From the IMG/VR virus record IMGVR_UViG_3300028146_000029, positions 1-32,238 of that record: a stretch of 32,238 bases of DNA; one strand, written 5' to 3'. A program made the translations under genes and the position numbers. The stretch is from a virus. The notes under the pieces were generated by a model. That model was not told the origin of the DNA and ran no database searches. It worked only from the letters and a program-made list of their open reading frames with translations. The stretch's first letter is position 1, and each line of letters begins with the position of its first letter. Of the stretch, positions 1 to 32,238 are shown piece after piece.

Positions 1-28
1 CTGTTTGATCGCACCCCCGCCCTACTGA
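1..28 (+). CDS. 3' end of an upstream gene (partial)
   Basis: Reading from base 2, the last residues are C-L-I-A-P-P-P-Y, then TGA at 26-28. A Shine-Dalgarno sequence for the next gene (GAAAGGA, 31-37) follows at once, as expected for the end of a gene in a tail operon. Too little is present to name it; a head-tail connector or tail completion protein would be usual here. The first frame is also open from base 1 into the next gene, so this call is weak. Confidence 0.3.
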
Positions 29-45
29 GCGAAAGGAACGCAGCT

Positions 46-210
46 GTGCCGCAATTCCACATCGTTGAAGAGATGCCGACCAACTCTGGGATCTTTGAAG
101 AGACCACCCCAGCCGAGGTCATCGCCGACGACGTCGAGAAGGCCAAGCTGCGCTGCATCGATCTCAGCCAGGACGGCAATCGATACGGCGTCTGGGTCGA
201 ATCCCCCTGA
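46..210 (+). CDS. small phage protein, paralogue of the next gene's N-terminus
   Basis: Encodes 54 residues from a GTG start, chosen because GAAAGGA lies 8 bases upstream and because the protein then aligns from its start with the next gene. Both begin with an F-H-I strand, share a central C-[IV]-[DE]-L segment, and end with D-G-[NK]-[RK]-Y-G-[VF]-W-V. The ORF looks like one small alpha/beta domain without signal peptide or membrane segment. It lies directly upstream of the tail-tube genes, so a minor structural or tail-related role is inferred from position only. I do not recognise the family. The pair is a clear tandem duplication in which only the downstream copy gained an extra domain. 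Confidence 0.7.
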   Translation: MPQFHIVEEMPTNSGIFEETTPAEVIADDVEKAKLRCIDLSQDGNRYGVWVESP

Positions 211-227
211 GAGCAAGGAAACCGTCC

Positions 228-698
228 ATGGAAGAGTTTCATATCCTGGTTGAATCGGCCACGCCCGGTAGTTTCGTCGAGACCGGTGAGATCATCAGCA
301 GCAACGCAACCGACGCCATGGATCGCTGCGTCGAACTCGCAGTGGACGGCAAGAAGTACGGCTTCTGGGTTTACGAGAGTGTCGTTGCCAAGAACCTGCT
401 GCAGCCCGCAGGCGCGGACCCCAATGCACCGCCCCTGCCGACCGCCCCGCCGGTCAATGTCGATGTTCCATACGTCTCGCAAAACGGCGCGGTGCTGAGC
501 TGCACGCTGGGCAACTGGGACGGCTCGCCCACGTCCTATCTCTATCTGTGGCAGCTCGACGGGACACCCGTTGGCACCGCGGACACCTATCCCGTGCAGC
601 CGGCCGACGTTGGCAAAAGCGCGACCTGCACTGTCAGCGCCACCAACGATGCGGGCACGACCTCAGCGCCGGTGTCGAACGCCATCGTCGTCACCTGA
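228..698 (+). CDS. small phage protein fused to an Ig-like domain
   Basis: Encodes 156 residues. Residues 1 to about 50 repeat the 54-residue protein upstream (F-H-I start, K-K-Y-G-F-W-V end). A Pro/Ala-rich linker (about 60-75) follows, then a bacterial Ig-like domain (about 75-156) with the typical G-N-W-D-G-S-P-T-S-Y, W-Q-L-D-G and A-D-V-G-K-S-A-T-C-T-V-S-A-T-N motifs. Ig-like domains are common on phage tail and capsid surfaces, where they are thought to bind weakly to cell-surface sugars. ATG at 228 follows AAGGAA at good spacing. The gene is followed by the first tube gene, so the product may be a surface-exposed tail or decoration protein. Its actual place in the virion is not shown by the sequence. 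Confidence 0.8.
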   Translation: MEEFHILVESATPGSFVETGEIISSNATDAMDRCVELAVDGKKYGFWVYESVVAKNLLQPAGADPNAPPLPTAPPVNVDVPYVSQNGAVLSCTLGNWDGSPTSYLYLWQLDGTPVGTADTYPVQPADVGKSATCTVSATNDAGTTSAPVSNAIVVT

Positions 699-749
699 GA
701 GCAGCGACCGCGCGTCGCGCGCACTGAAATCTAAACACAGGAGAGAGCC

Positions 750-1952
750 ATGCCCGCGACCGCCGGATATCAAGCTGGCGTCGAAGCCAACCAAACGCGA
801 ATCTCGTACGCCGTCGAAGCAACCTGGGGTGTCGCCCCGGCCGTCGCCTTCAAAGCGATCCGGTATATGAGCGACACGTTGGCGGAGACGAAAACCCGCC
901 AGCGACCGAGTGAAATCAACATCACGAGGGAAGCCACGCAAGCGGTCACCACGCAGCAGACCGCAGGCGGCACGATCAACTATGCGCTGTCCTATCAGAC
1001 CTTCGATGACTTCTTCTCGGTGGTGCTGCAGCGCGACTGGCAGGCGTTCCAGACCATCAACGGCATCGCCGGCGACATCACGCTCACCAACACGGGTGGC
1101 GTGGTCGTGCTGTCGTCGACGCTCGCCACCAAGTTCGCGACCCTGGCGCAGGGAACGTGGATCAAACTCTATGGATTTACCAACACGCTCAACAACGGCT
1201 GGTGGTTCATCAAACTCCACACCGACGACTCGCATCTCACGCTCGAGGGCACCAACCGGGCCGCGGTGATCACCGAAACACCAGCTGGTACCGCGGCGCA
1301 TGTGCGCGGCTCGACGATCAGCAACGGCACCACGTTCAAGTCGCTGTTCATGCAGCAGATGCTGTCGTCGACAATGTTCCTCGTCTATCCGGGCACCTAC
1401 ATCTCGCGCATGACGATCTCCGGTGGGATCGGCAACTTCTTCACCGGCGCGATCGATATCATCGCCAAAGATGAGGATGGGATCACGGTCGACAGTTCGA
1501 CCGGCGCCGTCATCGCCGCGCCTACCACCATCGTCCTGGACCCGGTCAATGGGTTCGTCGGCGCATTCTGGAACGGTGCGCCAATGGTGGGCACGCTCGA
1601 CCAGATGGCGATCACGCTGGAGAACACCGCAGCAGCGCCCGAATACGGTCTCGGCAATCAGCTCTCGGTCGGCATCCTCAGCGGAACATTCAGCGCGAAC
1701 GGCACGTTCCGGATGTACTTCAACGACTTCACCAACTATAACATGATGCAGGCCGAGCAGACTGGCACCCTCTCCTTCATTCTGAAGGGCTCTACTGGAA
1801 ACTCCTACGCCTTCACCTTCGTCAATGCTTTCATGATGGTGAAGATGAATGCGGGCGGGCCAGGGCAAGCGGTCTATGCCGACATCACGGTCGAAGGGAA
1901 CCCCGGCCCGAACGGCGGCACGTTCATCATCGACCGCTTGGCCAATACCTAA
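750..1952 (+). CDS. phage tail tube protein, copy 1
   Basis: Encodes 400 residues after a good ribosome site (AGGAGAG). The opening, with A-T-W-G-V near residue 28 followed by F-K-A-I-R-Y and R-P-S-E-I-N, is what I know from the Phage_tube_2-type major tail tube proteins, which stack as rings to form the tail channel. An inserted beta-rich segment of roughly 100 residues (about 110-195) is present in both copies. The C-terminal third returns to tube-like strands (N-D-F-T-N-Y, V-E-G-N-P). The next gene is a paralogue. Order (tube, tube, chaperone, tape measure) fits a siphovirus tail operon. Tail tube is a confident call; which copy is the main subunit cannot be told. Confidence 0.88.
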   Translation: MPATAGYQAGVEANQTRISYAVEATWGVAPAVAFKAIRYMSDTLAETKTRQRPSEINITREATQAVTTQQTAGGTINYALSYQTFDDFFSVVLQRDWQAFQTINGIAGDITLTNTGGVVVLSSTLATKFATLAQGTWIKLYGFTNTLNNGWWFIKLHTDDSHLTLEGTNRAAVITETPAGTAAHVRGSTISNGTTFKSLFMQQMLSSTMFLVYPGTYISRMTISGGIGNFFTGAIDIIAKDEDGITVDSSTGAVIAAPTTIVLDPVNGFVGAFWNGAPMVGTLDQMAITLENTAAAPEYGLGNQLSVGILSGTFSANGTFRMYFNDFTNYNMMQAEQTGTLSFILKGSTGNSYAFTFVNAFMMVKMNAGGPGQAVYADITVEGNPGPNGGTFIIDRLANT

Positions 1953-1970
1953 AAGCGAGGAGACGCAGCA

Positions 1971-3185
1971 ATGCCCGCGACTGCAGGATATCAGGCTGGC
2001 GTTGAGGCCAACCAAACGCAACTCTCGTATGGCAATGAGGTTACCTGGGGTGCGCGGCCACTCGTGCAGTTCCAGGCGATCCGCTACACGGGCGACACGT
2101 TGGCGCTCACCAAGACGAGGCAGCGGCCGAGCGAGATCAACATCAGCCGAGAGGTGTCGGGCGCCGTTACCACGCAGCAGACCGCAGGCGGCACGATCAA
2201 CTATGCGCTGAGCTATGGCACCTACGACGACTTCTTCGCCTCGCTCTGCCAGGACGACTGGTCGCCGCCGCTGAACATCGCCAGCATCGGCACCGACATC
2301 ACCATGACGTCGACCGGCAACACGATTCAATCGCTGTCGTCCACCTTGACGACCAAGTTCACCAACGTTTCGGTCGGTCAGTATATACGGGTGTCCGGTT
2401 TCACGACGATCACGCAATACAATACTTGGTGGCGGGTGCTGACGAAGACGGATAACTCGCACATCACCGTCACCGGCAATGCGGTCCTCGTCGCGACCGA
2501 AACCTCGGCTGGGGCCAACGTCCTGATCACCGGCTCGTCGCTCAACAACGCCACGACCTTCAAAAGCCTGTTCATCCAGCAGAAGTTTTCCTCGACCCGG
2601 TTCCTCCGCTATGGCGGCGCCTACGTGACACGCATCACGCTTGGCGGCGCCGTTGGAAACTTCTTCTCGGGTGCCATCGACGTCGTTGCGCAGACGGAAA
2701 TCGCCGCCGCGGTCGAAGCCTCAACCGGTGCCACGCTGCCAGCGCCGTCAGGCACGGTGTTCGATCCCGTCGCCGGCTTCATCAGGATGAACTACAACGT
2801 CGGCACCGTCGCCGGGCTCATCGATCAGCTGTCGCTGACGCTGGAGAACACTGGTGCCGCGCCCGAGTTCAGCATGGGCGGCAGCGCCGGCGCCGACGGC
2901 ATGCTTGGCGGCACGTTCACCGGCTCGGGTGCGTTCCGCCTCTATTGCAAGGATTTCACGCTCTACAACCAGTTCCAGTCGGAGCTGTCCGCCGACCTGC
3001 AGATCTATCTGCAGGACGCGCAAAAGAACTCCTACGTCATCTCGTTCCAGCAGGTGTCGCTGTTCTGCAAGATCAACGCCACCGGCCCCGGCACGGCCGT
3101 CATGGTCGACGTGACATTTGAGGCCAACCCGGATCCCACGAACAACGGCACGTTCCAGATGGACCGCCACCCGCCACCGAACTGA
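1971..3185 (+). CDS. phage tail tube protein, copy 2
   Basis: Encodes 404 residues and is plainly homologous to the preceding gene: the same M-P-A-T-A-G-Y-Q-A-G-V-E-A-N-Q-T start, A/V-T-W-G, R-Q-R-P-S-E-I-N, the same insertion, and a similar end (V-T-F-E-A-N-P). A 42-base stretch is identical in the two genes (948-989 and 2169-2210), while the central insertion has diverged strongly, so the duplication is not very recent but the N-terminal core is conserved. ATG follows GCGAGGAGA. It may be a second tube subunit, a decorated variant, or the subunit of the tail ends. It is followed by a strong hairpin before the chaperone gene. Confidence 0.86.
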   Translation: MPATAGYQAGVEANQTQLSYGNEVTWGARPLVQFQAIRYTGDTLALTKTRQRPSEINISREVSGAVTTQQTAGGTINYALSYGTYDDFFASLCQDDWSPPLNIASIGTDITMTSTGNTIQSLSSTLTTKFTNVSVGQYIRVSGFTTITQYNTWWRVLTKTDNSHITVTGNAVLVATETSAGANVLITGSSLNNATTFKSLFIQQKFSSTRFLRYGGAYVTRITLGGAVGNFFSGAIDVVAQTEIAAAVEASTGATLPAPSGTVFDPVAGFIRMNYNVGTVAGLIDQLSLTLENTGAAPEFSMGGSAGADGMLGGTFTGSGAFRLYCKDFTLYNQFQSELSADLQIYLQDAQKNSYVISFQQVSLFCKINATGPGTAVMVDVTFEANPDPTNNGTFQMDRHPPPN

Positions 3186-3251
3186 GCAATTCAGAGATCG
3201 GCGTCTGATCGGACGCTGATGGCGCGCGCGAGGTTTCCTCCCCCGTGCGTC

Positions 3252-3290
3252 GGCGCGTGACCGTTGCCGTCCGGGCTGTGGTCACGCGCC
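3252..3290 (+). promoter_or_regulatory. strong intercistronic stem-loop
   Basis: Bases 3252-3262 (GGCGCGTGACC) are perfectly complementary to 3280-3290 (GGTCACGCGCC), giving an 11-bp stem with a 17-base loop. It sits in the 138-base gap between the second tube gene and the tail assembly chaperone, the largest gap in this operon. There is no T-run after it, so it is not a classic intrinsic terminator. It could reduce readthrough, or protect the 3' end of an abundant tube mRNA, which fits the much higher need for tube than for chaperone. Confidence 0.6.
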
Positions 3291-3323
3291 ACCCTTCCAA
3301 CCGGACAGGAAGACACAGCAACA

Positions 3324-3758
3324 ATGGCAAACTTGAAAGAGTTCCAATCGGACATCCGTGCGATCAATGATGGCATATGGGTGCGCGTCAACGAAGCCTA
3401 CGGCGATCTCGAGATCCAGGTGAGAGGCTTCACCGATCAGTTCCATGATGCACGCACCGCCCGCCAGATAGCTGCAGCGGAAGGCTATGGCGGCGACGAA
3501 AAGCGGATACCCAACGACGTCCAGCGACGCATCAACGCATCGCTGATGCAAGACTTCCTCATCATCGGCGTGCGCAACCTCGACAATGGCGACGGTCAAC
3601 CGGTGACGATCGAGCAGTTCCACGAGCTGCTGTTCCAACCCGACTACGGTCGCCTGTCGCGCATGGTGTGGGACGCTGCAGGCCGCGTCTCCGCACGCTC
3701 GATGGCGCAGGTCGAGGCCGCAGCAAAAAACTCACCGACGGACTCCGCCTCGAGTTGA
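3324..3758 (+). CDS. tail assembly chaperone, short form (gpG-like)
   Basis: Encodes 144 residues. The start at 3324 is preferred over an in-frame ATG at 3264 because AGGAAG lies about 11 bases before it and because the earlier start would read through the intercistronic hairpin. It lies between the tube and tape-measure genes, where phages encode the chaperone that coats the tape measure and recruits tube subunits. The sequence is mostly helical and charged, without membrane segments. Close to its end it crosses A AAA AAC, where a -1 shift leads into a long open frame. Sequence similarity alone would not identify it; position plus the frameshift do. Confidence 0.8.
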   Translation: MANLKEFQSDIRAINDGIWVRVNEAYGDLEIQVRGFTDQFHDARTARQIAAAEGYGGDEKRIPNDVQRRINASLMQDFLIIGVRNLDNGDGQPVTIEQFHELLFQPDYGRLSRMVWDAAGRVSARSMAQVEAAAKNSPTDSASS

Positions 3759-4129
3759 ACTACGGCAACCTCCGATCGCGTCTCATGGCGCGTCGGAAGC
3801 AGCAGATCGCTGCGGGCGAGCGCCCCGATATGTCCGAGACGGACATGCCGCCGGCGCCGTGGATCGAACCCGAGTTCCTGTGGATCTGGCGCGCTTGGCA
3901 TCGGCTGCACCCTGATCGTCCGCAGTATGGCGGCGGCATGGGCCCGACGGTGCCGGGCGACATCCCATGGACTGTCGTGCGCCAGTGGGCGGAATTCCAT
4001 GATCTGACACGCGGAGAATTCGACATGCTCGACCGCGTGCTTCAGCGCATGGATGGCGAATATCGGGAGTGGTGGATCTCACGCCACCCGCCTGAGTCGA
4101 CGGCGCCGCGACGGCGGGAGATCCGCTGA
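3324..4129 (+). CDS. tail assembly chaperone, -1 frameshift fusion (gpGT-like)
   Basis: Translation starts at 3324, shifts -1 at 3725-3731 (A AAA AAC in the zero frame GCA AAA AAC), and continues to TGA at 4127-4129, giving about 268 residues. The extension begins L-T-D-G-L-R-L-E-L-N-Y and contains W-I-E-P-E-F-L-W-I-W and a charged Arg-rich tail. The extension frame lacks a well-placed start with a ribosome site of its own, while its stop overlaps the start of the next gene (ATGA at 4129), so it is clearly translated. In lambda the corresponding fusion (gpGT) binds the tape measure through its T part. The efficiency of shifting is unknown. Confidence 0.82.
3725..3731 (+). promoter_or_regulatory. 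-1 programmed ribosomal frameshift site A AAA AAC
   Basis: The heptamer fits X XXY YYZ exactly in the chaperone frame: codons are GCA, AAA, AAC, with the preceding base A. Sliding back one base pairs both tRNAs with AAA. The -1 frame is open from here to 4129. It lies about 30 bases before the zero-frame stop, the usual position in tail chaperone genes. Confidence 0.85.
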
Positions 4130-4806
4130 TGCGGTCGGTGATCGGCGCAGACCTCGGAGCGAATCTACGCACTGTCGTCCGCAAGATGCTCGACAAGCAG
4201 GTGCAGTCACCCGATGCGCGTGCGCGCGTTAAGAAGCATCTGCAGCTGCGCATCGAGGAGATGGAGCAGAGCGGCGTCACGCCGGTGTTCCGGCAATTCG
4301 TCAACGGCGTCGAGACCAACGACCTCTCGAAAATCACCTTCCGCGGTAGCACCATCGAGCTGAAGTTCGATCGGCTCGATGGTGTCGCGCGGGCGATCCT
4401 GGCGTATGCCAAGGAGATCAGCCCGAACCCCGGTGGCCCGTACTCCCAGGCGTGGTTCTTGGCAGTGAACGGTGTGCCGGTCACCGACCTCTCCCAACAC
4501 ATCCCCCACGACGCGACGGTCATCCTGACCAACTTCGCGCCGTTCGCCCGTCGCCTCGAGGAACGAGGGCGCACCGGGCGCAGCGGCAGGCTGTCAGGAT
4601 ACGCGCGTCCGGAGCTCGTGGTGACCGAGCGCACCCGGCTTTGGGCCCGCAAGCAGTTCCCCAGCGTCAACATCGATCGGCTGTTCGTCGCCATCCCAGG
4701 CGGCGGCGGCACCGCGCGCGGCTGGCAGGTGCCGTACGTCCTGAAGACCGGGCCACACCGCGGTGAGCCGATCCTCTACCCCGCCATCCGGCTGACGGAA
4801 CGCTGA
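4129..4806 (+). CDS. tail protein of unknown role
   Basis: Encodes 225 residues, with its ATG overlapping the stop of the frameshift product (ATGA). It is basic, with long helices in the first third, then mixed beta structure. The segment T-N-F-A-P-F-A-R-R-L-E-E-R-G resembles the N-x-x-P-Y-A-x-x-L-E-x-G stretch seen in HK97 gp10-like tail completion proteins, and the following Gly/Arg-rich part and the P-G-G-G-G-T loop also look like a ring-forming structural protein. That is a weak, motif-level hint, and such genes normally lie before the tube. It sits directly before the tape measure with a one-base gap, so co-translation is likely. I would call it a minor tail protein. Confidence 0.6.
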   Translation: MRSVIGADLGANLRTVVRKMLDKQVQSPDARARVKKHLQLRIEEMEQSGVTPVFRQFVNGVETNDLSKITFRGSTIELKFDRLDGVARAILAYAKEISPNPGGPYSQAWFLAVNGVPVTDLSQHIPHDATVILTNFAPFARRLEERGRTGRSGRLSGYARPELVVTERTRLWARKQFPSVNIDRLFVAIPGGGGTARGWQVPYVLKTGPHRGEPILYPAIRLTER

Positions 4807-4807
4807 G

Positions 4808-7800
4808 ATGGCCAACGAAGAACAACTCCGCGACGACTACACGCTCAACCTCCAGGCCGAGGACAACACGAGCGCGCCGGTCGATAAGGCGGCCGCGTCG
4901 CTCGATGGTTACGTCAAATCGGCTGAGAGCGCGGCTGCGGCGGTCACTGGGCTGGGTGGCACGGTCAAGACGGCCGCTGACCAGATCACTGCGGCCGGCG
5001 CCGCCTGGGACCGCGTAGCGCGGCGCAATGACGATGTCACCGCCGCTGCCTACCGGCTGAAGAGCGCGCAGGAGGAGCTCACCCGCGTCCAGGCCCTGGC
5101 CGCCAGGGCGCTGGAGGCAGGCGGCGCCGACCAGGACGTCGTCAACCGTGTACTGGCGCAGCAGACCGAGAAGGTGCGGCAGCTGACTGCTGCGCTGATC
5201 GAGGTGCGCGCTGCGACCGAAGGTGCCGCCGAGGCGGCGGCGCTGTGGGAGACCAGGATCGAGCAGGGCGACGAGCTCCTCACCGGGCTGTCGGCGTCCG
5301 CAGCTGCTACCGCGGCCGCTTTCACCAAGGGATCCGCCGAGGCCGCCGTCTATGGCCAGTCGCTCGCCTCGCTGCGCGCGCAATTCGACAGCGTGTTCAA
5401 GGTCTCCCAGGCCTACGAAGCGGAGCTGGCGACGCTCAACAAGGCGTTCGCCACCGGCGCGATCGAGGGGCCGGTGGCGCAGGCCAGGGCGTTGGATGAT
5501 CTGAACGCGAAGTACGCCAGGATCACCGGCACTGCCGACGCGCTGCTGGCGAAAAAACAGGCTGAGACCGATGCATCGGCCAAGCTGGTTGCGCAATACG
5601 CCGCTGAGCGCGCCTCGTTCGACAGCATCTATGCGGCATCGAAGCAATACGAGGAGCAGTTCAACAAACTGACCGCGGCGCTGGAGGCGGGCCGCATCAA
5701 CCAGGCGCAGTTCGACGTCTATCTCGACAAAGCCAACGCGACGATGGCAACCGCCTCGCGCACGGCACAGGCCTACAGCCAGTCGCACGGGCAGGCCGCA
5801 TTCGCGACAAGGCAGCTCGGCGTGCAGACCGTGCAATTTTTCTCCTCGCTCGAGTCCGGCATCCCGTTCATGACGGCCCTCGTCGAGCAGGGTCACCAGC
5901 TCGTCGACGTGGCCCTGGCGACCGGCACCGGCTTCGAAGTGATCACGAACGCGATGAAGACGGCGTTCGGCGCAATCGCCTCGCCGCTCGGCGCAGCGAT
6001 CACCAGCGTCACCATTCTCACAGCCGGCCTCGTGGCCATGGCGTTCGCCACCGAGGGCGGCCAGAAGAATTTGCTGAGCCTGCAGCAGACGCTGCGCGCG
6101 ACCAGGGACGATTACGCCAGCTTGGCGGGCGAAGTGAACGCCGCTGCGAAGAACGTCGCGGCCAGCAGCACAATCTCCAGGCCGGATGCGCGTGCGGCAG
6201 GGGCAACGATCGCCGGGACATTCAACTTCGAAGGCACACAGAAGGACATCGAGAGCCTCATCAAACTGTCGGGCGATCTGGCGGTTGTCTGGGGCACAAC
6301 GGTTCCGGATGCCGCGAAGTTCCTGTCGAAGGCGATGGAAGATCCGGCCAAGGCCGCGCAGGAGCTCGCCGAAAAACACTTCCCCGGAATGAACGCCGCA
6401 CTCGTGCGCAACATCGAGCGCATGCAGGACTCCGGCCACGCCGCCGACGCCTACGCGCAAGTGCTCCGCGTGCTCGAGGGCGTGAACGGCGCTGCGGTTG
6501 ATTCGATGACGCCGCTGCAAGCGGCATTGCATCGACTGGGCGAAGAGTTCTCCAGCACGAAGAATGCTGCCGACAGCGCCGTTGCGCCGGTGCAGGGCGG
6601 TCTTTCGCGGATCGCCACCAACACGCTGAACGCGGTGAGCAACGCGATCGACGCGCTGAAGGGGCCCGACCGCCCGGTCAATTCCATGCCGATGACGCCG
6701 TTTCAGATGTACGGCGGTACCCAGGCACAGGTGCAAGGTCCGGACTTCGGGCCCGACAGCTTCGGCGCGGGAGGCGGTGGCGCCGACCCAGGCAACCGCA
6801 ACCTGCTGGCACAACAAGCTGCAGAGGCAGCGAAGGCCGTCGACGACTTCAATCGGGTGATGCAGAGGGCGAATGCCACGGTCAAAGACTCGCCGTTTGG
6901 CAAGCTCCAGGATGCCACCGACACCGCCAAGGCGCTCAGCGATGCGCTGGCGACGCTTGGTGATCGCACCGACGACAATGCCGCCAAGTTCGACACCCTG
7001 ACGACGGCGCTCCAGATCACCCAGAAGTCCCTCGAGGAGGCGGAGAAGGCCGTCGCCCTGTATGGCGAAACGGCGACCGACAAGGCGGTCAAAGCAACCG
7101 AGGCGCAGGCGCAGGGGCAGCGGGACATCGCCGCCGCTTATGCTGACGGCACTGATGCCGTCATCCAGGCCACGGCGTATGCGAAGGCCTACGAGGCCGC
7201 GCTGTCCGAAGGCCTGATCCCCGGCACTGACAAGTTCACCGACGCCGTCATCCGGCTGACGGTGGCGAACGTCGACAATGCGCGCGCGGTCGGCGCGGTC
7301 AAGGCGGCTGAGGACTCGCGCAACATCGATGACCAGATCGAGCTCATCAAAGCCGAGACCGAGGCGATCCTCAACAACACCGCTGCGAACCGGGCGAACG
7401 TCCAGAGCATCAAAGACAAGCAGGCGGTCGATAAGCTGGGTGAAGCGGGTGCGTCACCCGACCTGCAAGCTCATGCACTGGCACAGAGGATCTCGCTCGA
7501 TGCGGCCACTGCTGACAAGCAGTTGGCCACCTCGGCGGCGTCATTGGCCGATAAATACAAGCCCGCGGAGGTTGCGCAGCTCAACGAGAAGATCGGCGAA
7601 TTCGCTGCCAAGCTGCGCGAGCTGGGGCCGCGCACTGAGGAAAACGCTGCGACCGTCGACAAGTATTCGAATGCGATCAAAGGCGCCGAGGCCGAGATCA
7701 CCCGGCTGAACAAGACGCACGAGGTGCATCGCGCCGAGCTCGACAAGCAGCAGGACAAGGTGCTCGCGCAGATCGATGCGACGGACAAGCTGACCAAGGC

Positions 7801-10800
7801 CTACGGCGAGGGCGGCGAGGCCGTGACGTTGGTCACCGCGCAGCTGCAGGCGCAGGAGAAGGCGATCTCCGACAACCTCAAGCCGGGCACTGATAAATAC
7901 AGAGCGGCAGTCGCGCTCCTGACAGATGAGTTCCTGCGCCTGGGCCAGTCGCAGGCAAATTTGAAGGCTGTGCAGGAAAGTAACGACATCAACCAGCAGA
8001 TCAAGCTGGTGCAGGCTGAGACCGGCGCGCTGCTCGAAAACGGCGATGCGCGCACGCTGATGCTGCAGCACATGAAGGACGAGTACGACGTCCGCAAGAA
8101 CAACCTCGGGCTATCGAAGCCGGCACAGGACGCACTGATCGCACAGAAGGATGCACTGGCTCAGCTCACGCTGGAGATGAACAACCAGAAGCAGACGGTC
8201 AGCTACCTGTCGCAGCAGTTCAGCAGCGCGTTCGATGCCATCGGCACTGCCATTACACAAACGTTCGTGCAAGGCGGAGGCGCCGCCGTCAAATGGGGCA
8301 ACGTGATGCAGGGCGTGTTGACGCAAGTCCTGCAGGCCTTCGGCCACCTTGCGATCCTCAACCCACTGATGAATGCACTGACGGGCGGCACCGCACCGAC
8401 ACTCAGCTCGGTGTTCTCTCTGCTCAGCGGCGGCGGCACCAGCAGCGGTGCTGGCGGCGCGTTGTCGCTGGTGAGCGCAGGTGGCGGCCTGTTGCGTCTG
8501 GTCAGCAGCGGCGGCGGCGGTGAGGCCGCCTCTGGCGTCCCGGGCTTCGGCGGCGGTCTGAATCTCATCGGCACCCAGGCGACGGGCGTTGGAAGCATCC
8601 TGGCCGGCGGCGGCGCGTTTGGCGCGCTGGGGTCGCTCTATGCATCCGGTGTGGGCCAGGGAAGGACGACCGGCAGCGCGGCTGGTGGCACCGACCTGCT
8701 CAGTATCGGCAGCGGCTTGCTCTCAATCGGCAAGGCGTTCTTCCCCGGCACGTTTGGCACCGGCACCGGCAGCCTGTTCGGCAATATCGGGCAGTCGCTC
8801 GGGTTGACCGGCCAGGGCGGTGCGCTGACCGGCATCACCAGCTTCCTCAACACGCCGATCTACTCCGCGGCGGGCGGCTTCTTCCCGACGTTCGCAAGCT
8901 CAGGCGTTTCGGCGGGCGAGGCGTCGTTCCTGAGCAGTGCTGGGATCTCGGCACCGACCGCTGGTGTAGCCGGTGCCAGTGCCGCGACGATTGGCAGTGT
9001 CATCGGCGGCGTCGGGGCTGGTTATGGCGTCGGCTCGATCATCGGCAGCTACGAACAAAGAGCGCTCAACAAAACCGGCCCAGCGCCGCAGATCGGTGCT
9101 GCCCTCGGGGCGGGCATTGGCGTCGCCTCGGTGGCGCTGGCTCCTGAGACCTTCGGCGTCTCATTGCTCGTCGGTGGCTTGATCGGTGGCGCTCTTGGCG
9201 GCGCTGCCGGCGGGCTGATCGGGCCCAGGCCGCCGAGCGCATTCTCAAGCACGATGATCACCGTCGGGGACGACGGCCTGCTGAGGGTCGGCGGCACAGC
9301 ATCCCAGCGGGTCGACGCATCCAGCGAGCGCGCCGGTGCCATCAGTGACGCGGCTGCGATCAACCAGATGCTGCAAGGGCGTGGTCTGAGGATCACCAGC
9401 CTCGAGGGCGCGAACACTGGCGCGCCGTATCTACAAATCGGCCAGAACACCCCGGGGGGATTTCAGGATCCAAGCAAGTATAGCTCGTTCGCCGCGGCCT
9501 TCCCGAGCCTGCGCTTCTCGTCACCCGACGCGCTCACCAATCAGTTCATCCAGGGGCGCTTGTTCGCCTCGCCCGACGAGCTGCAGGGCGTCACCACATC
9601 GCTGGCGGATTTCGAGAACGCCCTCAAAGGCACCAAGGCCGAGTCCGATACCATGGGCATCGCGCTGCGTGCCCTGGCCGGTGTCACGAACACCGGCGTG
9701 CAGCCGGCGTTGCAAAAGGCGGCGACGTTCATCACGGCAACCTTCCCCGCGCTGACGGCAGGCGCGCCTGGCTCGTTGGCGACCGCGCAGAGCCAAGTCC
9801 ATTTCCAATATCAGGATGCACTGAACACCGCGCAGCAGCTCGGCTTCGGCTACGACGAGCTCGCGGCGGCACAGCAGAAGGCCTTCGACAAAAACAACAA
9901 GGCGGCGCAGGACGCGCTCGATGCATCGGCAGCGAGTGTGCAGAGCCGTTTCCTCACCGCGCAAGGCACGGTTTCCGGCAGCCCACAGGATGCGATGAAC
10001 GCCCAGCTGTTCGCGTTCGACGCCAATGCCAAGCAAGCACGGCAGCAGCTGTCCGACACGCTCACCGGCATCTTCGGCGATGCATATACGACGTCGGCGG
10101 ACTACGCGCAGCGGATGGCGGACAACGACAAGGCCACCGCCGAGGAAAGGCTGGCGATCCAGGTCCAGTTCAACAAGCAGCAGCTGCAGATCCAACAGGC
10201 GAGCGATCAACAGCTCGCGGCACTGCAGGTCCGCTTTGCGACCAGTGTCGCTGCATTGAGCGGCGATCCACGGCAGATCCAAGCCGCCCAGGTGAACGCG
10301 TTGGGCGTCACGCAGGCGCAGGAGCGAGCCCAGTACATTCAAAGCGAGCAGCAAACCTACGGCGATCTGTTCGGCACCGCGGATCCGAACAACCTCGACA
10401 AGTGGATCGCGCTGCTCTCCTCGCAGAACAACGAGATGCAGCTGCTGCAGCAGCAAATCGCCAGGACGAACCTGCAGAATCAGATCGCCAGCGATCAGCA
10501 GAACCAGGGCTTCAGCGTGCGCTCCGCCAATGCCCAGGCAGCGCTCAACCCCGCCGTCGCCCCGCAGGCGGCGCGGTATGCGTTCGACGTGCAGGCGCAG
10601 CAGGAACAGCAGGCCCTGTACCTCAGCCTCACCGCGACCTATGGCAACGCCTATGCACAGACGCAGGAATACGCGGACAAGCTGCTGGCCCTGCAGAAGG
10701 TGCAAGGCGAGGAACGGTTGGTGCTCGAGCAGACGTTGCACGACCGCCAGATGCAGCAGGACATCGCCAATCAGCAGCAGGATGCGAACCTGCGAACGCG

Positions 10801-11758
10801 CGTGCAAAATGCGCGGGCGCAACTCAGCGGCGCCCCAACGACGATGGCGACTGCTGAGATAGACGCTTTGCGTGCGCAACAGCTCACCGAACGGCAGAGC
10901 TTCCAGGTCGGCCTGCTCTCGACCTTTGGCGATGCCTATGCGTCCACGAAGGAATACTACGACAAGCTCGCGGCATTGAACGATGCGCAGGTTGCGGAGA
11001 TGCAGCTGCTGCAGGCGCAGATCGATCGCGCCAGCCTCGAGCGCAACATCGCCAGCCAGCAGCAGGACCAGAGCTTCGCAACCCGCTACACCAATGCGGC
11101 CGCCCAGGTCAGCGGCAGCGTGTCCGATCAGAATGCGGCGGTGCTTGCGGCGTTCGATGCGCAGGCCCGGGCCGAGATTCAAAACCTGTACCTCAGCCTC
11201 ACCGCGACCTATGGCGTGGCATACGCGCTGACGCAGGACTACGCGAACAAGCTGACGGCACTGCAAAAGGCCCAAGGCGAGGAGCGTCTCGCACTGCAGA
11301 AGCAGCAGGACGATGCCCTGAAAAGCCAAGCCGTGGGCACGATCTCTTCGCTCAATCAGTACGCCATCAGCCTGCAGACGGGCGACAAGTCGCCGCTGTC
11401 GCCCAAGGCGCAACTCGACTTGGCGCAACGCCAGTTCGAGACCCAGGCGCAGCTGGCATCACATGGGAATTACGCGGCCGTGCAAACCCTGCAGCAATAC
11501 AGCGAGGCCTATCTCGCTGCAGCGCACACCGTGTTCGGATCCGGCATGGATTATGTGCAGGCCTTCAGCAAGGTGATCAGCACCCTGGCGACAGTCGCGT
11601 CGCAATCGCCTGACGCGCTGACCGCATCGATCCTGCAGACCGAGACGCGCACGCAAACCGCGATCCTGGTCGAGCAGCTGCAGGAGCTGCAGGACGAGGT
11701 GAAGCAGCTGCGCCTGCAGCTGGTGCAGGGCCAGACCGCGCCGGCGCGTGTCGGATGA
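4808..11758 (+). CDS. tape measure protein
   Basis: Encodes 2316 residues and is by far the longest gene, directly after the chaperone. It is Ala/Gln-rich and helical. About residues 334-380 contain V-Q-F-F-S-S-L-E-S-G-I-P and V-E-Q-G-H-Q-L-V-D, which I recognise from the prophage tail-length tape measure domain (TMP_2 type), followed by a hydrophobic helix near 388-416. Two related blocks about 221 residues apart start at bases 7211 and 7874. A Gly-rich hydrophobic region (about 1190-1475) probably crosses the host membrane during DNA injection. From about 1690 there are five 95-residue repeats. With about 1.5 angstrom per residue, the tail would be some 330-350 nm long (inference). The stop overlaps the hub start. 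Confidence 0.95.
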   Translation: MANEEQLRDDYTLNLQAEDNTSAPVDKAAASLDGYVKSAESAAAAVTGLGGTVKTAADQITAAGAAWDRVARRNDDVTAAAYRLKSAQEELTRVQALAARALEAGGADQDVVNRVLAQQTEKVRQLTAALIEVRAATEGAAEAAALWETRIEQGDELLTGLSASAAATAAAFTKGSAEAAVYGQSLASLRAQFDSVFKVSQAYEAELATLNKAFATGAIEGPVAQARALDDLNAKYARITGTADALLAKKQAETDASAKLVAQYAAERASFDSIYAASKQYEEQFNKLTAALEAGRINQAQFDVYLDKANATMATASRTAQAYSQSHGQAAFATRQLGVQTVQFFSSLESGIPFMTALVEQGHQLVDVALATGTGFEVITNAMKTAFGAIASPLGAAITSVTILTAGLVAMAFATEGGQKNLLSLQQTLRATRDDYASLAGEVNAAAKNVAASSTISRPDARAAGATIAGTFNFEGTQKDIESLIKLSGDLAVVWGTTVPDAAKFLSKAMEDPAKAAQELAEKHFPGMNAALVRNIERMQDSGHAADAYAQVLRVLEGVNGAAVDSMTPLQAALHRLGEEFSSTKNAADSAVAPVQGGLSRIATNTLNAVSNAIDALKGPDRPVNSMPMTPFQMYGGTQAQVQGPDFGPDSFGAGGGGADPGNRNLLAQQAAEAAKAVDDFNRVMQRANATVKDSPFGKLQDATDTAKALSDALATLGDRTDDNAAKFDTLTTALQITQKSLEEAEKAVALYGETATDKAVKATEAQAQGQRDIAAAYADGTDAVIQATAYAKAYEAALSEGLIPGTDKFTDAVIRLTVANVDNARAVGAVKAAEDSRNIDDQIELIKAETEAILNNTAANRANVQSIKDKQAVDKLGEAGASPDLQAHALAQRISLDAATADKQLATSAASLADKYKPAEVAQLNEKIGEFAAKLRELGPRTEENAATVDKYSNAIKGAEAEITRLNKTHEVHRAELDKQQDKVLAQIDATDKLTKAYGEGGEAVTLVTAQLQAQEKAISDNLKPGTDKYRAAVALLTDEFLRLGQSQANLKAVQESNDINQQIKLVQAETGALLENGDARTLMLQHMKDEYDVRKNNLGLSKPAQDALIAQKDALAQLTLEMNNQKQTVSYLSQQFSSAFDAIGTAITQTFVQGGGAAVKWGNVMQGVLTQVLQAFGHLAILNPLMNALTGGTAPTLSSVFSLLSGGGTSSGAGGALSLVSAGGGLLRLVSSGGGGEAASGVPGFGGGLNLIGTQATGVGSILAGGGAFGALGSLYASGVGQGRTTGSAAGGTDLLSIGSGLLSIGKAFFPGTFGTGTGSLFGNIGQSLGLTGQGGALTGITSFLNTPIYSAAGGFFPTFASSGVSAGEASFLSSAGISAPTAGVAGASAATIGSVIGGVGAGYGVGSIIGSYEQRALNKTGPAPQIGAALGAGIGVASVALAPETFGVSLLVGGLIGGALGGAAGGLIGPRPPSAFSSTMITVGDDGLLRVGGTASQRVDASSERAGAISDAAAINQMLQGRGLRITSLEGANTGAPYLQIGQNTPGGFQDPSKYSSFAAAFPSLRFSSPDALTNQFIQGRLFASPDELQGVTTSLADFENALKGTKAESDTMGIALRALAGVTNTGVQPALQKAATFITATFPALTAGAPGSLATAQSQVHFQYQDALNTAQQLGFGYDELAAAQQKAFDKNNKAAQDALDASAASVQSRFLTAQGTVSGSPQDAMNAQLFAFDANAKQARQQLSDTLTGIFGDAYTTSADYAQRMADNDKATAEERLAIQVQFNKQQLQIQQASDQQLAALQVRFATSVAALSGDPRQIQAAQVNALGVTQAQERAQYIQSEQQTYGDLFGTADPNNLDKWIALLSSQNNEMQLLQQQIARTNLQNQIASDQQNQGFSVRSANAQAALNPAVAPQAARYAFDVQAQQEQQALYLSLTATYGNAYAQTQEYADKLLALQKVQGEERLVLEQTLHDRQMQQDIANQQQDANLRTRVQNARAQLSGAPTTMATAEIDALRAQQLTERQSFQVGLLSTFGDAYASTKEYYDKLAALNDAQVAEMQLLQAQIDRASLERNIASQQQDQSFATRYTNAAAQVSGSVSDQNAAVLAAFDAQARAEIQNLYLSLTATYGVAYALTQDYANKLTALQKAQGEERLALQKQQDDALKSQAVGTISSLNQYAISLQTGDKSPLSPKAQLDLAQRQFETQAQLASHGNYAAVQTLQQYSEAYLAAAHTVFGSGMDYVQAFSKVISTLATVASQSPDALTASILQTETRTQTAILVEQLQELQDEVKQLRLQLVQGQTAPARVG
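9930..11330 (+). repeat. five tandem ~95-residue repeats in the tape measure
   Basis: The marker [FY]-G-[DNV]-[AL]-[YF] begins at bases 10073, 10358, 10640, 10925 and 11210, spaced 285, 282, 285 and 285 bases. Each unit has the order x-D-K-L-x-A-L, then E-x-[RM]-L, a Gln-rich helix with I-A-x-x-Q-Q, and a [QN]-[AF]-x-x-x-L-[SN]-G/P segment. The second unit is the most divergent. Units three and five share a 31-base identical stretch ending at their markers, so the array has been partly homogenised. The boundaries given are approximate. Confidence 0.8.
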
Positions 11759-14700
11759 CGGCCTACTTCTTCGCCATCGAGCAGGCGATCCGCCAGCCGA
11801 GTCCTGGCGGCATCAAGTTCGATCTCGGCCATGCCACGCGGCCGCACGGCGCGCTGTCGATGCTGGAGACTGTCTACACCGACAGCCAGATCCTGGCGTC
11901 CGACTCAGGCTACTGCACGCAGCCCTCCGATCCGGCGGGCCCAACGCCCTATCCGCCGCGCGTGCAGGAAGCCTTCGCGATCGATGCGATGGTGAACCTC
12001 GATCCCACAGCGAGCGCGGTCGGCGCGTCGTGGGGTGCGATCAGGCTCGCCAACAACGACGGCAAATACGATCCGATCATCACCGGCGGCTGGATCGCCG
12101 ATGGCCAGTCAACGCACATCCTCTACGGCACGAAGGAGCTGGAGAATTTCGACGGGTTCAGGACCGCGCGCAGCGCTGCGGCCACACGGCTCGATCGGAC
12201 CAACACGCTGGCGCTGGCAGCACCCGGCGCGTTGCGCCAGGACTTTACCGGGGCACTGACGCTCGATCAGAACGCGACGAATTCGCTACGCAATTCGAGC
12301 GCAAACGGTGCAGTTCCGGGTACGATCGGTGCGGGTGGCGTCATGCCCGCGGGGTGGCAGACGACCGCTGTCGGCCTGACCATCGAGCTGTCCACCTATC
12401 GGACCGCGCTCGCCGGCGGCACCGCGACGGTGCTGCGCCTGCGCTATCACGGCACAACCAGCGCCACCTCGGGCACCCTGATCTACAGCAACGCCGGCGG
12501 GCTCTCCGGTCTCCCGGTCAATCAGCCTGTCGCGCAATCGGTCTCCATCGCGCGCGCCGCGGGGAGCTTCACTGGGGTCACACAGATAACGCACTATCTG
12601 GTGGCCGCCGATGCAACAGGTACGGCCATCGCAACGGCGCAGCCCAATTTCCTGCCGTCGATCACCACCAACCTGACGCGGGTGTCGCGCACCCTCAACC
12701 TGCCTGCGACCGGTGTCGTGCCGTTCTACACCGCAGCCGCAGGCATGGCGTTCTACTGGGCGAGCGGTGCCGCGATCGATTTCACCATCGACGTTGTTGC
12801 ACCCCAGGTCGAGCTGGGCGCGGTGGCGACGCCGTTCATCGCGTCCTCGGCCGGCGAAGTGACGCATGGCGATGCCACGGTGAACTACATCCCCCATGGC
12901 GATATGTCTGGCGCGGTAACAGGCACACCGGGCACGCTGCCGACCGGATGGAGTGTGAACCTCGGTACCGGCATTTCGCAGCAAGTGGTGGCGATTGGCA
13001 CCGATGCGGGGACCGGTCTGAAGTACATCGATCTGCGATTCTTCGGCACCACGGGCAGCACGCTCACCAACCTGCATTTCACCGGCGCGAACGCGATCGA
13101 TGCCAACACCGGGCAGAAGTGGTGCATGAGCGTCTATGCCCTGCTCGCCGCAGGATCCCAGGCCGGGCTCACCTTCGCGGTCGGCGTGCAGGAAATGGAT
13201 ACGGGCGGCGCATTCCTGGTGTGGGATGCCGAAACGCAGAAACAGCTTGCGGTCGCCGCCATCGGCATCGGCCGCACCAGGCGCGTCGCGCCGATCACCA
13301 CGGCCAATGCAGGCTGCCGTTATGTGCAGCCGTCGATGTGGTTCACCTACGCCAGCGGTGTCGCGATCGACTTCACCGTGCGGCTGATGGCGCCGCAGCT
13401 CGAGGGCGGCACGGTGGCAACCGCGGTCGTCCCCACGACCACCGCAGCTGCAGGTCGGGCAGCAACCTACAGCGTCACCGGCACGCCGGTGCTGATGAAC
13501 GAAGCTGCCGCGACCAACTATGTCCGCTCGACGCAGACACCAGGGGTCGCCAACGTGACGGTGGTGGCATCGACCGATGTGCCTGCGATCTACTCGGGCG
13601 TGCCGGTGTGGAAACATACGCGCACAGCAACAGGCACCGACACCAACACCGGTTCGTTTGGAGTGACCGCGCTGCCGTCAACCGGCGTGCATATTCGTGC
13701 CTCGATGTGGGCCTGGGTGCCGTCATCGCTGAACACGAAAAGCAACATCAGCATCAACATCGAGGGCAATGTCACCGCAGCGGTGAGCGGCCGCGCCGAC
13801 ACGACGCGTGTCGATCAGTGGCAGCGCATCACCGCGACCGCGACGCTCAACTCAGGCAGCACCACGACGAACATCGTCTTTCGCACCACCACGCAGCAGG
13901 CCGGGGACGTGCTCTACACGGCCGCGTGGCAGATGGAGCTCGATAGCGGCGCCCCCACGTCGTTCATCCCGCCAGCGACCGCCGCAGCCGTCCGCGACGC
14001 CGATCTGCTCTATACCGCGCGCAACATCCTGCTGGATCCGCCCTACGCATCGCTCATTCCGGCCTTCAACGGCGTCGCCGGCTCGATCACCTCCGACGAC
14101 CAGGAAATGACCATCCCGCTGCGCGATGCCTCGTACTGGCTCGAGCGCCCGCTGCTGCGATCGACCTATGGTGGCAATGGCCAGTACGACGGCAGCGCCG
14201 CCCTGGCCGGAACGCTGAAGCCCCTCGTCATCGGCGCTGGCACGAAGACCGGGACGCCGGCCTTCCCCTTCTGGGACGGTCCGGTGAGCAACGTCACGCC
14301 GGTGCTGATCGATCCGGCGGCGTTGATCTACCAAGTGAACGACGGCCCGATCGGCCGGATCGCAGGGTTCTATGAAGGCGGGCACGCAGGCGGCTGGCCG
14401 AACGCTGGCGATGTCGCTGACTTCTATGACGGCAGCTCGACTCCTTCCGGGCAGTATCGGACCTGCCTCGCGCGTGGCTGCATCCAGCTGGGATCGCAGC
14501 CGACGTATGCCATCACGCTCGATGTCAACGGCCCGCCGATCCAGGCGCCGGCGACCAGCCTCGCCGTCGCTTACTACGCCCTGACGCAGCTGTGTGGCGT
14601 GCCGACGAACCTCGTGGGGTTAACCGCCGGTGAGCTGACCGCCATCGGTGCCACCGCACCGCTGCGCAATGGCTGCGGCCTGTTCCTCGGACCGCAGGAC

Positions 14701-15336
14701 AATCCAAGCGGCGTCGATCTTTTGACGCGGATCCTCGCGCCGTTTGCGATGAAGCTGGTGTCCTGCCGCGATGGGATGCTGCGCGCGCTGGTGCTGGCCG
14801 CGCTGCCGGCGTCGCCAACCATCAAAGCGGTGCTCGATGATCGCACGATCATCTCAATCACACCGATCGATCTGCCAGCCACCGTATCCCCAACGCCCTA
14901 CAGGATGAGGGTCGGTTACAACGACAACTACACCATTCAGACGAGTGGCCTGTCGCCCCTCGCGCCGCCGGCCTGGGTGCAATACGTCGCCACCCCAAGC
15001 AGCGTGGCACAGGCGAATTCGCCCGTCCTCGCAAGTGCCATCGCGCGGCCGAATGATCCGCCCGTCATCACCGGCAGCATCATCACCCATATCGACGGGT
15101 TCGGTGCGCTCGACGCGGCGACCCAGAGCGCGGCCCAGTACATCGGATTGTGGGGTGTGCGACGACGGCTCTATGGCATCGCTGTGCCATTCACCGTCGG
15201 CGTCGCGCTCGAGTATGGCGACGTGGTGTCGATCACCACTGAGATCGGTGACCTGTCAGGCACCGTGCTCGGTCAAGTCGTCGGCTACAGCTACCGCAGC
15301 GAAGACGCTTCGATCGTGCTGAGGATCCTCACATGA
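11755..15336 (+). CDS. central tail hub / baseplate protein with inserted jelly-roll domains
   Basis: Encodes 1193 residues; the start overlaps the tape-measure stop (ATGA). The ends look like the hub of siphovirus tails: an N-terminal part with I-R-L-A-N-N-D-G-K-Y-D (about residue 96), and after about 741 the matching continuation with I-P-L-R-D, L-K-P-L-V-I-G and L-I-Y-Q-V-N-D-G-P, ending in a beta-barrel-like segment with Y-G-D-V-V-S-I. Between about 125 and 741 lie three tandem beta-rich units, each closing with a [AP]-x-[QM]-[VLM]-E-x-[GD] strand such as P-Q-V-E-L-G and P-Q-L-E-G-G. These resemble carbohydrate-binding jelly rolls found in phage fibres. The insertion is likely to bind host surface sugars. 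Domain borders are estimates. Confidence 0.82.
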   Translation: MTAYFFAIEQAIRQPSPGGIKFDLGHATRPHGALSMLETVYTDSQILASDSGYCTQPSDPAGPTPYPPRVQEAFAIDAMVNLDPTASAVGASWGAIRLANNDGKYDPIITGGWIADGQSTHILYGTKELENFDGFRTARSAAATRLDRTNTLALAAPGALRQDFTGALTLDQNATNSLRNSSANGAVPGTIGAGGVMPAGWQTTAVGLTIELSTYRTALAGGTATVLRLRYHGTTSATSGTLIYSNAGGLSGLPVNQPVAQSVSIARAAGSFTGVTQITHYLVAADATGTAIATAQPNFLPSITTNLTRVSRTLNLPATGVVPFYTAAAGMAFYWASGAAIDFTIDVVAPQVELGAVATPFIASSAGEVTHGDATVNYIPHGDMSGAVTGTPGTLPTGWSVNLGTGISQQVVAIGTDAGTGLKYIDLRFFGTTGSTLTNLHFTGANAIDANTGQKWCMSVYALLAAGSQAGLTFAVGVQEMDTGGAFLVWDAETQKQLAVAAIGIGRTRRVAPITTANAGCRYVQPSMWFTYASGVAIDFTVRLMAPQLEGGTVATAVVPTTTAAAGRAATYSVTGTPVLMNEAAATNYVRSTQTPGVANVTVVASTDVPAIYSGVPVWKHTRTATGTDTNTGSFGVTALPSTGVHIRASMWAWVPSSLNTKSNISINIEGNVTAAVSGRADTTRVDQWQRITATATLNSGSTTTNIVFRTTTQQAGDVLYTAAWQMELDSGAPTSFIPPATAAAVRDADLLYTARNILLDPPYASLIPAFNGVAGSITSDDQEMTIPLRDASYWLERPLLRSTYGGNGQYDGSAALAGTLKPLVIGAGTKTGTPAFPFWDGPVSNVTPVLIDPAALIYQVNDGPIGRIAGFYEGGHAGGWPNAGDVADFYDGSSTPSGQYRTCLARGCIQLGSQPTYAITLDVNGPPIQAPATSLAVAYYALTQLCGVPTNLVGLTAGELTAIGATAPLRNGCGLFLGPQDNPSGVDLLTRILAPFAMKLVSCRDGMLRALVLAALPASPTIKAVLDDRTIISITPIDLPATVSPTPYRMRVGYNDNYTIQTSGLSPLAPPAWVQYVATPSSVAQANSPVLASAIARPNDPPVITGSIITHIDGFGALDAATQSAAQYIGLWGVRRRLYGIAVPFTVGVALEYGDVVSITTEIGDLSGTVLGQVVGYSYRSEDASIVLRILT

Positions 15337-16109
15337 GCGGCCCATTGCTCGGCTACATCAACTTCGTAAAGAGCGGCACGGTGACGGCGAACAATGCCGC
15401 GGCCAATTTTCCGGTGACCAACCTGCAGAACGATTCCGGCCACGCGGCCGATGGCTGGCAGACCACGATCAAGACCGGCATTCTATTGACCATCACGTCA
15501 GCGCTGGGGCTGCAGCCTTACCGCCTGATCGGCCTGTTCCGCTCCAACATGACCTCGGCCGCCGTGCTGGTGTTCACTGTCTACACGAACCCATCGACAG
15601 TGGTCTGGACTGCCACGGTCGGCGGCCCAGTGAATGGCAGCGGTCAGGTCGTGGTCGACACCGGCGGCGTCATCGGTGACTACGCCACCGTCCTCATCAA
15701 CGACGCGGGCAACCCCCAGCCGTACGTCAACGTGGCATTGGCCTACGCTGGGCCCGCCTGGAGCCCGCTCTCCAATTTCTCGCTGGCCACCAGCTACGGC
15801 CGTGACGTCACCACCGATGAAATGATCTCGCACGGCGGCCAGGAATACCCGGTCTATCGGTACCAGCGGCGTCGCTGGGATCTCGACATGCAGGGCGTCC
15901 GCACCTCGAGCGAGCTGTGGCCGATCCTCGATGCGATGATGCGCATCGCCGCACCCGGCGCGAACATTCTCGTGGTGCCCGACTTTGGCTCGGCCGACAT
16001 GACGACCGAGGCATCATTCGGTCGCATCAAACAGACGGCGGATGTCAAATACCCGTTGGGCACTGCCGATCGCCGTTCCTGGTCAGGCCAGCACACCGAA
16101 CGGGTCTGA
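15333..16109 (+). CDS. distal tail / minor tail protein
   Basis: Encodes 258 residues and overlaps the hub gene by four bases (ATGA). The N-terminal part has F-P-V-T-N-L-Q-N-D and W-Q-T, a pattern I associate with discoidin-like jelly-roll proteins encoded next to phage and gene-transfer-agent hubs, followed by L-I-G-L-F-R-S-N. The C-terminal half contains R-R-R-W-D-L-D-M-Q-G and L-D-A-M-M-R-I-A-A, with a final beta segment on which the tail ends. No signal or membrane segment is seen. A role at the tail tip, next to the hub and fibre, is inferred from position and fold pattern. The exact function is not known to me. Confidence 0.7.
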   Translation: MSGPLLGYINFVKSGTVTANNAAANFPVTNLQNDSGHAADGWQTTIKTGILLTITSALGLQPYRLIGLFRSNMTSAAVLVFTVYTNPSTVVWTATVGGPVNGSGQVVVDTGGVIGDYATVLINDAGNPQPYVNVALAYAGPAWSPLSNFSLATSYGRDVTTDEMISHGGQEYPVYRYQRRRWDLDMQGVRTSSELWPILDAMMRIAAPGANILVVPDFGSADMTTEASFGRIKQTADVKYPLGTADRRSWSGQHTERV

Positions 16110-16119
16110 GCGAGGTATC

Positions 16120-17184
16120 ATGGCAGAGAAAACCGGCAACCTGATCCTGGAGCTGGTGCCTGCGCCTGGCACCGGCAGCTTCACGTTGGGAACGCCCGCG
16201 CCGAACCGGCTGCCGTGGTCGTTCGGCGAGGGGATTTATTGGACCTCGGGGGCGCAGCTCTACTACTTCGCCGACGACACCGCGCAGCAGGAATGGGGCT
16301 ACGGCACCTACACCAGCGGCAGGCTGACGCGCGATCAGGTGCTGTGGAATTCCAACAGCAGCAACGCGCGGCTCAACTTCGGGACCAAGCCAGTCTACCT
16401 CTATCCGGAGATCCCGGCGGAACGGCAAGTGTATCGCGATCCGGCCTCCGGGCGGCTGATCGCGGCCTACGACATCACCAGCCCGACGCAGAACCTGGGT
16501 CCGCTTGCGGGCCATCGCAACCGCCTCATCAACGCCGGGTTCCAGATCAACCAGCGGAACTATGCCGGTGCCGCCACCGCCGCAGGCCTCTACATGCACG
16601 ACCGCTGGAAGGCGGGTGCGGGCGGCTGCACCTACAGCACCAACCCGCTGTTCCCGGGCTCCACGATCACCATCACCGCGGGGACGCTGCAGCAGGTGAT
16701 CAATGCCGTGCAGATGGACGGTGGGACTTACACGCTGTCCTGGACCGGCACGGCCACGGCGCGGGTCGATGCCAGTGCCTACAGCGCGAGCCCGCTGACG
16801 GTGACCGGCCTCGCCGCCGGCGTGACCCACACCGTCGAGTTCAATACCGGCACTGTCCGCTACCCGCAGTTCGAGCCCGGCGACGTCGCCACGAAATGGG
16901 AGATCCGGCACGACGAGCAGGCGCTGTGCGACCTCTACTACAGCTGGGGAAATTTCAACTACCAGGGCTGGAACGGCGGAAGCAATCCGATGGTGTTCAC
17001 TATCAGCCTGCCACAGAAGATGCGCGCCAACCCGACGCTGACGCTCAACGTGAGCACCATCACCAATCTCACCGGCCCCACACTGACGGCGTTGAACAGC
17101 CGCGATCTGGCGCTCTCCGTCTTCGGGGTGGCGGCCAATCCCTTCACGTTGTTCGGCAGCTACACCGCGTCGAACGAGCTTTAG
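16120..17184 (+). CDS. tail fibre / receptor-binding protein
   Basis: Encodes 354 residues. The start at 16120 is chosen over an in-frame ATG at 16042 because GAGG lies just before it and the longer form would overlap the preceding gene by 68 bases. Residues 1 to about 125 form an attachment-like beta region. At about 128-142 comes N-R-L-I-N-A-G-F-Q-I-N-Q-R-N, the hallmark of a common fibre/knob domain that continues with D-R-W-K-A-G and aromatic Gly-rich strands. The last 100 residues are beta-rich with N-Y-Q-G-W-N-G-G. As the last tail gene it probably recognises the host. Its stop overlaps the stop of a minus-strand gene by four bases. Confidence 0.85.
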   Translation: MAEKTGNLILELVPAPGTGSFTLGTPAPNRLPWSFGEGIYWTSGAQLYYFADDTAQQEWGYGTYTSGRLTRDQVLWNSNSSNARLNFGTKPVYLYPEIPAERQVYRDPASGRLIAAYDITSPTQNLGPLAGHRNRLINAGFQINQRNYAGAATAAGLYMHDRWKAGAGGCTYSTNPLFPGSTITITAGTLQQVINAVQMDGGTYTLSWTGTATARVDASAYSASPLTVTGLAAGVTHTVEFNTGTVRYPQFEPGDVATKWEIRHDEQALCDLYYSWGNFNYQGWNGGSNPMVFTISLPQKMRANPTLTLNVSTITNLTGPTLTALNSRDLALSVFGVAANPFTLFGSYTASNEL

Positions 17185-17369
17185 TTCGCGAGGTGCACGA
17201 GGTCGTCAGCCCACAGGTCGAGTTTCATACTCTCGCCGACGGTGCGGGTGAGGAGCACCAGGATGCGGCCTTCCTCGGCGCGTATCACGCTTTTGACGTT
17301 CCACAGCCGGCCATCCTCCAGACGCACGTTGTCGGAGGAGCTGAGGTTGGCGGCGCGGCGCAGGATCAT
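17181..17369 (-). CDS. small hypothetical protein
   Basis: Encodes 62 residues. The sequence has well-ordered beta strands (D-N-V-R-L-E-D-G-R-L-W-N-V-K-S-V, then G-R-I-L-V-L-L) and no low-complexity bias, which argues that it is real. The ATG at 17367-17369 is preceded by GGGAAA at moderate distance. It converges on the fibre gene, with TAA and TAG sharing bases 17181-17184, and no terminator lies between them. It may be a small SH3-like or adaptor protein. I do not recognise the family. Confidence 0.6.
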   Translation of the reverse strand: MILRRAANLSSSDNVRLEDGRLWNVKSVIRAEEGRILVLLTRTVGESMKLDLWADDLVHLAN

Positions 17370-17514
17370 CGGTCAATTTCCCGATCGGCGTTGGTGTCAT
17401 AGTTGACACGACAATGACCATCACTGTGAATGCCAGCATCAAAACGACGATCAAGGCTTTCCCTCCTGGGGAGGCGTTGCTTATTCGCAACACAGTAGGC
17501 CATGAACGTGCGAG

Positions 17515-17814
17515 ATGCAAACTGAACCTTCACTCGGTCCGTGCTGTGGATGCGAGCGCGACGACGGCACCACGCACACCATCGTTATGCTCGGTTTTCG
17601 CAACAAGGTGCCTGGGCACGGCTGGGGCTGCGTCGTCTGCCACCTGCCCTTCGACGGGACGAGCGCGGTCCTCTGCGATGAATGCACCGCCCGGATGGAA
17701 CGCGGCGAGGATGTGATCCGCTTCGCATGTCGCGGCTATCCGGACACCGAGGGCCGTGCACCGATAGGCAAATTCACTGAGCCATTTGAGCATGATCTCA
17801 CCATCGAGCATTGA
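17515..17814 (+). CDS. small protein with three CxxC pairs (zinc-binding)
   Basis: Encodes 99 residues. Cysteine pairs lie at 10/13 (with 11), 39/42 and 54/57, in contexts such as G-C-V-V-C-H and C-D-E-C, spaced as in zinc ribbons, so one or two structural zinc ions are likely. The C-terminal part (C-R-G-Y-P, then E-H-D-L-T-I-E) has no cysteine pair. The protein resembles conserved hypothetical proteins found in rhizobial genomes and phages, as far as I recall. The ribosome site is weak. It is the first gene of a short plus-strand group that leads to the hydrolase gene. Function unknown; protein or nucleic-acid binding are both possible. Confidence 0.72.
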   Translation: MQTEPSLGPCCGCERDDGTTHTIVMLGFRNKVPGHGWGCVVCHLPFDGTSAVLCDECTARMERGEDVIRFACRGYPDTEGRAPIGKFTEPFEHDLTIEH

Positions 17815-17932
17815 GACATCGAGGTCGTGCCAGCACTCGTCGTGGCGCAGGATGTATTGACACGCGCCAGGACAACGCCGACGCGGATGCCGATGGCACT
17901 GCGGCAATGGTTGAGGGCGCGGAGGTGAACCT

Positions 17933-18082
17933 TTGACCGAGGAGCCGCTCTGGCGCTGCGTCCGCTGCGACCTGGAACTGCTATTCGTGGTCGACCGCGC
18001 GTGTCCGCGTTGTGGCTGTTGGTGGTTGTCGCTCGATGGCACAACCAAACACGTCGGTGGTCCGAACTGGCCCAAGCCATGA
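17933..18082 (+). CDS. 49-residue zinc-ribbon protein (TTG start)
   Basis: Starts at TTG with a near-perfect GGAGGT six bases upstream (17921-17926), which decides the start. The protein has C9-V-R-C12 and C24-P-R-C27-G-C29, a complete treble of cysteine pairs for one zinc, with W-W-L-S-L-D-G strands after it. The stop is 12 bases before the next gene's start. It is short enough to be missed by automated calling. It belongs to the set of CxxC mini-proteins seen throughout this window. Function unknown. Confidence 0.72.
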   Translation: MTEEPLWRCVRCDLELLFVVDRACPRCGCWWLSLDGTTKHVGGPNWPKP

Positions 18083-18094
18083 TGCGGAGGAGTT

Positions 18095-18463
18095 ATGTTC
18101 GTCACCAGTGAATCTCGTCGCTACATCGGCATGGTGATCGGCACCGGCCAATGCATGGCCCTGGTGCAGCTCACCAATCCGGGGATGCCGGTGTCGTCGA
18201 AGCTGCGTGCCGGTGCGCCGGTGCGCGATTTCGCTCTGCCGCGTGGCACGGTGATCGGCACGTTCAACGCCGAGGGCCGGTATGCCAACGCCACCGACGG
18301 CTCCTCGCATGTCGCGATCTTCCTGGAGCAGGTCGAGGGAGGCCTCGCTGTGGTCGACCAGTGGACTGGCCAGCCGGTGCACGAGCGGGTCATCCGCTTC
18401 AAAGCCGGCGCCGGGCCCGCCTGCGATGACGGTGACCGCTTCTGCGTCGTCGAGGCCGTGTGA
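18095..18463 (+). CDS. BPSL0067-family Cys/His hydrolase, candidate endolysin
   Basis: Encodes 122 residues after GGAGGAG. I recognise the BPSL0067 pattern: G-T-G-Q-C-M-A-L-V-Q with the cysteine at residue 20, L-P-R-G-T-V-I-G-T-F, G-R-Y-A-N near 61, D-G-S-S-H-V-A-I-F with histidine 72, and V-V-D-Q-W with aspartate 88. Cys20, His72 and Asp88 would form a papain-like NlpC/P60-type triad, so cutting of peptide bonds in peptidoglycan is the likely reaction. No signal peptide is present, so release to the periplasm would need a holin. It lies right after the tail module, a usual place for lysis genes. An injected or antibacterial amidase role is an alternative. Confidence 0.75.
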   Translation: MFVTSESRRYIGMVIGTGQCMALVQLTNPGMPVSSKLRAGAPVRDFALPRGTVIGTFNAEGRYANATDGSSHVAIFLEQVEGGLAVVDQWTGQPVHERVIRFKAGAGPACDDGDRFCVVEAV

Positions 18464-18678
18464 GGCGCGCTGAGCGCAAGGCCGCGGCCGAGGCGCTGCG
18501 GGTGCAGCAGCTGGCCGAGTTCCACGCCCGTCATCGCTGCAGCGTGTGCGGTGAGGCGGCCGACGTGTTCGTCATCACCCCGGTGCCCCGCGGTTCGGTC
18601 ACCCGGAAGTACTGCATTCCTCACGCTCCCAGGACTGCATCAGACGCGCCAGCTGCAGCAGCTCCGCCGCCAGCTTGA
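18460..18678 (+). CDS. small cysteine/histidine zinc-site protein
   Basis: Encodes 72 residues from a GTG that overlaps the hydrolase stop (GTGA at 18460-18463). An Arg/Ala-rich helix is followed by C27-S-V-C30 and then Y-C52-I-P-H55, a likely single zinc site (CxxC...CxxH). The Ala/Pro-rich tail overlaps a convergent minus-strand gene (18599-18784) by 80 bases. The overlap with the hydrolase gene suggests translational coupling, but nothing in the sequence shows a lytic role. The start is well supported; the extent of the C-terminal tail is less certain. Confidence 0.62.
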   Translation: MRRAERKAAAEALRVQQLAEFHARHRCSVCGEAADVFVITPVPRGSVTRKYCIPHAPRTASDAPAAAAPPPA

Positions 18679-18784
18679 TCGCCGCGACGAAGGCCACCAG
18701 CTGCTGGGCCGCCCAGGCGTCGTTGGCGATCTCAATCGCCTCGTCCGTTTTCTCCAGCAGCCAGGGGATGGTGATGGTGGTCAC
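18599..18784 (-). CDS. small amphipathic helical protein
   Basis: Encodes 61 residues, Ala- and Leu-rich (A-W-A-A-Q-Q-L-V-A-F, then L-A-A-E-L-L-Q-L-A-R), with no clear membrane span but a strongly amphipathic helix. The GTG start at 18782-18784 overlaps the stop of the upstream membrane protein (GTGA), which supports both starts. It ends the minus-strand group and runs into the plus-strand gene from the other side, with no terminator visible. Function unknown; an accessory lysis or membrane-associated role is only suggested by neighbours. Confidence 0.62.
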   Translation of the reverse strand: MTTITIPWLLEKTDEAIEIANDAWAAQQLVAFVAAIKLAAELLQLARLMQSWEREECSTSG

Positions 18785-18945
18785 CAGATCCGGCCGCCGC
18801 CGAACAGGATGATGAAGATGATGATGATCAGCACGAGGACGAGCCCGCTGTAGTGCGTCGTCCCCCAGCCAAGGCGCGGGCCCAAATAGACGCCGCCGCC
18901 GCCGAACAGCAGCAGCAGCAGGATGATCAGGAGGATGAGGTTCAT
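18781..18945 (-). CDS. 54-residue two-helix membrane protein (DUF3309-like)
   Basis: Encodes a very hydrophobic protein: one leucine/isoleucine helix at residues 2-14, a Gly-rich turn, a loop with G-P-R-L-G-W-G-T-T-H-Y-S-G, and a second helix of Leu/Val/Ile at 35-48. The layout resembles DUF3309-type small membrane proteins. The ATG overlaps the stop of the upstream gene (ATGA, 18942-18945) and its own stop overlaps the next GTG. Two short helices with a polar turn would also suit a holin, and the endolysin-like gene is nearby on the other strand. The family call is from memory. Confidence 0.72.
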   Translation of the reverse strand: MNLILLIILLLLLFGGGGVYLGPRLGWGTTHYSGLVLVLIIIIFIILFGGGRIW

Positions 18946-19124
18946 GCCAGCAGCCAATGCTGGCGCGACAGCCCGAACAGGATGATCGCGAGGCAGATCA
19001 GCACGATCACCAGCTTGAGGATCGGGTCGATCAGCACCGGGCCGCGGGCGACGATGATGATAAGATCAACCAGCCAGCAAGCGAGCCACGCGACGACGCC
19101 ATAGACGAGTGCTTTCTCTTGCAT
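18942..19124 (-). CDS. 60-residue two-helix membrane protein, holin candidate
   Basis: Start at 19122-19124 is supported by GGGAGGT just upstream. Two membrane helices (about residues 7-26 and 34-52) are separated by a short loop with R-G-P and D-P. The N-terminus is M-Q-E-K, the C-terminus ends S-R-Q-H-W-L-L-A. Size and two-helix topology match class II holins, but many phage mini-membrane proteins look alike. It overlaps the next membrane gene by four bases, so the two are probably translated together. A holin/antiholin pair is a reasonable idea, untested. Confidence 0.7.
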   Translation of the reverse strand: MQEKALVYGVVAWLACWLVDLIIIVARGPVLIDPILKLVIVLICLAIILFGLSRQHWLLA

Positions 19125-19134
19125 CGGTACCTCC

Positions 19135-19476
19135 CTAGGCCGAATCGGGAACACGAGATTCGCGCGACTCGCGTCGCATTCTCTCGCTCCATTGCTTGAG
19201 CGCGTTGGCCAGCTCGCCGAAGGCCTGCGCCCGGGCGTCGTGGCGCTTGTAGAACTCGCCCTGCCCTGGCGCCCGGTTCCGATCGCGCTGTGCGGCCTCG
19301 CGGATGCTGTGGGCGGTCCCCAGGCCGATGCCGACCAGGATGCCCATCTGCATGCCGGCTTCGAACACCTCGGTGACGTCGCCGCTCCCCACAGCCGCCG
19401 AGGCCTGCTTGGTGCCGGTCTCGAGTAGCGCGGCCAGCTCCGCGATTTCATCCACAGGCGGCTTCTGGTCGGCCAT
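19135..19476 (-). CDS. 113-residue helical protein
   Basis: The start at 19474-19476 follows GGGAGGG and is preferred over upstream starts whose added residues look non-coding. The N-terminal half has an amphipathic helix and a Gly/Ile-rich stretch (M-G-I-L-V-G-I-G-L-G-T-A), the C-terminal half is very charged (R-D-R-N-R, then M-R-R-E-S-R-E-S-R). No zinc motif or clear membrane span is seen. Ten bases separate it from the holin candidate downstream. The 146-base gap upstream contains hairpins. I do not recognise the family. Confidence 0.65.
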   Translation of the reverse strand: MADQKPPVDEIAELAALLETGTKQASAAVGSGDVTEVFEAGMQMGILVGIGLGTAHSIREAAQRDRNRAPGQGEFYKRHDARAQAFGELANALKQWSERMRRESRESRVPDSA

Positions 19477-19564
19477 GGCGCCCTCCCCTGTGCATATTGC
19501 ACCGTATTGGTCGCACCTCGTCCACCGGGTTGTCCACAGAGCGGCCAGAGACCGTGCATATTTT

Positions 19565-19584
19565 TGCTTCCCGTGAAGCACGGG
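19565..19584 (-). promoter_or_regulatory. two mutually exclusive hairpins in a leader
   Basis: TGCTTC/GAAGCA (19565-19570 with 19575-19580, loop CCGT) and CCCGTG/CACGGG (19570-19575 with 19579-19584, loop AAG) share bases, so only one can form at a time. They lie in the 146-base gap before the gene at 19476. There is no T-run on the minus strand. Regulatory use is speculative; a chance palindrome is possible. Confidence 0.35.
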
Positions 19585-19622
19585 TCAGGAGCGCTGTCAT
19601 TTCCCCGTCGGTAGAGTCCGAA

Positions 19623-19832
19623 CTATCGGCTCGGCTGGTGGCGGCCGCGATAGCCCATGCCGCGGCGTTGCAGGATCTCGCACTCCGGACAGAACGCGAC
19701 GCGCTGCTCGGGGGGACCGGCATACCAGTACTCGCACTCGATGCACCGGCGCTTCACCATGCCTGGGAGCGGATCCCACGGCTGCTCGTTGATCTCGCGG
19801 GCAAGCGTCTCAGGGTCGGAAGGGTGGGTCAT
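19623..19832 (-). CDS. 69-residue zinc-ribbon protein
   Basis: Starts at 19830-19832. Two cysteine pairs, C30-I-E-C33 and C48-P-E-C51, are separated by 14 residues, which is a good zinc-ribbon spacing. The N-terminal 25 residues are acidic and Pro-rich (D-P-L-P-G), the C-terminus basic (R-R-G-M-G-Y-R-G-R-H). It overlaps the upstream gene by 23 bases in another frame, which is more than the usual four but common in such mini-gene blocks. Probably binds nucleic acid or a protein partner; function unknown. Confidence 0.68.
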   Translation of the reverse strand: MTHPSDPETLAREINEQPWDPLPGMVKRRCIECEYWYAGPPEQRVAFCPECEILQRRGMGYRGRHQPSR

Positions 19833-20049
19833 CCGGGTCGTCCCGATGCTGGATCGCACGCTCGTTCCAACCCATCGCCCAGGACAGCCGCTTGACCGAC
19901 AGCCAGTGCGCCCTGTGAGGGTTCTCGTGAAAGCCCAGGCCTGCGCGATGCGCCAGGACGCCATCGGCGAACGCATCGATGTCCAGGTCGCGCAAAGTGG
20001 CGTGCTTGTTGGCCAGCAGCGCCTCGAAAGCAGTCTCATCGTCGCTCAT
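19810..20049 (-). CDS. 79-residue hypothetical protein
   Basis: Encodes a soluble acidic protein beginning M-S-D-D-E-T-A-F. The middle part (D-I-D-A-F-A-D-G-V-L-A-H-R, then L-S-V-K-R-L-S-W-A-M-G-W-N) reads like a helical domain and the Pro/Asp tail (D-D-P-D-D-P-P-F) is disordered. The ATG overlaps the stop of the upstream gene (ATGA, 20046-20049) and GGAGCG lies in the correct place. I do not recognise it. Confidence 0.66.
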   Translation of the reverse strand: MSDDETAFEALLANKHATLRDLDIDAFADGVLAHRAGLGFHENPHRAHWLSVKRLSWAMGWNERAIQHRDDPDDPPFRP

Positions 20050-20264
20050 TGAACGCGCTCCAGCTGGACAATCTCGCGGCTGACGATCGAACGAAAGCTG
20101 CCATCCTCGCCCTGCAGCACCGGCATCATCCCGACATGCCCTCGCAGGATCTTATCGAAGGTCAGCATCAGCGACCGGCCGTTGGCAGACGCCAGCAGCA
20201 CCACGCCGGTGACCTCGTCGAGCCCCATGGTGATGATGACCACATCGCCCTTGTGGAACGCCAT
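20046..20264 (-). CDS. 72-residue beta-rich hypothetical protein
   Basis: The start at 20262-20264 gives a compact protein with strands D-V-V-I-I-T, G-V-V-L-L-A and S-L-M-L-T-F, like a small SH3- or KOW-type barrel. An upstream in-frame TTG (20402) would add 46 residues of Arg/Pro-rich sequence that looks non-coding, so I prefer the ATG, though no strong ribosome site precedes it. The motif TTGCAATGTGCAC lies just before the start and resembles one before the gene at 19476. A ten-residue reading frame with GAAGGGG before it (20297-20329) could be a leader peptide. Function unknown. Confidence 0.62.
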   Translation of the reverse strand: MAFHKGDVVIITMGLDEVTGVVLLASANGRSLMLTFDKILRGHVGMMPVLQGEDGSFRSIVSREIVQLERVQ

Positions 20265-20454
20265 CCGTGCACATTGCAATGCCGTTGCTGGTTCGTCTAC
20301 TGTTCGAGGGCTGGCGGGGGGTTCGCCATGGTGGCCCCTTCGAACAACCGAACCCGGGAACTTCAGATCGGCCCCCGTCAGCCTGGGCCGGGGGTGAGCC
20401 AATACCGGCGACCCTGGAACCGGCCGGGTTTCAGGTCTCCCCCGGCCCAGCCCC

Positions 20455-20655
20455 CTACCTCCGTTTTTTCTTGATCGACGGCTTGGTGCGGGCGAGCGTC
20501 GACTCGATCGACAGCTTGCCGCCCGCCGTGTGCCCGGGCATGCCGCGCCGCAACGCCGCGCGACCTTTGTCGGTCATCACGAGATCATTGCCCTGGCGCG
20601 CGATCCAGCCGGCGGCGAGCAGCTGCTCGATCTTGTCGGGCGGGAAATCGGTCAC
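20455..20655 (-). CDS. 66-residue hypothetical protein, possible small winged helix
   Basis: The protein has a helix-turn-helix-like middle: D-K-I-E-Q-L-L-A-A-G-W-I-A, then D-L-V-M-T-D-K-G-R-A-A-L, which resembles the end of a winged-helix domain (a G-W-[IL] turn followed by a strand and an L-T-x-K-G-R helix). The C-terminus is very basic (K-P-S-I-K-K-K-R-R). Both suggest DNA binding. The ATG overlaps the stop of the upstream gene (ATGA, 20652-20655). It is followed by about 190 bases without a convincing gene, with GC-rich inverted repeats only. Medium confidence for being a gene, low for the fold. Confidence 0.66.
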   Translation of the reverse strand: MTDFPPDKIEQLLAAGWIARQGNDLVMTDKGRAALRRGMPGHTAGGKLSIESTLARTKPSIKKKRR

Positions 20656-20894
20656 CAGTTCTTGCTTCCCCAGCCAGGCACCTTGTGGCGCTCTGGCTCG
20701 TCGGCGTCAGGCTCTTCGAGGACGGGTGGCGCCGGGCGGCTGAACAGATCGCAGGTCGCCACCGCCAGCACGCTGCCCGCTACGCGCGGGCAGGTCAGCA
20801 TGTAGGGGTCGAAGGCCTCGCATTCGCGGCAGGGCAGCCGCCCGGCGGGGCAGGCGTCGAGGTAGCCCGCCTCGGTCTTAGGTATCCGCGTCAC
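20652..20894 (-). CDS. 80-residue cysteine-rich protein (GTG start in a hairpin loop)
   Basis: Starts at GTG 20892-20894. Cysteines at 15, 22, 25, 35 and 48, including C22-R-E-C25, suggest a zinc site. The second half is Pro/Glu-rich and disordered. The start codon lies in the loop of a perfect 9-bp hairpin whose stem holds the AGG of the ribosome site, and the upstream gene stops right beside it; this suggests that translation depends on ribosomes finishing the upstream gene. Function unknown. Confidence 0.68.
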   Translation of the reverse strand: MTRIPKTEAGYLDACPAGRLPCRECEAFDPYMLTCPRVAGSVLAVATCDLFSRPAPPVLEEPDADEPERHKVPGWGSKNW

Positions 20895-20904
20895 ACGGAT
20901 ACCT
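20880..20904 (-). promoter_or_regulatory. hairpin sequestering ribosome site and start codon
   Basis: On the minus strand, AGGTATCCG and CGGATACCT form a perfect 9-bp stem with loop TGTGACG. The loop contains the GTG start of the gene at 20652-20894, and AGG in the 5' arm is part of its Shine-Dalgarno sequence. The stop codon of the upstream 38-residue gene (20905-20907) touches the hairpin. Translational coupling is the simplest reading; a protein-binding operator is the alternative. Confidence 0.6.
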
Positions 20905-21021
20905 TCAGCCCCACCACAGCCACCAGCCCAGCAGCCCCAGCAGCGTCCACATGACAGCTCCGATCGCCAGCCCGATGATCATACCCTTGGCGGCCAGCAG
21001 GTCTGGATTGTTCGTGAACAT
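20905..21021 (-). CDS. 38-residue single-helix membrane protein
   Basis: Start ATG at 21019-21021 with GAGGAGA eight bases upstream. A short polar N-terminus (F-T-N-N-P-D) leads into one membrane helix from about residue 14 to 36, rich in Gly, Leu and Trp (L-L-G-W-W-L-W-W-G at the end). Too short for standard gene calling, but ribosome site, codon use and packing all support it. The PEP-CTERM unit upstream ends in a terminator, so this gene needs its own promoter or readthrough. Role unknown; one of at least seven such mini-membrane proteins here. Confidence 0.7.
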   Translation of the reverse strand: MFTNNPDLLAAKGMIIGLAIGAVMWTLLGLLGWWLWWG

Positions 21022-21040
21022 ACGGACGTTCTCCTCGGGC

Positions 21041-21081
21041 AAAAAAAAGGCGGTGCACCCATTGGCCACGGGCGCACCGCC
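21041..21081 (-). terminator. rho-independent terminator
   Basis: Stem GGCGGTGC (21049-21056) pairs with GCACCGCC (21074-21081), perfect over 8 bp, and on the minus strand is followed by eight T (the A-run at 21041-21048). It lies 21 bases after the stop of the first PEP-CTERM gene and closes that unit. This is the clearest intrinsic terminator in the window. Confidence 0.88.
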
Positions 21082-21102
21082 AAGTTCAGACCTCAGATAG
21101 CC

Positions 21103-21795
21103 TCAGCGGCGCTTGCGCGACGCTGCGGCGGCGGTGCCCAGCAGGCCGAGGCCAAGCAGGGCTAGGGATGCAGGCTCCGGGATCGGCGCACAGCTTGTCG
21201 TGCTGGTCAGCTCGCACAGCCCGCTCACGCGCGGCTGCTTGAAGCTGTTGAAGCCGAAGGCCGTGCCAGGGATGTCGTTCTCCACCTTGATGTCGGTGAT
21301 GAACTCGCCGTTCACCGCCACCATGGTCAGGAAGTTCTGGCCATTACCGAGGGCGAAAACGAACGGCGCACCGAAATTGTCGGTGACGGTGATCTTCGCC
21401 GTGCCGGTGCCGAAGTCGAGGTTGATGATCGCGTCGGTCCAGGCGGTCTTCTTGCCGTTGGCATCGAGACCGGCGGTCATTTCGATCGAGTTAAGCTGGG
21501 CCGACTGGTTGCCGCCGTTGTTGATGCAGTTCAGAGCGCAGAAGATGTCCGCCTGCCCCTTAGCCTGCTGGGTGAGCACCTGTCCGGTGAGGCTGCGGAA
21601 ATCCACATCAGCGCCGGTATGATCGACCTCACCGTTGTCGAGCACGACACCAACCTGTGAGGCTTCGAACAGGATGTTGTCCTCATTGGCCTGCGGGTGG
21701 TTGCCAGTCGTGAAGATGATGTTGGCGGACGCTGGTACTTGGCCCCAAACCAAGGCACCGGCGATGAGTGCGGTCGTGGTCAGTAGTCGTTTCAT
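21103..21795 (-). CDS. PEP-CTERM protein 1 (secreted, exosortase substrate)
   Basis: Encodes 230 residues from the ATG at 21793-21795, with AGGA eight bases upstream; the longer in-frame start would hide the signal peptide. Residues 1-24 are a Sec signal (basic K-R, hydrophobic core, A-S-A before the cut). The mature part is beta-rich with four cysteines in two close pairs. The C-terminus is a classic PEP-CTERM signal: I-P-E-P-A-S near 205-210, a Leu/Gly helix, then S-R-K-R-R. Such proteins are cut and released or anchored by exosortase and usually go with exopolysaccharide production. No exosortase is in the window, so the host must supply it. A terminator follows. Unusual as phage cargo. 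Confidence 0.9.
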   Translation of the reverse strand: MKRLLTTTALIAGALVWGQVPASANIIFTTGNHPQANEDNILFEASQVGVVLDNGEVDHTGADVDFRSLTGQVLTQQAKGQADIFCALNCINNGGNQSAQLNSIEMTAGLDANGKKTAWTDAIINLDFGTGTAKITVTDNFGAPFVFALGNGQNFLTMVAVNGEFITDIKVENDIPGTAFGFNSFKQPRVSGLCELTSTTSCAPIPEPASLALLGLGLLGTAAAASRKRR

Positions 21796-21830
21796 GGTAT
21801 CGATCCTATCCCAGTTGGGTGATGAAGGCG

Positions 21831-21855
21831 GGGGCGGCATTCCCAGTGCCGCCCC
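21831..21855 (-). other. 9-bp inverted repeat between the PEP-CTERM genes
   Basis: GGGGCGGCA (21831-21839) and TGCCGCCCC (21847-21855) pair perfectly around a 7-base loop. It lies between the stop of PEP-CTERM gene 2 and the start of gene 1. Without a T-run it is not a standard terminator, but may lower expression of the second gene or stabilise the mRNA of the first. Confidence 0.5.
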
Positions 21856-21885
21856 GTCGTTCCCAGACGCGGAGTTGCTCCCCGC

Positions 21886-22557
21886 TTATGCGTCGCGACG
21901 CTTGCGGCTGACCATGCCGAGGCCGAGGAGGCCGACGCCCAGCAGGGCCATCGTGGTGGGCTCTGGCGCGGCCACGGAGGCATTCGCGACGCCACTGAAG
22001 GACGAGGTGAATGGCGCGATCGTGGTGCCAGCGATGGCGAGGCCGCTGAGGTTCGACATCGAAAGAGTCCAGCTCGACGGCGCAGCCAGATCGGCCGCCG
22101 GGATGATGCTGGAGCTCAGCAGCAGCGCGTCGGGCGGATTGGCGACGTTGACCGACAACTGAGAGCCACCGGTGAGCCCGAACGCCGCGTCAGTGAAGCT
22201 ACCCTGCAGGTCGATGGTGCCCGAGCAGTTTGCACCCGAGGCGACGCAGAAAGTGCCGCTGTAGTGCTGCAGGATCGCCGGGCCGATCGTCGTGGCCGCG
22301 TCAGTCGAGTGTGCGTTCAAGGTGAAGATCGCGGCAATCGCTGGCGGCGTGACGACACCGAACAGCTGGCTGATCAGGACGTTCGCGCCAAGCGGGTTGA
22401 TCGTGGTGATCGTGGTCTGCGTGTTGCCCACGTTGGTCGTGGCGACGAGCGTGTTGAGAGGCGAGGTCTGGCCGAAGCTGATGATCTGCGTGGCATTGGC
22501 CAGTGGAGCGGCAGCGACGGCAGCGATTGCCGTGGCAGCCAGTAGCAGGTTTCGCAT
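21886..22557 (-). CDS. PEP-CTERM protein 2 (secreted, exosortase substrate)
   Basis: Encodes 223 residues from the ATG at 22555-22557, preceded by AAGGGA. The signal peptide covers residues 1-22 (Leu/Ala core, A-N-A cut site). The mature part is low in charge, rich in Thr, Ser and Ala, and contains one close cysteine pair (C-V-A-S-G-A-N-C), like many PEP-CTERM exported beta-sandwich proteins. The end has A-P-E-P-T-T near 197-202, a Gly/Leu helix, then S-R-K-R-R-D-A. It is only distantly like its neighbour apart from the sorting signals. The AT-rich stretch upstream probably holds the promoter of the pair. Confidence 0.9.
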   Translation of the reverse strand: MRNLLLAATAIAAVAAAPLANATQIISFGQTSPLNTLVATTNVGNTQTTITTINPLGANVLISQLFGVVTPPAIAAIFTLNAHSTDAATTIGPAILQHYSGTFCVASGANCSGTIDLQGSFTDAAFGLTGGSQLSVNVANPPDALLLSSSIIPAADLAAPSSWTLSMSNLSGLAIAGTTIAPFTSSFSGVANASVAAPEPTTMALLGVGLLGLGMVSRKRRDA

Positions 22558-22617
22558 GTGGTTGTTCCCTTGCAAGGATTGCCCCACCGGGATGGGGGCC
22601 ATGGGATACAAGCACGG

Positions 22618-22647
22618 ATTGTTCCGCTATGGTTGTAAAGAGTTCAA
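22618..22647 (-). promoter_or_regulatory. candidate sigma-70-like promoter of the PEP-CTERM pair
   Basis: On the minus strand TTGAAC (22642-22647) and AACAAT (22618-22623) are 18 bases apart, each matching four of six consensus bases. The stretch 22610-22672 is clearly more AT-rich than its surroundings and lies in the 117-base gap before the PEP-CTERM genes. Between it and the ATG a small hairpin (CCCCA/TGGGG) is visible. Weak boxes, so the promoter call depends mostly on position and composition. Confidence 0.4.
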
Positions 22648-22674
22648 ACAGTTTTATTGAAATATCCACAGGCC

Positions 22675-22893
22675 TCAAGGGCCCACGAACATGCCCATCA
22701 GGCAGACATTGCAGATCCGCTTCACCGTGCGCGGCGCGTACGGCCGGAAGTAGACGCCGTGGCCACACCGCGTGCAGGCCGAGGTCTGGTTGTCGGGGAA
22801 ATCCCCAGGATCGGGCAACCGCATGCAGACCATCAGATCGGCGGTCTCCGCGGTCGCATCATCAACCACCTGGATCGTGACCTTCTTCGTCAT
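22675..22893 (-). CDS. 72-residue zinc-ribbon protein
   Basis: The start at 22891-22893 overlaps the stop of the upstream gene (ATGA). An acidic beta-rich N-terminus (K-V-T-I-Q-V-V-D-D) is followed by C40-T-R-C43 and C61-N-V-C64 with H-G-V-Y-F-R-P-Y between them, a good four-cysteine zinc ribbon with 17 residues between the pairs. Ends with M-G-M-F-V-G-P. Last gene of the minus-strand run that begins at 25162. Function unknown. Confidence 0.72.
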   Translation of the reverse strand: MTKKVTIQVVDDATAETADLMVCMRLPDPGDFPDNQTSACTRCGHGVYFRPYAPRTVKRICNVCLMGMFVGP

Positions 22894-23081
22894 AGCAGCT
22901 TCGGCTGCGCTGGCGCCGGGGTGACGCCCGGCACCCGGGGCAGCGGCTGGTAGCGCGGCGCCTCGTAGCCCGCGTCGACCTGGGCGCGGTGTGCGAGGCA
23001 CGCCCACACCACCGTGGGGTCAGGCCACAGGCCGAACCCGAACCGGCCCGGCCCGCCGCAGATCCGACAGGCTCCGCTCAA
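22890..23081 (-). CDS. 63-residue cysteine/histidine zinc-site protein (TTG start)
   Basis: Starts at TTG (23079-23081), overlapping the upstream stop (TTGA). Residues C5-R-I-C8-G-G-P-G form a knuckle and C28-L-A-H31 completes a CCCH site. A Pro-rich tail follows. The Gly/Phe-rich segment between the cysteine pairs (R-F-G-F-G-L-W-P) is unusual. Stop and start overlap with both neighbours, so it is translationally linked to them. Function unknown. Confidence 0.68.
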   Translation of the reverse strand: MSGACRICGGPGRFGFGLWPDPTVVWACLAHRAQVDAGYEAPRYQPLPRVPGVTPAPAQPKLL

Positions 23082-23281
23082 TCAGGAGGCGAGGCCTCGG
23101 GCTGCTTCACCCAGGCCTTGTCCATGATCATCACGCCAGTTTTGCCAAGCAGGACGCGCGGCATCTCTGGCTCGAGCAGCGCCGCGACCGCGCCGCGGAG
23201 CTCCTCGATCTGCCGCGCCTGGGCTTGGTTCTCGGCCTTGAGGGTGGCGACCTCCTCCCGCAGCCTATCCTCCTCGGTCAT
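23078..23281 (-). CDS. 67-residue coiled-coil protein
   Basis: The start at 23279-23281 overlaps the stop of the beta-helix gene (ATGA). An earlier in-frame start would add His/Asp/Arg-rich residues that are clearly non-coding. Residues 3-36 form a coiled coil with heptads (L-R-E-E-V-A-T-L-K-A-E-N, then I-E-E-L-R-G-A-V-A-A-L). The rest is a short tail. It may pair with the product upstream. No family recognised. Confidence 0.68.
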   Translation of the reverse strand: MTEEDRLREEVATLKAENQAQARQIEELRGAVAALLEPEMPRVLLGKTGVMIMDKAWVKQPEASPPD

Positions 23282-24492
23282 GACCACAGGTCTCCCGCGA
23301 CGTGCGTGGTCGGGATGGTCGGGGTGGTCATCTCGAACACGATCGCCGACAGCGCTGAGCTGCTCATCCACACCTCCGGGTGCGCAGTGGCGTAGAGCGA
23401 GAAGTCGGCGACGGCCATCTGGTGGTACTGGTCGAGCGTCAACGCCGGCGGCGGCGGAGGCGGAGGAGGCGGCGGTTCCGTCGTGCCTCCACCACCAGTG
23501 CCACCACCATCGCCACCCCCACCAGTGCCACCAGTGCCCCCAGTACCACCCCCGCCATTGGCACCCCCGCTGCTCGGGTTGATGAACGTCATCGAGCTGG
23601 TATCGAGGCTCGGCCGGGAGGCCAGCAGCACGGTGCCCGACTGGGCCAGGGGCCCGGTGGACAGCTGACCCCCGGTCAGCCCGAACACGCTGTTGTTGGT
23701 GAAGCCGATCGTGGTGCCGTTGGCATCGAGGATGCCGCGGCCGCTGCCGGTGTCGTCGTTGACGACGGTGTTGCCGGTGAGCGCGACGCTGTTGCCGTAG
23801 CCGGCGGCGACGCCCTCCTCGGCGTAGGCGACGATGAACGGGTTCTGGGTTGCGCCACCCTGCTCGATCACGTTGTTGGAGATCTGCGCATTGCCGCCGT
23901 TCGGCAGGTCGATGCTGTAGCTGGCGCTGCCGCCGTTATCGAAGATCCGGTTGCCGGTGATGGTGTTGTTCGCCGCGCGCGACTTGACCTCGTGGCCGAC
24001 CACCGCGTCGTGGATGTAGCTGTTGGTCAGGGTGAAGCTGGCGATCTGCCCGATGTAGAGGTTGTGCGTGCTGCCTGACCCATCGCCGTTGTGCGAGAAC
24101 TCGCTGTGATCGATGGTGATGCTGCCGTTCGGATCCGCCGCGCCCAGGATGCCGTCCTGGTTGTCGTGGAAGTAATCGTTCGAGAGGGAGAGGTTGCCGC
24201 CCTCGTAGCGAATCGCCGCGCCGTTCCTGTCGGGCACCGTGACACCTGAGATCTCGAACCCGTTGATGACGACGTTGTCGCCATGCTCGGTGATCATCGC
24301 CTTGCCGTCGTCAGGCGAGCGGGTCTCGACCATCTGCACCTCGCCGTCGACCGCCTGCAGCGTCAGGCTCTTGTCGATCGAGAGGAACTGGTCGGTGTAG
24401 ACGCCGGCGGCGACGTCGATCGTGTCGCCAGGGTTAGCGGCGTTTATCGCAGCCTGGATGGACTGGCCTACGGCCACGTTCAGCACAGTCAT
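23278..24492 (-). CDS. right-handed beta-helix (pectate-lyase-like) protein
   Basis: Encodes 404 residues from the ATG at 24490-24492 (CAGGAGCG upstream). Residues 1 to about 300 are parallel beta-helix repeats: an opening I-Q-A-A-I-N-A-A-N-P-G-D-T-I, then many N-x-[IV]-x-G-N and N-N rungs (I-S-N-N-V-I, L-T-G-N-T-V). A Gly/Thr-rich linker (about 303-339), ten consecutive prolines (340-349) and a 55-residue helical end follow. No Sec signal is present. Beta-helix proteins of this type bind or cleave polysaccharides (tailspikes, epimerases, lyases), but catalytic residues cannot be fixed here. It lies in the accessory operon, not with the tail genes. It might be an added tail part or a protein acting on host capsule. 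Confidence 0.82.
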   Translation of the reverse strand: MTVLNVAVGQSIQAAINAANPGDTIDVAAGVYTDQFLSIDKSLTLQAVDGEVQMVETRSPDDGKAMITEHGDNVVINGFEISGVTVPDRNGAAIRYEGGNLSLSNDYFHDNQDGILGAADPNGSITIDHSEFSHNGDGSGSTHNLYIGQIASFTLTNSYIHDAVVGHEVKSRAANNTITGNRIFDNGGSASYSIDLPNGGNAQISNNVIEQGGATQNPFIVAYAEEGVAAGYGNSVALTGNTVVNDDTGSGRGILDANGTTIGFTNNSVFGLTGGQLSTGPLAQSGTVLLASRPSLDTSSMTFINPSSGGANGGGGTGGTGGTGGGGDGGGTGGGGTTEPPPPPPPPPPALTLDQYHQMAVADFSLYATAHPEVWMSSSALSAIVFEMTTPTIPTTHVAGDLWS

Positions 24493-24704
24493 GTTCGCTC
24501 CTGTGGTTGGTTGCGGATCAGCTCGACTAAATGGCGGAGCCATTGAGCTGCGTCGGTTGGGGTCAGCGCGCCCCGCTCGAGAAGGGTGGCAATGTCGCTG
24601 AGCGCATTGGCCATCGATCTCGGGACCATAGCAGGCTGCGCCTTCGGTGTGTGGCTGGCTCCTGCCACCCCGACCGGACGATCCTCCTCATCGGTTGATT
24701 TCAT
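24489..24704 (-). CDS. 71-residue hypothetical protein
   Basis: Encodes a protein with a disordered N-terminal third (acidic, then Pro/Ala-rich) and a helical second half (M-A-N-A-L-S-D-I-A-T-L-L-E-R-G, then A-A-Q-W-L-R-H-L-V-E-L-I-R-N). Start and stop overlap the neighbours (ATGA on both sides), so it is part of one translational unit with the RHH-like and beta-helix genes. It may be a partner of the RHH-like protein; no family is recognised. Confidence 0.68.
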   Translation of the reverse strand: MKSTDEEDRPVGVAGASHTPKAQPAMVPRSMANALSDIATLLERGALTPTDAAQWLRHLVELIRNQPQERT

Positions 24705-25162
24705 TCAGCTGCCATAGTCGGTTCGCGTGGATCTGCGGGCATTGGGTTCGCGTCTCCCTCGTCGGTTATCTCGCTATGCTTAGCCGAGGTTAGCTCGGGC
24801 TCGGGGGCAGCAATCGCCTTCACCTTCGCCGGCCGAGGCTTTCGCTCGGGCAGCCCGCGGGCCTCCCTGACGCGCTCACCGACCAGGGCCTTCAGCCCTG
24901 GCACCCCCTTGCCGCCGGTGGCCGACAGGACCGCTGCAGAGGCGTGCAGCAGGGCGTTGAGATCCCCCTCCGCAGGATCCTTGCGCTGTTTAGCGCGGCC
25001 CGGCTTAACGTCGATAACCTCGCCGCCGATGCCGTAGGTGTTGAAGTAGTTGACCAGCCAGACCGGGACCGTGACGTGGGCCTCGTAGGCGGCGGCGTTG
25101 ATCTTCTCGCGGAGCTCGACTGGGAAGTCCTTCACCAGCCAGGATTTCACGTTGGGGGCCAT
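24701..25162 (-). CDS. ribbon-helix-helix-like DNA-binding protein
   Basis: Encodes 153 residues. The N-terminal 45 residues (S-W-L-V-K-D-F-P-V-E-L-R-E-K-I, then A-A-A-Y-E-A-H-V-T-V-P-V-W-L) read like a ribbon-helix-helix domain: a strand, then two helices with a turn. The middle (about 65-100) is Ala/Leu-rich and helical, the tail is a disordered, Pro/Glu-rich region. RHH proteins bind inverted repeats as dimers; a fitting element with inverted arms lies 9-41 bases before the start and a second copy lies inside the gene, so autoregulation is likely. First gene of the minus-strand operon that runs to 22675. Could serve as repressor or partition-type protein. Confidence 0.72.
   Translation of the reverse strand: MAPNVKSWLVKDFPVELREKINAAAYEAHVTVPVWLVNYFNTYGIGGEVIDVKPGRAKQRKDPAEGDLNALLHASAAVLSATGGKGVPGLKALVGERVREARGLPERKPRPAKVKAIAAPEPELTSAKHSEITDEGDANPMPADPREPTMAAE
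24765..24794. repeat. repeat of the 25171-25203 element, inside the RHH-like gene
   Basis: GTTATCTCGCTATGC followed by TTAGCCGAGGTTAGC lies within the coding region of the RHH-like gene. It matches the element in that gene's upstream region: the 14-base part TAGCCGAGGTTAGC is identical, and the other arm differs by only a few bases, with a 4- or 6-base spacer. The arms are inverted copies (ACCTCG-CTA and TAG-CCGAGGT). Confidence 0.6.
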
Positions 25163-25170
25163 TTGGTAAT

Positions 25171-25203
25171 GTTTACCTCGCTAAGCGCATAGCCGAGGTT
25201 AGC
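25171..25203. promoter_or_regulatory. candidate operator of the RHH-like gene
   Basis: ACCTCGCTA and TAGCCGAGGT are inverted arms separated by AGCGCA (arms match apart from one extra base). The element lies within about 45 bases of the start, overlapping the ribosome site region of the RHH-like gene. A second copy lies inside the gene at 24765. Binding by the RHH-like protein is inferred. Confidence 0.5.
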
Positions 25204-25219
25204 CGCGAATTCTTCTTGT

Positions 25220-25248
25220 TTGCAAGCTGCACGTTTTCCTTGCAAGCT
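25220..25248. repeat. direct repeats TTGCAAGCT, 20-base period
   Basis: TTGCAAGCT is found at 25220-25228 and 25240-25248, two helical turns apart, and TTGCAAGCC at 25394-25402. Such same-face spacing suits a DNA-binding protein or a small iteron set. The number of copies is too small to call an origin. Confidence 0.4.
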
Positions 25249-25342
25249 ATTGGAATTGCCCCGAGTCGCGGGGCGGCGGAGTGATCCGAATGGCCTAGAA
25301 AAGCGAAGGCCGACCCCGAAGGACCGGCCTCCCTCCCTGGCA

Positions 25343-25380
25343 GGGGAAAACTGACGAACTGACAGTTGTCAGTCTTCCCC
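25343..25380. promoter_or_regulatory. 38-base dyad, candidate operator
   Basis: GGGGAAAACTGAC (25343-25355) pairs with GTCAGTCTTCCCC (25368-25380) with one mismatch. Inside it is a second perfect palindrome ACTGACA-GT-TGTCAGT (25358-25373), and AACTGAC is repeated in tandem every 8 bases (25349 and 25357). Several half-sites in a row suggest cooperative binding by a regulator upstream of the winged-helix gene. Confidence 0.5.
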
Positions 25381-25459
25381 AACTCCGTGCCGATTGCAAG
25401 CCTCGAAAGAGGGGGGGGAAGCTGCGTCCTGGTTGGTCGGTCTCGCGGGGAGACCGAGA

Positions 25460-26098
25460 GTGGACCAACATGAGAAGAACGCCGTGCTGTTCGCGGCGGA
25501 TGACAGCCTGAACCCGAAGCTCCGAGGCCTGCTGCAGCTGCTGCTGTTCATCCTGGCACCGCGCAACAGTGACGAGGCGACCGCCACCGTGGCGGCGATT
25601 GCAGCGAGCTGTGGCGGCAAGGTCCGCACCATCCGGCGCTACCTGCACCAGCTGGCGGAGCTGGATTACCTCGACGTCCTCGACAACGGCGCGACGCGGC
25701 AGGGCGACCGATTCGTCCAGCGGCCGAACACCTACCGCATTCTCACCGTGGCCGAGCGCCACGCCCGGCGAACGGCGCGGGCAGCCGAGGTTGAGATCAT
25801 CACGGTCACACTAGACGGCCAAAATGGCAGCCAGAGTCTTCCCGAAGAAAGTAAACCTTCTTCCTGTGCCGGTACCGCGCGTGAGGCGGCCCGGGCGTTC
25901 TGGCTGCCCTTGCTGCCAGACCCAGACGCTTCGCCCGAAAGGCAAGGCGCTCACGAGCAAGGAGGCCTGGGCTTTAGCGGGCAGGTGTGGAGTCTACGCG
26001 CGGGCCCGCTACGCTCAGCAGCAGCAGCCGCGACACCGTGCCGAGGGCGTAGCCGACCGCCGCGGCCGCCGTCACCGTCAGCACCAGGACGAACATGA
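25460..26098 (+). CDS. winged-helix protein (HTH_36-like), candidate regulator or replication initiator
   Basis: The start is GTG at 25460, with GGGGAG seven bases upstream; a TTG at 25394 is in frame but lacks such a site. Residues about 20-75 form a winged helix: L-R-G-L-L-Q-L-L-L-F-I-L, then V-A-A-I-A-A-S-C-G-G-K-V-R-T-I-R-R-Y-L-H-Q-L, then L-D-Y-L-D-V. This matches HTH_36-type domains of phage replication and regulatory proteins. After about residue 130 the frame becomes Pro/Arg/Ala-rich and looks poor, while the +1 frame (from 25824) carries C-P-C-C and A-G-R-C-G-V-Y-A. The true C-terminus is therefore uncertain, or a frameshift has happened. The 3' end overlaps a minus-strand gene by 125 bases. 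Confidence 0.7.
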   Translation: MDQHEKNAVLFAADDSLNPKLRGLLQLLLFILAPRNSDEATATVAAIAASCGGKVRTIRRYLHQLAELDYLDVLDNGATRQGDRFVQRPNTYRILTVAERHARRTARAAEVEIITVTLDGQNGSQSLPEESKPSSCAGTAREAARAFWLPLLPDPDASPERQGAHEQGGLGFSGQVWSLRAGPLRSAAAAATPCRGRSRPPRPPSPSAPGRT

Positions 26099-26126
26099 AG
26101 TAGGTGAACTGGTCCCACCAGCCCAT
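25974..26126 (-). CDS. 50-residue single-helix membrane protein
   Basis: The ATG (26124-26126) comes one base after the stop of the upstream gene. After M-G-W-W-D-Q-F there is one membrane helix of Phe/Val/Leu/Ala (about residues 8-33), then a short polar tail. Missed by size-limited callers. It is the last gene of the minus-strand run from 29145 and overlaps the 3' end of the convergent winged-helix frame, so one of the two frames is wrong there; I favour this one because of its coupled start and clear topology. Confidence 0.62.
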   Translation of the reverse strand: MGWWDQFTYFMFVLVLTVTAAAAVGYALGTVSRLLLLSVAGPRVDSTPAR

Positions 26127-26127
26127 G

Positions 26128-26313
26128 TCACCAGCCGTCGCAGCGAGGGCACCGCCGCGGCACCGCGTCCCCGAACGCGTCTACGGCATTGCGGATAGCG
26201 ATCCGCTGGTCGAGCCCGAGCCGGCCGATCGCCCGCTCGATCGCGTCCAGACAGCGGTCCAGCTCCACCGCGCGCGGATCCGGCGGCTTCACGCGGACGA
26301 TGTCGGCGCTCAT
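26128..26313 (-). CDS. 61-residue helical protein with C-terminal CPRC
   Basis: The protein has two helices (V-E-L-D-R-C-L-D-A-I-E-R-A-I, then L-D-Q-R-I-A-I-R-N-A-V-D-A-F) and ends in R-R-C-P-R-C-D-G-W. Start overlaps the upstream stop (ATGA, 26310-26313). A single CxxC pair could form half of a metal site in a dimer. The sequence is well balanced and looks real. No family recognised. Confidence 0.68.
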   Translation of the reverse strand: MSADIVRVKPPDPRAVELDRCLDAIERAIGRLGLDQRIAIRNAVDAFGDAVPRRCPRCDGW

Positions 26314-26471
26314 CTGAGGTAATCGAGCCAACGCATCAGCACGATCCCGGTCGCAAGACCGCACACATACCAGAGGACGCAGAGCCGCACCCAGCGGCGG
26401 GTCAGGTTGGCGAGGTTGGGCGCGGACGCGGACCAGGGGTATCGCGGCTCTGGCTCTCCCTTTCCTGGCAT
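26310..26471 (-). CDS. 53-residue single-helix membrane protein
   Basis: The ATG at 26469-26471 gives a Pro/Glu-rich start, a basic stretch (L-T-R-R-W-V-R) and one membrane helix with cysteines (V-L-W-Y-V-C-G-L-A-T-G-I-V-L) near 32-46. The basic residues before the helix predict a cytoplasmic N-terminus. The gene begins two bases after the stop of the upstream one. Another of the mini-membrane proteins; role unknown. Confidence 0.68.
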   Translation of the reverse strand: MPGKGEPEPRYPWSASAPNLANLTRRWVRLCVLWYVCGLATGIVLMRWLDYLR

Positions 26472-26473
26472 GG

Positions 26474-26863
26474 TCACGACAACCGCAGCCGGCGCTCTGG
26501 CGCTTTGCGCTTCCTGGCCAGCGCCCGCTTGGCCGCCTCCATCTCCATGCGCTTGAACTCGCCGGCGACGTACACCGCGTCGCCATCGCCCATCCGATCG
26601 AGCATGATGCGCCGCCGGTTGGTGTCGACGAACGCCGTGCCTGGCAGCACGAACCGGCGGAACATCCCGATGTAGGCCCTCGCATCGGCCGGGCCGTCGG
26701 CGTAGGGCACCGTCGCCGGATCCGCCCGCCGATAGATCCCCGATTCGGTCCTGGTCGCGCACCAGCCGCAATACTCGATGCGGGGCTGCGCCATCCTGAC
26801 CGGTGAGTTGGGTTCTGAATCGGTCCAACAGTTGTCGCACACTGCGTGGGTCCATCGTGTCAA
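26474..26863 (-). CDS. 129-residue zinc-ribbon protein (TTG start)
   Basis: TTG at 26861-26863 is preceded by AAGGAGG seven bases upstream, the strongest ribosome site in the window. Two pairs, C9-D-N-C12 and C32-G-W-C35, enclose a Pro/Arg-rich loop (zinc ribbon). After it comes a second domain with G-I-Y-R-R, V-P-Y and a strand/helix part, ending in a very basic helix (A-K-R-A-L-A-R-K-R-K-A). The basic tail suggests nucleic-acid binding. The strong site hints at high expression. I do not know the function. Confidence 0.75.
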   Translation of the reverse strand: MTRWTHAVCDNCWTDSEPNSPVRMAQPRIEYCGWCATRTESGIYRRADPATVPYADGPADARAYIGMFRRFVLPGTAFVDTNRRRIMLDRMGDGDAVYVAGEFKRMEMEAAKRALARKRKAPERRLRLS

Positions 26864-26865
26864 TC

Positions 26866-27027
26866 TCAGTCCTCCTTATTAACGAACCTTGCGATAGCCT
26901 CGCGGTCCTCCGGATCCAACGTCCGCAACCACTGGCACATGAAACACAATGGGGGATCTGGCGTGGGGTCTTCTGCGATGGCCTGGAACACATGGCAGCC
27001 GCAGTCGGTGCAGATGAACTCGCTCAT
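26866..27027 (-). CDS. 53-residue zinc-ribbon protein
   Basis: ATG at 27025-27027 overlaps the upstream stop (ATGA). Cysteines C6-T-D-C9-G-C11 and C28-F-M-C31 form a compact zinc ribbon, followed by a helix (L-D-P-E-D-R-E-A-I-A-R-F). The last codons of this gene contain the strong ribosome site (AAGGAGG) for the next, so the two are tightly coupled. A very small gene with good codon use; function unknown. Confidence 0.72.
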   Translation of the reverse strand: MSEFICTDCGCHVFQAIAEDPTPDPPLCFMCQWLRTLDPEDREAIARFVNKED

Positions 27028-27251
27028 CGACTGGCCCACCCGATTGCACCCGCAAGGTAGAACGATCGGTCGATGTCAGCGCAAGTCTCGGCCCAGCCCA
27101 GCCAGAGCGTGGCGATCTCCTGGGTGGTCCTGGATCCGTACCACATAGGCACGCGTCCCGCGTCGGTGGCGACCTCGCGCTCGATCTCCTCGCCACGCAG
27201 GATGCGGTCGATGCGCTCCAGGATCTCGGCGGGAGCGAGCTGCTCACTCAC
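27024..27251 (-). CDS. 75-residue helical protein (GTG start)
   Basis: GTG at 27249-27251 overlaps the upstream stop (GTGA). The protein has a helix with acidic/basic pattern (I-L-E-R-I-D-R-I-L-R-G-E-E-I-E-R-E-V-A), then W-Y-G-S-R-T-T-Q-E-I-A-T-L-W, ending in A-I-G-W-A-S-R. No zinc or membrane motif. Possibly a small regulator or inhibitor, only because of size and charge; not recognised. Confidence 0.66.
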   Translation of the reverse strand: MSEQLAPAEILERIDRILRGEEIEREVATDAGRVPMWYGSRTTQEIATLWLGWAETCADIDRSFYLAGAIGWASR

Positions 27252-27454
27252 GCCTCCATGCCCCACCACGTCCTGCAGCACGCCTCGCAGAATTGCGCAG
27301 CCCAGCTGTCTTTGTTCCAGATGATCAGCGGGACGAAGTCGTCGTCGAGCTCCGCATCGCAGTAGGAACAGGTTGTCGCCATCGGTTCGTCAGGGCCGCC
27401 CCACGACACCGCCGTCCAGTTGAAGCCCTGGCGCGGACGCAGGCTGTGCGACAT
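27248..27454 (-). CDS. 68-residue zinc-ribbon protein
   Basis: Two pairs, C29-S-Y-C32 and C56-E-A-C59-C60, with an acidic middle part (L-D-D-D-F-V-P-L-I-I-W) and a Trp-rich end. The start at 27452-27454 shares one base with the upstream stop (TGATG); a second in-frame ATG at residue 25 lies just before the cysteines and might be used instead, but has no ribosome site. Another member of the CxxC mini-protein set. Confidence 0.68.
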   Translation of the reverse strand: MSHSLRPRQGFNWTAVSWGGPDEPMATTCSYCDAELDDDFVPLIIWNKDSWAAQFCEACCRTWWGMEA

Positions 27455-27678
27455 CAGTCGATCCCAGCGAAATCGAGGATCCGCTCGGCATAGCGCGACA
27501 GCACCGTCCGTACGTCTCGGTCATCCAGCTGGGCGGCCGTGAGGGTGGCCATCATCGCTGCGGCGAAGGCCTCGATCACCAAGCCAGTCGGCTGGTCCTG
27601 CACGATCGGCGCAATCGCGTTCATCAGCTGCTCGGTCATCGCAGTGCCGGCGTCGAACTGGTCGTCGTCGTCGCTCAT
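27454..27678 (-). CDS. 74-residue acidic helical protein
   Basis: Begins M-S-D-D-D-D-Q-F-D and continues with amphipathic helices (M-T-E-Q-L-M-N-A-I-A-P-I-V, then V-I-E-A-F-A-A-A-M-M-A-T-L). The start at 27676-27678 overlaps the stop of the DpdA-like gene (ATGA). It may be a partner or a DNA-mimic-like acidic protein; the acidity is limited to the N-terminus, so this is weak. No family recognised. Confidence 0.66.
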   Translation of the reverse strand: MSDDDDQFDAGTAMTEQLMNAIAPIVQDQPTGLVIEAFAAAMMATLTAAQLDDRDVRTVLSRYAERILDFAGID

Positions 27679-28256
27679 CCGAATACCATCTGCGGCTGTT
27701 GGGCGATTCGATCCAGCCATCGCAACATTCTCCGCTCGTTGATATCCGGCGCTGTCGCGAGGAAATTGCCGTCGGCCGAGGCGCAGCCCCACATCGCTGC
27801 AGTGCGCAGGCGGACCTCGCTGTTCACCCGGCCCATGTGCACGCCCTTGCCACGCGCCAGAGCGCCGGCGACCAGCTCACGCGCCTGGTGGGACAATTTG
27901 AACCGGGTGGTGCCGCCGATGAACAGGACGTCGAACGCATCCCATGGCGGATCGCGCAGGCCGTCCTGGGCGACCAGGGCAGCCCTGAAGCCCGCGTCCC
28001 TGATCTTGGCCAGCACTGGCTCCGACAGGCGCCATGTCGCCACAGGGTCGCCCACGACGTCGGGCGCGGGCGCGAACAGGCACGTTGAGGCGGCGTAGTG
28101 GCGGCGGCGCAGGAACTCGAGGTAGAGCCCCTCGTCATACGTGCCGGTATAGCAGCCGGTATCCGCAGCCCAGGTTCCGGCGAGAAGATCGAAGACTTGG
28201 CGCCGCCTGGGCGTGGTCAGGAAACCAAGATCGGGCCGCTTCCCCACGAGCGACAT
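27675..28256 (-). CDS. DpdA-like (TGT-fold) protein, candidate DNA 7-deazaguanine insertion
   Basis: Encodes 193 residues; ATG at 28254-28256 has GGAG eight bases upstream, better than GTG at 28265. The pattern matches phage proteins related to queuine tRNA-ribosyltransferase/DpdA: A-D-T-G-C-Y-T-G at 31-38, P-D-V-V-G-D at 65-70, A-L-V-A-Q-D-G at 93-99, F-I-G-G-T-T-R-F-K-L at 112-121, H-M-G-R-V-N-S at 140-146 and G-C-A-S-A-D-G at 157-163. DpdA-type enzymes exchange guanine in DNA for a 7-deazaguanine base, which shields phage DNA from restriction. No preQ0 synthesis gene is in the window, so the base would come from the host or from genes elsewhere. It is short compared with true TGT enzymes (about 380), as known for phage forms. 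Confidence 0.68.
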   Translation of the reverse strand: MSLVGKRPDLGFLTTPRRRQVFDLLAGTWAADTGCYTGTYDEGLYLEFLRRRHYAASTCLFAPAPDVVGDPVATWRLSEPVLAKIRDAGFRAALVAQDGLRDPPWDAFDVLFIGGTTRFKLSHQARELVAGALARGKGVHMGRVNSEVRLRTAAMWGCASADGNFLATAPDINERRMLRWLDRIAQQPQMVFG

Positions 28257-28279
28257 TCGGATCACTCCGCTCAGATAGA

Positions 28280-28531
28280 TCAGGCGACGACCGTGGTGAT
28301 GACGCCGCCATGGTTGCCGTATGTCGTCACCCTGGCCGCGAACGTGCGCGCCAGGAGGCAGGTGATCTCCTCCTGCGCCATGTGCTTTTCTGACGCACCG
28401 ATGCGCTTCGCCTCGGCGAGCAGCTCTTCGCAGAGGATGGTGCGCGAGCTCTCCACCAGGACGTCGTAGACATCCGGCTCCTTATCGACCGGGCATCGGG
28501 CAAACAGCTGGAAGCGATATCTCGCGATCAT
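28280..28531 (-). CDS. 83-residue hypothetical protein
   Basis: The ATG at 28529-28531 is favoured because AAGGA lies at a suitable distance and because it overlaps the stop of the mini-membrane gene (ATGA). Begins M-I-A-R-Y-R-F-Q-L, then D-V-Y-D-V-L-V-E-S-S and a helical middle, ending V-I-T-T-V-V-A. It looks like a small alpha/beta protein. A 23-base gap separates it from the DpdA-like gene downstream. Not recognised. Confidence 0.68.
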   Translation of the reverse strand: MIARYRFQLFARCPVDKEPDVYDVLVESSRTILCEELLAEAKRIGASEKHMAQEEITCLLARTFAARVTTYGNHGGVITTVVA

Positions 28532-28614
28532 TCCCCCCACGTCCTTTCAATGATCAGACAGGCGATCCATGCGATCACCACGAGCGTCGGCCATGCGATC
28601 CAGATCAGCTCCAT
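28528..28614 (-). CDS. 28-residue single-helix membrane peptide
   Basis: ATG at 28612-28614, GAGG just upstream, stop overlapping the next ATG. Nearly the whole peptide is one membrane helix (about residues 2-21) with Trp, Ile, Val and Ala, then a polar end I-E-R-T-W-G-E. It would be invisible to normal callers; coupling on both sides supports it. Role unknown. Confidence 0.62.
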   Translation of the reverse strand: MELIWIAWPTLVVIAWIACLIIERTWGE

Positions 28615-28618
28615 CGCC

Positions 28619-28927
28619 TCATTCCGGCGGCACGTAATCGGGCGGCGGATAGACGGACAGGCCGCCGACGTCGATGCCTTGCTCGCGCAGGTGCTTCGCG
28701 ATGTCATCGCCGAACGCCTCGTGCAGCTGCAGCAGCATCTTGGCGTGCTCGACCGGGAACATGGCGATCACCCGGCTCACATCGCGCGGCAGATGCTGCA
28801 GCACGGCGCGACGCAATGCCTTGACGCCATCAGCAGTTTTGATGGCTGCTTCGATCGCCTCATCGGTGAGGCGCCGATCCTCGGTCCGGATCTCTAGCAA
28901 GAGGCAGAACGTGTGTTTCTCGGCCAT
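28619..28927 (-). CDS. 102-residue hypothetical protein
   Basis: The protein starts M-A-E-K-H-T-F-C-L-L-L-E-I and contains helical parts (L-T-D-E-A-I-E-A-A-I-K-T-A, then V-E-H-A-K-M-L-L-Q-L-H-E-A-F) before a Pro/Tyr-rich end (Y-P-P-P-D-Y-V-P-P-E). ATG shares one base with the upstream stop (TGATG). Soluble and mixed charge. Not recognised; belongs to the early minus-strand operon. Confidence 0.7.
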   Translation of the reverse strand: MAEKHTFCLLLEIRTEDRRLTDEAIEAAIKTADGVKALRRAVLQHLPRDVSRVIAMFPVEHAKMLLQLHEAFGDDIAKHLREQGIDVGGLSVYPPPDYVPPE

Positions 28928-29145
28928 CAGTGCATCGAGCCTTTCTGCTGCAGCGACGCATGCACGGAGAGCACCTTGGAGTTGTGATCCATCAGGAACC
29001 TGTTGACCACGTAGGGGTCCATATCCCGCACCATCAGGCCCATAGCGAGCGCCAGGATGTGCAGCATGTCGCCGCAGGAAACCTGCTCCTGCTTGGCGCG
29101 ATCAACGATCACGGTGACCGCGTCGACTATCTCTTGTTCGTCCAT
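28927..29145 (-). CDS. 72-residue helical protein, first gene after the repeat array
   Basis: ATG at 29143-29145 with AAGGTAGG upstream; an in-frame TTG at 29166 is possible but has no such site. Mostly helical (D-A-V-T-V-I-V-D-R-A-K, then M-L-H-I-L-A-L-A-M-G-L-M-V), with a His/Ser-rich end. It is the first gene of the minus-strand run that leads from the pentamer array towards 25974, so its promoter must lie in or before the array. Not recognised. Confidence 0.68.
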   Translation of the reverse strand: MDEQEIVDAVTVIVDRAKQEQVSCGDMLHILALAMGLMVRDMDPYVVNRFLMDHNSKVLSVHASLQQKGSMH

Positions 29146-29765
29146 CCAGGCACCTACCTTCCCCAAAAGACAGCAACCCGGCTGGGCAAGCGTGACCTGC
29201 CCAACCGAGCCCTGCCCGGCGCGACCTCGACGGGCGCGCCACGCCGGTCCTTAACCGCCGCGACGACACCAGAACGAACCCGGCCTAGCCGGGCCCGGCC
29301 CCGCGCCGTCTAGCCGCGCCAAGACCGCCACACCGTTTCCGGCCAAGCCCCGACATGACGAACCAAACCCCGGTTCCCCTTGCCGCGACCGCCATACCAG
29401 ACCGGACCCGGCCAAGCCCCGGAGCGCCCCGCCACGGCATGCGTTGCCAAGCCAGGGATTGCCCAGACCGCCACACCGCGTCTAGCCGCCGCCATGCCCG
29501 GCCACACCCAGCCAGCCTCGCCTAGACCGCCATGCATGGCCTTGCCAAACCGGGACGGGACTTACCGTGCCGCGGCCAGACCACGACCGCCGATCCGAGC
29601 CTCGCCCTGCCGAAACGAGCCTAGCCTTGTCCGCACCAGGACCGCCGCGCCTGCGTCTCGCCGTACCCTGAACGGGCCTCGCCGAGCCGCGCCGTTCCAT
29701 GCCGCAACGCACCTTGTCTCGCCGCGTCACGCCCAGCCAAGACCGCCGTGACATCCAGCGCCGCA
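29146..29765. repeat. degenerate pentanucleotide repeat array (GCCNN on plus strand)
   Basis: No gene is seen in this 620-base stretch. From about 29170 the sequence falls into five-base words, mostly GCCNN (GGCNN on the minus strand), for example GCCTC GCCGA GCCGC GCCGT at 29677-29696, and GCCAA GCCCC near 29411. The phase is shifted where GACCGCC occurs: at 29323, 29387, 29466, 29525, 29585, 29640 and 29741, spaced about 55-100 bases, mostly near 60. All six frames give low-complexity, five-residue-periodic peptides, so short ORFs here are not genes. It separates the replication-side genes from the accessory operon. It may be a spacer, an origin or protein-binding region, or the remains of slippage. 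Confidence 0.85.
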
Positions 29766-30230
29766 TCAAGCCGTAACCTGTTGCGCGCGCCCCGAGAGCT
29801 GCTCCACCTGGAAGTGCAGCTGCTCGACCTCCCTGCCCATGCCGATCGCGTGCGCCACTTCCTTGGCCCGCCGTAGCGCGGCCAGCGCCCGATCGAACTC
29901 CGCCAGCAACACCTCGCGGGCCAACTGCTCGTCCGTGCGCAACCGAGCCGTCGAGATGTAGCCCTGCAGGGGCGCCATCGTCGGATCCCGCACGAACATC
30001 GGCGCCTTGACGACGAACGGGCTGACCGTCAGCACATACTCGTAGCTGGCGATCAAGGTCCGCGCTTCGTCGAGCCGCCACGAGGCCGCAGCCTTGCGAT
30101 CGTCCCAGGTGAAATGACGATGCAGTGGCGATCGGGGCGACTTGGCCGCAGCGACGACCTCGTTCGGCGTCAGTCGCCCCTTATTGCGAGCAGCGATTGC
30201 ATCCAGAGCTCTACGTGCTCTGTCGTTCAT
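29766..30230 (-). CDS. 154-residue hypothetical protein, replication side
   Basis: The N-terminal 60 residues look like a helical DNA-associated domain: A-L-D-A-I-A-A-R-N-K-G-R-L-T-P-N-E-V-V, then H-R-H-F-T-W-D-D-R-K-A-A. The rest has strands (Y-E-Y-V-L-T-V) and long helices with L-R-T-D-E-Q-L-A-R-E-V-L. I recall similar proteins in rhizobial phages next to recombination genes, without known function. The ATG overlaps the stop of the RAMP-like gene (ATGA, 30227-30230). Its stop lies at the edge of the pentamer array. Confidence 0.7.
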   Translation of the reverse strand: MNDRARRALDAIAARNKGRLTPNEVVAAAKSPRSPLHRHFTWDDRKAAASWRLDEARTLIASYEYVLTVSPFVVKAPMFVRDPTMAPLQGYISTARLRTDEQLAREVLLAEFDRALAALRRAKEVAHAIGMGREVEQLHFQVEQLSGRAQQVTA

Positions 30231-31063
30231 GCCGCTTCGTCCAGCTCTGGCTCATCCTCGTGGCCTGGGATCTGCGCCCCCTTGGCCTCGCGGCCGAGGC
30301 GGATGAGCTCCGCGCTGTATTCGGCCAGCTGTTCCTGCGATTCATCATCGTAGCAATCGAATTTTTCGAGTGCGCGATCCTGTGCTGCGCAACCACCCTC
30401 GCGGATGATCCGCTTGTAGTCTGCGTCAGTGGCACGGCAGAGCCGGAATTGCCCAAAGCTGCCGCTGCCCTTCTCCTGGCGCCAATCACCGATGCCGCAG
30501 AGGATGCCGCCGGCGTGCAACAGCGTGGCAATCTGCTTGGCTGTCATCAGCGGTTGCGCGAAGCGAATCGTCACCTCACAGCACCATTCAGGAATGATCG
30601 CGCGCGTACGGATGTCCGGTGTCTGCTTGATGTCGGCTGACCGCACGACCGACATCAACAGCTGCGGCACGCCGTAGATGTCGACGAATTGGCCCGGCAC
30701 CCAGATGCGTCGGCCAACGCTGGTTTTGGTCGCGCCCGGCATGTCGAGCGCGGCCGTCTTGATCGAGCCCTTCAGTGCTGAGGCCGGAAAGCGCAGTCGT
30801 GTCGGCGGGTTCGGTCCCGAGTTGCGATAGACCGATGAACGATATTCTGCTGGCGGATTGTGCTTGACGTTGGCAGCGCGTTCCGCGGCATTTTTCGGTG
30901 CTGAGCCCATCAGCAGGCTGCGCTTCGCCTTCTCTGACATTCGATTGAAGATCAACGGCGATGTGCCGATGATCCAGAACTGCACTGAGCCTTCTGATAG
31001 TTCGAGGATCTTGGCCTCGGTGACGACCTTGCCTGCGCTTTTCTGTGCTGGTGCTCTTGCCAT
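30227..31063 (-). CDS. RAMP/Cas7-like protein of unknown role
   Basis: Encodes 278 residues; ATG at 31061-31063 has AGGAG eight bases upstream. Two motifs resemble the hallmarks of RAMP (Cas7-type) proteins: F-P-A-S-A-L-K-G-S-I-K-T-A at 92-104, like the P-G-S-S-L-K-G-A-[IL]-R motif, and a Gly-rich loop G190-I-G-D-W-R-Q-E-K-G-S-G-S-F-G-Q-F206 in the C-terminal part. The size also fits. There is no Cas gene or CRISPR array nearby. It is encoded right after (downstream of) the recombination ATPase, where phages often place a single-strand-binding or annealing protein, so nucleic-acid binding is likely. The family link is my inference from motifs, not proven. Confidence 0.6.
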   Translation of the reverse strand: MARAPAQKSAGKVVTEAKILELSEGSVQFWIIGTSPLIFNRMSEKAKRSLLMGSAPKNAAERAANVKHNPPAEYRSSVYRNSGPNPPTRLRFPASALKGSIKTAALDMPGATKTSVGRRIWVPGQFVDIYGVPQLLMSVVRSADIKQTPDIRTRAIIPEWCCEVTIRFAQPLMTAKQIATLLHAGGILCGIGDWRQEKGSGSFGQFRLCRATDADYKRIIREGGCAAQDRALEKFDCYDDESQEQLAEYSAELIRLGREAKGAQIPGHEDEPELDEAA

Positions 31064-31099
31064 TTGTGCTTCTCCTGTCCGGTAGGATTGGCGTTCAAG

Positions 31100-31294
31100 T
31101 CATGCAGTCTCCCGCAATAGATCAGTCTCTTCCTGGGCTCCCCCAGGCGGTTTTGGCGGCATGAACGGCGGCAGCATGTCGACACGATCGTTGACATACT
31201 GCAGCACGCGACGCCGCTGCGGCACCGGCATGGCTTGCAGGATCGCCATGATGCGCCGGATATCGTAGAGCTCGTGGTCCCTCGCGCGGCCCAT
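31100..31294 (-). CDS. 64-residue hypothetical protein
   Basis: Start at 31292-31294 shares one base with the upstream stop (TGATG); the longer frame upstream overlaps the mini-membrane gene and is not used. The first half is helical (D-H-E-L-Y-D-I-R-R-I-M-A-I-L, then R-R-R-V-L-Q-Y-V-N-D-R-V), the second half Pro-rich (P-P-F-M-P-P-K-P-P). This helix pattern occurs in many small phage proteins of unknown role. A 36-base gap with a ribosome site separates it from the next gene. Confidence 0.68.
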   Translation of the reverse strand: MGRARDHELYDIRRIMAILQAMPVPQRRRVLQYVNDRVDMLPPFMPPKPPGGAQEETDLLRETA

Positions 31295-31410
31295 CAGCGC
31301 AGCACCAGCAGCGCAGTGCTGGCCGCTACAGCCAGGGCGAACAGCGCGAGCGCGCCATCGGTCCGCCAATCACGCAATGCTCGTCGCAGTCGTCGCTGTT
31401 TGTTTGTCAT
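31294..31410 (-). CDS. 38-residue single-helix membrane peptide
   Basis: ATG at 31408-31410, overlapping the stop of the ATPase gene (ATGA), with AGGAG upstream. A very basic start (K-Q-R-R-L-R-R-A-L-R) is followed by one membrane helix of Ala, Leu, Val (about 19-37), so the N-terminus should stay in the cytoplasm. Too short for normal calling. Role unknown; position between recombination genes is odd for a membrane peptide. Confidence 0.66.
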   Translation of the reverse strand: MTNKQRRLRRALRDWRTDGALALFALAVAASTALLVLR

Positions 31411-32238
31411 GCGCTGACACTCCTGAGTTCTGCCGCCTTCGCCTTCTCGGCATTGTTGATCCGCTGCGCGAGTTCCGGTCGCTCCATCAGCAGCCGCTTG
31501 GCCAGGGTCTGCAAAGCGGTGCCACCGGTCGCCATCTTCAGTTGCACCTCGGTCTTGGCTGCTGCGATGTCGGCGAGGATCTGCTCGGTCCGCTCCAGAT
31601 CTTTGTCGGGAGCCCGCTGCTGTCCCTCGTCGACCGGCGTGTCACTTTTTGCCGTCTCATTTGAGGGCGGATCGGGGTTGCAACGTTTCCAGCTGGCGTT
31701 CAGCGCCGCGTTGATCTCCTTCGCCATCTCGGGCCGCTTCTCGACGAACCAGCGCAGCGCGTCCTGCACCTCGTCCAGTGCGATGAGGGCGTCATGATCC
31801 GCCGGCGTCGTGGTGGCGTTGAACCGCGCGATCAGCTCATCGGCCTTGGCGCGGTTCTTCGCCTCGCCGCGCAGCTGCGTGGACTCAGACTGAGTCCTGG
31901 GTGTGGACTTTGGTGGCGGCGGGGCAGGGGCCTCGCCGCGTGCCTTGGCGGCGATCGCCGCGCCCACCGCCTCATCGAGCGGCCGGTTCAGCGGGATCAG
32001 GTGCGCGTCCTGCGCATCGAGCTTGATCGGTACCGGGAAGCCTCGCGGATCGATGTCCGGGTGCTTCACCGGATCCAGTGGATACAACATGAACGACATG
32101 GTCATATCGAACATGAAGTCGCTGCCACACACCGGTTGCAGGCCGCCGTCGACCCACTCGGTTTTCTTCGGATCGTCCTTCTTCGGTCGGATGATCAACT
32201 TCGGCTCGGCGCGCAGGCAGCAGATCACATGCATATTC
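31407..32238 (-). CDS. phage AAA ATPase (Sak4/AAA_24-like), C-terminal part
   Basis: The frame is open to the window edge, so the N-terminal part with the Walker A motif is missing. The visible N-terminal part, H-V-I-C-C-L-R-A-E-P-K, then V-D-G-G-L-Q-P-V-C and F-M-F-D-M-T-M-S-F-M-L, matches the second half of RecA-like phage ATPases of the Sak4/AAA_24 group, which help recombination and replication together with a single-strand-binding protein. A Pro-rich linker (about 100-115 of the visible part) and a helical C-terminal extension follow, in which a unit with E-[KR]-[PR]-P-E-[ML]-A-[KQ]-[ER]-I-N is seen twice (variants E-K-R-P-E-M-A-K-E-I-N and M-E-R-P-E-L-A-Q-R-I-N). Recombination role known for family; extension role unknown. 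Confidence 0.72.
   Translation of the reverse strand, partial: NMHVICCLRAEPKLIIRPKKDDPKKTEWVDGGLQPVCGSDFMFDMTMSFMLYPLDPVKHPDIDPRGFPVPIKLDAQDAHLIPLNRPLDEAVGAAIAAKARGEAPAPPPPKSTPRTQSESTQLRGEAKNRAKADELIARFNATTTPADHDALIALDEVQDALRWFVEKRPEMAKEINAALNASWKRCNPDPPSNETAKSDTPVDEGQQRAPDKDLERTEQILADIAAAKTEVQLKMATGGTALQTLAKRLLMERPELAQRINNAEKAKAAELRSVSA

Follow-up and report, generated by a model that had tools for sequence, protein, structure and literature searches.

A phage cassette for two putative exosortase substrates and a beta-helix protein, with a possible role in remodelling the host surface

The occurrence of two genes for PEP-CTERM proteins in viral DNA raises the question of whether a phage can supply the exosortase system of its host with substrates of its own and, if so, what this would do to the infected cell. 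PEP-CTERM proteins keep exopolysaccharide (EPS) on cells and are required for flocs and other surface traits. The locus lies in a stretch of 32,238 nucleotides from a virus record (IMG/VR IMGVR_UViG_3300028146_000029), the whole of which is referred to here as the window. The original prediction, made from the sequence, described two secreted proteins with complete signal peptides and I-P-E-P or A-P-E-P sorting tails, placed between phage genes as a separate unit. Taken as a whole, this interpretation is partly supported: both genes, designated PEP-A and PEP-B, were confirmed on the minus strand, and the phage does carry them as a self-contained unit that encodes putative exosortase substrates, but the unit extends further than described, as it also takes in a gene for a beta-helix protein. 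The two genes and their signals are as follows.

21886..22557, minus strand: PEP-A gene, first in the operon, encoding a secreted PEP-CTERM protein of 223 aa
22492..22557, minus strand: signal peptide of PEP-A, from the sequence and a heuristic test, with a predicted cut after ANA
21895..21969, minus strand: PEP-CTERM sorting tail of PEP-A (APEP, hydrophobic helix, SRKRR)
21103..21795, minus strand: PEP-B gene, second in the operon, encoding a secreted PEP-CTERM protein of 230 aa
21724..21795, minus strand: signal peptide of PEP-B, from the sequence, with a predicted cut after ASA
21106..21183, minus strand: PEP-CTERM sorting tail of PEP-B (IPEP, hydrophobic helix, SRKRR)
22634..22650, minus strand: PEP-CTERM box (motif 1) TGTTTGAACTCTTTACA, upstream of PEP-A, a predicted PrsR activator site
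22571..22586, minus strand: sigma-54 type promoter TGGGGC-N5-TTGCA, 47 nt past the box and 14 nt ahead of the PEP-A start codon
21049..21081, minus strand: intrinsic terminator behind PEP-B, a 14-pair stem followed by eight T at 21041-21048

PEP-A starts with MRNLLLAATAIAAVAAAPLANA... and ends in the tail APEPTTMALLGVGLLGLGMVSRKRRDA, and PEP-B starts with MKRLLTTTALIAGALVWGQVPASA... and ends in IPEPASLALLGLGLLGTAAAASRKRR. Signal peptides were judged by a heuristic test of the n-, h- and c-regions together with the sequence itself, and the N-terminus of PEP-B resembles the pattern MKRLLxTTAIxxGALxx seen in proteins of other phages in the family alignment. The comparison with TIGR02595 that had been suggested at the outset gave 22.9 and 22.3 bits for PEP-A and PEP-B, both above the curated cut-off of 16, and the cut-off of PF07589 (20.7) was likewise exceeded, with 27.3 and 30.6 bits. 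These features mark the two proteins as putative exosortase substrates whose tails are predicted to be cleaved. An AlphaFold2 model of PEP-A (pLDDT 76) consists of a beta-sandwich and a C-terminal helix, with the N-terminus as its low-confidence part, and a fold search with this model returned no structural match and no solved relative. No PHROGs family was assigned to either protein.

The AT-rich promoter region that had been noticed ahead of the unit contains a specific regulatory site, namely the PEP-CTERM box and the sigma-54 site, and the strong T-rich terminator is real. Upstream of most chromosomal PEP-CTERM genes of Proteobacteria, a 17-nt motif that ends in TTTACA has been described, separated by 32-92 nt from a sigma-54 site, with PrsR proposed as the activator (Haft et al., 2006; PMC1569441). 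The phage site was matched to this motif by its TTTACA end, its length and spacing, the accompanying sigma-54 site and the copies found in hosts; the 47-nt spacer ahead of PEP-A falls inside the published range, and the 14 nt between the sigma-54 site and the start codon are below the published minimum of 23 (PMC1569441). A single copy of the box core is present in the window, where 0.01 would be expected, and of the 15 viral box sites in the loci analysed that deviate at no more than one position, 12 are followed by a PEP-CTERM gene, compared with 93 of 3000 random positions (3%). The same box is found upstream of chromosomal PEP-CTERM genes in Acetobacteraceae, and of the 20 cassette phages inspected only roughly one in three has a clear PEP-CTERM box. 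Together, these similarities suggest that PEP-A and PEP-B may be under the control of PrsR.

The third member of the unit lies upstream of PEP-A on the same strand, with two small genes in between.

23278..24492, minus strand: beta-helix gene, 404 aa, no evident signal peptide
23078..23281, minus strand: small coiled-coil gene between the beta-helix gene and PEP-A
22675..22893, minus strand: small CxxC-rich gene between the beta-helix gene and PEP-A, a gene call of uncertain membership in the cassette

The beta-helix protein contains a linker rich in Pro and Gly and, at its C-terminus, a helical domain whose last residues are GDLWS, and its structure was modelled with confidence (pLDDT 84). 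In a Foldseek search, the best match was the polysaccharide lyase RbmB, followed by PL6 alginate lyases (E 4e-5, TM about 0.4), a moderate fold match that is to be read with the general resemblance of beta-helices to one another in mind; a profile match to BcAlyPL6 (E 2e-4) aligned short stretches only. A gene related to the small coiled-coil gene is present in 6 of 20 cassette phages. Two further families were observed in 12 of 20 cassette phages each: a repeat-rich protein of the PDQGLPG type (G003:54794-55477, L163:4886-5371 and others), in several cases beside the beta-helix gene, and a small membrane protein (G022:16986-17186, G024:31316-31516, L163:7078-7302 and others), several times immediately beside the PEP-CTERM gene.

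The unit had been claimed to lie within the phage, and this is the case. The window corresponds to positions 18046-50278 of a contig of 66,879 bp at 99.99% identity, in which genes for TerL, portal, head protease and capsid occupy 2.3-14.3 kb, the tail module extends as far as 35 kb, the cassette is located at 39-42.5 kb, and exonuclease VIII and a CI-like repressor follow at 51-53 kb; structural genes are thus on one side of the cassette and replication genes on the other. Two further contigs with other metagenome identifiers share the window DNA at no less than 99.98%. A location outside the phage is excluded, and an assembly chimera is very unlikely because the window DNA lies within a phage contig and recurs in further contigs. 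A search for relatives through a tail gene returned the phage itself and nothing else. A PF00589 search of 25 records, including the 66.9 kb of this phage, found no integrase; this is weak evidence, because the same search overlooked the real integrase of another cassette carrier, G004 (L024:3692-5056, minus strand), which has the arm-binding and central domains. At least this one carrier is probably temperate, judging from its integrase. Elsewhere in the window, a DpdA-like protein of the tRNA-guanine-transglycosylase family (27675-28265, minus strand; about 50% identity to proteins of Arthrobacter and Mycobacterium phages) may point to 7-deazaguanine DNA modification, and two tandem paralogous tail-tube-type proteins are encoded at 750-1952 and 1971-3185 on the plus strand (about 75% DNA identity over 340 bases), both of which are kept, which is unusual.

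The search of phage databases for PEP-CTERM proteins that had been recommended uncovered many other viral carriers in IMG/VR. A scan with the beta-helix gene identified 40 viral loci; PEP-CTERM matches above the cut-off were present in 27 of the 36 further beta-helix records, and at 27 of the 37 loci outside the window phage a PEP-CTERM gene lies within 3 kb of the beta-helix gene. Loci without a nearby PEP-CTERM gene are mostly on contigs with cut-off ends, with one clear absence (L039). In two other phage lineages the beta-helix gene directly precedes a PEP-A homologue, with a gap of about 20 bases in G004. The control consisted of 63 phage loci (802 kb) picked by capsid or DpdA-like genes, and it yielded two PEP-CTERM matches, one false and one real, the latter being PEP-A in a phage related via its capsid gene; reversed sequences gave no PEP-CTERM tails. 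The occurrence of the tails is thus well above what chance would produce. A strict DNA pattern for the tail has at least 119 matches in the viral collection, and among the matches listed (80 loci, some on contigs that may include host DNA) 79 are tails at the end of an open reading frame, 65 come with a recognisable signal peptide and 35 belong to the PEP-A family. Many other types of PEP-CTERM protein were seen on virus contigs (L198-L275), some with the same upstream box, and because of these the phage-borne PEP-CTERM phenomenon, as read from the contigs, is broader than the beta-helix cassette. The carriers are tailed phages of different types with G+C contents of 52-66%, and many pairs of them have just 2-8 genes in common, some close groups aside, which indicates that they are mostly unrelated. 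A protein search of the cultured phages in INPHARED detected no relatives of PEP-A, PEP-B or the beta-helix protein, and a query with the tail alone for phage relatives was of little informative value, its sequence probably being masked by the low-complexity filter. Equipped with a promoter and a terminator of its own, the cassette is bordered by phage genes, occurs sporadically among phages and takes up widely differing positions in their genomes, as would be expected of a moron.

The two substrates differ in their conservation. PEP-A forms one family, of which 14 phage members were aligned (41-68% identity to the window protein); the PEP motif is invariant, the helix and the basic end are conserved, and TIGR02595 matches all 14. 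Values of dN/dS of about 0.17-0.24 among close pairs indicate that PEP-A is under purifying selection. PEP-B, according to the family alignment, is a variable slot among phages. In a pair of contigs with 97.7% identity over 10.8 kb to one side and 99.8% over 5.9 kb to the other, a single block is strongly different. This block is the body of PEP-B, whose signal peptide and tail are retained.

L040:10766-11246 versus L041:10786-11308: PEP-B body-swap block in two near-identical phages

Because only the body of PEP-B has been replaced between such near-identical phages, this exchange is the strongest hint that an exposed body may meet a changing partner.

The phage probably infects Acetobacteraceae, a family assignment to which capsid and cassette relatives point. 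Relatives of the capsid protein were found in 15 of 397 Acetobacteraceae genomes, at up to 63% identity and with portal and protease genes as neighbours, and, at no more than 44% identity, in 3 of a sample of 385 genomes of the class. The best chromosomal relatives of the beta-helix protein are mostly from Acetobacteraceae, and strong full-length homologues of PEP-A occur in chromosomal settings in 3 of the 397 genomes, two of which (G299 and G328) have at least seven copies each. These copies are scattered chromosomal PEP-A paralogues with VPAPAG tails (L179-L191). An initial scan of genome contigs with PEP-A had given no match, a limit of sensitivity, since homologues do exist. No exosortase was found in the seven phage contigs searched; the unit would therefore depend on that of the host, in line with the original prediction. 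Exosortase is present in a third of the Acetobacteraceae genomes (132 of 397), and the full-length chromosomal PEP-A homologues occur in genomes that have it; the 15 genomes in which the capsid protein has relatives all lie outside the 132 carriers (p about 0.003). Two origins were rejected: recent capture from the chromosomes searched, in view of a tree in which phage PEP-A clusters apart from most host copies, one divergent host copy being placed unsurely, and derivation from prophages of the host homologues of PEP-A and the beta-helix gene, whose neighbours look chromosomal.

The reading preferred here, with a probability of roughly 60%, is that of an accessory, moron-type phage cassette that supplies the host exosortase system with substrates and thereby alters the coat of the cell. 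When PrsK/PrsR and sigma-54 of the host are active, the box and the promoter would turn on PEP-A and PEP-B, which would be exported by Sec, retained by the PEP-CTERM helix and processed by the host exosortase, to take their place within the exopolysaccharide layer or on it. The beta-helix protein of the cassette, with its lyase-like fold and no signal peptide of its own, would act on or bind the same polysaccharide, most likely as a depolymerase that is borne by the virion or released by lysis. The net effect would be that infected or lysogenic cells have a different outer coat, for which the exchangeable body of PEP-B would provide specificity, for example against rival phages. The phage may thus be able to change the construction of the outer coat of its host; from the gene content we infer remodelling of the surface and its EPS as the function, and possibly superinfection exclusion.

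The main rival, which is unlikely, takes the phage proteins as decoys that flood the host exosortase, and PrsR as well, so that host PEP-CTERM proteins are left unanchored and the EPS coat is shed, to the benefit of adsorption, spread or lysis, with the lyase-like beta-helix protein acting in the same direction. The retention of generic sorting signals while PEP-B bodies vary, the linkage of a lyase-like partner to PEP-CTERM genes and the release of soluble EPS in Zoogloea upon misregulation or loss of PEP-CTERM control (PMC9012009) are all compatible with such a role, for which, however, a beta-sandwich of 170 residues kept under purifying selection across unrelated phages would be needless. 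It is more doubtful still that PEP-A, PEP-B and the beta-helix protein are accessory virion or adsorption proteins with the PEP-CTERM tail as a leftover of host origin: a tail-fibre-like gene adjoins the beta-helix gene and PEP-A in L032 and the beta-helix fold is also similar to tailspikes, but signal peptides and tails are retained in nearly all members, a host-type promoter is found in several, and the cassette occupies very different positions in phage genomes. That host DNA was taken for viral by mistake, through a chimera, a prophage edge or recent contamination of virus contigs, is extremely improbable, for although PEP-A homologues exist on host chromosomes, phage genes flank the cassette on both sides in the 66.9 kb contig, several contigs carry the same DNA, phage PEP-A clusters apart from host sequences, and the cassette recurs in many phages.

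Beyond the supply of substrates to the exosortase, a wider proposal can be put forward tentatively, at somewhat less than an even chance: the cassettes may constitute a widespread new class by which unrelated phages feed exchangeable surface proteins into both the exosortase route and the PrsR/sigma-54 EPS regulon of the host, along with a lyase-like beta-helix protein, in order to rebuild the host coat and control which others infect. If phages do carry and diversify PEP-CTERM proteins under host control, these would be natural tools for learning the functions of such proteins; phage infection would be linked to aggregation in environmental bacteria, and an undescribed strategy of superinfection or coat remodelling would be indicated.

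The closest known system is PEP-CTERM/exosortase (EpsH) with PrsK-PrsR-sigma54 (PMC1569441), with which the phage proteins share the signal peptide, PEP motif, hydrophobic helix and basic end and also motif 1 ending in TTTACA and the sigma-54 site upstream of the gene. Unlike in that system, the substrates here are located on phage genomes without an exosortase, in a two-gene operon linked to a beta-helix gene; phages are not mentioned in the article. The original prediction that no phage system of this kind had been described agrees with the literature searched by title and abstract, whose coverage mostly excludes subscription papers and preprints and in which no phage-borne PEP-CTERM proteins were found; the most suggestive paper on PEP-CTERM or exosortase together with phage terms concerns host genes. 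In Zoogloea and Aquincola, EPS needs PEP-CTERM proteins to stay on the cells (PMC9850573, PMC9012009), and the flocculation-associated PepA of these genera (NF033554) is matched weakly by each of the 14 phage PEP-A proteins. In the window protein the matching part runs from residue 81 to 221; with 36.5-40.3 bits against a cut-off of 80, this protein is not a member of that family, and the bodies differ. The chromosomal PEP-A family of Acetobacteraceae shows full-length homology at about 45% identity and the same promoter box at several copies, but its tails are mostly VPAPAG, and its members are single chromosomal genes that have no nearby beta-helix partner and form separate clusters in the tree. 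The linked protein has the right-handed beta-helix in common with RbmB, the biofilm polysaccharide lyase of Vibrio cholerae, and with PL6 lyases, to which it shows 12-15% identity and a TM of about 0.4, and it is polysaccharide-lyase-like by fold only. Morons of lysogenic conversion are known to alter the cell surface, for example through O-antigen modification or superinfection-exclusion genes. The cassette is likewise a self-contained transcription unit among phage genes that is likely to act at the surface; unlike those morons, it would do so through the exosortase sorting route and the EPS regulon of its host.
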